Positions 1 to 48,558 of a stretch of DNA of 48,558 nucleotides are shown in pieces. Origin of the DNA: an uncultured Geobacteraceae bacterium (lineage in GTDB: Bacteria > Desulfobacterota > Desulfuromonadia > Geobacterales > CAIOGM01); assembly GCA_903902345.1 (NCBI GenBank), contig CAIUUR010000333.1:1-48558 (forward strand), in the 5' to 3' direction. Position numbers and translations under genes: made by a program. How positions within the stretch are numbered: position 1 is the stretch's first letter; the number at the start of each line of letters is the position of its first letter. Below the pieces are notes generated by a model. The model was not told where the DNA came from, ran no database searches, and saw nothing but the letters and a program-made list of their open reading frames with translations.

Positions 1-87
1 GCGTAAAATAAATCTGTCCCGGCTTTCGCGGCTTTCGCGTTAGCGTAAAATAAATCTGTCCCGGCTTTCGCTTGTCCCGGCTTTCGC
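1..87. repeat. Short direct repeats at window start
   Basis: A 29-bp unit beginning GCGTAAAATAAATCTG occurs at 1-29 and again, identical, at 43-71. A third, partial copy of its last 15 bases (TGTCCCGGCTTTCGC) lies at 73-87, and a smaller duplicated piece (GGCTTTCGC) sits at 30-38. The array is cut by the window edge, so the number of copies is unknown. Such intergenic clusters can mark old insertion scars, but no transposase remnant is visible here. Confidence 0.75.
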
Positions 88-450
88 TACTCGGGAAGGT
101 AACACCTGCTCCCTACTCTGCCCTCCGGTGTTTTCTCAGCGTCCCCTCCGGTGTTTCCGAACCCACCGGGAAACCCGGCCATGTAGCATTGATGCCGAAG
201 TGGACAGCTTCGGAATACCGTCGAGGAATTGACCTGAACAGGTGTCCTGGTCTGACGTTAACTTGTTTTTTAGTTGGAACTTTCCTTCTGTTTTGTCGTG
301 TACGGTTGTGGCAACCTTCGTTCGGGAACGTCTCTTGCATCAGCGAACTTGCTTTGAGGAGTGCTCACCTGTTATAGGCCGTTGAAAGTACGAATCGTAT
401 CATAACAAGCTGATTTATGGTTCTAACCGTTGTCAGGATGGTCGTCGTAC
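88..450. other. Gene-free stretch, nothing recognised
   Basis: This stretch precedes the control region of the PEP-CTERM gene. It has a 13-bp direct repeat (CCCTCCGGTGTTT at 121-133 and 144-156) and a small hairpin (CCGAAG/CTTCGG, 195-213). An open frame at 72-377 has no ribosome binding site, an unconvincing composition and no family resemblance, so it is not called. No RNA gene is recognised. Confidence 0.5.
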
Positions 451-498
451 TGTCGAAAAACTTTACACCGCCTTCGAAGAGTGTCGGAATACTTTACA
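451..498 (+). promoter_or_regulatory. Tandem TGTCG-N5-CTTTACA sites upstream of PEP-CTERM gene
   Basis: Two 17-bp sites, TGTCGAAAAACTTTACA (451-467) and TGTCGGAATACTTTACA (482-498), share TGTCG-N5-CTTTACA and start 31 bp apart, in the same orientation as the gene that starts at 548. The same paired motif occurs at 18546-18594 in front of a clear sigma-54 promoter. They are probably binding sites of one activator. PEP-CTERM genes are often under sigma-54 and a PrsK/PrsR-type pair in other bacteria, but the regulator is not in this window. No convincing -24/-12 element was found between these sites and the gene. Confidence 0.7.
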
Positions 499-547
499 GT
501 TGTGAACGGTTATACAAACCGTAGTGCACTACAGGGGGAGAGGTTCA

Positions 548-1534
548 ATGAAAGAGATGAAAGTGCTTGGGAAATTGCTGGTGGGGATGGCTCTGGTTGT
601 CGCTGGTTGTATCGGATCATCTCCCGCATGGGGGGCATACAATTTTGAGTTCTTCAACACACCCAATATGCAACCGTTTGCCATCACCAACAGCGGGGAG
701 ATTGTCGGAGGGATCTCCGTCAACGGTGAAAATAAAGGTTTCATCAGCGACTCCCATGGCGTCATAAGCAACTACCTGGTCGCTCCCAACTCTGTCCAGA
801 CTTGGGCCGAGGGGATCAACAAGGATACGGTCGTCGGATTTTCCATTGTCGATAGCGGTTATCAGGGCTTTTTCTATGACCGCAAAACCGCAGCCTACAC
901 CACGTATGATGCTCCTGTCGCCAACGTGACCGGTACGACCATCGAGTCCATTAACGATCATGGTGATTTCAGCGGACATTTCATGCTCTCCACCGATGAT
1001 CTGAACCACGGCTTCTATGTGAAGAACGGAGTCTTCACGGAAATGAACGCTTCCGATGCCCGTGGAACGTACAGTACCGATCTGGACAAGTTGACGAATA
1101 AGTACGATATGTCCGGTCACTATATGGATGGTGATCTGACCCGGGCCTTTATTTATCTCAGCGATGGCACCAAGTTTAATCTCACGTTGCCGGCCGGCAG
1201 TACCGAGATGGAACTGGAACGAATGAACGAATTTCTGCAGGCCGTCGGATATCTGGACGTTAACGGCCGGGGCAATACCGCCTTTTACCTGGACGGCCCC
1301 AACGGGGTGCCGACTCTCCTCTTCGCTCCCGGTGCCTACTTGTATAGTTACGGCGAAGGGATCAATGATCAGGGGGTCATTACGGGCTCCGTCTATGATG
1401 AAGCCCTGGGCTATATCGGATTCGTGGGGACTCCCTACACCCCGGTTCCTGAACCTTCCACACTCCTCCTTACTGGCGCCGGTATTGCCGGTCTGGGGCT
1501 CCTGGGGCGACGGAGACGTGGAAACGTCCGGTAG
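548..1534 (+). CDS. PEP-CTERM sorting domain protein with HAF-like repeats
   Basis: An exported protein of 328 residues. The start at 548 follows GGGGGAGAGG at a good distance; an upstream in-frame GTG at 524 has no such site. Residues 1-29 form a signal peptide ending near AWGA; VVAGC inside it also resembles a lipobox, so the cleavage type is uncertain. The body has repeated units of the form I-N-(D/N/K)-x-G-x-x-x-G followed by GF(x)Y, as in HAF-repeat beta-rich extracellular proteins. The C-terminus is a full PEP-CTERM signal: VPEPST from about residue 300, a hydrophobic helix, then GRRRRGNVR. Such proteins are normally processed by an exosortase and released or tied to exopolysaccharide. 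No exosortase lies in this window. A strong terminator follows. Its ligand or role is unknown. Confidence 0.88.
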   Translation: MKEMKVLGKLLVGMALVVAGCIGSSPAWGAYNFEFFNTPNMQPFAITNSGEIVGGISVNGENKGFISDSHGVISNYLVAPNSVQTWAEGINKDTVVGFSIVDSGYQGFFYDRKTAAYTTYDAPVANVTGTTIESINDHGDFSGHFMLSTDDLNHGFYVKNGVFTEMNASDARGTYSTDLDKLTNKYDMSGHYMDGDLTRAFIYLSDGTKFNLTLPAGSTEMELERMNEFLQAVGYLDVNGRGNTAFYLDGPNGVPTLLFAPGAYLYSYGEGINDQGVITGSVYDEALGYIGFVGTPYTPVPEPSTLLLTGAGIAGLGLLGRRRRGNVR

Positions 1535-1551
1535 CCGACCGGAACTCTGCC

Positions 1552-1588
1552 GACGAAACCCGCGGGAGCTTTCCCCGCGGGTTTCGTC
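1552..1588 (+). terminator. Rho-independent terminator after PEP-CTERM gene
   Basis: A perfect 15-bp stem (GACGAAACCCGCGGG paired with its complement at 1574-1588) with a 7-nt loop, followed by TTCTT. It starts 17 nt after the stop codon. Confidence 0.9.
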
Positions 1589-1592
1589 GTTC

Positions 1593-1621
1593 TTGACATT
1601 TGTCAAAATTCTGTTTTTAGT
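1593..1621 (+). promoter_or_regulatory. Possible sigma-70 promoter or operator dyad
   Basis: TTGACA at 1593-1598 and TTTAGT at 1616-1621 are 17 bp apart. TTGACA-TT-TGTCAA at 1593-1606 is also a perfect dyad that could bind a regulator. It lies about 150 bp before the radical SAM gene. The -10 match is modest, so this is tentative. Confidence 0.35.
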
Positions 1622-1770
1622 TTGATCCCTCACCGGAGAGTTCTCCCCTTTTTTCTGGACTTACCCTTTTATTTACTTTAACATGACCGAGTTTATACTC
1701 CTCATGAAAACGCGAAGAGTGGTGATAGCTGCCCGTGTTCTCGGCGGCGTGAGGCTCCAAGGGGATAGAA

Positions 1771-3291
1771 ATGAACAAGATCAAAAGAGTAGCCCTCATT
1801 ACCCCTCCGTACCATTCCGGAGTCGTGGAGTCGGCCGGTACCTGGCTCAATGTGGGGTTCGTCTATATTGCCGGTTCACTGCGTGCCGCCGGATACGAGG
1901 TGGACTATTACGACGCCATGTCGCTCTGGCACAAGTGGCCGGAGATAAAGAGTCGCATTGAGGCATTCAAGCCGGATGTCATTGCGACCACAGCCTATAC
2001 CGCCTCCGTCTGCAAGGCGCTGGAGTTGTGCGATCTTGCCAAACAGATAAACCCCTCCGTCGTGACGGTGCTGGGTAATGTTCATGCCGCCTTCTGCTAT
2101 GATGAACTTCTCCAGGAGAGTAACGCAGTTCTCGACTACATCGTCCGTGGCGAAGGTGAGGTAACCTTGGTCGAATTGCTGGATTGCCTCAATGCTGCCG
2201 GTGATCCTGCTTCGGTGAATGGCATTGCCTTCTGGCGGGATAATGCGGTGACCGTTACCCCCAAGGCTGCCTATATTCATGATCTGGACAGTCTTCCCAC
2301 GGCCTGGGATCTGGTGGAGTGGCCGATTTACACCTATCGCGCCAAGAATAATGCCCGGTTGGCAATCATCTCCACGGCTCGCGGTTGCAAATCCCAGTGT
2401 TCCTTCTGTTCGCAACAGCTCTTCTGGGCCCAGACGTGGCGCGCCCGCTCCGCCGAAAACGTTGTCGATGAGATCGAGATGCTGAGCAAGAGCTATGGCG
2501 TGGAAGTCGCCATGCTTGCGGACGAGTTGCCGACGTTCGATCGTGATCGCTGGGTGAAAATACTGGATCTGATGATCCAGCGTCAGGTCCCGGTCAAGCT
2601 GCTCATGGAAACCCGTGTGGATGATATTCTTCGCGACGCCGACATCATGTGGAAATACAAGAAGGCCGGTGTCGAGCATATCTATGTGGGGGTTGAAGCC
2701 GGATCGCAGGAAACACTGGATCTCTTCAACAAGGATACGGAAGTGTCCCATTCCAAACAGGCCATTGACATCATCAATGCCGCCGACATCGTTTCGGAGA
2801 CCTCTCTTGTTCTCGGCCTTCCCGACGATACCTCGGAATCAATTGCCCAGACCGTGGAACTTGCCATGCATTACAACCCTGACATGGCCTTCTTCCTGGC
2901 TATTGCTCCCTGGCCTTACGCGGACCTTTACCCGCAGCTTGAACCGTACGTGTTTACGAAGGATTACAGTAAATACAATCTGGTGGAACCGGTCATAAAA
3001 CCGAAAAACATGACGGTGGCAGAGCTGGAAATGGAGCTGGGAAAGGCGGCGCAGAAGTTTTATATGCATAAATTTAAACACCTGCACGAACTGACCCCCT
3101 GGAAGCAGGAGTTCATGTTGTCGGTGTTGGATATTTTTATCAACCACTCGTATCTGGCGGGACAGATGAAGGCTGCCATGCAGAGCGGCAAGGATATGCC
3201 GGAAGAGGTCAAGGCGTTGATGCGGGCGGTCAAGGGGCACGCCAAGGGACAGGAACTGGATCGTCATCCGGCCATCGCGCCCATACCGTAG
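1771..3291 (+). CDS. B12-binding radical SAM protein, BchE-like
   Basis: A 506-residue protein with an N-terminal cobalamin-binding-like Rossmann region (about 5-150, starting VALITPPYHSG and with GEGEVTLVELL near 130) and a radical SAM core. The cluster motif CKSQCSFC (CxxxCxxC with an aromatic residue before the last Cys) lies near residues 210-217, followed by GVEAGSQETLDLF, typical of this superfamily. The C-terminal 120 residues are helical. Relatives include BchE-type cyclases and cobalamin-dependent methylases, so a methyl transfer or ring-modifying reaction on a hydrophobic or natural-product substrate is possible, but the substrate cannot be read from the sequence. The ATG at 1771 has AAGGGGAT upstream. 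It stands alone between two strong terminators, so it is a single-gene unit. Confidence 0.85.
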   Translation: MNKIKRVALITPPYHSGVVESAGTWLNVGFVYIAGSLRAAGYEVDYYDAMSLWHKWPEIKSRIEAFKPDVIATTAYTASVCKALELCDLAKQINPSVVTVLGNVHAAFCYDELLQESNAVLDYIVRGEGEVTLVELLDCLNAAGDPASVNGIAFWRDNAVTVTPKAAYIHDLDSLPTAWDLVEWPIYTYRAKNNARLAIISTARGCKSQCSFCSQQLFWAQTWRARSAENVVDEIEMLSKSYGVEVAMLADELPTFDRDRWVKILDLMIQRQVPVKLLMETRVDDILRDADIMWKYKKAGVEHIYVGVEAGSQETLDLFNKDTEVSHSKQAIDIINAADIVSETSLVLGLPDDTSESIAQTVELAMHYNPDMAFFLAIAPWPYADLYPQLEPYVFTKDYSKYNLVEPVIKPKNMTVAELEMELGKAAQKFYMHKFKHLHELTPWKQEFMLSVLDIFINHSYLAGQMKAAMQSGKDMPEEVKALMRAVKGHAKGQELDRHPAIAPIP

Positions 3292-3319
3292 CCATAACGG
3301 TTCATCATAACAGTTGGTA

Positions 3320-3355
3320 CGCCAAAGGCCGGAGGGAACCCTCCGGCCTTTGGCG
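3320..3355. terminator. Bidirectional terminator between convergent genes
   Basis: A perfect 17-bp stem (CGCCAAAGGCCGGAGGG at 3320-3336, complement at 3339-3355) with a 2-nt spacer. It lies between the radical SAM gene and the oppositely oriented DUF362 gene. There is no long T run, so termination efficiency is uncertain. Confidence 0.75.
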
Positions 3356-3385
3356 CATGAAGATCGGGAGCAGGCTTACCGGTCG

Positions 3386-4492
3386 TCAGATCTTGATCAG
3401 TTCATAGCTCCTCGTGCCGAGCCCGATTTTTTCCCCATGCTCCAGCTGGACTTCCCAATGGATGTTGGGATGTACTCCGCGAAATTTGTCTCCCCCCGGG
3501 TCAAAACCGCTTCTCAGCGCGGTATCGTTATTCCCTCTTGCGCCATTCACCAGGTCGGCGCAGGCCTGGTCCAGGGCAACCGGATCGACGGAGGCGCAGA
3601 CGCCGATATCGTTGACAATGGGAGCATCGCTGTACCCGTAGCAGTCGCAGGCGGGGGAGACCTGGGTGATGAAGTTGATATGGAGGGTTTTCCCCCTTTT
3701 CCCGGCGAGTGCCCCCAGGGCATATTCGGCCATTTTCTTCATGACCAGGTCGCTGGCTTCGTTCCACTGGATGTTGATTGCCTTTTCCGGGCAGGCGGTG
3801 ACGCAGTGGGCGCACCCTACGCATCGCTCTTCATCGATGACGGCGGTTCCTGAGGGAAAGGAGATGGCGTCGTGGGCGCAGGAAGTGACGCAGCGGCCGC
3901 AGGCGGTGCACCGTTTGGGAAAGACCGTGGGGCCTACGGTGGAGTGCTGTTGCATCTTCCCTTCCCGACTGGCGCACCCCATCCCCAGGTTTTTAAGGGC
4001 GCCGCCGAACCCGGTCAGCTCGTGGCATTTGAAGTGGGAGACCGTTACCAGGGCGTCGGCTTCCACGATGGCGGCGCCGATGGAGACTTTTTGCAGCAGT
4101 TCCCCGGGTACGGGAACCTCAACGGTGGTATGACCCCGGAGGCCGTCCAGCATGACCAGGGGGGCATTGACGGTGGCATAGGCGAAGCCGTTTTCGATGG
4201 CGCAGCGAAGCGCCGAGACCGCCTCCTTGCGCTCTCCCGGATAGAGCGTGGAGGAGTCGGTGAGAAAGGGGAACGCGCCCCGACCGTGCAACTCATCAAC
4301 TACCCGCCGGAGGAAGACCGGCCTGATGAAGCTGTGGTTCCCCCGCTCTCCGAAATGAAGTTTGACCGCCACCAGCTCTCCGGGGGCGATACATTGCTCC
4401 AAGCCGCAGAGTTGCATGAGTCGGCCGATCTTGTGGAACAGGTTCTCTTTCGCTCCTGTCCGGAGATCGGCAAAATAAACGGCAGATGTCAT
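3386..4492 (-). CDS. DUF362 domain protein with two 4Fe-4S clusters
   Basis: A 368-residue cytoplasmic iron-sulfur protein. The N-terminal ~180 residues match the DUF362 fold (KLHFGERGNHSFIRP near residue 45; HFKCHELTGFGGALKNLGMG near 155). Then come two ferredoxin motifs, CTACGRCVTSC and CVGCAHCVTACPEK, near residues 195-240, each with the 4Fe-4S spacing CxxCxxCxxxC. The C-terminal part again matches DUF362. The ATG at 4492 has AGGAGGA upstream. Proteins of this type are common in anaerobes, but the reaction is not established. It is probably an electron-transfer or maturation protein. Confidence 0.85.
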   Translation of the reverse strand: MTSAVYFADLRTGAKENLFHKIGRLMQLCGLEQCIAPGELVAVKLHFGERGNHSFIRPVFLRRVVDELHGRGAFPFLTDSSTLYPGERKEAVSALRCAIENGFAYATVNAPLVMLDGLRGHTTVEVPVPGELLQKVSIGAAIVEADALVTVSHFKCHELTGFGGALKNLGMGCASREGKMQQHSTVGPTVFPKRCTACGRCVTSCAHDAISFPSGTAVIDEERCVGCAHCVTACPEKAINIQWNEASDLVMKKMAEYALGALAGKRGKTLHINFITQVSPACDCYGYSDAPIVNDIGVCASVDPVALDQACADLVNGARGNNDTALRSGFDPGGDKFRGVHPNIHWEVQLEHGEKIGLGTRSYELIKI

Positions 4493-4769
4493 GGTGTTCC
4501 TCCTAATGTCGTGACGCGAAGGGCGTTCCGTGTAAAACCAAGGCGGCAGCTCCTGGTGAGCATTATATCATGTTTGGGGTGGGATGTTTGCAAAAAGAGT
4601 CCGCAGGGGCAATATGGGGGGACTCCCGCACCCCTGCTGTACGGTTCGCAGGTTATTGGAGTTGACAGTTAAATATTTCTGTACATAATGTGGTGAATAG
4701 CGCCGCAGGTGCCGTTTTCTCCGCCAAGGGGATCGGGACCATCCCCTTGGCAAGAACGGACATTACGAG
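4493..4769. other. Divergent intergenic region
   Basis: This region separates the minus-strand DUF362 gene from the plus-strand kinase operon. It holds the sigma-70 promoter at 4662-4689. The rest shows no ORF with a ribosome binding site and no obvious RNA structure. Confidence 0.5.
4662..4689 (+). promoter_or_regulatory. Sigma-70 promoter for kinase operon
   Basis: TTGACA (4662-4667) and CATAAT (4684-4689) are separated by 16 bp. This near-consensus pair lies about 80 bp upstream of the histidine kinase start. Confidence 0.65.
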
Positions 4770-6830
4770 ATGGATACCTGCTCCGAAACTCTCTTTCACA
4801 ACGCTCACACCATCATGCTCCTTGTCGATCCGGAGACAGGGGCGATACGGGACGCCAACGGTGCGGCCTGCACGTTTTACGGCTATCCGCCGGAGCTGTT
4901 GAGGACCTTGAACTTCGCCGATCTCGACGCTGCGGGGGAAGAAGCTGCTCCCTTCCGGCTGCTTCGGAGGGACGCCGGCGACAGCTGCCGAACCGTCGCC
5001 CGACATCGCCTGGCCGACGGTTCGCTGCGGGATCTGGAGATTAACTCCGGCCTCCTGGAGGTGGATGGTTGCAGGTACCTGTTTTCGGTGGTTCACGATG
5101 TGAGCCGCTACCGGGAAGCGGAGGAGAGCCGAAACCGTGAACTCCGGCGTAAGGTGGACGAGCTGGCAAAATCCGTGGCTGAAGTGCAGGATCTTTATGA
5201 GCGCGCCCCATGCGGGTACCATTCGCTGGATCATGAGGGGTATTTTATCAGGATTAATGATACCGAACTCCAGTGGTTGGGGTACCAACGGGACGAGGTC
5301 GTCGGCCGGCTGAAATTTTCCGACCTCCTCACAGAGGGTAGTATCCGGACGTTCCAGGAGAATTTCCCCCGCTTCAAGGTAAGCGGCCGGGTCAGTAACC
5401 TTGAGTTTGACCTGCGGCGCAAGGACGGCACCCTTCTGCCGGTGTCGCTCAGCGCCACGACGGTTACCGATGGGGACGGCCGGTACCTCATGAGTCGTTC
5501 CACGCTCCACGACATCACGGAGCGCCGTCTGGTGGAACATCGGGTTCATCGCCTCAATAGGCTCTATACCGCACTGAGTGAAACCAACAAGGCCATCGTT
5601 CATTGCTCCGACCAGGAACAGCTGTTTCGCGAATTTTGTCGTATCGCCATCGACCATGGCGGGTTTTTGCTGGCCTGGATCGGCTTGGTGGACGAATCCG
5701 GAGCCGTACGTCCGGTGGCCTCTTTTGGTGATGAGGTGGACTATCTGGAAACCGTCAGCGTCTCCATCAGGGAGGAGCCCAGGGGGTTCGGTCCCACGGG
5801 GAGCGCCATCAGGGAAAGTTCCTGCCATGTCTGCAACGATTTTTTGAACGATCCCTCCACAGCCCCCTGGCACGCCGCGGCAGCGGCCCATGGATTCTGT
5901 TCCTCAGCAGCCTTTGTCCTGCAGCAAAACGGCCGGACGGTGGGCGCCTTTACGCTCTATGCCGGAGAACCGGATTATTTCGATCAGCCCCTGGTGGAAC
6001 TTCTCCTGCAGATGGCCGGCGATGTATCCTACGCCCTGGACAATTTCGATCGGGAAGCCCGTCGGCGGGATACGGAGCAGGCTCTGCAGCAGGAGACCGA
6101 CCGGCGTCTCCGGGCGCTGAAGGAGATCCGCGAAAAAGATCATCTGCTCATGCATCAGAACCGTCTGGCGGCCATGGGGGAGATGATCGGCAACATCGCC
6201 CACCAGTGGCGTCAACCGTTGAATACCTTGGGACTGGCGGTTCAGGATCTCGCCCTCTCCTACGAGCTGGGGGAATTTTCCAAGGAGCTCCTGGATGCCC
6301 GGGTGGAGAAATCCATGCAGGTGATCAATCATATGTCCCGGACTATCGACGATTTTCGGAGTTTCTTTCGGCCGGACAGGCAGAAGGTGCCCTTCAAGGT
6401 CAGTGGGGTCATCGATAATACCTTGTCCCTCATCGGGGGGAGCTTCGGGAATTTCCAGATCAGGGTGGAGATCGAGCATGGTACCGATCCGACCATTATC
6501 GGCTACCCCAATGAATTCTCCCAGGTTCTCCTCAATATCCTCAATAACGCCCGCGATGCCCTGGTGGAGCGTGCCATCGGTGAGCCGGTCATCCGGATAC
6601 GCCTGGATGAAGCGGAGGGGCGGACCATCGTAACGGTGAGGGACAACGCCGGAGGAATTCCCGAGGAGATTCTGGACAAGATCTTCGATCCCTATTTTAC
6701 GACCAAGGGACCGGAACAAGGGACCGGACTCGGTCTCTTCATGGCCAAGACCATTATCGAGAGCAACATGGGAGGGAGCCTCATCGCGATCAACAGGGAG
6801 GATGGCGCGGAATTCAGGATCGAGGTCTGA
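4770..6830 (+). CDS. PAS-PAS-GAF sensor histidine kinase
   Basis: A 686-residue soluble histidine kinase with no membrane segment. PAS domains cover about 5-115 and 140-255, a GAF domain about 265-425, then a coiled linker. The H-box is near 469-485 (IAHQWRQPLNTL; the phosphorylated His is near 478). The ATPase has an N-box (NILNNARDAL, near 588), a G1 box (DNAGGIP, near 625) and a G2 box (GTGLGL, near 651). H-boxes of the HQWRQPL type are common among Geobacter kinases. It has no receiver of its own, and the partner could be the receiver of the next gene, whose start lies 1 nt after this stop. The ribosome binding site at 4770 is weak. The signal sensed is unknown. Confidence 0.9.
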   Translation: MDTCSETLFHNAHTIMLLVDPETGAIRDANGAACTFYGYPPELLRTLNFADLDAAGEEAAPFRLLRRDAGDSCRTVARHRLADGSLRDLEINSGLLEVDGCRYLFSVVHDVSRYREAEESRNRELRRKVDELAKSVAEVQDLYERAPCGYHSLDHEGYFIRINDTELQWLGYQRDEVVGRLKFSDLLTEGSIRTFQENFPRFKVSGRVSNLEFDLRRKDGTLLPVSLSATTVTDGDGRYLMSRSTLHDITERRLVEHRVHRLNRLYTALSETNKAIVHCSDQEQLFREFCRIAIDHGGFLLAWIGLVDESGAVRPVASFGDEVDYLETVSVSIREEPRGFGPTGSAIRESSCHVCNDFLNDPSTAPWHAAAAAHGFCSSAAFVLQQNGRTVGAFTLYAGEPDYFDQPLVELLLQMAGDVSYALDNFDREARRRDTEQALQQETDRRLRALKEIREKDHLLMHQNRLAAMGEMIGNIAHQWRQPLNTLGLAVQDLALSYELGEFSKELLDARVEKSMQVINHMSRTIDDFRSFFRPDRQKVPFKVSGVIDNTLSLIGGSFGNFQIRVEIEHGTDPTIIGYPNEFSQVLLNILNNARDALVERAIGEPVIRIRLDEAEGRTIVTVRDNAGGIPEEILDKIFDPYFTTKGPEQGTGLGLFMAKTIIESNMGGSLIAINREDGAEFRIEV

Positions 6831-6831
6831 T

Positions 6832-8364
6832 ATGGATAAGGGAGAGTGCGGCGACAGGGGTAGTTCGCTGCTGTATGTGGAAGACGAGGCCGACGTTCGG
6901 GAGCTGGTGAGCGGCATGCTCAAAAAGAACTATCCGGGACTCCGGCTGTTCGTGGCCGGCGATGGCCGTAGCGGACTTGAGCTGTTCACCCAGCGGCAGC
7001 CGGAGATCGTCATCACCGACATACGGATGCCGGTCATGGATGGTCTTCGGATGGCTTCGGCAATCCGAGCGCAGAATCCGGACACCTTCATCATCGCCGT
7101 TACCGCTCACAGTGATACCGACCAGCTGTTGAATGCCATCGAAATCGGCTTCAACCATTATGTGCTGAAACCGGTGGACTACCGAAAACTCTTCGCCGTC
7201 ATCGACAAATGCCGGGTACTTCACCGGTTGAAACAGCAGGTCCAGGCCCAGAGCGCTCACATCCGCCTTCTCTCCCGGGTTGTGGCTGAAAGTCCCAGTT
7301 CGGTGGTCATCACCGATGTCGAGGGGAACATCACCTACGTTAATCCCCGTTTTTCCCTGCTCACCGGTTACTCCGAGGAGGAGGCCATCGGGCGGCACCC
7401 GCGTTTCCTCAAGTCGGATGCCATGCCGGCCGGGGTGTACGATGAGCTTCGAAATTGCCTGACTTCCGGCGGGGAGTGGCGTGGCGAATTACTGAACCGG
7501 CACAAAAACGGCAGCTTCTACTGGGAGTCGGTTTCAATCTTCCCCCTGCGGGGTGAAGCCGGAGAGGTTGTAAATTTTGTGGCGGTTTCGGAAGATATTT
7601 CCGGCAGGAAAGAGGCCGAAACCGCCATTCAGGGACTCAACGCCGAGCTGGCGGCTCGTGCCGCGGACCTGGAGGCTGCCAACCGGGAGCTGGAGGCGTG
7701 TAATTATACCGTTGCCCACGATCTGCATGGCCCGCTTCAGTGGATAGGGGGGTACAGTCGGGTCGTCCTGAAGCAGAATGCCCACCGTCTTGATGATCGC
7801 TCCCGCCTGTACCTGGAGGAAATTTCCCAGGGGGTGGTCCGGATGGAGCAGATCATTACCGCCCTCCTCCGCTTCTCGCGGCTCTCCCACGACCTTCTGC
7901 AGCGGGAGCGGGTCGATCCTGGTGAGATCGCCCGGATTGTGGCGGCCGATCTGGTCAAATCCGATCAGAGCCGACAGGTCGTCTTCCGGATCGTGGAGGG
8001 GGTAACGGTTGTTGCCGACCGGCAGCTCCTTCTCGTGGTGTTGCAAAATCTTCTGGGTAATGCCTGGAAATATACCGCTGACCGGCAGGTTGCGGTTATC
8101 GAGTTCGGGGTGATGGAGCGGGCAGGGGGAGCGGCCTTTTTTGTCAGGGACAACGGTCCCGGTTTCGATCCTGCCGCTGCGGAGAAGATCTTCCTGCCGT
8201 TCCAGCGTCTGGCTGGATGTGATGGTCAGAAGGGTCTGGGAATCGGCCTGGCCACGGTGCAACGGATTATCTTGCGCCATGACGGCGCAGTCTGGGCCGA
8301 AGCCGTGCCGGGTGCAGGGTCAACGTTTTATTTTACGCTGGGTGGTGGCGTACTGCAGGAGTAG
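6832..8364 (+). CDS. Receiver-PAS hybrid histidine kinase
   Basis: A 510-residue cytoplasmic protein. The receiver domain (1-125) has an acidic pair in YVEDE, phospho-acceptor Asp63 in ITDIRMP and the conserved Lys in LKPVD. A PAS domain (about 145-260) ends in a PAC-like SEDISGRKEAE. A coiled coil leads to a phytochrome-type H-box (YTVAHDLHGPL, His near 296) and a complete ATPase (NLLGNAWKY, DNGPGFD, GLGIGLA). An N-terminal receiver suggests it is phosphorylated by another kinase, plausibly the one just upstream, and then controls its own kinase output. The start at 6832 lies 1 nt after the upstream stop and follows GAGGT; longer in-frame starts would overlap the upstream gene. Confidence 0.9.
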   Translation: MDKGECGDRGSSLLYVEDEADVRELVSGMLKKNYPGLRLFVAGDGRSGLELFTQRQPEIVITDIRMPVMDGLRMASAIRAQNPDTFIIAVTAHSDTDQLLNAIEIGFNHYVLKPVDYRKLFAVIDKCRVLHRLKQQVQAQSAHIRLLSRVVAESPSSVVITDVEGNITYVNPRFSLLTGYSEEEAIGRHPRFLKSDAMPAGVYDELRNCLTSGGEWRGELLNRHKNGSFYWESVSIFPLRGEAGEVVNFVAVSEDISGRKEAETAIQGLNAELAARAADLEAANRELEACNYTVAHDLHGPLQWIGGYSRVVLKQNAHRLDDRSRLYLEEISQGVVRMEQIITALLRFSRLSHDLLQRERVDPGEIARIVAADLVKSDQSRQVVFRIVEGVTVVADRQLLLVVLQNLLGNAWKYTADRQVAVIEFGVMERAGGAAFFVRDNGPGFDPAAAEKIFLPFQRLAGCDGQKGLGIGLATVQRIILRHDGAVWAEAVPGAGSTFYFTLGGGVLQE

Positions 8365-8386
8365 AAACGAGAATATGGAGCAAGTC

Positions 8387-9286
8387 ATGCGGATACTCAT
8401 TGTGGATGATGTGCCGGACAATATCCGGGTTCTCAGCAGGATGCTTGCCGAAGAGGGGCACCAGCTCTCTGCGGCAACCGGTGGCCGTGAGGCGCTGGAG
8501 CTTGTGGAAAGCTGCAAGCCGGACCTGATCCTGCTGGATATCATGATGCCGGAGATGGACGGCTATGAGGTCTGCCAGGCGTTGAGGGACAATCCGCTCC
8601 TCTCGGCCATACCGGTCATCTTCATCACCGCCTTGGCCGACGCCGAGGACGAAACCCGCGGCCTCTCCATGGGGGCGGTGGACTATATTACCAAACCGTT
8701 CAAGGAGGCGATCGTTCGGCTTCGGGTCAGGACCCATCTGGAGCTCAAGCGCCAGCGGGACCTGCTTGACCGGCTCTGTCGCCTGGATGGACTCACCGGA
8801 ATTCCCAACCGGAGAGACTTCGACGAACAGCTGGACCGGGAGTGGCGACGCGCCATCCGCGGCCAGGAGCCGCTGGCCGCGGCAATGATAGATATCGACC
8901 ATTTCAAGGGATACAATGATACCTACGGTCATCCGGCTGGCGACGCCTGCCTGCGACAGGTGGCCGGCATCCTGGCGGATGGGCTCAACCGTGGGGGAGA
9001 TTTTGTCGCCCGCTACGGAGGTGAAGAATTCATCTGTCTGTTCATCGGGGTGGGGGTCAAAGGGCTGGAGTGCGTGGGGGAGAAACTTCGCGCCAGGGTC
9101 GAAGCGCTCCGGATTCCCCACTCGGCTTCGTCGGTTTCTCCCTGGGTGACGGTGAGCATCGGCGCCGGGATCTGCCGGCCCATGGCGGAGATGCTTCCCT
9201 CCGTCCTTTTGGATGCAGCCGATGCAGAGCTGTATGCGGCAAAGAGAGCCGGCAGAAACCGGGTGAGTGTGGTGGATATCTGCTGA
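8387..9286 (+). CDS. Receiver-GGDEF diguanylate cyclase
   Basis: A 299-residue response regulator that makes cyclic di-GMP. The receiver (1-120) has Asp51 in LLDIMMPEMDG and Lys in ITKPF. The GGDEF domain (about 130-295) has the active-site sequence GGEEF at 211-215. The allosteric inhibition site RxxD (RGGD, 202-205) lies exactly five residues upstream, so product inhibition is expected. The order (PleD/WspR-like, one receiver) implies activation by phosphorylation from the kinases upstream. The start at 8387 has GGAG 6 nt upstream; an alternative ATG at 8375 has AGGAG 13 nt away. It completes a three-gene signalling operon. Confidence 0.92.
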   Translation: MRILIVDDVPDNIRVLSRMLAEEGHQLSAATGGREALELVESCKPDLILLDIMMPEMDGYEVCQALRDNPLLSAIPVIFITALADAEDETRGLSMGAVDYITKPFKEAIVRLRVRTHLELKRQRDLLDRLCRLDGLTGIPNRRDFDEQLDREWRRAIRGQEPLAAAMIDIDHFKGYNDTYGHPAGDACLRQVAGILADGLNRGGDFVARYGGEEFICLFIGVGVKGLECVGEKLRARVEALRIPHSASSVSPWVTVSIGAGICRPMAEMLPSVLLDAADAELYAAKRAGRNRVSVVDIC

Positions 9287-9344
9287 GAACGCTCGTGACT
9301 GCAGTATGCCGGGTTACGACATGAAAAATGAGAGGAAGTAAGGA

Positions 9345-11402
9345 ATGAAGCGTTTGTCGAGATTGTCACTGGGAGTGCGACTGTCATTGGTTCAGGCGGT
9401 CACCATTATTGTCGTAATGGTGATCTTCACCAACGTCATCTCCACAGTTATCACCAGGCAGTTGGAGCACCGTGCCGAAAAAGAGCTGGAACAGCAGGTA
9501 TTGCTGGTGCTTAACTCCATGTCGTCATACCACTCGGCTCTCACGGAGAGTGCCGGCAAGCTCGGCGCCGTGTTTCTGAGCTATTTTCCCGGTGAATTTT
9601 CCCTGAACCCCTCACGAAAAGTAATCGTCGAAGCAATGTCGACACCTACTCTCAAGAATGGCGCCACGACACTCAACCTGAATACGGCCATCGTGGACAG
9701 ATTCACCCAGGTGACGAAGGGAGTGGCGACGGTCTTTGTCCGGTCGGGGGATGATTTTATCCGTGTGTCGACCTCGTTGAAAAAGCCTGACGGCAGCCGC
9801 GCCAATGGGACGGTTCTTGACCGGGGACATCCCGCACATGAACGGCTGCTCAGAGGGGTGGCGTATGTGGGAAAGGCCACCCTGTTCGGCAAGGAGTACA
9901 TGACCAACTACCTGCCGGTAAAGAACGAAGATGGTGAAGTCATTGCCGTTTTGTTCGTCGGCATTGATTTTACCGACGGTCTGAAGGCTTTGAAGGACAA
10001 GATCAGAGGGATCAAGATTGCGGACTCCGGTTATTTCTACGCACTTGACGCACAAGAGGGGACAGAACCGGGAAAGCTGCAGATTCATCCCGCCCGGGAG
10101 GGAACATCTGTTGTTGACGTGAAGGATTCCGACGGTCGCGAATTTGTGAAGGAGATGTTGAGCCGCAAAAACGGGGTCATCTATTATCCCTGGATTAACA
10201 AGGAGCTTGGAGAGTCGTCACCTCGGGTAAAAGTAGTCGCCTATCGAGAGTTCAAGGAGTGGAACTGGATAGTTGCGGGCGGCGCCTATCTGAATGAAAT
10301 ATTTTCCGAAGCGACGCTGTTGCACCATGCCATGCTGGTCGCCACACTGCTCGTAGTCGTCATTTTAGTCATTCTGTTCATGGTCATGGTGAAGCGTTGG
10401 GTTTCGCAACCACTCCACCATGCCGTTGCCTTGACGGAACTCCTGGCGTCGGGGGATTTCAGGACGATCCCCGCAGGCGAGTGCGAGATGGTGAAATCCG
10501 TCGACGAGGTCGAATTCCTTTCCAGGGGAATTCGTCGCATGGCGTCCGCTCTGAAGGGGTTACTGGAGAAAATCAGTCGTTCCTCCCAGGAAGTTTCCGC
10601 GGCGGCGGATTGGGTTAACAGCAGTGCCAAACGGATCGCCACCGGGGCGGAGGATGTCGTCAGTCAGGCGACCACCGTTGCCATCTCGGGAGAAGAGATG
10701 TCCACCACCTCCAGAGATATTGCCCGAAATTGTCTCATGGCGGCCGAGGGGGCTCAACGGGCTTCGGAAACAGCCAAGAACGGCGCCCTGGTTGTGGAGG
10801 CAACCATTGCGGTCATGGGCCAGATCGCTTGCAAGGTGCAGGAGTCGGCGCAAACGGTGGAATCTCTGGGGGCGCGGAGCGAACAGATTGGCGCCATCAT
10901 CGGCACGATTGAAGATATCGCCGACCAGACCAATCTGTTGGCGCTTAATGCCGCCATAGAAGCGGCCAGGGCCGGAGAACAGGGAAGAGGTTTTGCCGTT
11001 GTCGCCGATGAGGTTCGTGCTCTGGCGGAACGGACTACCCGTGCCACCAAAGAGATCGGAGAGATGATCAAGGCCATTCAGAAGGAAACAAGAGGGGCCG
11101 TGGCGGCCATGGAGCAGGGGGTGCAGCAGGTGGAGGCGGGAACAAAGGAGGCGGCGAAATCCGGAGAAGCGTTGCGGGACATCCTGCAGCAGATCGACGA
11201 TGTTTCCCTGCAGGTTAACCAGATCGCCACCGCAGCCGAACAACAGACCGCCACAACCAGTGAGATATCCAGTAACATGATGAGGATTACCGATGTCGTC
11301 CAGGATACCGCCAATTGTGCTCAGCAGTCCGCCACGGCCGCGGCGCAACTGAGCGGCAATGCCGAGGTGCTGCAGGGGATAGTGCGGCAGTTCAAGCTGT
11401 AA
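9345..11402 (+). CDS. Methyl-accepting chemotaxis protein, Cache sensor
   Basis: A 685-residue chemoreceptor. A membrane helix near 12-35 and a second near 325-350 flank a roughly 290-residue periplasmic region that looks like a Cache3/Cache2-type fusion ([40 protein letters not shown]). A HAMP-like segment follows. The cytoplasmic signalling hairpin tip is [20 protein letters not shown] and continues with the [16 protein letters not shown] stretch, which contacts CheA/CheW. No C-terminal CheR-tethering pentapeptide is present; the end is IVRQFKL. The start has AAGGA and an upstream GAGGAAG. Ligand unknown, likely a small carboxylate by analogy with Cache receptors. Confidence 0.92.
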
Positions 11403-11403
11403 C

Positions 11404-11424
11404 CGTCACCCGGGCGGGGTGACG
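11404..11424. terminator. Small hairpin at convergent gene ends
   Basis: An 8-bp stem CGTCACCC/GGGTGACG with a 5-nt loop lies at the meeting point of the chemoreceptor gene and the glycosyltransferase gene, whose stop codons are only 3 nt apart. It overlaps the last codons of the glycosyltransferase. No U-tract is visible on either strand. Confidence 0.4.
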
Positions 11425-12674
11425 CCATCCCCCCCCTGTAACCGGCGCAGCAGTTCCAGTTGGTCGCTGATACCGGATGCAGAGTGGTGTCCGGCCCGGG
11501 CCAGAAGCGGGACCACAGCCTGTTCGGGGGTGACCCGCGGGTAGGCGGCGTCAGTCAGATGGTGCAACAGACGCATGGTGCGGAAGGCGTCGAACCAGAC
11601 GTGGAATGCCGTCTTCCGTTTGTCTGCACCGGGATTATGGCGTTTCAGATTGTCCCAGGTAGCGCTGAAACCGGCCGTCGCCAGAAAATTTTGAAGGTGG
11701 GGGGAGATCTCCCCCGCTGCCGACACCAGCTCACTCCCGTCGCGGTCTCCTCCTTGCGCCACCAGTTGCAGCCACTCCCCCAGCAGTGAAAACAGTTCCG
11801 GTTGGTAAAAGAGGAGCCTGCCGGTCCCCGCGGAGAGCATATCTCCCACCGCCCGTCCGGTGCCGAAGGGGACGCGATGGGAGGCTCGGGGGGAAGGGTG
11901 CACCACCGTTCCCACCATGGAATCCACCCCCGTCGTCTTCCGGATCTGCTGCAGGAAATAAAAATCCTCCCCCGCTTGCCGGCGATTCATCCCCCCTGCG
12001 GCTATGTAGGCCGAAACCGTGCAGGCCATGGCGCTTCCCACCGTATGAAAGGCGTAGGGGGAGCCGGCCAGTTCCAATCCCAGGACGTAACTCCGGAGAA
12101 ATAGTTCATAGCGATCGATGGCTTCCTGGCCGGCGACATCGGTGGCGGGGCGGTGACGATAGGGGATGCTGGCTCCGCCGCTGGTGGCGTCGGCAAAGTG
12201 CCGGGTGACGGCGGCCAGGTAGTCGGGCTGCACCAGGGTATCGGCGTCCAGACAGAGGAGGAGCGGATCGTGGGCGGAGTATTCCAGGTGCGGCAGAGCC
12301 AGATCCATTCCGATCTTGCGCGCCAGACCGACCCCCTGTTTAGGGGGAAGTTCCAGGGCCGGTGATGCCGCGTCGACCCATCTCAGATGATCCAGACCAT
12401 ACTGTTGTCGCCAGAGGGGGAGCGCCGCCAGCGTTGCCGCATTATCACTCCGCTCGGTTTCACCGGCGTCGCCCCGCTGGTTCACCACCACCAGCAGGAG
12501 GAACTGCGCCAACAGTTCCGACGGATTGGCCGCCAGCGACTGTAGTGTCAGCATAAGGTTGTCTGCTTCCGCCAGGGCCGGAATGACCACGGCGCCGGCG
12601 TAGGAACCGGCTACGGGGGAGTCAATCTTCCAGGGGGAGGTAATTCCGGCGCGGCGCAGGTAGGGGTCTGTCAT
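11406..12674 (-). CDS. Family 2 glycosyltransferase
   Basis: A 422-residue GT-A type glycosyltransferase. The nucleotide-sugar region starts VVIPALAEADNLMLTLQSL, and the metal-binding motif is LCLDADTLVQPDYL (DxD-like). A later acidic segment (RRQAGEDFYFLQQI) resembles the ED catalytic motif of processive or polyprenyl-linked GT2 enzymes. No transmembrane segments are obvious. The ATG at 12674 has GGAG 5 nt upstream; a GTG at 12695 in the same frame is less well placed. It stands alone, so acceptor and sugar are unknown. Confidence 0.8.
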   Translation of the reverse strand: MTDPYLRRAGITSPWKIDSPVAGSYAGAVVIPALAEADNLMLTLQSLAANPSELLAQFLLLVVVNQRGDAGETERSDNAATLAALPLWRQQYGLDHLRWVDAASPALELPPKQGVGLARKIGMDLALPHLEYSAHDPLLLCLDADTLVQPDYLAAVTRHFADATSGGASIPYRHRPATDVAGQEAIDRYELFLRSYVLGLELAGSPYAFHTVGSAMACTVSAYIAAGGMNRRQAGEDFYFLQQIRKTTGVDSMVGTVVHPSPRASHRVPFGTGRAVGDMLSAGTGRLLFYQPELFSLLGEWLQLVAQGGDRDGSELVSAAGEISPHLQNFLATAGFSATWDNLKRHNPGADKRKTAFHVWFDAFRTMRLLHHLTDAAYPRVTPEQAVVPLLARAGHHSASGISDQLELLRRLQGGDGVTPPG

Positions 12675-12813
12675 CTTCTCTCCGGTACTGTTCACTATGT
12701 CCAGAATCGGACGTAACTATACCACATTGTCCCCATGCGGTTACTCCGAAGTTCTCGAAACTATCCGGCGCCCTCAAGGGGATGTGGCAAAGAGCAATGG
12801 GGGTACATTTAAA

Positions 12814-12843
12814 TTGATTGTCGTGAAATGTAAATGATATAGT
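12814..12843 (+). promoter_or_regulatory. Possible promoter for 2Fe-2S ferredoxin gene
   Basis: TTGATT (12814-12819) and TATAGT (12838-12843) are 18 bp apart, inside an AT-rich patch of an otherwise GC-rich region. The dyad ACATTT...AAATGT overlaps it and could be an operator. The remaining 250-bp gap (12696-12946) shows no other feature. Confidence 0.4.
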
Positions 12844-12946
12844 CCGGATCTGCCGGCGGGAGCCGGTTACGTATGTTGGTTAGCAGAACCGGTAGGTTAA
12901 GTCCGACCCAGGCGGACGAAATAATTCATTCCGGAGATATTCGCGT

Positions 12947-13246
12947 ATGCCGAAACAAAACGACGTACCTTACGCTGCTCATGTTTTTGTTTGTACCAAT
13001 GACCGTGGGGGAGCAAGGAAATCATGCGCGGACAATAACAGTCAGCTTGTTAAGTCTAAGCTAAAGGATGTTGCCGGCGAGAAAGGGTGGAAGGGAAAGG
13101 TCAGGATTTCCACCTCGGGTTGCATGGGGCTTTGCGACAAGGGGGCCAATGTCCTGATTTACCCGCAGAAGGTATGGTTTCCCCAGGTTTCTCCCGATGA
13201 TCTGGATGAAATTGTCGCTACAATTGAAAGTTACGTGGTTGAGTAG
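12947..13246 (+). CDS. Thioredoxin-like 2Fe-2S ferredoxin
   Basis: A 99-residue protein of the thioredoxin-like [2Fe-2S] ferredoxin family (also seen as NuoE C-terminal and Shethna-type domains). Cluster ligands are Cys in FVCTND, in KSCAD and the pair SGCMGLCDKGANV; C-terminal Pro/Asp segments (FPQVSPDDLDEI) match the family. It acts as a small cytoplasmic electron carrier; its partner is not evident from neighbours. GGAG lies 10 nt upstream of the start. It is followed by a strong hairpin terminator, so it is a single-gene unit. Confidence 0.88.
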   Translation: MPKQNDVPYAAHVFVCTNDRGGARKSCADNNSQLVKSKLKDVAGEKGWKGKVRISTSGCMGLCDKGANVLIYPQKVWFPQVSPDDLDEIVATIESYVVE

Positions 13247-13260
13247 CTGGGAAAAGGTTC

Positions 13261-13292
13261 AAGAGGGGCGGAGAGAAATCTCCGCCCCTCTT
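13261..13292. terminator. Terminator between ferredoxin and metH
   Basis: A perfect 14-bp stem (AAGAGGGGCGGAGA) closed by a GAAA tetraloop, located between convergent genes and usable from both strands. Confidence 0.85.
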
Positions 13293-13317
13293 GGTATGGT
13301 GTCGCCGGCAAGCAGGG

Positions 13318-16300
13318 TCAGACTGCGAAATACTTCCCCTCCGGATGATGGAAGACCAGGGCCGAGACGCTGGCCTCGGGATCCATCATGAATCCTTCCG
13401 TGAGCTGAACCCCGATCTGCTCCGGCTGGAGCAGGGCAAAGAGTTTTGCCTGGTCGCTGATCTCCGGGCAGGCGGGGTAGCCGAAGGAGACCCTGATCCC
13501 GTGGTACTCGGCGTTGTAGAGCTGTTTCATGGTGAGTTCCGCCGGGTCGGTGATCCCCCAGGCGTCGCGGATCCGCTTGTGGACGAACTCTGCAGTGGCC
13601 TCGGCCAGCTCCAAGGCAAGGGCCTGGAGGATGTGGGAATTGAGGTACTCCCCCGCCTCCTTGAGCTGTTCCGCCTTACCCCGTACTCCCTGGCCGCAAG
13701 TGACGACGAAGAGGGCGACACTGTCACGTTCTCCCGATGCCAGGGGGCGGGCGAAGTCGGGAAGGCAGAGTCGCTCTCCCCCTGCCTGACGGGGGAAAGT
13801 GAACCGGACGACTTCGGCGCCGGAGCCTTCCGGGTCGAATAGGATCAGGTCGTCGCCGTCAGCGGCGGCGGGGAAGAAACGATACAGCGCCTGGGGGCGA
13901 ATGAGGAGCTCCTCCCGCGCCTGGGCCAGGAGCGCTTCCACCGCCTGATGGACCTTCACCGCCTTGTCGTCGCCGGCAGCCAGAAGCCGATCCACCACTC
14001 CGATGAGTCCCAGATGTTTGCTGTAGAGCATCTGCCGGTTCAGGTAGGGGGTCACGTGGGCCAGAGGAATATCCCGGAGAATATGGGGGGTGAATTCCGG
14101 CGAAGGGGGGAGGGGAAGGTCGCTTCTCACCGCCGAACGGCCGGGGGCGTTGCTGTCGGGGAGCGCCGCCGGCCGGGCCGGTAGCTGTTGGGCCGCATGC
14201 TGCTGCTCCGCGGTCTGCCGGAGGAGTTCCTGTCGAAGGAGCGGATCGGAAAGCCTGTTGGCCAGCTCCAGGCCGGACATGGCCTCCTTGGCGTAAAGGA
14301 CCGGCCCGCCGTAGAGAGGGGCGATGCGGGTATCCGCGAATTTTTTGGAGAGGGCCGCTCCACCCACCATGAGCGGGACGTGGATACCGGCGGCCTTCAG
14401 ATCTCCTGCGGTGATGGCCATCTGCTGAGCGCTCTTCACCAGGAGCCCCGAGAGGCCGATGAAGTCCGGATTCTCCCGTCGGGCCGCGGCGATGAGCTCC
14501 TCCGGCGGCACCTTGATCCCCAGGTTCACCACCTCGTAGCCGTTGTTGGAGAGGATAATCTCCACCAGATTTTTGCCGATGTCGTGTACGTCCCCCTTCA
14601 CTGTGGCCAGAAGCATCTTCCCCTTGGTGGTGCTTTCCGACTTTTCCAGGAACTGCTGGAGATAGGCCACCGCGGCCTTCATCGCTTCCGCCGACTGGAG
14701 CACTTCCGCCACGATGAGCTGGTTATCGTTGAAGAGTCTCCCCACCTCCGCCATTCCCGCCATGAGAGGGCCGTTGATGATTTCCAGGGGGCGGTCGCCA
14801 CGGGCCAGGGATTCGTCCAGGTCGGCGGTGAGGCCGTCCTTGATCCCCTCGATGATATAGCGGGGGAGTCGCTCCTCCAGGGGGAGGTCGGCGGGGGGGA
14901 TGTGGGAGACCGGCGCCCGGTCGCGGAAGGCCGCGGCAAAGGCGGCGATGGGGTCGCTCCCCCGCCAGAAGATGAGATCTTCGGCCAGGCGAAGCTCTTC
15001 CTCATGGATCCCCGCGTACCGCTCAAGTTTCTCGGTGTTGACGATGGCGTAGGTGAGGCCGGCCTTGACGCAGTGGTGGAGAAAGACCGAGTTGAGGATC
15101 TCCCTTCCTGCCGGTGGGAGGCCGAAGGAGACGTTGGATATCCCCAGGATCGTGCTGCAGCGGGGGAACTCCCGGGTGATAAGCCGCACCCCTTCGATGG
15201 TCTCCAGGCCGGAGCCGTTGTAGTTGTCGTCGCCGCTTCCCGCGGGGAAGACCAGCGGGTCAAAGATCAGCTCCTCGGGGCGAAGGCCGTATTTGTTCAC
15301 CAGGAGTTCGTAGGAGCGTCGGGCCACGGCCAGCTTTCGCTCCCGGGTCACCGCCATACCGTGCTCCCGATCCTCGTCGATGCACCCCACCACAACTGCC
15401 CCGCCGTAGCGCCGGAGGAGATCCGCCGCCTGGGCAAACCGCTCCTCACCATCCTCCAGATTGATGGAGTTGAGAACACTCTTCCCTTGGAGTCGCTGGA
15501 AAGCCAGTTCCATGACCGCCCCATCGGTGCTGTCGATCATGAGGGGAGCGCGGACTTTTCGGGGGAGGTACTTCAGGAGCTCCGTCATGTCATCGCTTTC
15601 ATCCCGGTCCGGATTGGCCACGCAGACGTCGATGACCTGGGCGCCCCCCTTCACCTGGGTTCGGGCGATCTCGCTCCCCTCCTCGAATTTGCCGGCGATG
15701 ATGAGATTCTTGAACTTGCGGGAGCCGATGACGTTGGTCCGTTCCCCCACCAGCACCGGTCGGGCGTCATCCTCGATGAAGAGCGGCTCGATCCCCGAGA
15801 TGATCTTGCGGCGGGCCGCCGCCGGCTTCCGGGGGGGCTTCCCTGCCACCATCCGGGCGATGGCCGCGATATGGGCCGGCGTGGTGCCGCAGCACCCACC
15901 CACCACGTTGAGCCATCCTTCGTCCACAAAGCGTGACAGCTTCTTCGCCAGGGAGTCGGGGGTCTCGGCATAGTGACCGTTTTCGTCGGGGAGTCCGGCG
16001 TTGGGGTAGACCGAGACGCCGCAGGTGGCCAGCTCGGAGAGGGCGCGGAGATGGTCGGTCATGAACTCCGGACCGGTGGCGCAGTTGATGCCGATGCTCA
16101 TGAGCCCCAGAGAGTCTTCCAGGTGGCAGACACTGGCGTAGAGGGCTTCGACTCCCTGCCCCGCCAACATGGTTCCCGTGGCCTCGATGGTCCCGGAGAT
16201 CATGAGCGGTACGCTCCGGCCGCTTTCTTCGAAGGCCCGGCGGATTCCTTCTCCGGCGGCCTTCAGGTTCAGCGTGTCCTGGGCCGTCTCCAGGAGGAGG

Positions 16301-16770
16301 AGGTCCACCCCCCCGGCCAGAAGACCCAGGGTCTGACCATGAAAGGCGGTTACCAGCTGGTCGAAGGTGACCCCTCCCGTAACCGAGATGGTCCGGGTGG
16401 TGGGTCCCATGGAGCCGGCAACCCAGCGGGGTCTATCCGGAGTCGCTATGGCGTCGCAGGCGGTCCGGGCGATCTCCGCGGCACGGCGGTTGATCTCAAA
16501 AACCTGCTCCTGGAGGCCGTACTCGGCCAGGACGATGTCGGTGGCGCCGAAACTGTCGGTCTCGATGATGTCAGCTCCGGCCTCAAGGTAGGCCCGGTGG
16601 ACATCGGCAATGACATCGGGCCGGGTCAGTACCAGCTGCTCATTGCACCCCTCGTACTCCGCTCCTCCGAAATCGGCGGCGGTGAGATGGCGTTCCTGGA
16701 GTTGGGTTCCCATGGCGCCGTCGATGACGAGGATGCGGTTCTCAAGGGCCTGCAGTATGGAGTGAGACAA
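13318..16770 (-). CDS. metH: Cobalamin-dependent methionine synthase
   Basis: Transfers the methyl group of 5-methyltetrahydrofolate via methylcobalamin to homocysteine. From the TTG start the protein has about 1150 residues, near the usual ~1200, and all modules are present. The homocysteine domain has zinc ligands in SIGINC (near 230) and GGCCGTT (near 291). The pterin domain starts near 340 (LVGERTNVIGSRKFKN), the cap is near 640-720, and the B12 domain has DVHDIGKN with axial His near 729. The reactivation (AdoMet) domain ends with the YHGIRVSFGYPACPE segment. The TTG at 16770 has AAGGAG 6 nt upstream, much better than the ATG at 16800, which overlaps the metF stop as ATGA. It is downstream of metF in one operon. 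Confidence 0.93.
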   Translation of the reverse strand: MSHSILQALENRILVIDGAMGTQLQERHLTAADFGGAEYEGCNEQLVLTRPDVIADVHRAYLEAGADIIETDSFGATDIVLAEYGLQEQVFEINRRAAEIARTACDAIATPDRPRWVAGSMGPTTRTISVTGGVTFDQLVTAFHGQTLGLLAGGVDLLLLETAQDTLNLKAAGEGIRRAFEESGRSVPLMISGTIEATGTMLAGQGVEALYASVCHLEDSLGLMSIGINCATGPEFMTDHLRALSELATCGVSVYPNAGLPDENGHYAETPDSLAKKLSRFVDEGWLNVVGGCCGTTPAHIAAIARMVAGKPPRKPAAARRKIISGIEPLFIEDDARPVLVGERTNVIGSRKFKNLIIAGKFEEGSEIARTQVKGGAQVIDVCVANPDRDESDDMTELLKYLPRKVRAPLMIDSTDGAVMELAFQRLQGKSVLNSINLEDGEERFAQAADLLRRYGGAVVVGCIDEDREHGMAVTRERKLAVARRSYELLVNKYGLRPEELIFDPLVFPAGSGDDNYNGSGLETIEGVRLITREFPRCSTILGISNVSFGLPPAGREILNSVFLHHCVKAGLTYAIVNTEKLERYAGIHEEELRLAEDLIFWRGSDPIAAFAAAFRDRAPVSHIPPADLPLEERLPRYIIEGIKDGLTADLDESLARGDRPLEIINGPLMAGMAEVGRLFNDNQLIVAEVLQSAEAMKAAVAYLQQFLEKSESTTKGKMLLATVKGDVHDIGKNLVEIILSNNGYEVVNLGIKVPPEELIAAARRENPDFIGLSGLLVKSAQQMAITAGDLKAAGIHVPLMVGGAALSKKFADTRIAPLYGGPVLYAKEAMSGLELANRLSDPLLRQELLRQTAEQQHAAQQLPARPAALPDSNAPGRSAVRSDLPLPPSPEFTPHILRDIPLAHVTPYLNRQMLYSKHLGLIGVVDRLLAAGDDKAVKVHQAVEALLAQAREELLIRPQALYRFFPAAADGDDLILFDPEGSGAEVVRFTFPRQAGGERLCLPDFARPLASGERDSVALFVVTCGQGVRGKAEQLKEAGEYLNSHILQALALELAEATAEFVHKRIRDAWGITDPAELTMKQLYNAEYHGIRVSFGYPACPEISDQAKLFALLQPEQIGVQLTEGFMMDPEASVSALVFHHPEGKYFAV

Positions 16771-16796
16771 GGGTGACTCCTTATGTGTGGGGTATG

Positions 16797-17678
16797 TCAT
16801 TTTTGGAGCAGCCCGTCTACGATTCCCAGCACCGCGTCGGCACGGTTGAGGGTGTAGAGATGGACTCCGGGTGCGCCGCAGGCCAGGAGTTCCGCCGCCT
16901 GTCGCCGGGCATAGGCCACCCCCACCTGTTGCACCGCCGCTGCGCCGCCGGAGCGGTCAGCCTCCTGTAATTCCGCCATATAGGCCGGTGGGATGGCTGC
17001 GCCGCAGAGAGAGATAATCCGGTTGATCACCTTGAGATTAACCACCGGGAGGATGCCGGGGATGATCGGTTTCTGAATCCCCAGGGCGCGAGCCCGCCGG
17101 ACGAACTCCCGGTAAAGGGCGTTGTCGAAAAAGAGTTGGGTTACGATAAAATCGGCGCCCTGATCCAGTTTGGTGCGAAGCGCCTGGAGATCCGCATCCG
17201 GGGAGACGGCCTCCGGATGAGTCTCCGGGTAACCGGCGACCCCAATCCCCATCTCCGGATGGCCGGCGCGGATGAACGACACCAGGTCCGACGCATACCG
17301 GAAGGGGGGGGCGGTGGCTGTCGCTGTCGTCGCGGTGCTACCCTGGGGAAGGTCCCCCCGGAGCGCCAGGACATTGGTGACCCCCGCGGAGGTCAGGTCA
17401 CCCAAAAATCGCTCCACCTCAGAGCATTCCGAGCCGATGCAGGTCAGGTGGGCCATGCTCTCCATGCCGTGATCCCGCTTGAGGCGGGTGACGATCTCCA
17501 GGCTGTTGCCGTGGGTGCTCCCACCAGCCCCGTAGGTAACCGAAGCGAAGAGGGGGTGGATGCCGGCAAGCCGGTCAACGGTCTGGAAGAAGGTCGGCCA
17601 TTCCGTTCGCTCCTTGGGAGGGAAAAATTCCAGGGAGATGAACGGCTTTTCCTTCGTTATGGCGTGGATGATCTGCAT
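16797..17678 (-). CDS. metF: Methylenetetrahydrofolate reductase
   Basis: A 293-residue TIM-barrel flavoprotein that reduces 5,10-methylenetetrahydrofolate to the 5-methyl form used by MetH just downstream. Hallmarks are ISLEFFPPK at the N-terminus, FASVTYGAGGS, HLTCIGS, VLALRGDLP (folate and FAD contacts) and FIVTQLFFD. Length is usual for the single-domain bacterial enzyme. The ATG has GGGAGC upstream. Its last codons overlap a possible ATG of metH. No SAM or B12 riboswitch was recognised upstream, and the gap to the preceding same-strand gene is only 46 nt, so co-transcription with it is possible. Confidence 0.93.
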   Translation of the reverse strand: MQIIHAITKEKPFISLEFFPPKERTEWPTFFQTVDRLAGIHPLFASVTYGAGGSTHGNSLEIVTRLKRDHGMESMAHLTCIGSECSEVERFLGDLTSAGVTNVLALRGDLPQGSTATTATATAPPFRYASDLVSFIRAGHPEMGIGVAGYPETHPEAVSPDADLQALRTKLDQGADFIVTQLFFDNALYREFVRRARALGIQKPIIPGILPVVNLKVINRIISLCGAAIPPAYMAELQEADRSGGAAAVQQVGVAYARRQAAELLACGAPGVHLYTLNRADAVLGIVDGLLQK

Positions 17679-17724
17679 GAATGCTCCCGCTGATGGGCAG
17701 AATGACTATGGTGTGGAGGGTGGA

Positions 17725-18372
17725 TTATTCTGTTTTCTTGCTACCCAGAAGCACACTGGAGGCTTCATCAATGAATGAGTCGACGGCATTATCCAGTTGA
17801 TCCAATCTTTCGTGGACCTCCTTGAGCTCCGCCTCTGAAGGCTGGCAATCCGGCTCCCTCAGGCAGCGTATCACCTCGGCAAACGCCCGGTTGCAGACGA
17901 AAAAATGTCCATGGAGGCTGGCCGGGTTGGTTATCGCCACATTGTCCGTTTCGTAGTTGTTGAGTTTCGTTCCGGTGCCGGGGGAGATCAGGCGCATGGC
18001 CTTGTTCTGGTAAATACCCAATTTTACATTCCATCGCTGACGACTGGCTGACGCTTCGCCCCAGGCTTTCAGCGCCTCCTGGCGGGATTCCTTGTCCTGG
18101 GAACCCAGGAGAGCCTCCACGTGACGTAACTGCGCCATGCGCAGATTCGTGACTTCGGATAACTCCTCAAGGAAATTCTGTCCTTCATCCAGGCGCCGCT
18201 TCATTACTTCGAATTGCCTCTGTTTCTCCAGATTCCGGTCCTGGTACCAATGGACCAACATCGTACCTACGACGGCGATGAGGACGATTCCGATGAGCAG
18301 GCGAGACAGTGGTGAATTCATCAATGTCCATGCTCCATTGTCTTTCATTAATTTGTGCGGTTTTTCAGTCAT
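17725..18372 (-). CDS. Uncharacterised bitopic membrane protein
   Basis: A 215-residue protein with one membrane helix at about residues 22-41 (LLIGIVLIAVVGTMLVHW), after a short polar N-terminus, followed by a long helical, probably coiled-coil domain (45-110) and a second helical part with two cysteines (near 165-177). The shape resembles small four-helix sensory or structural domains that face the periplasm, but no family is recognised. The ATG at 18372 has AAAAGGA upstream. It shares its control region divergently with the sigma-54-driven gene at 18757 and is the first gene of a possible unit with metF-metH. Confidence 0.6.
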   Translation of the reverse strand: MTEKPHKLMKDNGAWTLMNSPLSRLLIGIVLIAVVGTMLVHWYQDRNLEKQRQFEVMKRRLDEGQNFLEELSEVTNLRMAQLRHVEALLGSQDKESRQEALKAWGEASASRQRWNVKLGIYQNKAMRLISPGTGTKLNNYETDNVAITNPASLHGHFFVCNRAFAEVIRCLREPDCQPSEAELKEVHERLDQLDNAVDSFIDEASSVLLGSKKTE

Positions 18373-18461
18373 TGTTTGTCCTTTTCATGTAGTGGACGTG
18401 ATGCTGAGGCACAGGTTACCCTCGGCGATATCGTATGAACTACCGCCGGTTCAGGGTAACA

Positions 18462-18491
18462 GTTATAAAGCACTGATATGGTTTTAATCAA
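18462..18491 (-). promoter_or_regulatory. Possible sigma-70 promoter, minus strand
   Basis: On the minus strand TTGATT (18486-18491) and TATAAC (18462-18467) are 18 bp apart, about 90 bp before the gene starting at 18372. Confidence 0.4.
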
Positions 18492-18545
18492 CTCATAATC
18501 CATGGTCCTGTCGGGACGCTGGATTAATTTTCACACATCGGGCTC

Positions 18546-18594
18546 TGTCGGGATTCTTTACAGGGTCCGGCGGTGACTGTCGGGTTTCTTTACA
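18546..18594 (+). promoter_or_regulatory. Tandem TGTCG-N5-CTTTACA sites (enhancer-type)
   Basis: TGTCGGGATTCTTTACA (18546-18562) and TGTCGGGTTTCTTTACA (18578-18594) start 32 bp apart, matching the pair at 451-498 in sequence, length, spacing and orientation. A degenerate third copy (TGTCGGGACGCTGGATT) is at 18509-18525. They end 50 bp before a sigma-54 promoter, a normal place for enhancer-binding activator sites. The intergenic region 18373-18756 holds these sites, the sigma-54 promoter and a minus-strand promoter, and no gene. Confidence 0.75.
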
Positions 18595-18644
18595 CTAACC
18601 ACCGGAAAAAAGGCCCGGATGACGACCGTTGCGGCACAATCGGT

Positions 18645-18660
18645 TGGCACTCAAGTTGCA
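18645..18660 (+). promoter_or_regulatory. Sigma-54 (RpoN) promoter
   Basis: TGGCACTCAAGTTGCA matches the -24/-12 consensus TGGCAC-N5-TTGCW with correct GG/GC spacing. It lies about 97 bp before the start codon at 18757. Confidence 0.8.
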
Positions 18661-18756
18661 GTAGCTGTTCTGGCGTAAATTCATTAGCGTTACGTTTGTT
18701 GATGGTTTCGTATGTTTTGATAACCGTTTTTTTGCAACGCCCTGTCCGGAGAGTCC

Positions 18757-19236
18757 ATGTCGATACCCCTTTTGCTCGTTGTGCTAACCCTGCTTCCGGT
18801 ACTCTATCTCTCCTTTGATCTCTGCACTGCCCGCTACTTCTACCTGCTGACCGCCCGTAACAAGTCCGTCTGGGGATTTGTCCGGTGGTGGGTGGAGCAG
18901 AATGCCCTGTTTCTGGTGGCGTCGATGGGGGTCTATCTCCTCAGCGTTCTCCTCACGCTCCTTGCCCAACGGTACGAGATTCCCGTCACCCAGGTCGCGT
19001 TGGTGGTTTCGTGCCTTTTTATGGTTCTACTGGCGGGGCGTCGCAGACTCTCTTCACACGAGGCCAAAGGTGGGGCTCCGGTCCCACGTCTGTCGCAGCA
19101 ACTGCAGCAGTGGTGGGGGACGGTTGCCCCCCGGAAAGAAGGCCGGAGCCCCTCTCTGGGTAGTCAGATAAAACTGCTCTGGCGCAGTGCCAAACCACGG
19201 AAAAGAAGGCGTCGTCGTGATTCCAGGAGGAGCTGA
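18757..19236 (+). CDS. Uncharacterised 159-residue membrane protein under sigma-54 control
   Basis: Three hydrophobic segments are visible: residues 2-22 (LLLVVLTLLPVLYLSF), about 48-69 (ALFLVASMGVYLLSVLLTLL) and 75-93. Then comes a soluble, very basic tail of about 65 residues ending KPRKRRRRRDSRRS. The N-terminus is short, so the tail is probably cytoplasmic. GGAGAG lies just upstream of the start. No family is recognised, and there is no PEP-CTERM signal, so it is not an exosortase substrate. The promoter and paired upstream sites suggest it is co-regulated with the PEP-CTERM gene at 548. Confidence 0.6.
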   Translation: MSIPLLLVVLTLLPVLYLSFDLCTARYFYLLTARNKSVWGFVRWWVEQNALFLVASMGVYLLSVLLTLLAQRYEIPVTQVALVVSCLFMVLLAGRRRLSSHEAKGGAPVPRLSQQLQQWWGTVAPRKEGRSPSLGSQIKLLWRSAKPRKRRRRRDSRRS

Positions 19237-19262
19237 GTTGCCTGGCAGCTCACCGTCGGGAA

Positions 19263-21580
<2,318 letters not shown>

Positions 21581-21691
21581 TCATTTATATCATACCCGGC
21601 GGATCTTTGCAAACCGGCCTGCTCGCCTAATCGGGTTCAAAAAGAGCCGCCCCCGTTTCAACTGCACCCTGCGTGCCGACTTGGGTTCAAA

Positions 21692-21725
21692 AAAAAGGCG
21701 CCGCCCCGGGGGGCAGCGCCTTTTT
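21692..21725. terminator. Terminator downstream of lipoprotein gene
   Basis: AAAAAGGCGC-c-GCCCC pairs with GGGGC-a-GCGCCTTTTT around a 2-nt loop. With A and T runs on both sides it can act on either strand, mainly for the minus-strand lipoprotein gene. Confidence 0.8.
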
Positions 21726-21744
21726 CAGCTGAAACGAGGATCTA

Positions 21745-22164
21745 CTATTTCGCGCTTTCGTTCTTGATTCCCGGAGCGAAGATGATCTTGTCGAAGGTCC
21801 GGTTGAGACTCTTGCTCTGGAAGTTGACCATGGGGGGGGAGTCGGGGAATTCCACGGTATCGCCGACCTTGACCTTGGTCTCCATGACGGCAACCCAAAG
21901 TTTCTGACCCTTTTCATCCACCTGGATGTAGGTGTAACCGGCGGCGTTCATGGTTTCAAGAACCGCCCCTTTATGATTGTTGGCGGCGCTGGGTACTTCC
22001 ATGGGCTTCAGGCCGGCATGGGGATCGCCGCCATGAGTGCCGTCTGCGGGCATGCCGGGTTTGGCTGCCGTAGCAGGGGCTCCCTTGGATGCCTCGTCCT
22101 TTTTCTTGCAGCCGGCAGCCGTTACGGCCAGGCATAAAAACAGTACAAATAATGTCTTTTTCAC
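21745..22164 (-). CDS. NrfJ-like lipoprotein
   Basis: A 139-residue lipoprotein: VKKTLFVLFLCLAVTAAGC has a lipobox (TAAGC), followed by a low-complexity linker rich in Lys, Ala, Gly and His. The C-terminal ~75 residues (GAVLETMNAAGYTYIQVDE, KLWVAVMETKVKVGDTVEF) match the NrfJ-related domain found beside cytochrome nitrite reductases and other multiheme proteins. The GTG at 22164 follows GGGAGGA, whereas longer in-frame ATGs lack a site. No nitrite reductase gene is nearby. Role unknown, possibly metal or heme handling in the envelope. Confidence 0.75.
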   Translation of the reverse strand: MKKTLFVLFLCLAVTAAGCKKKDEASKGAPATAAKPGMPADGTHGGDPHAGLKPMEVPSAANNHKGAVLETMNAAGYTYIQVDEKGQKLWVAVMETKVKVGDTVEFPDSPPMVNFQSKSLNRTFDKIIFAPGIKNESAK

Positions 22165-22247
22165 GTGAATCCTCCCTGTTGATTGTGTGACTGTGACGAA
22201 AAACATCCCTTTATACTTCATTTCTTTACCAAAAATCAACAGAAAAA

Positions 22248-25200
22248 CTATTGTCCCAGGATGACCGCCCCGGTATCGGTGAATAGTTTTGCCGGGAGCT
22301 GAAAGAGCCGTTTAAAGATATTGACCACCCCGGTGGCCATGGATGAGACGGTTTTTACCGATACCTGGGGGTCGTCCAGCTTGCCGGCGACCTCAAAATA
22401 AGAGGTGATCCAGGACTTGTCCTTGCCGGCAAGTATCCAGCCGACAACGGGTATCCGGTTGATAACCTTGTCGAATGACTGTAGCGGTTGAACCCCTACG
22501 ATGACGTTGAGGGTGTTCCGGGGGAGATTCATCGACCCCACCGCAGAGATATTCATCGCCTCGCTTTTGACGAAGAGGTCGGAGGTGGAGAGGACACCGT
22601 CCTTGATCGCCACGGAACCGGTTATTTCACTGAACGGCATGCCGCCGGACGTCATCTCGGGGAGTCGCATCTTGAGGAGCTGGGAGACGTTGAGGATGGA
22701 GAAGATCTTTGCCAGGGAGGCAAAGCGTCTGATGGAGCCGTTGTCGATGTGGAAGGAGAGGGATCCCAGGAGTGATTTTTTTATCTCATCCGTGGACCCT
22801 CCCTGGGCGTTCAGCTCCCCCTGGGCCGACAATGTTCCCCAGAGTTCCTGCTTCTTCGCTCCTACTCCCTTCAGGAGTCCCTGGGATGAGATTCGGCGGA
22901 GTTCATAACTCACCTGGTACCGTGGCGCCTGGCCGGACGTCGTGTCCATCCTGATTTTCGCGGCGATGGTCCCCCCCAGGGACTGGAATTCCAGCGGTTG
23001 CAGATAGAGGATGCCGTCTTCGTAGATGATGTCCGTGGCGAGTTTGTCGAAGACGATCTCTTTCACCTTTCCTGTTTCCGCCTTCAGCGAGGCCTTCAGG
23101 AGCGGTCTCCACCCGGATCCGGCGCCGTTTTTTTCCCGTTCCAGTGCGGTGAGGGCCAGGAGATCATCCAGTTCCAGATGGGGAGAGGTGATGATCAGGT
23201 CGGCGCGTGGGTGGCGCAGGTCCTGTATCGTTCCGGTGATGGCCAGATGGGTATTGTTGATCTGGGTGGAAAAAGATGAGATCCGGAGGGATTGTTCATG
23301 GATCGTGATGCTTCCCTGAACCCGACTGGGACGAAATCCCCTGTCGGAACTCTTTAGCCCCAGGTCGGAGGGATCCACCAGCGGCGAAGAAAAGGCGACC
23401 GTCACGATGGGGTTGGTAAAATCACGCACCGTTCCCTTGCCGTAGAGCGCCGTTGTCCCCAGCTTCGCCGAGACCAGGGATGTTTCCAGGTGATTGTCGG
23501 TGAAGGTCAGGGTGCCGTTGAGCTCCGTCAGCGGCTTCATCCCTTCCACCGGGAGGAGCGATCCACCGGCAAGGGTGACGCTTCCCGAGGTCGAGATCGG
23601 CCGGGAGGGGGACGGCCGGACTCCGTGCAGCGTGACCTGAGCGGTTCCCCTGGGCTGATAGCTGCTGATCCGGGGGGCCAGGGGCGCCAGACTCCCCAGG
23701 GGGAACTGATTGGTGGTAACCGTAAAACTGATCCCTTGGTTCCCTCCATGGCGATACTCTCCCGACCCTTTGGCGGCAAGGGGGGGGAGATTGTACTGAG
23801 CTTCCTTAAGTGACGTCCTCTCTGGGGTGAATTCCACCCGGAAGGAGGCCGAGTTCGCCATTCCCGCCGGTTTGGCCAGGATGCCGGGAATCGTATAGGT
23901 GGCAGGACCGAGATCCCACGATCCGGCGAGGGTGTAGTTTTTCGTCGGACCATCTCCCGCCAGTTTCAGCGTGCTACTGCCGCTGAGTCCGGCTTGAGCA
24001 CCCTTTCCGGTCCGGAAGAGCCAGGCCGCATCCGTCGGAGAGGGGGTCATGGCCATGGTGAAGTGGTAGAGGGTGGGGCTTTCCACGGGGTAATCCCTCA
24101 GGGCGCCATCCAGGGTGAAAGGGGAGGCGCCGAACCGTCCCGACATCTTTTTCAGATTGAAATCCTTGCCGGCAAGCTCCAGCTCTCCCTTGACATCAGT
24201 GAAGCGGGGTACTCCGTCCCCCCAGTCGACGATCCCCTTCTCAATGGTCCCCCTGACGGCAAGGATGTTGTAGTTGGTTCCCTTTTCCATGGTGAGAATC
24301 TGGCTGACTTTGCCATCCAGCAGCGTTCCGGCGTTGATTCGAACCATCCCCCCCTTGATCTTCTGCTCGATGAATTCCGACGGCTCCCGGACGATGACCC
24401 CGTAGGGGATGTAGCGGGAGAACTCCTCCAGGGGGATCGGGGTGGAAGTGGCCCGGGCGACGATGCGGGGATCTCCCGACGTGAGCTCGCGGATGTCGCA
24501 GCTCCCCTTGATCCGGACGCCGTCCACGGTGGCGTCCAGGGAGGAGACATTCACTTCGTCCCGGGAGACGCCCAGAGTGTAGGTGGCGGCCAGGTTCTTC
24601 GGTTCCAGGACGCGGTGGAAGGTCGGCTGGTAGTCCAGTCGGCCGCCGGCGATCTTGAAGGACCCCTTTGCCGTGAAACGGGTAATTTCTCCCTTAAAGC
24701 TGCTCTGGGTGGAGAGTCGTCCCAGGATTTTTTTGAACGGGACATGGGTGCGGTAGTAGGGCCAGAAGGGGGCGGCATCCAACTCCACCGTATCGACGGC
24801 CAGATCCAGCTGAGTCTGGAGCAGGGAGATCCCCGACGGGGGGGGGTGCACCTTTCCCTTGAGGGAGAGTGAGCCCCAAGACCGGTGTCCATCCCCCAGG
24901 GTGGTGGTGAAGGAGACGCTCCCTTTCTTCCCGCGGGCGAGATGGTTGAGCGTAAGATCCGTTTTGTTCAGGATCATGGTGAGCGGTTCATCCGGGCTCC
25001 CCCGGTCGGTGAAGGTGATGGTTCCTCTGCGGATGCTGATCCCGTCAATCTGCAGGTTTACCGATGAAGGCTGTTGCTCCAGCAGATCGGAGATGGAATA
25101 GGTTCCATCCCGGTTACGGGAGACCCTCACCTGGGGGGTCTCCAGATCGAGCTCCTTGATGATGATTTTTTTCTCCAGCAGGGGGAGGAAGGCGATGTGC

Positions 25201-25472
25201 AGGGTCAACCGGTCGGTCTGGAGAAACGGGGAGACGCCGTCCCGCTCACTCACCGTTATACCGGTGAAGGTGAATGAGGGGCCGTAACGAAGGGTGAACT
25301 CCCCGGTCCGGTAGGAGACCTTCCGGTGGAGAAGCGAACTCAGTTCAGTGACGATCCGCTCCTTGTACGTATCCAGGCGGAGGAACTGCTCCAGATAGAG
25401 TGCTGCGCCTCCCAGGAGAAGTAAAACCGAAAAAAAGACGAAAAGAATTCTCTTGCCGGTGAAGAGTCTCAT
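22248..25472 (-). CDS. Large AsmA-family envelope protein
   Basis: A 1074-residue protein with one N-terminal membrane anchor (RILFVFFSVLLLLGGAALYL) and a very long periplasmic part. The N-terminal ~150 residues match AsmA (LRLDTYKERIVTELSSLLHR, ITVSERDG); the C-terminal ~200 residues match the AsmA-like C domain (LRLPEMTSGGMPFSEITGS, SGGVxxxL-type segments). Between them are beta-strand repeats typical of bridge-like lipid-transfer proteins (YhdP/TamB group). It probably moves or organises phospholipid between inner and outer membrane. It is a single gene with its own divergent promoter; the ribosome binding site is weak. Confidence 0.85.
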   Translation of the reverse strand: MRLFTGKRILFVFFSVLLLLGGAALYLEQFLRLDTYKERIVTELSSLLHRKVSYRTGEFTLRYGPSFTFTGITVSERDGVSPFLQTDRLTLHIAFLPLLEKKIIIKELDLETPQVRVSRNRDGTYSISDLLEQQPSSVNLQIDGISIRRGTITFTDRGSPDEPLTMILNKTDLTLNHLARGKKGSVSFTTTLGDGHRSWGSLSLKGKVHPPPSGISLLQTQLDLAVDTVELDAAPFWPYYRTHVPFKKILGRLSTQSSFKGEITRFTAKGSFKIAGGRLDYQPTFHRVLEPKNLAATYTLGVSRDEVNVSSLDATVDGVRIKGSCDIRELTSGDPRIVARATSTPIPLEEFSRYIPYGVIVREPSEFIEQKIKGGMVRINAGTLLDGKVSQILTMEKGTNYNILAVRGTIEKGIVDWGDGVPRFTDVKGELELAGKDFNLKKMSGRFGASPFTLDGALRDYPVESPTLYHFTMAMTPSPTDAAWLFRTGKGAQAGLSGSSTLKLAGDGPTKNYTLAGSWDLGPATYTIPGILAKPAGMANSASFRVEFTPERTSLKEAQYNLPPLAAKGSGEYRHGGNQGISFTVTTNQFPLGSLAPLAPRISSYQPRGTAQVTLHGVRPSPSRPISTSGSVTLAGGSLLPVEGMKPLTELNGTLTFTDNHLETSLVSAKLGTTALYGKGTVRDFTNPIVTVAFSSPLVDPSDLGLKSSDRGFRPSRVQGSITIHEQSLRISSFSTQINNTHLAITGTIQDLRHPRADLIITSPHLELDDLLALTALEREKNGAGSGWRPLLKASLKAETGKVKEIVFDKLATDIIYEDGILYLQPLEFQSLGGTIAAKIRMDTTSGQAPRYQVSYELRRISSQGLLKGVGAKKQELWGTLSAQGELNAQGGSTDEIKKSLLGSLSFHIDNGSIRRFASLAKIFSILNVSQLLKMRLPEMTSGGMPFSEITGSVAIKDGVLSTSDLFVKSEAMNISAVGSMNLPRNTLNVIVGVQPLQSFDKVINRIPVVGWILAGKDKSWITSYFEVAGKLDDPQVSVKTVSSMATGVVNIFKRLFQLPAKLFTDTGAVILGQ

Positions 25473-25583
25473 ATCGACCCAAGGTTCCCCGGCCCGGTGA
25501 CGATCCGGTGAGAGGTGGGAGCAGTGGAGGGGGAACGGAGAAGTGGAGTGTGACTAATAAGAAAAGTGTCGTTCATGACAATT

Positions 25584-25613
25584 AGTATACACGATTACCG
25601 GCGGAAGGTGCAA
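25584..25613 (-). promoter_or_regulatory. Promoter of AsmA-like gene
   Basis: On the minus strand TTGCAC (25608-25613) and TATACT (25584-25589) are 18 bp apart, giving a leader of about 105 nt before the start at 25472. Confidence 0.5.
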
Positions 25614-25640
25614 GAGGGAGCTGCCGGGGGAAGTAATGGG

Positions 25641-25669
25641 TTGCAATAGGTTGGGGAATATCTTAATTT
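25641..25669 (+). promoter_or_regulatory. Promoter of GATase-yjbQ pair
   Basis: TTGCAA (25641-25646) and TAATTT (25664-25669) are 17 bp apart, just before the ribosome binding site of the gene at 25691. It diverges from the AsmA-like promoter. Confidence 0.4.
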
Positions 25670-25690
25670 GTCAAGGTAGGGGGAGTTCAG

Positions 25691-26386
25691 ATGGAAAAAC
25701 CGGTTATCATCCAATGTGACCCACAGGTCCCACCGGGGCTTCTGGCAGAGCTGCTCAACGAGTGGGGAGTTCCCTTCCGGTTGATCCGCGCCCATGACAA
25801 AGAGCCGCTCCCCGAGCCGGGAGAAGCGGCGGCCGTCATCGTCCTGGGTGGGGCCATGGGGGCCTCTGATGACGAGCAGTACCCCTTCCTTCGAGAGATA
25901 AAGGGGATGATCCGGGGGTGTGTCACCCGGAATATCCCCTTTTTGGGGATCTGCCTTGGCGGGCAGCTCCTCTCGGAGGTCCTCGGGACAACCGTTGCTA
26001 CGGGAAGTCGTGGGGAAAAGGGGCTCTGCCAGGTCTCCCTGTCTTCCCTGGGAGCGGCAGATCCCCTCTTCCGGGGGATTTCCCCTCATTTTCTGGCCTA
26101 TCAGTGGCATAACGACAGCTTTGATCTTCCCGCCGGCTGTCGGCTTCTCGCCTCGTCGGAGATCTGTCCGGCGCAGGCGATTTGCCACGGAGAGGTCGTG
26201 TACGGCGTTCAATTTCACCCGGAGGTGACCGCCGCCATTGTGGCGTCATGGAGCGGCGACGCGGCCCAAAACAGCCGGTTTCTTCCCCTCTTTCTGCGTG
26301 CTCAGGAAGAGTACCTTGCCTCGGCCCGCGTCTTGCTCTGTAATTTTTTTCGCATTGCGGGTCTGATCCCCCAGGAGCCCCTATGA
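25691..26386 (+). CDS. Class I glutamine amidotransferase-like protein
   Basis: A 231-residue GATase1 protein. The nucleophile elbow is [11 protein letters not shown] (Cys near 94), and the His-Glu pair lies in GVQFHPEVT (near 174-176). [15 protein letters not shown] is typical of GMP-synthase-like stand-alone GATases. It could use glutamine or act as a gamma-glutamyl hydrolase; the substrate is unknown. The start has GGGGGAG upstream. The stop overlaps the start of the next gene as ATGA. Confidence 0.87.
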
Positions 26387-26799
26387 AACAGCATCGAAAG
26401 GAACTCTGGTTCGAGACAAAGCAGCGGCGGCAATTCCTGAACATTACCAGCGATGTACAGCGCTGTCTGGAGGATAGTGGCATCAAGGAAGGGCTCCTTC
26501 TTTGCAATGCCATGCATATCACCGCCAGTGTCTTCATTAACGACGACGAGTCGGGGCTTCATCAGGATCTGGAGCTCTGGCTGGAAGGGTTGGCGCCGGA
26601 GAAGCCATATGCCCGCTACCGGCACAACGGGTATGAGGATAATGCCGACGCCCATCTGAAGCGGACGATCATGGGGCGTGAAGTGGTGGTGGCGGTGACC
26701 GGGGGGGAGCTTGACCTGGGGCCGTGGGAGCAGATCTTTTACGGGGAGTTTGACGGGAAGCGGCGTAAGCGGGTTCTGGTGAAGATCATAGGGGAGTGA
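26383..26799 (+). CDS. YjbQ family protein (UPF0047)
   Basis: A 138-residue member of the YjbQ/UPF0047 family. [38 protein letters not shown] and the C-terminal [19 protein letters not shown] match the conserved core, including the metal-binding-type His pair. Some members show thiamine phosphate synthase activity in vitro; the cellular role is not settled. Translationally coupled to the GATase upstream. Confidence 0.9.
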
Positions 26800-26851
26800 A
26801 AGGATTAAAACGCGAATCTTTAAAAATCGATTGGTTGTTATTTGTCCTTCT

Positions 26852-26877
26852 GGATGGTAGCATAAAATCATCCTACC
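26852..26877 (+). promoter_or_regulatory. Inverted repeat upstream of vapBC-type genes
   Basis: GGATGGTAG (26852-26860) is followed by CATCCTACC (26869-26877); GGATG pairs with CATCC and GGTAG with CTACC. The AT-rich centre contains CATAAAAT, which could be a -10. Type II modules are normally repressed by their own antitoxin, so this is a candidate operator. Confidence 0.45.
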
Positions 26878-26893
26878 GCTCAAGGAGGTTGAT

Positions 26894-27133
26894 ATGGGAC
26901 TAACCAAAACATCCATAACCATCCCCGACGAACTGCTCCATGAAGCGCGGCTCTTCTCGAAAAATCTGAGCAGTCTGGTGGCCGAGGCGCTGACGGAATA
27001 CCTGCGACAGCGTAAGATGGAAAAGGCGATGAAAAGCTTCGGTGCTTGGGAGGAGCATGACGAAAACGGGGTCGACATGGTGAATCGGATGCGAAGCGAG
27101 GGAGGGCGCGATCATGCCGCAGGTGTTGATTGA
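26894..27133 (+). CDS. VapB-type antitoxin
   Basis: A 79-residue protein. The N-terminus (KTSITIPDELLHEARLFSK) matches a ribbon-helix-helix DNA-binding domain of type II antitoxins, and the polar C-terminus would bind the toxin. AAGGAGG stands 5 nt before the ATG. It overlaps the PIN gene by 20 nt. Confidence 0.85.
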   Translation: MGLTKTSITIPDELLHEARLFSKNLSSLVAEALTEYLRQRKMEKAMKSFGAWEEHDENGVDMVNRMRSEGGRDHAAGVD

Positions 27134-27494
27134 CACCGATATCGCCATAGACTACCTGCGTGGAGAAGAGGCTCTCCTGTCGGTGATGCATCGCCTTTGG
27201 CGGGAGAGGTGCGCGGCCCTGAGCGTTCTTACGGTGTATGAATTGACCGCCGGGATGAGAGAACGGGAAAAATCGGCTACCAAGAACTTCATCGCCGCCT
27301 GCAGAATTTTGGAACTGAGCCCCGAGATCGCCGCGAGGGGGGGCGATCTGTACCGGGAGTATCGCTCCCGGGGAGTTACTCTGGCGCCGTTGGACTGCCT
27401 GATTGCCGACACGGCGCTGGAGAAGGGGTTCCAGGTGGCGACCCGGAATGTGAAGCATTATCCGCAAAAAGGAATCCTTGCCGACCTGCGATGA
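27114..27494 (+). CDS. VapC-type PIN-domain toxin
   Basis: A 126-residue PIN-domain ribonuclease. The acidic catalytic residues are visible in LIDTDIAIDYLRG (Asp7), VYELTAG and LDCLIADTAL. The length fits VapC toxins, which cleave tRNA or rRNA sites. It is co-encoded with its antitoxin upstream; GGAGG precedes the ATG. The module appears intact. Confidence 0.9.
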   Translation: MPQVLIDTDIAIDYLRGEEALLSVMHRLWRERCAALSVLTVYELTAGMREREKSATKNFIAACRILELSPEIAARGGDLYREYRSRGVTLAPLDCLIADTALEKGFQVATRNVKHYPQKGILADLR

Positions 27495-27605
27495 ACCGTT
27501 ACCGGTGATGAAAAACTCTGCAACGCGCTGCGAGGCACTCCCCTGGCCCCCGCCCGTTCTGACCCTTCACCTGACACTGCAAAAATAGGGTGTCCCTGAT
27601 TTAAC

Positions 27606-27634
27606 TTGCCGACTTCTTGAAATCCCCGTACAAT
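27606..27634 (+). promoter_or_regulatory. Promoter of 55-residue ORF
   Basis: TTGCCG (27606-27611) and TACAAT (27629-27634) are 17 bp apart, followed by an AAGGAG site and the ATG at 27663. Confidence 0.5.
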
Positions 27635-27662
27635 TTGAATCAAACAAGGAAAGGAGCCCAGC

Positions 27663-27830
27663 ATGGAAAACATCCAAAGTAAATATGTGATTGGCGCTCG
27701 CCCCCCCCAAAAACTCAGCCCGGCGGCCAAGCTTATGCTGGCATCTGCCAAACCATCACAAAAGGCGTTCAAGAGGGCTAACGCAGCGGTAAAATTGCCG
27801 GTAGTTGACGGCGCGGAAGTTGGGCTTTAA
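27663..27830 (+). CDS. Small 55-residue protein upstream of broken GNAT gene
   Basis: A short ORF with AAGGAG 6 nt before its ATG and a promoter. The protein (starts MENIQSKYVIGARPPQKL, ends LPVVDGAEVGL) is basic and has no recognised fold; it is not an obvious ribbon-helix-helix antitoxin. It overlaps the candidate start of the GNAT frame by 26 nt. The order small ORF then GNAT is that of GNAT-type toxin-antitoxin modules, so an antitoxin role is possible but unproven. It carries a run of eight C (27701-27708). Confidence 0.6.
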   Translation: MENIQSKYVIGARPPQKLSPAAKLMLASAKPSQKAFKRANAAVKLPVVDGAEVGL

Positions 27831-28293
27831 ACTGGTCAGGCCGGCAGAGAGTTTTCTACATCCTGGAACATTTCTGAAAAAGTTCATGTACTCCGATGAT
27901 AACGAACGTCAGTATGTACGGCAGGTGGCAAGGCTGGCTTTAAATCGCAAAACCCGGATACACCTGCTTGCCAACGAGGCCAACATTCCTTGTGGTTTTA
28001 CCGCCCTGTCCATCTCCCACCTGCTTGACCAATCCTGTCTTGTCGTAGATTACCTTTTCACTTCCAAAGAGCACCGGGGGATTTCATTTGACGACCTGGG
28101 CATGAAGATATCTGAGTAACTGGTCGACTTTGCCATCAATACGGCCAGAGAAATTAACGATCGGGCGCCCATACGCTACATTGCCCTGATGCCCGGTCAT
28201 GATAGGCTTATTTCGTTCTCTGGACGTTGGGGATTCAAGGACCTGGATAAGACCGGCTGGATGTTTCTGAGGCAGTCGGGTGAGGAGAACTGA
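27805..28293 (+). pseudogene. GNAT acetyltransferase gene broken by one stop codon
   Basis: Reading in one frame from TTG 27805 to TGA 28291 gives 162 sense positions with a single in-frame TAA at 28117-28119 after residue 104. Both halves look like one GNAT domain: LVVDYLFTSKEHRG before the stop, and LVDFAINTAREINDRAPIRY, WGFKDLDKTGWMFLRQ after it. A CAA to TAA change would explain it (ISEQLVDFAI). The length fits GNAT toxins of the TacT/AtaT type. The start is uncertain, since no good ribosome binding site precedes TTG. The truncated product lacks the cofactor-binding end and is probably inactive. Confidence 0.75.
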
Positions 28294-28302
28294 GGGCACA
28301 CC

Positions 28303-28335
28303 AAAAACCCCGCCGGAAATTCCGGAGGGGCTTTT
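28303..28335. terminator. Terminator between GNAT remnant and rpsT
   Basis: CCCC-g-CCGGAA-a-TTCCGG-a-GGGG flanked by A and T runs, on the 3' side of both rpsT (minus) and the GNAT remnant (plus). Confidence 0.85.
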
Positions 28336-28360
28336 GTCTATTCGCGACGGTCGTCCCGGT

Positions 28361-28624
28361 TCAGGCCAGGGAGTTTACCAGCCTGGTCAGACGGGAGACG
28401 TTACGGGATGCGGTGGAGCGGTGAATAACCCCCTTGGTGGCGGCGCCGTCAACAATGGGAATCGCTGCGGTGAGAGCTTCCTTGGCGGCGGCAACGTCCT
28501 TGGCAGCGGCGGCCTCTCTGACCCGTTTGATATAGGTCTTGAGGGTGGATTTGATATGGGTGTTACGCTCGTTTTTTTTCTGGTTTTGCTTGATCCGCTT
28601 GATTGCCGACTTATGATTTGCCAA
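28361..28624 (-). CDS. rpsT: 30S ribosomal protein S20
   Basis: An 87-residue, lysine-rich helical protein ([40 protein letters not shown]) of normal length. The start codon is TTG at 28624 with GGAGG upstream; in Escherichia coli rpsT also starts with UUG, which limits its translation. It stands alone behind its own promoter and before a terminator. Confidence 0.96.
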
Positions 28625-28672
28625 AACTGCACCTCCAGGTAGGGGTAAAAGTAATTCGTTACGAAAGCAGAC

Positions 28673-28701
28673 TAATTATCACTAAACGGAAAGGGAGTCA
28701 A
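28673..28701 (-). promoter_or_regulatory. rpsT promoter
   Basis: On the minus strand TTGACT (28696-28701) and TAATTA (28673-28678) are 17 bp apart. Confidence 0.6.
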
Positions 28702-28743
28702 GGGAAAAACGTCCCGGCTCCTCTTTCAGCGCTGGAATGGCCA

Positions 28744-29058
28744 TCAGGGAATCTTCTCCGCCATGATCTCCTGAAGCTGCCGTGCGGTAATTCCGGAGAT
28801 CCTGATGACCTTGTGGCGGGAGCTCTCCCCCGTGACGATGACGACATCCTGTCGCCGGACCTTGAGGAGCTCGGCAAAGAGTTTTATGCACTGTTCGTTC
28901 GCCGCACCATCCACCGGGGGAGAGGTGAGCCGAATCTTCACCGCTCCGTTCACGATGCCGGTGACTCCGCACTTTGACGCCCGCGGCTGGACATGGACGG
29001 CAAAGGTGACACCGTCAGCGCTCTCCCTGACGGAGATCAACTCCAACGGTTCATTCAC
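28744..29058 (-). CDS. YggU family protein (DUF167/UPF0235)
   Basis: A 104-residue protein with the family core VQPRASK, KIRLTSPPVDGAANE and VVIVTGESSRHKVIRI. Small conserved protein of unknown function, commonly next to YggT as here. It overlaps the DivIVA-like gene by 8 nt, so it is the last gene of the operon. Confidence 0.93.
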   Translation of the reverse strand: MNEPLELISVRESADGVTFAVHVQPRASKCGVTGIVNGAVKIRLTSPPVDGAANEQCIKLFAELLKVRRQDVVIVTGESSRHKVIRISGITARQLQEIMAEKIP

Positions 29059-29500
29059 CGGTGGTGGCGAGCATCTTGCTATGGGAATCCAGGAGCGACT
29101 TGAACGTCGCCTCGAACTGCTGTTTCTGGCGGCGTAACTCCTGGATTTCGGCGCGCAATTCCACCAGTCGCGCCTCGGCGGTGGAGAGGAGCTTCTCCCC
29201 CTGCAGTTCCGCCTCGGTGATGATGAGGTTTGCCTCTTTCTGGGCGTTGCTTTTCATATCTTCGGTGATCCGGTGCGCGGCCAACATGGTCTCGCGAAGG
29301 GCCTTTTCCCGGCCGTTCATATCTTCCAACTCGGAGAGTGCTTTCCGGTTCTGCTCTTTCAGGTCGTTGTTCTCCCGGATGAGCTGTTCCATCTCCGAAC
29401 TGACCTGTTGGAGAAAACCGTCCACCTCGTCGGGATCGAGCCCTCCGAAGATCCTTCCCTTGAATTGTTGCTGTAGGATGTCCAGCGGAGTGATATTCAT
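29051..29500 (-). CDS. DivIVA-like coiled-coil protein
   Basis: A 149-residue protein. The N-terminus (TPLDILQQQFKGRIFGGLD, DEVDGFLQQVSSEME) is the membrane-binding DivIVA domain; the rest, to about residue 140, is one coiled coil. Such proteins mark curved membrane and help place division or wall-growth machinery. The ATG at 29500 has GGGAG upstream and overlaps the YggT stop as ATGA. The longer upstream frame overlaps YggT and is not used. Confidence 0.9.
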   Translation of the reverse strand: MNITPLDILQQQFKGRIFGGLDPDEVDGFLQQVSSEMEQLIRENNDLKEQNRKALSELEDMNGREKALRETMLAAHRITEDMKSNAQKEANLIITEAELQGEKLLSTAEARLVELRAEIQELRRQKQQFEATFKSLLDSHSKMLATTGE

Positions 29501-29814
29501 GGAAAGACTCCCGTGCCTGTCTTCAGCGACCAGGCCAGTCCGTAAACCGAGGTGACGGCGAACCGCTGCAAAAACTGGACGGCCAGGAGGACGACCAGCG
29601 GAGAAAGGTCGATCCCTCCCAGATCCGGCAGGAAGGAGCGAACCCGGTGTAGAACCGGCTCGGTGGCCCGATAGAGAAAGCTCACGATGGGATTGTACGG
29701 ATCGGGGTTGACCCACGAGATGATGGCCCGGCCGATGATGACGTAGGTATAGAGGGTCAGCAGGATATCGGTGATCTTGGCGAAGACAAGGAGCAGATTG
29801 GCGAGTAGGATCAT
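29497..29814 (-). CDS. YggT family membrane protein
   Basis: A 105-residue membrane protein with two hydrophobic segments (VFAKITDILLTLYTYVIIGR, LSPLVVLLAVQFLQRF) and the family motif AIISWVNPDPYNPIVSFLYR. YggT proteins are linked to cell shape and osmotic stress; the exact role is open. The start at 29814 has GAGGA upstream, better than the longer frame. Coupled to the DivIVA-like gene, the usual yggT-divIVA order. Confidence 0.92.
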   Translation of the reverse strand: MILLANLLLVFAKITDILLTLYTYVIIGRAIISWVNPDPYNPIVSFLYRATEPVLHRVRSFLPDLGGIDLSPLVVLLAVQFLQRFAVTSVYGLAWSLKTGTGVFP

Positions 29815-29894
29815 GGATTCCTCAAAATCGGTTACTGTTTTTTCATGCTTATACAGAAAAAGAGGTTCCCCTGTCAAGGAGGGAAACCATAACG

Positions 29895-30761
29895 TCAGGG
29901 TTGCCGTACCACCTTGAAGAGTGCTGAAAAATCTTCCTCGCCAAGACCCGCCTGTTTTGCCCCCTTGAAAAGCTCATTTACCGCCGCCGTGCAGGGGAGG
30001 GGCTGAACCATTTTATCACCCAGTTCCAGGGCGAGCCTGAGGTCTTTCTGCATATGTTTCAGCGGGAAGGCCGTGGTGTAGGAGTCTGCCATGATCCCCC
30101 CCCCTTTGAGCCGGAACAGGGGGTTGGCCAGGGCTCCCGCGTCCAGGACCTGAAGAATATCCGACACGTTGAGGTCCCCTTTTTCTCCCAGGGCAATCCC
30201 CTCACAGAGCGCCGCCATCATCCCCCCCATGATCATGTTTATCACGATCTTCATCCGGGCGCCGTTCCCCACCTCCCCCAGATAAAGGATCTTCTTTCCC
30301 AGCTTCTCCAGGGGGGGGAGCAGTTCATCGTAAAGGGTCCGGTCGCCGGCGGTGAGGATGATGAGCGTTCCCTCCTCTGCCGGTTTCTTGCTCCCCGAGA
30401 CCGGCGCCTCCAGGAAACGCCCCCCCCGGGCGGTCACTGCACAACTGATCTCCAGACTTGTCGTCGCATCCACGGTGGAAAAGTCCACATATCCCTTGCC
30501 TGTCGTTGTGGCTGAGAGAACTCCGTCGGCGCCGAAACAGACCTCCCGCGCCGCCGCCGGGTCGGCCAGCATGGCAAAGGTGATGTCGCACTCCGCCATG
30601 GCTGCGGCGGGGGAGATTGCCCGGCGTGCGCCCAGCTGCTCCAGTTCCTCCGTTTTCCCCGGGGAGCGGTTCCATACGGTTACCGGATACCCTGCTTTCA
30701 CCAGGTTGCGCGCCATTGCCGTCCCCATGATGCCGAGACCGAGAAAGCCGAACTGCTTCAT
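29895..30761 (-). CDS. Beta-hydroxyacid dehydrogenase, succinic semialdehyde reductase-like
   Basis: A 288-residue NAD(P)-dependent reductase. The Rossmann motif is FLGLGIMGTAMARNL, the substrate motif FLEAPVSGSKKPAEEGTL, and the catalytic Lys lies in GNGARMKIVINMIMGGMM. The residues after strand 2 (NRSPGKTEELEQLG) suggest NADP preference. Family members characterised in Geobacter reduce succinic semialdehyde and glyoxylate. AGGAGG stands before the ATG at 30761. It follows the DUF2400 gene by 11 nt. Confidence 0.88.
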   Translation of the reverse strand: MKQFGFLGLGIMGTAMARNLVKAGYPVTVWNRSPGKTEELEQLGARRAISPAAAMAECDITFAMLADPAAAREVCFGADGVLSATTTGKGYVDFSTVDATTSLEISCAVTARGGRFLEAPVSGSKKPAEEGTLIILTAGDRTLYDELLPPLEKLGKKILYLGEVGNGARMKIVINMIMGGMMAALCEGIALGEKGDLNVSDILQVLDAGALANPLFRLKGGGIMADSYTTAFPLKHMQKDLRLALELGDKMVQPLPCTAAVNELFKGAKQAGLGEEDFSALFKVVRQP

Positions 30762-30772
30762 TGTTAACCTCC

Positions 30773-31669
30773 TTATGTGGTGCGACTGCAGAGCGGAGCT
30801 ACGGCGCAATTGCTGCATACTTCGAGGTTTTTACCGTCACATCCCTGGGATATCCCCAGGTGGCAGAGGGAAAAATCATATTTTACCGGATCGTCCGGGT
30901 CAAATTCTCTCAGTCGGGCGGTAATCTCGCGGGCCATTTTCCAGTCGGCCTGATTTCTGCCGGTGAGACCCAGATAGCGGGCGATCCGGCGGATATGGAG
31001 GTCCACCGGAATGACCAGTTGTGAGGGGGAGATCCCTTTCCAGAGACCGAGGTCAATACCGTCATCGGGGCGGACGACCCACCGGAGAAACATACAGAGA
31101 CGTTTGCAGGCGCTCCCCGAGGCGGGAGAGGGGAAGAGGAAGGAAAAGTAAGAGTCGCGGGGAATCCCTGCCTCGCCCAGGAGGGGACCGTACTCCAGGC
31201 TGAGCACCTCTGCGCTGAAGGCCGTCAGGGATTCCGTAATGTCGGGGGCTGCCGGCAGGTGGTTACGACAGAAAAAAGCCTCAATACTTCCCGCCGTCTC
31301 CAGCATTCTTCGCAGCGCCAGGAGGAGGGCGCAGAGGTCCCGGGTGTCATTGAAACGGTGTTTGAACCCGGCAAAACGTCGCATTCCCTCTTCCGGGTCG
31401 AACCGCTCCACGTAACGGCGCGGAGATTGACCCATTTGGGAGAAGATGAAATCGAGACTCCTGAGGATGATCTTGACGTTCCCGTAGGCGAAGGATGCGG
31501 CGATGAGCGCGGCGATCTCACGATCCTCGCTCACGGTGAAACTCCGGCTGCGGGAGAGGGGGTCGTTACTCAGGTGATCCGTGGAGCGGGTCGCATAGAG
31601 GCTTTCCAGCAGAGGCTTTAGCCCCGGGGACGGTGTTGTGTGCTTTGGTGTGGAAGGGCGCGGAGACAT
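30773..31669 (-). CDS. TIGR02757 family protein (DUF2400)
   Basis: A 298-residue protein of the DUF2400 family, distantly related to HhH-GPD DNA glycosylases (DREIAALIAASFAYGNVKII; VIPVDLHIRRIARYLGLT). It ends with a four-cysteine cluster (CHLGISQGC...VCSNCAVAPLC), as in the iron-sulfur loop of endonuclease III-like proteins. A DNA-repair role is inferred, not shown. The start has no clear ribosome binding site. Confidence 0.88.
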   Translation of the reverse strand: MSPRPSTPKHTTPSPGLKPLLESLYATRSTDHLSNDPLSRSRSFTVSEDREIAALIAASFAYGNVKIILRSLDFIFSQMGQSPRRYVERFDPEEGMRRFAGFKHRFNDTRDLCALLLALRRMLETAGSIEAFFCRNHLPAAPDITESLTAFSAEVLSLEYGPLLGEAGIPRDSYFSFLFPSPASGSACKRLCMFLRWVVRPDDGIDLGLWKGISPSQLVIPVDLHIRRIARYLGLTGRNQADWKMAREITARLREFDPDDPVKYDFSLCHLGISQGCDGKNLEVCSNCAVAPLCSRTT

Positions 31670-31742
31670 GGTGGGAGTATACCCGGATATACGGGTATTG
31701 TAAAAAAAAACTTTGATAGGAGGGATTGCGCCCTAAGACGTC

Positions 31743-31771
31743 TTGCCAAGAGTTAAATTTCATTGTATTAG
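31743..31771 (+). promoter_or_regulatory. Promoter of cytidylate-kinase-like gene
   Basis: TTGCCA (31743-31748) and TATTAG (31766-31771) are 17 bp apart, leaving a leader of about 95 nt before 31872. Confidence 0.45.
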
Positions 31772-31871
31772 TTGTGGTGTTGAATTGCCAGCTTCGTGCA
31801 GTTGTACTTTTGCCACCTTTACACCGCCGTCCAGAGCAACTCTGCGGCATCCCTACCCAAGGAGGATCTCT

Positions 31872-32561
31872 ATGCCCGTGAATGTCCTTCCCCCGTCAGT
31901 TGAACAGAGGATGGGGGCTTTTAACGAAGTCATGCGACGAGCCAGGTTACTCAAGCCCGACACCCTTTCCAAACCGACCATTACCATCTCCCGTGAGTTC
32001 GGATGCGAGGCGTTTCCCGTAGCCGAAGAGTTGCTGCGGCTGGTCCAGGAGCGGACCGGAGAGCAGTGGGTCTTGGTGGACAAATCGCTCCTTACCGCCG
32101 TGGCCAAGGACCATCGTCTGGCGGAGGAGATTCTTCACGGACTGGGACAGAAGCCCGTCTGGCTGGACGAGATGTTTGCCACCCTTTCTCCCGGTTGGAA
32201 AAGTCAGGCGAGCTATTATGAACTGATCTGCAATGAAGTCGCGACCCTCGCCATGGCCGGTAACGCCATCTTCGTGGGAGGGGGAGCGGCAATTATTACC
32301 AAATTACTGAAAAATTGCAGTCACTTCCGTCTGGTGGCCGACGTGGAGTTCAAGATTCGCTCCATTGCCCGGCGGCTGGATATCCCCCGTCAGGACGCCG
32401 AGTTGCTCATCGTGGAAAAGCAGAAAGAGCGGGACCGGATTATCCGGACGTTGCTGGACGCCGATCACCATGACCCGCTTCACTATCACTTGTTGATTAA
32501 TAACGGCAAGGTCAAGAATCTGCGCATTGCCCGTACCATTGCCGATTTCGTCCTTTCCTGA
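31872..32561 (+). CDS. Cytidylate kinase-like family protein
   Basis: A 229-residue protein of the cytidylate-kinase-like family. TITISREFGCEAFPVAEELL replaces a typical P-loop start, AIFVGGGAAIITKLLKN fits the core, and the basic segment RSIARRLDIP corresponds to the lid. These proteins are common in Desulfuromonadales and probably bind nucleotides, but their substrate is unknown; true CMP kinases have a different N-terminus. The ATG follows AAGGAGG. An in-frame extension to 31743 runs through the promoter and is rejected. Confidence 0.8.
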   Translation: MPVNVLPPSVEQRMGAFNEVMRRARLLKPDTLSKPTITISREFGCEAFPVAEELLRLVQERTGEQWVLVDKSLLTAVAKDHRLAEEILHGLGQKPVWLDEMFATLSPGWKSQASYYELICNEVATLAMAGNAIFVGGGAAIITKLLKNCSHFRLVADVEFKIRSIARRLDIPRQDAELLIVEKQKERDRIIRTLLDADHHDPLHYHLLINNGKVKNLRIARTIADFVLS

Positions 32562-32578
32562 ACCACCCCTGACTCCGG

Positions 32579-32615
32579 CCGTGAATATCCCGGGAACCAC
32601 CCGGTCTGTTCACGG
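32579..32615. other. Hairpin after cytidylate-kinase-like gene
   Basis: Outer stem CCGTGAA/TTCACGG (32579-32585, 32609-32615) with an inner stem CCGGG/CCCGG. It lies 17 nt after the stop codon; there is no T run, so it may be a weak terminator or an mRNA end structure. Confidence 0.5.
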
Positions 32616-32673
32616 TCGGGCGGTTTCCGGGGGGAGCAGCACCCTCACCTCCTGACAACATCCTGTTTTCCTG

Positions 32674-32702
32674 TTGACTTTATCCCCCCAATGCTGTACA
32701 AA
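32674..32702 (+). promoter_or_regulatory. prs promoter
   Basis: TTGACT (32674-32679) and TACAAA (32697-32702) are 17 bp apart. About 80 nt of leader precede the start codon. Confidence 0.55.
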
Positions 32703-32789
32703 ATCTCTTTTCATGGGTGAGCCGGAGGTGGATACCGCTTCCGCGACCGACTCACGACCTGATGGCAGCCGAACGTACGAGGGACCTGT

Positions 32790-33734
32790 ATGCTTGACAA
32801 GATAAAGATCTTCTGCGGCAACTCAAATCCGCAACTGGCGCAGGAAATCTGCGATAAACTGGGCCTTCCCCTGTCGGAATCCCTGGTCCGGACCTTTTCC
32901 GACGGCGAGATTCGCGTGGAAATCTGTGAAAACGTCCGTGGCCGGGATGCGTACATCGTTCAGTCGACTTGTGCCCCCACCAACAATAACCTCATGGAGA
33001 TGCTGATCATGATGGATGCCCTCAAACGGGCCTCCGCAGCCAAGATCACCGCCGTTATCCCCTATTACGGTTATGCCCGTCAGGACAGGAAGGCCGCTCC
33101 CCGTACCCCCATCACCTCCAAGCTGGTGGCCGATCTGATTACCACCGCCGGGGCAGACCGGGTGGTGACCGTGGATCTCCATGCCGGGCAGATTCAGGGC
33201 TTCTTCAATATTCCGGTGGACAACCTCTATGCGGCTCCGGTGATCGTGGAGTATATCAAGAAAGAGTTCGACGGCCAGAATATTATTATGGTTTCTCCCG
33301 ATGCCGGGGGGACCGAGCGGGCCCGGGCCTTTGCCAAGCGGATCGGTTGCACGCTGGCAGTCATCGACAAGCGGCGAAGCGCCCCCAATGTGGCTGAGGT
33401 CATGCACGTCATCGGGGATGTCCGGGACAAAGTCTGCATCCTGCTGGATGACATGATCGATACGGCCGGCACCCTCACTCATGGCGCCAAGGCGCTGAAG
33501 CAGCACGGCGCCAGCAAAATCTACGCCTGCGCCACCCATGGCGTCCTTTCCGGGCCTGCCATAGAGCGGATCAATGACTCGGACATCACTCAGGTGGTGC
33601 TGACCAACACGATCCAGTTGGGTGACAAGGCCGAGCAGACCTCCAAGATCCGACTCCTCTCCGTGGCTCCGCTTCTCGCCGAGGCTATCCGGCGTATCCA
33701 TGAGGATGAATCGGTGAGCTCACTCTTCTTTTAA
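32790..33734 (+). CDS. prs: Ribose-phosphate pyrophosphokinase
   Basis: A 314-residue PRPP synthetase that feeds purine, pyrimidine, NAD, His and Trp synthesis. It has the ATP-loop residues [20 protein letters not shown], the Mg-binding [11 protein letters not shown], the flexible-loop Lys and Arg in DKRRSAPN, and the PRPP loop [12 protein letters not shown]. Length is standard. It leads a run of genes prs-rplY-pth-ychF on the same strand. Confidence 0.97.
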
Positions 33735-33814
33735 CCGGTATCCTTGCCGGCCACAATCCATCACCACGTACAGAGTATCTCGTAATAAACCATATTCAGA
33801 TCAGGGAGGCAGAC

Positions 33815-34387
33815 ATGTCGCAGCAGGTTCTCAGCATTGAACTCAGGGAAAAAGCGGGTAAAGGGGTGTGCCGTAAACTCAGAAGCGCCGGGAAGATTCC
33901 CGGTGTGGTCTACGGCAAGGGGATGGAGTCCACCTCCGTTACCATGAGCCCCAAGGAACTGAGCGCCGCCATAGCCGGGGAAGGGGGGGTTAATCGCCTC
34001 ATTACCTTGACGGGGGGTGGTTGCCTTGAAGGTCTTACGGTTATCGTCACCGATCTCCAGAAGGATTGCCTCAAAGGGACCCCAACCCATGCGGATCTGC
34101 TCAAGATCAACATGACTGAAAAGCTTCGGGTCACGGTTCCCATCGCTTTTGTGGGGACCTCCATCGGGGTCAAAACCGGCGGGCTTCTTGATCCGCTGAT
34201 GCATGAGCTGGAAGTTGAGTGCCTTCCCGGTAACATCCCCGAGCATATCGAAGTCATTGTGAGAAACCTTGCCGTGGGGGACTCCTTTCACGTTAGCGAT
34301 CTGGTCCTCCCCGAGGGAGTCAAGGTTATTGCTGAACCCAAGGCGTCACTGGTTACCGTCCTTCCCAAGCCGGGGAGTGCCGAGTAA
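33815..34387 (+). CDS. rplY: 50S ribosomal protein L25 (Ctc form)
   Basis: A 190-residue L25/TL5/Ctc protein: the N-terminal 5S rRNA-binding domain (LSIELREKAGKGVCRKLRSA, GKIPGVVYGKG) and the C-terminal TL5 domain (VTVPIAFVGTSIGVKTGG, LVLPEGVKVI). Long form as usual in this group. GGGAGG precedes the start. Together with pth it forms the usual pair. Confidence 0.95.
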   Translation: MSQQVLSIELREKAGKGVCRKLRSAGKIPGVVYGKGMESTSVTMSPKELSAAIAGEGGVNRLITLTGGGCLEGLTVIVTDLQKDCLKGTPTHADLLKINMTEKLRVTVPIAFVGTSIGVKTGGLLDPLMHELEVECLPGNIPEHIEVIVRNLAVGDSFHVSDLVLPEGVKVIAEPKASLVTVLPKPGSAE

Positions 34388-34405
34388 CAGGGGGGACGGC
34401 GGCAG

Positions 34406-34990
34406 ATGTCTGTTCATCTCATAGCCGGACTGGGGAACCCCGGTCCGGAGTACCATGAAACCCGCCATAACGCGGGTTTCATGGTTCTTGACCGCTTGGC
34501 CGATCTGGCGGGGATCTCCCTGAGCCGGAAAGGATTTTCGGGAATTGTCGGAGAAGGGGGTTGGCAGGGGGAGCGGTTGCTCCTCCTCAAGCCACTGACC
34601 TTCATGAATCTCTCGGGACGGTCGGTAGCGGCGGCACTTCGCTACTATAAGCTTTCCCCGGCGGAGCTTATTGTTATTCACGATGAGCTGGATATCCCCT
34701 TCGGACAGGCCAAGATCAAGGAGGGGGGGGGGCATGGCGGTCACAACGGTCTCCGCTCTCTCATGGCGGAACTGGGGAGCGGTGATTTTCTCCGGGTCCG
34801 GGTGGGTATCGGTCGTCCAGCCAAGGGTGACCCGGTAAAGTATGTGCTCGGCTCTTTCAGTCGGGACGAAAGCCCCCTTCTGCCGCGTCTCTGCGACGGT
34901 GTCTGCGATCTGCTGGGGGCTCTCCTGAGGGAAGGGGTTCCCAAGGCCATGAGCCTCTACAATCGCAAGGAGTTGACGCAGGGGCCGTAA
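34406..34990 (+). CDS. pth: Peptidyl-tRNA hydrolase
   Basis: A 194-residue enzyme that frees tRNA from stalled peptidyl-tRNA. Key residues: Asn in AGLGNPGPEY, catalytic His in TRHNAGFMVLD, Asp in IHDELDIPFG, and Asn in GGHNGLRS. Complete and normal in length. A purine-rich GGGGGGA lies upstream. Confidence 0.96.
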   Translation: MSVHLIAGLGNPGPEYHETRHNAGFMVLDRLADLAGISLSRKGFSGIVGEGGWQGERLLLLKPLTFMNLSGRSVAAALRYYKLSPAELIVIHDELDIPFGQAKIKEGGGHGGHNGLRSLMAELGSGDFLRVRVGIGRPAKGDPVKYVLGSFSRDESPLLPRLCDGVCDLLGALLREGVPKAMSLYNRKELTQGP

Positions 34991-35029
34991 CTCTCCATCC
35001 TTCCTCATACCCTAAAAGGATACACTATC

Positions 35030-36124
35030 ATGGGTTTCACCTGCGGTATCGTCGGCCTCCCCAACGTGGGGAAGTCCACCATTTTCAACGCTCTCACCTC
35101 CGCCGGCGCCGAAGCGGCCAACTACCCCTTTTGCACCATCGACCCCAACGTGGGAATCGTTCCGGTACCCGATCCCCGCATGGTGGAATTGGCGAAGATC
35201 GTTAATCCCCAACGGACCCTCCCCACCACCATCGAGTTTCTTGACATTGCCGGCCTCGTCAAGGGGGCCAGCCGTGGCGAGGGTCTGGGGAACAAGTTTC
35301 TGGGGCATATCCGCTCCGTGGACGCCATTGTTCACGTCGTTCGCTGTTTCGACGACCAGAATGTGGTTCACGTGGACGGGAGTGTCAACCCGGTGCGTGA
35401 TGTTGAGATCATTCAGACCGAACTGGCCCTGGCTGATCTGGATACGGTGGAGAAAAAACTGCAGCGGGCCGAGAAGCTTTCCCGAAGCGGTGACCGGAAA
35501 TTGAAGGATGAGGCCGATTTCTATGCACGGGTCAAGAACGCCCTGGAGTCGGGACTATCACCCCGGAATCTTGCGGTGGGTGACGACGAGTTGATCTGGC
35601 AACGTGACCTCCACCTTCTCACCGGCAAGCCGGTGCTCTATGTGGCCAACGTGGCGGAAGATGATCTGGAGGGGACTCATCCTTTCGTGGGGGAGCTTCG
35701 GGAGCTGGTGAGCCGTGAAAAGGGGGGGGTAGTTACCATCTGCGGGAAGATCGAGGCCGAGATCTCCGAGCTTGACGGGGAAGAAAAGCAGCTCTTTCTC
35801 CAGGAGATGGGGCTGGCTGAGTCGGGGCTGGATGCGCTCATCCGCGCCGGGTACGAACTGCTGGGGCTCATCACCTACTTCACTGCCGGGGTCAAGGAGG
35901 TTCGTGCCTGGACCATCCCCCGCGGGGCCAAGGCGCCTCAGGCCGCCGGGGTGATCCACACGGACTTCGAAAAAGGGTTCATTCGGGCTGAGGTCATCGC
36001 CTATGACAGCTACCTTAACGCCGGCGGGGAGTCAGGGGCCAAGGAGAAGGGGCTCATGCGGCTGGAAGGGAAGGAGTATGTCGTTCAGGATGGTGATGTC
36101 ATGCACTTCCGCTTCAATGTCTGA
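35030..36124 (+). CDS. ychF: Redox-regulated ATPase YchF
   Basis: A 364-residue Obg-family P-loop NTPase. G1 is GLPNVGKST, then [20 protein letters not shown], the coiled-coil insertion (near 130-200) and a TGS-like C-terminus ([20 protein letters not shown]). YchF binds ribosomes and hydrolyses ATP. AAAGGA precedes the ATG. Last gene of the prs run. Confidence 0.96.
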
Positions 36125-36144
36125 TTACCTACGGGGATGGGCTG

Positions 36145-37680
36145 TCACCATGACAGCCCCATCCCCACGTTCCCCATGGGCGCCTCGCCACCCGGAGAGA
36201 AGCTCACCCCGGCCTTCACGACCGCATTTTCGGTAAACCGCATACTCGCCCCGATGGCCAACGACGCCTCACCATTAAAGATCCCTGTCCCGATTCCCAG
36301 TGAATAGCTCTTGTTCTGATCCACCTGAGGAATGGCGGCAAGCCCTGCCGCCATGGCGACACCCCGGGAGAGCATCGCCTCCTGTACTTTCAGCGAGTTG
36401 TTCAGCCGGGCCTCTACTGACTGGAGTTGGCGCATATTGGCCGCATCATACCCGGAGGCGCCGTCAGCTACTCCGGTGATCCTGACCGCTCCACCACCGT
36501 TGGCACTGTTCCTGAAAGTTACCCCACTACTGTTCACCGTCATGTTGGTAGTGGCCCCGACGATGGTCGTCGCATCGTTTGCTACGACGACACTTCCTGC
36601 TCCGCCGCGCATGGTTACAACGGTGGCCGCTGTGCTGTTGCCGATGGTTGTGGCGGCCGTCCCCGTGGTATTGATAGTTGTTACCCCGGTGAGGGTGGTG
36701 GCGCCGGTGCTCGTGAGTTCACCGCTGTTGACGATCCCGTTGGTGCTGCTGCTTCCGGTGACCTCCAGTGATCCGGTTGTAAGGGCGCCGCTGTTGACAA
36801 TCGTGCCGGAATTGATGGTCCGGATGGCGCCGGTGGTAGCAGTGATTGCTGACGCGGTAATGCCGCCGGTGACACTCAGCTCCCCTGCCGCCAGCGTGCC
36901 GGAGATGCTGGCCGATCCGGCGGTCAGCGCCCCGGAGGTGGAGAGGGAGCCGGCGGAAATCGTTCCCGTGGAGGAGAGGTCACCGTTGTTGACGATCCCG
37001 CTGGTGCTGCTGCTCCCGGTGACGCCAAGTGTACCGGCGTTTAGGGCGCCGCTGATGTTGGCTGTCCCCGAATTGAGGGCGCTGATGCTGCCGGAAGCGG
37101 CAGACAGCGCCCCGGAGATGGTGGCCGACGCGGCGGACAACGCACCGTCAGTGGTGAGAGCGCCGCCGGCAATTCCTCCCGTGGTCGTGATCGAACCGAT
37201 GGTCATATAGGAGAGGCTGGAGGTCGTGAGATTACCGCTGACGGTAAGGTCTCCGTTAATTGATGTGGCGCCGTTGAGATTCGTGCTGCCGTTATTGGTC
37301 AGCCCGCTGATAGTCGTGGTTCCGTTGAGATTGTTGATCCCCCCCGCAGCGCCGATGGTAGTGGTTGCGGGAGCGTCCGCATTTATCCGGACCGCTCCAT
37401 TGAGAACCGTAGCGTTGTTCATGTTGCCGATAGTTGTTGTTTTGTCGCCGGTTGTATTGATTGTCGTAACACCGGTAACCACAGCGGTGCCGTTAACTGT
37501 TGCTGAACCGTTGAGCGTGCTTCCTGTGGAAACGTTGAGGATGTCTGTCTCGACGCTGCTGGCAGCCATGGTGATCACCGGCATACCGAAGACAGTGAGA
37601 GCGAAAGCAACTGCGGCAACTGTGCGGGGAAACTGCCGGAGCAGCCTGTTGGGTGGCGGGGTGCTTACGTGCGGCTTCAT
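36145..37680 (-). CDS. YadA-like trimeric autotransporter adhesin
   Basis: A 511-residue surface protein. A long signal peptide (about 1-41, hydrophobic core AVAFALTVFGMPVI, cleaved near MAAS) is followed by about 350 residues of Ser/Thr/Gly/Asn repeats with G-x-L-x-(V/A)-(T/S)-G spacing (beta-roll stalk). The segment DAANMRQLQSVEARLN leads to the coiled coil and the four-strand YadA anchor (SYSLGIGTGIFNGEASLAIG, ending in Trp). The repeats duplicate GSSSTxGIVNxGxLxSTG and GVTTINTTG. The start at 37680 has AGGAG 6 nt upstream. It is likely a surface or cell-cell adhesin. Confidence 0.88.
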   Translation of the reverse strand: MKPHVSTPPPNRLLRQFPRTVAAVAFALTVFGMPVITMAASSVETDILNVSTGSTLNGSATVNGTAVVTGVTTINTTGDKTTTIGNMNNATVLNGAVRINADAPATTTIGAAGGINNLNGTTTISGLTNNGSTNLNGATSINGDLTVSGNLTTSSLSYMTIGSITTTGGIAGGALTTDGALSAASATISGALSAASGSISALNSGTANISGALNAGTLGVTGSSSTSGIVNNGDLSSTGTISAGSLSTSGALTAGSASISGTLAAGELSVTGGITASAITATTGAIRTINSGTIVNSGALTTGSLEVTGSSSTNGIVNSGELTSTGATTLTGVTTINTTGTAATTIGNSTAATVVTMRGGAGSVVVANDATTIVGATTNMTVNSSGVTFRNSANGGGAVRITGVADGASGYDAANMRQLQSVEARLNNSLKVQEAMLSRGVAMAAGLAAIPQVDQNKSYSLGIGTGIFNGEASLAIGASMRFTENAVVKAGVSFSPGGEAPMGNVGMGLSW

Positions 37681-37711
37681 AGGTAACTCCTCACATGGGC
37701 CATGGGCCTGA

Positions 37712-38356
37712 CTACAGGACAATCTCTTTTTTGATGGAAACACAGCCGGTACCGGCGGGGAGTAAAAAGATTCGGGTCATGGAGCCTCCGTCCAGAACCA
37801 TGATATCCTTGGCCAGGACAGCGTTCTGCTTCAGGGAGCCGTAGGTGCCGGTTGCCACCGCTGAGCATCCCTGGGGCCAGTATGACACCGTTTCATACAT
37901 TCCTCCGCAACCGTTGGCCTGATTAGGCGCAAAGCTGGCGCTGGCATAAGCCACCGGTCCGGTTGCCGCCGGTATTTCCACGGAAAATGAAACCAGCCGC
38001 TGGTCCTGATCGGTGGGGGGTAAAAAGAGAAACGCGCCGACCCCCTTATTCCCTCCCGTGAGGAAGTTGGCAACCTGGTTGATTCGACTGGTACACGCCA
38101 GGACTCCCCCCTTGACCATGCTCTGGGTAATGCTGTTTACTGATGTTTGTATCGCAGTTGGCGCAACTGTGGAGGGAGTGGCGGCAAGGGGGGCGGGGGG
38201 CGCCGGTGGCGGAGTGGTGGCGACCGTCGCGGCTTTAACCGTTTGGGTTGTTTTTTTCTTGTCCGCCGCTTCACCGGGGTGTGTACCGCAGAGGCTGGCA
38301 GTGGTGGCCAGGAGAAGGGAGAGTGCTGTCTTTTTCAGGAATAAAGGTGTGACCAC
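37712..38356 (-). CDS. Secreted protein of unknown function upstream of YadA-like gene
   Basis: A 214-residue exported protein. From the GTG at 38356 (GAGGA upstream) it has a signal peptide (FLKKTALSLLLATTASLCG), then a Pro/Ala/Thr-rich linker (about 45-75) and a C-terminal globular part with conserved-looking cysteines (LACTSR, ANGCGGMYETV, WPQGCSAV, GTGCVSIKK). No family is recognised. It lies 31 nt upstream of the adhesin on the same strand, behind its own promoter, so the two form an operon and may act together at the surface. Confidence 0.65.
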   Translation of the reverse strand: MVTPLFLKKTALSLLLATTASLCGTHPGEAADKKKTTQTVKAATVATTPPPAPPAPLAATPSTVAPTAIQTSVNSITQSMVKGGVLACTSRINQVANFLTGGNKGVGAFLFLPPTDQDQRLVSFSVEIPAATGPVAYASASFAPNQANGCGGMYETVSYWPQGCSAVATGTYGSLKQNAVLAKDIMVLDGGSMTRIFLLPAGTGCVSIKKEIVL

Positions 38357-38405
38357 AGTGGACGTTTCCTCTTTCTTTGTTCCAACTATACTGAATTGCT
38401 GCCTA

Positions 38406-38433
38406 TTTATATGCAGTTGCCTGCCATTGTCAA
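38406..38433 (-). promoter_or_regulatory. Promoter of secreted protein-adhesin operon
   Basis: On the minus strand TTGACA (38428-38433) and TATAAA (38406-38411) are 16 bp apart. This is one of the best promoters in the window. Confidence 0.65.
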
Positions 38434-38682
38434 TCTGTAAAAAACAGGGGTGAAGACGGATTCGAGATGCTGGTCCCCCCGGCCTTGGCAGTATCGGTAT
38501 CAATCCATGGTTGTTGAGATTGCAACTGCTTGATATTCATGGCTTAACTAGCTGTTTGCGAAAAGTTCGATGCGTTGTCGGAGGAAGCAGTTGGCGATAT
38601 GTGTGTGTCTATTTTAATGATTTCCGGGCGGGTCACCGGGTAAATCGGTGAAGGATGTAGGGATAGGAGCCGGGAGCATTCT

Positions 38683-39231
38683 TCAGTGCCGTGCATGGCG
38701 CCACATCAGCCAGAGTGAGAAGCAGGCAGCAGCGTAGAGCAGCACCCCCGCAGGGCGAGAAAACGCCACGTTCAGGTCACGGGACGAAGGGAGTGAACCG
38801 CCGCAACAGATCACCACAGCGACATACATAAGTAGGGTATGGAGGAGGTCCAACGGGAACCAGGAAAACCAGTTGGAATAGAGGAACCAGGCCAGGGGGA
38901 GGAGGAGGAGAGGGGCGCATCCGGAGGGGAAGGCGGCAAGGGGAGAGGGGTTGGTAATCGTCACCGAGCCGAGTACCCAGACCTGACGCAGCGAACCGCC
39001 AGCGGTGACGCCGACGGTTCGGTGAGGGATGACCGTGAATCCGGCGGGTTTCCCGCCGGTGAGGAAGGCTACGAGCAGATGGGCAACCTCATGAAGCAGG
39101 GTCCCGGGGAGCCGGACGATGATTTGCCAGAACGGCCCAACCCGGTCGGCTCGCCCCTGCAGGGCGCCCAGGGTCGCCGCCAGAATGATCCCCGCAAAGT
39201 GGAGGAACGCGGGGTTGGTCGCGGGCGCCAT
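38683..39231 (-). CDS. M50-like membrane metalloprotease, short
   Basis: A 182-residue membrane protein with the zinc-binding motif HEVAH inside a hydrophobic segment (LPGTLLHEVAHLLVAFLTGG, near 40-60) and further hydrophobic helices near 105-130, 130-150 and 160-178. Site-2 proteases of family M50 have the same motif but also a distal (N/L)PDG motif, which is not clearly seen here. Only the membrane core is present, with no PDZ domain. It follows gpmI by 7 nt, so it may be co-transcribed. Confidence 0.6.
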   Translation of the reverse strand: MAPATNPAFLHFAGIILAATLGALQGRADRVGPFWQIIVRLPGTLLHEVAHLLVAFLTGGKPAGFTVIPHRTVGVTAGGSLRQVWVLGSVTITNPSPLAAFPSGCAPLLLLPLAWFLYSNWFSWFPLDLLHTLLMYVAVVICCGGSLPSSRDLNVAFSRPAGVLLYAAACFSLWLMWRHARH

Positions 39232-39238
39232 TGGTGTG

Positions 39239-40768
39239 TCAGGCGATGAGGCTCTTGCCGGTCATCTCTTTCGGTTGGGGGATGCCGAGGATCTGGAGCA
39301 CCGTCGGCGCCAGGTCGGCCAGAATGCCGCCGGTCCTGAGCTTGGCCGCTTTCCGGCTGTCATCCACCAGGATAAACGGCACCGGGTTACAGGTATGCGC
39401 TGTCTGCGGGCTTCCGTTGTCGTCCACCATGGTCTCCGCATTGCCGTGATCGGCAGTGATGAGGATACGTCCCCCCAGAGCGAGAACCTTCCGGGTGAGT
39501 CGCCCGACGCAGTCATCCACCGTCTCGATGGCCTTGATGGCCGCGGGAAGAATGCCGGTGTGTCCCACCATGTCGGCGTTGGCCAGGTTGAGGACAATCA
39601 GATCGTAGCTCCCGGAGTCCAGCCGGGAGAGGAGCTCATCGGTAACTAGGTAGGCGCTCATCTCCGGTTTCTGGTCATAGGTGGCAACCTCCTTGGGGGA
39701 GGGGATGAGCGCCCGATCTTCGCCGGGGAAGGGGATCTCGCTCCCGCCGTTGAAGAAGAAGGTAACGTGGGCATACTTCTCTGTCTCGGCGATCCGGAGC
39801 TGGGTCAGCCCCGCACGGCTGATAACATCGCCGAGGATGTTGGTCAGCTCTTCGGGACCGAAGGCGATGGGGAGTCCGAAGGTGGCGTCGTATTCGGTCA
39901 TGCAGACGTAGGCCGCAAGTCGGGGGCGGTTTTCCCGGGGAAAGCCGTTGAAGTCGTCCAGGGCCAGCGCCCGGGTGATCTCACGGGCCCGATCGGAGCG
40001 GAAGTTGAAAAAGATGAAACCGTCGCCGTCCTGCACTCTCCCCTCAACTCCGGTGACCACCGCCGGGATGACGAACTCGTCGTTAACGTTCTCGCCGTAG
40101 CTCCACTGGATTGCCTCGGCGGAACCGGTCGCCCGGTTTCCTTCACCGGAGACGATGGCGCGGTACGCCTTTTCTACCCGCTCCCAGCGATTGTCCCGGT
40201 CCATGGCGTAGTAGCGCCCCATGACCGACGCCACCTTCCCATAGCCGATTCGCTGCAGCTCCGCTTCCAGTTGGATCAGGTAACCGGCGCCGCTCTTGGG
40301 GGGGGTGTCGCGGCCGTCCAGGAGGCAATGAATGAAGAGTTCCTTGACACCTGCCCTCGTGGCCATCTCCACCAGGGCGTAGAGATGGCTGTTGTGGGAG
40401 TGTACCCCGCCGTCGGAGAGGAGTCCCGAGAGGTGGAGCCGTCCGCCGGCGGCCTTGACCTTTTCCATGCATTCCAGGAGGACCGGGTTGCGATAGAAGT
40501 CACCGTCCATGATCGCCTTGCTAACCCGGGTCAGATCCTGGTAAACGGTCCGACCCGCACCGATGTTCAGGTGTCCCACCTCGGAGTTCCCCATCTGCCC
40601 CTCGGGGAGTCCTACCGCCATGCCGGAGGTGCCGATCTCGGTGCAGGGGTAGTCGCGGCAGAGGCGGGTCATGGTGGGGGTCTCTGCCAGAGCCACGGCG
40701 TTGTTCTCGGGATTGGGATTGTTACCCCATCCGTCCAGAATCATCAGCAGTAACGGCTGTTTCGGCAT
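39239..40768 (-). CDS. gpmI: Cofactor-independent phosphoglycerate mutase
   Basis: A 509-residue glycolytic enzyme interconverting 3- and 2-phosphoglycerate. Metal-binding residues in LMILDGWG, the phosphoserine loop [26 protein letters not shown], and [10 protein letters not shown] plus DMVGHTG place it in the Mn-dependent family. Length normal. GGAG stands 6 nt before the ATG at 40768; a TTG 4 codons upstream is less likely. Confidence 0.97.
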
Positions 40769-40813
40769 GTCGGTCTCCAATCCTTAATCCACAGATTAAA
40801 TTCTTTATCCACT

Positions 40814-40970
40814 GAGTACACCGAGTACACTGAATTTTATGATTTAAAACATGAATGATGATTCTTCTTGACGCCAAACACCCGTCTTTTGAGTCTCAGA
40901 GTACATCGATGAATTAGTGGATCAGTTTTTATCTTCAAGGTTTATTCAGTGAAATCAGTGAAATCAGTGG
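40814..40970. repeat. 9-bp tandem repeats in intergenic region
   Basis: GAGTACACC-type 9-bp units occur twice at 40814-40831. TCAGTGAAA is repeated nearly three times at 40946-40970. The region is AT-rich and lies between gpmI and rlmH; no gene or RNA is seen. Confidence 0.6.
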
Positions 40971-40983
40971 CTTGCTTTACTGT

Positions 40984-41445
40984 TTAGTGGTGATAGGATT
41001 CATTGTTCAGGATGGTACATCCCCGGTAAAGCTGCTCGACGAGGAAGAGCCGGACCATCTGGTGGGTGAAGGTCATCCGGGAGAGGGCGATAGTCCGGTG
41101 AGCTCGACCCCGGAATTCCCGGGAAAAACCGTAGGCTCCGCCGATGGCAAAGGCCAGTTCCTGCGTTCCACCGTCCCGACTCCTGCCGAGCAGGTCGGCA
41201 AACTGGAGTGATGTAAGCTCTTCTCCCCGTTCGTCCAAGGTAATAAGCCTGCTTCCCTTCACCAGGGATTTTTCCAGCCGCTGGCACTCCTTCTCCCGCA
41301 TGATCTCGGCCTCGGCTCCTTTCTCCTCCCGAACCTCGCTGATCTCCAGGGGGAAGTAGCGTCCGATCCTCCGGCGGTACTCTTCGACGCCGTCCCGCAG
41401 CCACTCTTCCTGGCTCTTTCCCACCCAGAGGAGGCGGAGTCTCAT
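40984..41445 (-). CDS. rlmH: 23S rRNA pseudouridine(1915) N3-methyltransferase
   Basis: A 153-residue SPOUT methyltransferase that modifies the 70S ribosome. The knot region AFAIGGAYGFS (SAM binding) and the C-terminus TFTHQMVRLFLVEQLYRG with YHH are diagnostic. Overlaps the rsfS stop by 4 nt. Confidence 0.96.
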   Translation of the reverse strand: MRLRLLWVGKSQEEWLRDGVEEYRRRIGRYFPLEISEVREEKGAEAEIMREKECQRLEKSLVKGSRLITLDERGEELTSLQFADLLGRSRDGGTQELAFAIGGAYGFSREFRGRAHRTIALSRMTFTHQMVRLFLVEQLYRGCTILNNESYHH

Positions 41446-41822
41446 CTGGGTGGGATGAGTGGGGGAGGTTCCGGAAGGTCGATCAGCGGAGCGTCGCCCC
41501 AGAGTTCGTCCAGGTCGTAATAGCGACGAAGTTCATCAACGAAGATATGCACCAGCACATCACCGTAGTCCATGACGACCCACTTTCCTTCCCGTACGCC
41601 TTCGATGTCGTTGGCCTTGCCGAATTTTTTGAGCCCCTTCCGGACAGAGTCAGCGATGGCCTGCACCTGTTTGTCGGACATCCCGGTGGCGATAACCAGG
41701 TAATCGGCAATGGTCGAGATCTTTGCTATTTCCATGATCTTGACATCAACACCCTTCTTGTCGAGGGCACACTCGGCGCATTTTAGCGCCCGTTCAAGGG
41801 AGGTCAGGGTTACTTCGGGCAT
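41442..41822 (-). CDS. rsfS: Ribosome silencing factor
   Basis: A 126-residue RsfS/Iojap protein that binds L14 and blocks subunit joining (ADYLVIATGMSDKQVQAIAD, GDVLVHIFVDELRRYYDLDELWGDA). The start chosen (41822) lies within the last codons of nadD; the longest frame would overlap it further. A weak AAGGA is 11 nt away, so translation is probably coupled to nadD. Confidence 0.93.
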   Translation of the reverse strand: MPEVTLTSLERALKCAECALDKKGVDVKIMEIAKISTIADYLVIATGMSDKQVQAIADSVRKGLKKFGKANDIEGVREGKWVVMDYGDVLVHIFVDELRRYYDLDELWGDAPLIDLPEPPPLIPPR

Positions 41823-42456
41823 AGAGCGTATGTTCCTTGAGGTAATGTTCCACTCCGTCTGGTACCAGGTAACGGACGGATCGGCCGCACCGTAGTAACT
41901 CACGGATGGAACTGGATGAGATGGGCAGCGGGATCCCGTCGAGGTAGGATACGGACGTCCCGGAGCTGTGGGTCAGGCGATTGACCGCAACATCATAACA
42001 GAATTGCCCGGCGATGGCAACAGGCAGGGATGACGCCAGACAGAGCCCCACGGAGCCGGGACGACCGACTACGATGATACTGGTGAGGGGAAAAATGGAT
42101 TGGTATTCGTGCCAGGCGCCGATCTCGGAAAAGGAGTCGCTTCCCATGATGAAGAAGAGTCGGTCGTCGGGATAGCTGTCATGGAGCGTGCGGAGGGTGT
42201 CGATGGAGTATGACTTGCCCGATCGTTCTCCTTCCAGGGACGAGACGGTGAATAGTGGATTATTTTTAATAGCCAGGGACACCATGGCGAGGCGATGGGA
42301 AAAATCGAGCTGCCGATGCCGTGGTTTGTGAGGTGGATCGGCCGCCGGGACGAAGATTACCGAGGAAAGGTCGTACTGGTCCCGCGACTCCTCCGCTATC
42401 CGGAGATGGGCGTTATGGATGGGGTTGAAGGTTCCACCGAAGATGCCGATATTCAT
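41794..42456 (-). CDS. nadD: Nicotinate-mononucleotide adenylyltransferase
   Basis: A 220-residue NAD biosynthesis enzyme. The nucleotide-binding motif is GIFGGTFNPIHNAHL and the C-terminal motif is PISSSSIRELL. Length normal. No clear ribosome binding site lies before the ATG. First gene of nadD-rsfS-rlmH. Confidence 0.94.
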   Translation of the reverse strand: MNIGIFGGTFNPIHNAHLRIAEESRDQYDLSSVIFVPAADPPHKPRHRQLDFSHRLAMVSLAIKNNPLFTVSSLEGERSGKSYSIDTLRTLHDSYPDDRLFFIMGSDSFSEIGAWHEYQSIFPLTSIIVVGRPGSVGLCLASSLPVAIAGQFCYDVAVNRLTHSSGTSVSYLDGIPLPISSSSIRELLRCGRSVRYLVPDGVEHYLKEHTLYARSNPDLP

Positions 42457-42496
42457 GTCATGTCACGATTGTCTGTGCGAAAGGTGTAAAAAAATC

Positions 42497-42525
42497 ACGT
42501 TATCCCAAAATGCCGGGACATGCAA
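42497..42525 (-). promoter_or_regulatory. Possible nadD promoter
   Basis: On the minus strand TTGCAT (42520-42525) and TAACGT (42497-42502) are 17 bp apart. Confidence 0.35.
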
Positions 42526-42588
42526 GAGGTCATTGATCCGTAACTCTCTGATTTTTCGAGTCATCCCCTGAATGAAGGTTATTTCTGC

Positions 42589-42616
42589 TTGCATTTTTCA
42601 TGCGGTTGATTATAGT
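42589..42616 (+). promoter_or_regulatory. trxA promoter
   Basis: TTGCAT (42589-42594) and TATAGT (42611-42616) are 16 bp apart, 48 bp before the start codon. Confidence 0.5.
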
Positions 42617-42663
42617 GGTCTGGATTTTTCCCATCATCCCCCCGCACAAGGAGAGATATAAAC

Positions 42664-42993
42664 ATGGCAAGCGAAAAAGTTCTCACCATTACCGACGACA
42701 CCTTTGACGCGGATGTCATCAACTCCGGCAAGCCGGTTCTCGTGGACTTCTGGGCCACCTGGTGTGCTCCCTGCAAGGCCATTGCCCCGGTGCTGGATGC
42801 CATTGCCGAAGAGTATGACGGACAGATTACCGTCGGCAAGGTCAACGTGGACGACAGCCCCGCAACCCCGGGCAAGTATGGTGTTCGCGGCATCCCCACC
42901 ATCATCCTCTTCAAGGATGGAGTCATCGTAGACCAGGTGGTTGGCGCGGTACCCAAGTCGCAACTGGAAGCTCTCGTCAAGAAAGCGCTCTAG
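42664..42993 (+). CDS. trxA: Thioredoxin
   Basis: A 109-residue cytoplasmic thioredoxin. The active site is FWATWCAPCKAIAP, i.e. CAPC rather than the usual CGPC, and the cis-Pro is in RGIPTIILF. AAGGAGAG precedes the ATG. Confidence 0.94.
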   Translation: MASEKVLTITDDTFDADVINSGKPVLVDFWATWCAPCKAIAPVLDAIAEEYDGQITVGKVNVDDSPATPGKYGVRGIPTIILFKDGVIVDQVVGAVPKSQLEALVKKAL

Positions 42994-43011
42994 ACCTCAA
43001 GGAGCGTCTTC

Positions 43012-43518
43012 ATGCACCATCGCCGGCTTCGCCTGGCAGGAACTCTGCTGGTTTCTTTCCTGTTGCTCCCGGCTCTGGCGACGGGGCTTCAGAGAGGGCA
43101 ACAGGCGCCGCCGCTGCAGGTGACCTCCATCTCCGGGCAGCGGATTACCAACGCAAATTATGCCGGTCAGCTGCTTCTTCTGGAGTTTTTCGCCACCTGG
43201 TGTGACCCCTGCCGGGAATCTATTCCCGCTATTTTACGCTTGAAAAAAAAGTACGGGAAGCAGGGTTTTCAGGTTCTCGGACTCAGTATTGATGAGTCCG
43301 GGGAGCGAGTCGTGAAGGCGTTCGTTTCGGAAAAGAAGATCTCCTATCCGGTAGCCCTGGCAAACGTCGCTCTGCAGGAAGCCTACGGTGTCCGTTCCGT
43401 GCCGACGATTTTCCTTATCAACCGGAAAGGGGTGGTCGTGGAAAAGTTTATGGGGATTTCAGAAGAGATCGAGCAGGCGCTGGAAAGCGCAGTCAAAGCG
43501 GGACTTGTCGGCAAATAG
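43012..43518 (+). CDS. TlpA/ResA-like exported thioredoxin
   Basis: A 168-residue protein with an N-terminal signal sequence (LAGTLLVSFLLLPALATG) and a TlpA-like thioredoxin fold. The active site is FFATWCDPCRES (CDPC), with VRSVPTIFLINRKG as cis-Pro region. Such proteins reduce or oxidise cysteines in the periplasm, often for cytochrome c maturation. It starts 18 nt after trxA; a terminator follows. Confidence 0.88.
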   Translation: MHHRRLRLAGTLLVSFLLLPALATGLQRGQQAPPLQVTSISGQRITNANYAGQLLLLEFFATWCDPCRESIPAILRLKKKYGKQGFQVLGLSIDESGERVVKAFVSEKKISYPVALANVALQEAYGVRSVPTIFLINRKGVVVEKFMGISEEIEQALESAVKAGLVGK

Positions 43519-43551
43519 CGCCTGATTCCCAACGTAGCGTCATCGCACATG

Positions 43552-43579
43552 AAGGCGGCCCATGGTTGGGGGCCGCCTT
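43552..43579 (+). terminator. Terminator after TlpA-like gene
   Basis: AAGGCGGCC pairs with GGCCGCCTT across a 10-nt loop, followed by T. It ends the trxA-TlpA unit. Confidence 0.8.
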
Positions 43580-43666
43580 TGTCATACCTACCCCACGTTT
43601 TTACTTCATCATCCGGAACTACGTTGCCGGTGACCGCCGCCCGGCGTTAACCTCCCCACATCGCGC

Positions 43667-43693
43667 TAAAGAGTTTCCCTTTCCAGCCGATAA
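43667..43693 (+). promoter_or_regulatory. Sigma-28 (FliA) promoter
   Basis: TAAAGAGT (43667-43674), an 11-bp spacer and GCCGATAA (43686-43693). The known consensus is TAAAGTTT-N11-GCCGATAA, so the -10 is perfect, the spacer exact and the -35 differs at two end positions. It sits about 55 bp before the first gene of the four-gene operon. Confidence 0.75.
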
Positions 43694-43747
43694 TAGTACT
43701 AAATGACCAGAGCTATGTTTGGGCGACAACGAATAAGGAGACGCGCG

Positions 43748-44026
43748 ATGAAGAGATTGTTATCAGTTTTTGTTCTTGCATATTCGGTGTCCGGATGTGC
43801 AACAGCTACGCTTGTGGAGAATGGGTCTCATCGGCAGACGGTTTCCCCTTGTGTGAATGACACCCTTTGCGTGCGTGACACCTATAGCGTTGTCTGGGAT
43901 ACCGGGACGGGATGTCGCAATTACTGTCAGGATTATCCCGTATCCTATCGGGCAAAACAAACAGAATACATGCTGGTTCCGGAACCGACTAAAAACTGCA
44001 ATGGCGATTGCGGAGGTGTGAAATGA
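43748..44026 (+). CDS. Small cysteine-rich lipoprotein
   Basis: A 92-residue lipoprotein: the signal peptide ends in a lipobox (YSVSGC, Cys17). The mature part has six cysteines in three pairs (35/41, 56/60, 84/88), suggesting disulfide links in the periplasm or outer membrane. AAGGAG is 7 nt before the ATG. No family is recognised. It overlaps the next gene by ATGA. First gene of the sigma-28-type operon. Confidence 0.75.
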   Translation: MKRLLSVFVLAYSVSGCATATLVENGSHRQTVSPCVNDTLCVRDTYSVVWDTGTGCRNYCQDYPVSYRAKQTEYMLVPEPTKNCNGDCGGVK

Positions 44027-44748
44027 TCCGTCACAGGATTCAGCGATTTACTCTTGGTTTGGCGACTCTGGCCGCGGTGGGTGGCGTAACCTCTCCTTTG
44101 TCGGCTGCTGCCAATGAAGTGGATCGGCTCGAAGCTTACCAAAGGTATATGGTCGAGGAGCCTCTCGGCATTCAACGGAGTCAAACCCCGGTTGGCAGGT
44201 TCAACTCGGAGGTGATTTTTTTAGCTGACCAGATTGAAAGAAACGCCGATCGTAAAAGTCTTGACAATACGTTTGTGGTAACCAGTATTACCAACTTGAA
44301 TAACCTCTCCGAGACGACAAGCTTCGGTAGGCTCCTTTCCGAAAATCTGATACATGAGCTGCAGGTTCGCAAGTGGAAGGTTTTCGAGGTCCGGCTTACC
44401 AAGGATATCATCGTAAATAATACCGGTGAGTTTTCGTTGAGCAGGGATATCCAGAAAATTCGTGATGTTTATAAAATAGGCGGAATAGTCGCGGGGACAT
44501 ACTCCATCGCCGAGGGTAATATAATCATAAACGTGAGAGTTGTGGATATAAACAGCGGTATTATTGCCTCATCCGGGCAGATTCGGATGCCGGTGGACTG
44601 GTTTACGGAATCGCTGCTCACTGCCAATGAAGAGAGGCAGAAGGTGATGAAAATCGTAGGAGACTCTCCTTCCCGGGGGAGGGCAAAAGGGGCGGGTTCG
44701 GAACTGGAATCATCGAAATGGATCAAGATAGAAGATATAACGAGATGA
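44023..44748 (+). CDS. FlgO-like exported protein
   Basis: A 241-residue protein with an N-terminal signal peptide (LGLATLAAVGGVTSPLSAAA). It has a FlgO-type domain (about 60-205): FVVTSITNLNNLSETTSFG, SENLIHELQVRKWKVFEVRL, GIVAGTYSIAEGNIIINVRV and VDINSGIIASSG. FlgO family proteins are needed for outer-membrane stability and motility in Vibrio. GGAGGT precedes the ATG. Coupled by ATGA on both sides. Confidence 0.85.
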   Translation: MIRHRIQRFTLGLATLAAVGGVTSPLSAAANEVDRLEAYQRYMVEEPLGIQRSQTPVGRFNSEVIFLADQIERNADRKSLDNTFVVTSITNLNNLSETTSFGRLLSENLIHELQVRKWKVFEVRLTKDIIVNNTGEFSLSRDIQKIRDVYKIGGIVAGTYSIAEGNIIINVRVVDINSGIIASSGQIRMPVDWFTESLLTANEERQKVMKIVGDSPSRGRAKGAGSELESSKWIKIEDITR

Positions 44749-45377
44749 ACTACCTCAAGGGAGTGCTCCTCCTGCTTCTCTGTTTGATGGCTGGTTGTGG
44801 CCATCAGCCCCGAACGTATCCTGCGTCATCCGGTTCGGCCTGCAGTAGCCAGGAAATGCTGAAGGCCACCGATCTGAAGAGTCTTTTCAAAGAGGTTGCC
44901 GTTGATATCTGTGCCGACAACTTCATCGGTTGTCAGCCAGGAGCTGCCGGCGGTGGACATACGACAGATCTTTGCGCGGAGAAAGAAGGAGCGAGGCCGA
45001 CGACTGTCCTGGTGACGGATTTTGTTGATCTCAACTCGTTCATCCCAAAGCAGACAGGCCTTATCATGGGCGAATTGATGCGCGGTGCTCTGAGCAGCGT
45101 TTGCCATTACAAGATTGTTCAAGCCGAGTTCGCCGCCTATTTCAAACTGTCGGAAAACGGGCTGGTTTCCTTGACCCGTCAATCCAGTGAAATAAAAAAC
45201 GACGAGTACCAACAGGACGAAGCGGTGGTTGGGACGTATAACTATCTTTCCGGTAACAAATTGTTGATTTTTGTTAAAAAAATAAATACCGGGACCAGCA
45301 GGATTTCCCGCATGGTAACGAAGGAACTGGATTATACCTGTTCCGACAATGTGGTTGTCAGTTATACCGTGAAGTAA
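44745..45377 (+). CDS. Second FlgO-like lipoprotein
   Basis: A 210-residue lipoprotein (lipobox LMAGC, Cys18). A FlgO-like fold is read from RPTTVLVTDFVDLNSFIP, TGLIMGELMRGALSS, VVGTYNYLSGNKLLIFVKKI. A Cys-rich segment (VDICADNFIGC...LCAEKE, near 55-85) and C-terminal TCSD add likely disulfides. It is divergent from the gene upstream, suggesting two non-redundant subunits. Coupled to the upstream gene by ATGA. Confidence 0.75.
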   Translation: MNYLKGVLLLLLCLMAGCGHQPRTYPASSGSACSSQEMLKATDLKSLFKEVAVDICADNFIGCQPGAAGGGHTTDLCAEKEGARPTTVLVTDFVDLNSFIPKQTGLIMGELMRGALSSVCHYKIVQAEFAAYFKLSENGLVSLTRQSSEIKNDEYQQDEAVVGTYNYLSGNKLLIFVKKINTGTSRISRMVTKELDYTCSDNVVVSYTVK

Positions 45378-45454
45378 TCTGAAAATTTTCAACTCAAATA
45401 CCACCGGGTGAAGGCCCGATTCCGTCACCCTCTCGACTGTTGAGGAGTCAGATC

Positions 45455-46381
45455 ATGTCAGATGCCAACGAGGACGAAAACGGTGTACTGCAAGATGGCA
45501 AAGGATCTCCTCCGGCCAGAAAATGGAAGATCAAACCAACCAAGGCGCAACTGTATATGATATCAGCCGGGACTCTTATCGTGATAGCTGTTTCCGTTAT
45601 TCTGTATAACATGCCGGCCAAGAAGGAGCCGGTTGGGCATAGGAGCCAGCACAAGAGCGTGGAAGGTGGCCAGCAGGAGCCGTATAAAAAGGAACTGCAC
45701 AAGATAATGACTGCGGCTCGCCAGAGTGCGGTAAAACCGCCCAAGGCGGAGCATGATGGTCACTTCGGGAACTCAACCTCTGCAAAAATGGGTCATGTGC
45801 CCAAGCCTTACGTCGACTCTGCTGCCGAGATGAAGCCTTTCTCCCCGCTGGACTCGATTGCCATGAAAAAAAGAAGAGTACTCTCTCCCTATTTACTTAA
45901 GAAATTGAACCCCAGACCTCTCGCCAGGGAGAAGCATCTGACTGCGCCCTTGAACGTAGCCATGCCGGTGCCGCAAAAACCGCTTGGTTCTCATTCCCCG
46001 GAGATGTCGAACAGCGAGACTTTCAGCGGAGTCCAGAAACGGACGGCGGAGAATATTAAACTCTTTATGTCAAAGGGGTGGGCGCCCTACTATAGCCATG
46101 GCAGGGATCAGCTGTTGTATCGGGCTCCTGATGACGGGGGGAGTGAGTCTCGGAAAATGATCAATACCGCCTGGTTTCTGGGGGACTCAAACATCGTCCT
46201 CTTCGCCAATGCGCTCAATTGCCCGGAAAAAAGCATAGACACCTTTGCCTATATGGAGTTGGATGCCCAGACGCTGAAAACGACGAAGAGCGGGGCGCGA
46301 GACAGTGCGGAAAAAGGGAACCAGCTGAAGGATATTCAGGAGCCCAGCGATCTGGCTCTTCACGACAAGGTTTGCAGATAG
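45455..46381 (+). CDS. Uncharacterised bitopic protein with periplasmic linker
   Basis: A 308-residue protein: a charged cytoplasmic N-terminus (1-31), one membrane helix (about 32-51, MISAGTLIVIAVSVILY), then a long Lys/His/Pro-rich linker to about 185, and a C-terminal domain (FMSKGWAPYYSHGRDQLLYR; NTAWFLGDSNIVLFANALNC). The ATG at 45455 has GAGGAG upstream. No family is recognised. The topology, a single anchor with a long extended linker, fits a protein that reaches across the periplasm to the lipoproteins encoded just before it. Last gene of the operon. Confidence 0.65.
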   Translation: MSDANEDENGVLQDGKGSPPARKWKIKPTKAQLYMISAGTLIVIAVSVILYNMPAKKEPVGHRSQHKSVEGGQQEPYKKELHKIMTAARQSAVKPPKAEHDGHFGNSTSAKMGHVPKPYVDSAAEMKPFSPLDSIAMKKRRVLSPYLLKKLNPRPLAREKHLTAPLNVAMPVPQKPLGSHSPEMSNSETFSGVQKRTAENIKLFMSKGWAPYYSHGRDQLLYRAPDDGGSESRKMINTAWFLGDSNIVLFANALNCPEKSIDTFAYMELDAQTLKTTKSGARDSAEKGNQLKDIQEPSDLALHDKVCR

Positions 46382-46577
46382 GTCTCCTCTGTCGCGATGA
46401 CTGCATAGGTACGGAAAGTAGGGCGCAGGTCATTCCCGGCAGCAGTAACTAGCGTTCTCATGTTACCGTTACGACAGCAGTCTCTGTCTTTCAGTATAAG
46501 GTTGTATTCCTGGAGGGGTTCTGCTACATAAAACCGTACTTATTTCATGAAATTCGCTTCCCCGTTTGTGAGAGTAC
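46382..46577. other. Gap before decayed region, nothing recognised
   Basis: This stretch follows the four-gene operon. It has no clear terminator hairpin and no gene. It leads into a set of truncated genes, so the 3' end of the operon may be near an old recombination junction. Confidence 0.4.
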
Positions 46578-46943
46578 GTGAAAAACCCGTTTATCGAACG
46601 CGATATCCCTACCCCGTACCTCACGCCCGCAATTGCCCCTGCCGACTGGGAGTCGCACCGAGAGGTTTGTGAAGAGGTTTTGTTCACTGCCGGGAAAATC
46701 ATCGTCCGAGGCAATACCCACACTCGCAGTCCAAAGAATCACGCCGACAACCTCCTTTATCACAAGCCCAATCATCCTGTCGCCGTAATCCAAGCTAAGG
46801 TCGACAACCACACCAATAGCGACGGCATGCACAAGGCGCTCATCCCTGCCGATATGTTCAACACTCCCTTTAGCTATAGTTCCAAGGGCGACGGCTCCAT
46901 GGAGCACAACTCCTGTCATCCTCCCAAGATGAAATTCCGATGA
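46578..46943 (+). pseudogene. HsdR (type I restriction) N-terminal remnant
   Basis: A 121-residue open frame resembling the first part of a type I restriction endonuclease subunit: ERDIPTPYLTPAIAPADWES, GKIIVRGNTHTRSPKNHADN, HPVAVIQAKVDNHTNSDGMH, PFSYSSKGDGSMEHN. Normal HsdR proteins are about 750-1000 residues and continue with a helicase; here the frame ends after the nuclease-like N-part. There is no ribosome binding site. It is interpreted as a truncated, non-functional remnant. Confidence 0.7.
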
Positions 46944-47335
46944 ATTTGACAGATTTTCACGCTACGTACTACGCCCATGAGCTGACAAAGCGCTGCGCAT
47001 CCGACAGTGTTGAGAAACTCGCCTCGGTCCTGGCCGATGCCCAGGTAGACCTGAACCCGCACCAGGTAGAGGCTGCACTTTTTGCGTTTCGCAATCCATT
47101 TTCCAGAGGGGCTATCCTGGCCGATGAAGTCGGTTTGGGTAAGACCATCGAGGCCGGTCTCTTACTTGCTCAAAAGTGGGCAGAGCGCAAGCGCCGCCTG
47201 CTCGTTATCGTGCCAGCCAACCTGCGCAAGCAGTGGAGTCAGGAGATGGCCGACAAATTCTTTCTCCCGTCAGTCTTCCTTGAAAACAAGAGTTTCAACG
47301 AAATTATCAGCATTACTAAGGCTCGTAGAAATTAA
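46940..47335 (+). pseudogene. SNF2/DEAD-type helicase N-terminal remnant
   Basis: A 131-residue open frame with a Walker A motif in ILADEVGLGKTIEAGLLLAQ and a following VIVPANLRKQWSQEM (motif Ia region), typical of SNF2-like defence helicases of 900-1000 residues. Similarity stops near ENKSFNEI (about 47305), where the sequence changes character. It overlaps the HsdR remnant by ATGA. Truncated, so probably inactive. Confidence 0.75.
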
Positions 47336-47608
47336 GTTGCGGAAACAAGAGCAATCGTCTTTAGTTATATCCATTGCAGCTTCATCTATTTCTCCGGAAC
47401 TCGATTCTACAGATTCAGATAAATGGGTCAGAGGCTGGAAAACGAATATTTTAAGACTTGCTGCTCGTGAAATTGGTGCCTGCATCTCTCTGGCATTTTC
47501 TGATGATGCAGTATCTTTAGTTGAGGAGGCGGAAGCAAACGGGTTTAAAGAACGGTCATTTGTGTCAACTGTTACAGACCGCCTCAAGAGCAGTAAAGTC
47601 CCAATTGA
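47306..47608 (+). other. Unassigned sequence between two remnants
   Basis: An AT-richer segment. One plus frame is open through it (KWVRGWKTNILRLAAREIG and LVEEAEANGFKERSF), but there is no start with a ribosome binding site and no family is recognised. It may be a fragment of a fourth gene or an insertion scar. An in-frame TGA at 47606 closes the next remnant upstream. Confidence 0.4.
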
Positions 47609-48487
47609 ACGGACGAGGACCAGTATCGGCAACGCCTCGCTTCTCTCAAGTCCGATCATCCCTGGCTGACTCTGCCCGATACGGAATTTCTGAAGAAAAT
47701 CGGCGGGTGGCGACAGGAACGAACGGGCAATCGCCATGGTGTGACCTTGGCTGGGTTGCTCATGTTCGGCAGGGAAGACGCCCTCCGCGACGCTGAAGCC
47801 CTGCCGGGATATTTCGTTGATTACCGCGAAAAACTCGATTCTTTCGTCCGCTGGACCGACCGGGTTTGCCCCGACGGGACCTGGGAACCGAATCTTTTCC
47901 AATTCTATCAAAGGGTCTGGCCGAAGCTTGCAGCCGGTCTGCCGCAGCCGTTTCGTCTGGAAGGCGCTGAACGGAGAGACGAAACCCCTGCTCATGAAGC
48001 ACTTCGCGAGGCATTCATCAATGCCCTCATCCATGCGGACTTTCATGGCGTCGGAGGGATAGTCATCGAGCGTTATCCGGACCGCTTTACCCTGGAAAAT
48101 CCAGGTTTCCTGCTGATATCTCTTGAGCAGTATCATCGCGGCGGGGTCAGTGAATGCCGCAATAAGGCGTTACAAAAGATGTTTGCCCTGATAGGTCGTG
48201 GGGAGCAGGCCGGATCAGGGGCCGACAAGATCAGGACCGGATGGCGCCACCATCACTGGCGAGCGCCCAAACTGGATTGTTACGATCAGCCTAGCCGGGT
48301 TCAATTGGTGTTGCCCATGGTAAGCCTCATCCCTGAAGCTACCCTGTCGGCGCTCAAGGAACTTTTTGGCGTGGATTTTATCGAACATCACGTAACCCCT
48401 TCGGAATTGCAGGCATTGGCCACTGCCTCCCTGGAAGGCGGTCGTTGTCAAGGAAGTTGTCGCATTTCCTATGCAGCCTTGTTTTGA
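47609..48487 (+). pseudogene. AlbA_2/RecG-like ATP-binding protein, truncated
   Basis: From 47609 one frame encodes about 290 residues of an AlbA_2-type (RecG-like, divergent) ATP-binding regulator: HPWLTLPDTEFLKKIGGWR, GVTLAGLLMFGREDALRDA, FINALIHADFHG, FTLENPGFLLISLEQYHRGG, RGEQAGSGADKIRTGW. The N-terminal AlbA_2 part is missing (TGA directly upstream), and the C-terminus departs from the family after HVTPSELQALATASLEG and ends at a stop soon after. Probably a relic; a shorter ORF from GTG 47741 is possible but lacks a ribosome binding site. Confidence 0.7.
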
Positions 48488-48558
48488 ATTGTCGTACCGT
48501 TCTGAGTCGATTTTTGCGGGTTCAGGCAGACCACCGTTGGTCGATTCCAGTTTCGGCA

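What the first reader, a model, noticed from the sequence alone, without database searches (positions are those of the whole stretch)
43667..46381. Sigma-28-driven four-gene envelope operon with two FlgO-like proteins and two undescribed partners
TAAAGAGT-N11-GCCGATAA before the first gene is a near-consensus FliA promoter, and the first three genes are coupled by ATGA overlaps. Contents: a Cys-rich lipoprotein, a FlgO-like protein, a divergent FlgO-like lipoprotein, and a bitopic protein with a long Lys/His/Pro-rich periplasmic linker. FlgO proteins belong to the H-ring/outer-membrane support of polar flagella in Vibrio. Finding two of them with a cysteine-rich lipoprotein and a trans-periplasmic protein under a flagellar sigma factor suggests a motility-linked outer-envelope structure not described as such. 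The promoter and gene order are seen; the function is inferred.
Basis: partly seen in the sequence, partly recalled or inferred. Interest (0 to 1): 0.78.

Follow-up and report, generated by a model that had tools for sequence, protein, structure and literature searches.

The report
Flagellar outer-membrane ring gene cassette
A small set of genes, probably switched on late in flagellum building, encodes two related ring-type proteins and a cysteine-rich lipoprotein that travel together in flagellated bacteria of several phyla; they probably form a disk under the outer membrane that supports the flagellum, and the lipoprotein family has not, as far as I could find, been described.

Summary
At 43667-43693 lies TAAAGAGT-N11-GCCGATAA, one of only three such sites in the 4.9 Mb assembly; another precedes cheW-cheA. 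Genes 1-2-3 overlap by ATGA; gene 4 follows after 77 nt. Gene 2 (FlgO1) and gene 3 (FlgO2) both pass Pfam's FlgO cut-off. The real unit is three genes: lipoprotein-FlgO1-FlgO2. By record titles it recurs in Geobacter/Desulfuromonadales relatives, Nitrospirae, Campylobacterota, Aquificaceae and Betaproteobacteria, in unrelated surroundings. FlgO1 and FlgO2 are two fully separated ancient paralogues. The lipoprotein shares a motif D[FY]PV.YR. 36 of 38 genomes tested that hold FlgO1 also encode FlgH. A sigma-28-like site stands out before about a third of the cassettes. Gene 4 occurs only in this genus (4 of 4); its C-terminal domain most resembles Haemophilus protein E. FlgO+FlgO' is already reported from Arcobacter, whose motor has concentric outer-membrane rings and no FlgP; models of Vibrio's FlgT and FlgP find nothing in this genome. 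Best reading: an Arcobacter-like, FlgP-free outer-membrane basal disk, with the small lipoprotein as a third, probably anchoring, part. New are the lipoprotein family and the spread; function is inferred, not shown.

The parts
43667..43693 (+). sigma-28 (FliA)-type promoter TAAAGAGT-N11-GCCGATAA
   Evidence: conserved island in genus relatives while flanks diverge
43735..43740 (+). ribosome-binding site AAGGAG of gene 1
   Evidence: sequence; conserved in relatives
43748..44026 (+). gene 1 (G1): 92-aa Cys-rich lipoprotein, motif DYPVSYR; first member of the conserved cassette
44023..44748 (+). gene 2 (FlgO1): FlgO-domain protein with a signal peptide; lipobox Cys lost in this genome
44745..45377 (+). 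gene 3 (FlgO2/FlgO'): divergent FlgO-domain lipoprotein with conserved cysteines
45442..45447 (+). ribosome-binding site GAGGAG of gene 4
   Evidence: sequence
45455..46381 (+). gene 4 (G4): bitopic protein, genus-specific, long basic/Pro-rich linker
46037..46378 (+). C-terminal periplasmic domain of G4, protein E-like fold (predicted)

Best explanation
The locus encodes an outer-membrane-associated flagellar basal disk of the FlgO type. FlgO1 and its ancient paralogue FlgO2 form the rings of the disk around the L/P rings. FlgO2 and the small lipoprotein G1 are held in the inner leaflet of the outer membrane by their lipids, so G1 serves as a ring partner or anchor, which lets FlgO1 itself do without a lipid in many lineages, including this one. 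Expression under sigma-28 adds the disk late, after the hook-basal body is finished, to stabilise the filament's exit through the outer membrane or to brace the stators. G4 is a genus-level addition: an inner-membrane anchor, a long linker across the periplasm and a protein E-like head that could touch the disk or the outer membrane. Shown here: sequence, homology, gene order, promoter conservation, co-occurrence with flagella. Inferred: ring assembly, the anchoring role of G1, the role of G4, the timing.
For: FlgO1 matches PF17680 at 3e-34 and PDB 'FlgO domain-containing' chains deposited in 58 copies per assembly (9yfg, 9yh6, 9yh7, 9yds; E 2e-16). FlgO2 matches PF17680 at 8e-7 and FlgO1 by profile (96.5%). 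FlgO2 follows FlgO1 in the 20 loci read from order relatives, with G1 just upstream in 14 of the 20 and mostly unrelated flanks. Same order in loci titled Nitrospirae, Campylobacteraceae, Aquificaceae, Burkholderiales, Rhodocyclales. FlgO1 and FlgO2 split with support 1.0; distances of G1, FlgO1 and FlgO2 correlate, rho 0.64-0.74. FlgH in 36/38 FlgO1-bearing genomes against about half in a Nitrospirota sample, where 7 of 8 FlgO1 genomes are FlgH+. Sigma-28-like sites of at least 12/16 before 13/35 G1-bearing cassettes against 62/4826 windows, and before cheW-cheA in this genome. A complete FliA is present. FlgO1 without lipobox only where G1 is present (16 of 44 against 0 of 16, P 0.003). Precedent: Arcobacter FlgO/FlgO' operon, 5-6 concentric outer-membrane rings, no FlgP (PMC9321776, PMC5758724).
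Against: No expression or mutant data. About two thirds of the cassettes show no recognisable sigma-28 site. Two FlgO1-bearing genomes lack a FlgH match: G003 (same genus, 92% complete, also no FliA over the cut-off) and G065. Within the order the FlgO1-flagella link is not significant because nearly all relatives are flagellated (P 0.14). No flagellar gene was seen beside the cassette in the window. G1 could not be folded reliably (pLDDT 53). Related sequences are not independent counts, and the lipobox calls were partly corrected by eye.
Confidence: 0.7

Rival explanations
1. It is an ordinary Vibrio-type H-ring locus, with FlgT and FlgP encoded elsewhere in the genome.
For: FlgO1 is a clear FlgO homologue and Vibrio FlgO is the outer part of the H-ring (PMC6504787, PMC7990780).
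Against: No FlgT_N match in 26 of 30 and no LPP20 match in 28 of 30 FlgO1-bearing genomes, none in this one; Vibrio flgO, flgP and flgT are sigma-54 class III genes (PMC6504787), not sigma-28; Vibrio flgO is next to flgP, not to a second FlgO (PMC3948606). No Vibrio genome was available as positive control for the two models.
Confidence: 0.12
2. The FlgO-like proteins are general envelope or stress lipoproteins that merely fall in the sigma-28 regulon and are not part of the motor.
For: FlgO-domain proteins also occur in other contexts in the order, without a sigma-28 site (e.g. L002, L004, L026); no physical link to the motor is shown.
Against: 36/38 co-occurrence with FlgH across phyla, conserved promoter island, multi-copy PDB homologue, Arcobacter precedent.
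Confidence: 0.15
3. Gene 4 is an integral part of the structure, a trans-periplasmic strut between the inner membrane and the disk.
For: Always directly behind FlgO2 in all four genomes of the genus; bitopic with a long linker; protein E-like head; a Nitrospirae locus (L133) has an Adhesin_E-domain gene right after FlgO2.
Against: Absent outside the genus, own spacing and ribosome site, linker poorly conserved; sequence profiles do not link the G4 head to the L133 protein.
Confidence: 0.35

Closest known systems
Arcobacter FlgO/FlgO' operon and concentric outer-membrane disk (PMC9321776, PMC5758724)
   Same: Two adjacent, distantly similar FlgO-family genes; no FlgP; outer-membrane-associated rings expected
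   Different: Here an extra Cys-rich lipoprotein gene comes first and a sigma-28-type promoter precedes it; found well beyond Arcobacter. PMC5758724 reported no such accessory proteins in delta-proteobacteria by homology search. Whether Arcobacter itself has the lipoprotein gene could not be checked.
Vibrio H-ring (FlgO, FlgP, FlgT)
   Same: FlgO1 is a FlgO homologue; likely position at the outer membrane around the L-ring
   Different: No FlgT or LPP20/FlgP match in this genome; second FlgO instead of FlgP; sigma-28 rather than sigma-54 control
Helicobacter FapH ring (PMC11756786)
   Same: Small operon with a lipoprotein that forms an outer-membrane-associated motor ring
   Different: In an operon with flgP, not FlgO; I did not compare the sequences
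Haemophilus surface-adhesin protein E / Adhesin_E (PF16747)
   Same: Predicted fold of the gene 4 C-terminal domain (VIA Z 9.5 to 3zh7)
   Different: No sequence-level match; bitopic rather than an outer-membrane lipoprotein

Membership tests
FlgO family (PF17680) | score over Pfam's curated cut-off | tested here: met
   gene 2 118 bits, gene 3 29.5 bits, cut-off 22.6
FlgO family (PF17680) | outer-membrane lipoprotein | tested here: inconclusive
   gene 3 has a lipobox; gene 2 has lost the Cys present in its sister species
FlgO/FlgO' tandem of Arcobacter type | two adjacent FlgO paralogues | tested here: met
FlgO/FlgO' tandem of Arcobacter type | concentric rings at the outer membrane around the motor | not testable with these tools
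   needs cryo-electron tomography
FlgO/FlgO' tandem of Arcobacter type | no FlgP (LPP20) in the genome | tested here: met
   no LPP20 match in this genome; no Vibrio or Campylobacter positive control
Vibrio H-ring | FlgT present | tested here: not met
   no FlgT_N match in this genome; no Vibrio positive control
Vibrio H-ring | FlgP (LPP20) present | tested here: not met
   no LPP20 match in this genome; no Vibrio positive control
sigma-28 regulon | near-consensus promoter upstream and a FliA gene in the genome | tested here: met
sigma-28 regulon | transcription lost in a fliA mutant | not testable with these tools
   needs a wet experiment
Adhesin_E (PF16747) for the gene 4 domain | sequence match to the family | tested here: not met
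   no Pfam match up to E 10
Adhesin_E (PF16747) for the gene 4 domain | shared fold | tested here: inconclusive
   protein E ranks first, Z 9.5, but the runner-up has 9.0 and the model is only pLDDT 72

The most novel reading that the evidence does not exclude
The D[FY]PV.YR lipoprotein family is a dedicated third component of a FlgP-free, FlgO/FlgO' outer-membrane basal disk that is spread over several phyla; it anchors or seeds the rings, taking over the lipid anchor from FlgO1.
Probability: 0.45. Interest if true: 0.72.

Novelty: new variant of a known kind. Interest (0 to 1): 0.6.

Why it matters
Outer-membrane disks of flagellar motors are seen by tomography in several bacteria, but their parts are known for only a few. 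This cassette gives a compact, co-inherited candidate part list (two FlgO paralogues and an uncharacterised lipoprotein) for motors of Geobacter relatives and of several other phyla, with cultured members (Geomonas, Geotalea, Geobacter sp. OR-1, Tepidiphilus, Macromonas) in which it can be tested directly by gene deletion and cryo-tomography.

Tried and rejected
Fold of gene 1: AlphaFold with 28 sequences gave pLDDT 53, pTM 0.21, so no fold search was made; its profile finds nothing credible in PDB. Gene 4 domain: Foldseek against PDB found nothing at E <= 0.001, and a profile comparison with the Nitrospirae Adhesin_E protein was negative; only the structural realignment pointed to protein E. 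FlgO2 against PDB by profile: no match. Plasmid collection: no FlgO1 relative. The third sigma-28 site without an obvious gene (L033, C562) was scanned for short ORFs and Rfam families: nothing clear. Within-order association of the cassette with FlgH tested: not significant, so the cross-phylum figures carry that argument. An automatic test of FlgO1 lipidation against G1 gave P 0.23 because several true lipoboxes were missed; after reading those sequences by eye it became 0.003, so it should be treated as suggestive only.

Full report
What is there. The window is contig C333 of a 4.9 Mb draft assembly. At 43667-43693 stands TAAAGAGT-N11-GCCGATAA. The pattern TAAAG-N14-GCCGATAA occurs three times in the whole assembly and never in the reversed control; one of the other two lies about 65 bases before a cheW-cheA pair, as expected of a FliA promoter. 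A full-length FliA homologue is present. Behind the site come AAGGAG and four genes. Genes 1, 2 and 3 are chained by ATGA overlaps; gene 4 follows after 77 bases with its own ribosome site and no convincing terminator in between.

What the proteins are. Gene 1 is a 92-residue lipoprotein with six cysteines after the lipidated one. Gene 2 (FlgO1) is a FlgO-domain protein, E 3e-34; gene 3 (FlgO2) is a second, divergent one, E 8e-7, also over Pfam's cut-off, and the two profiles find each other at 96.5%. Genes 1 and 4 match no Pfam or NCBIfam family. FlgO1 matches solved 'FlgO domain-containing' chains present in 58 copies per assembly, which suggests large rings.

Conservation. In 20 loci of order relatives with mostly unrelated flanks, FlgO2 follows FlgO1, and gene 1 homologues stand directly upstream in 14. 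A scan of named genomes gave 59 loci: FlgO2 directly follows FlgO1 in most, and a gene 1-like lipoprotein with the motif D[FY]PV.YR or a profile match precedes it in about 43 of them, including loci titled Nitrospirae, Aquificaceae, Campylobacteraceae, Burkholderiales, Rhodocyclales and Tepidiphilus. The whole set of FlgO1 separates from the whole set of FlgO2 with support 1.0; within a locus they are 20% identical, across loci FlgO1 is 49% and FlgO2 44% identical on average; distances of the three proteins correlate (rho 0.64-0.74). So this is an old three-gene unit, inherited together. Gene 4 is found only in the four genomes of the genus.

Link to flagella. 36 of 38 genomes taken from these loci encode FlgH. 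In a Nitrospirota sample about 74 of 148 genomes have a strong FlgH match, and 7 of the 8 with FlgO1 do (one-sided P 0.03). Inside the order the link cannot be tested because nearly all members are flagellated. The exceptions are two drafts; the same-genus G003 lacks both FlgH and FliA, which lie about 3 kb apart in the relatives, so one missing stretch could explain both (inference).

Promoter. Before 13 of 35 cassettes that have gene 1, the 250 bases upstream hold a site with at least 12 of 16 consensus bases, against 62 of 4826 windows of the same loci. Close relatives are counted separately, so the P value is only a guide. In the genus, TAAA and CCGA remain while the neighbourhood changes; sister L084 keeps only a degenerate -10. 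Many cassettes show no such site, so sigma-28 control is a feature of this and several other lineages, not of the cassette everywhere.

Not the Vibrio H-ring. FlgT_N is absent from 26 of 30 and LPP20 (FlgP) from 28 of 30 FlgO1-bearing genomes, both from this one (no Vibrio control was available). In Vibrio these genes are sigma-54 class III genes (PMC6504787). The closer precedent is Arcobacter, with an operon of FlgO and a paralogue FlgO', and an A. butzleri disk of 5-6 concentric rings tight on the outer membrane without FlgP or FlgQ (PMC9321776; PMC5758724). The latter paper found no such accessory proteins in delta-proteobacteria by homology; the present loci in Geobacter relatives fill that gap.

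Gene 1 as anchor. FlgO1 is a lipoprotein in all 16 loci without a recognised gene 1, but lacks the lipobox in about 16 of 44 with it (partly by eye). In this very genome the lipobox Cys is Gly, while the sister species keeps it. This suggests, and does not prove, that gene 1 can supply the membrane anchor.

Gene 4. The C-terminal domain (46037-46378) was modelled at pLDDT 72, pTM 0.63. Foldseek found nothing significant; realignment ranks H. influenzae protein E first, Z 9.5, rmsd 3.2 over 103 residues, with TdeM at 9.0 next. An Adhesin_E gene also stands behind FlgO2 in the Nitrospirae locus L133. Both are leads only.

Judgement. Most likely the genes build an Arcobacter-like FlgO/FlgO' basal disk under the outer membrane, with the small lipoprotein as a constant, undescribed partner (about 0.7 for the disk, about 0.45 for the anchor role).

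Noticed in passing
46578-48487: Downstream of the operon lie broken-looking pieces: an SNF2-related helicase fragment (46940-47335) and a RecG-type C-terminal/HATPase_c_4 protein (47741-48487), with short or shifted frames near the contig end.
   Followed up: partly
42664-43518: A thioredoxin and a secreted TlpA-like redoxin stand directly before the operon, next to two Cys-rich envelope proteins; the redoxin neighbour is shared by G003 but was not grouped in the other two genus members.
   Followed up: partly
G000:C562:7399-7425 (L033:1501-1527): A perfect TAAAGTTT-N11-GCCGATAA site in the same assembly without a clear gene behind it; a candidate promoter for a small RNA or short protein.
   Followed up: partly
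L002, L004, L026: Another FlgO-domain protein in order relatives, behind a conserved lipoprotein (..CASRVPVAVNHPLT.. or similar), without a sigma-28-like site: a second, different FlgO context.
   Followed up: no
L116:2967-4256: A TPR-OmpA (peptidoglycan-binding type) protein directly downstream of FlgO2 in a Nitrospirae cassette.
   Followed up: no
G054:C1 near 1294000 and 1534000 (L068, L069): One genome carries two complete copies of the lipoprotein-FlgO1-FlgO2 cassette 240 kb apart.
   Followed up: no
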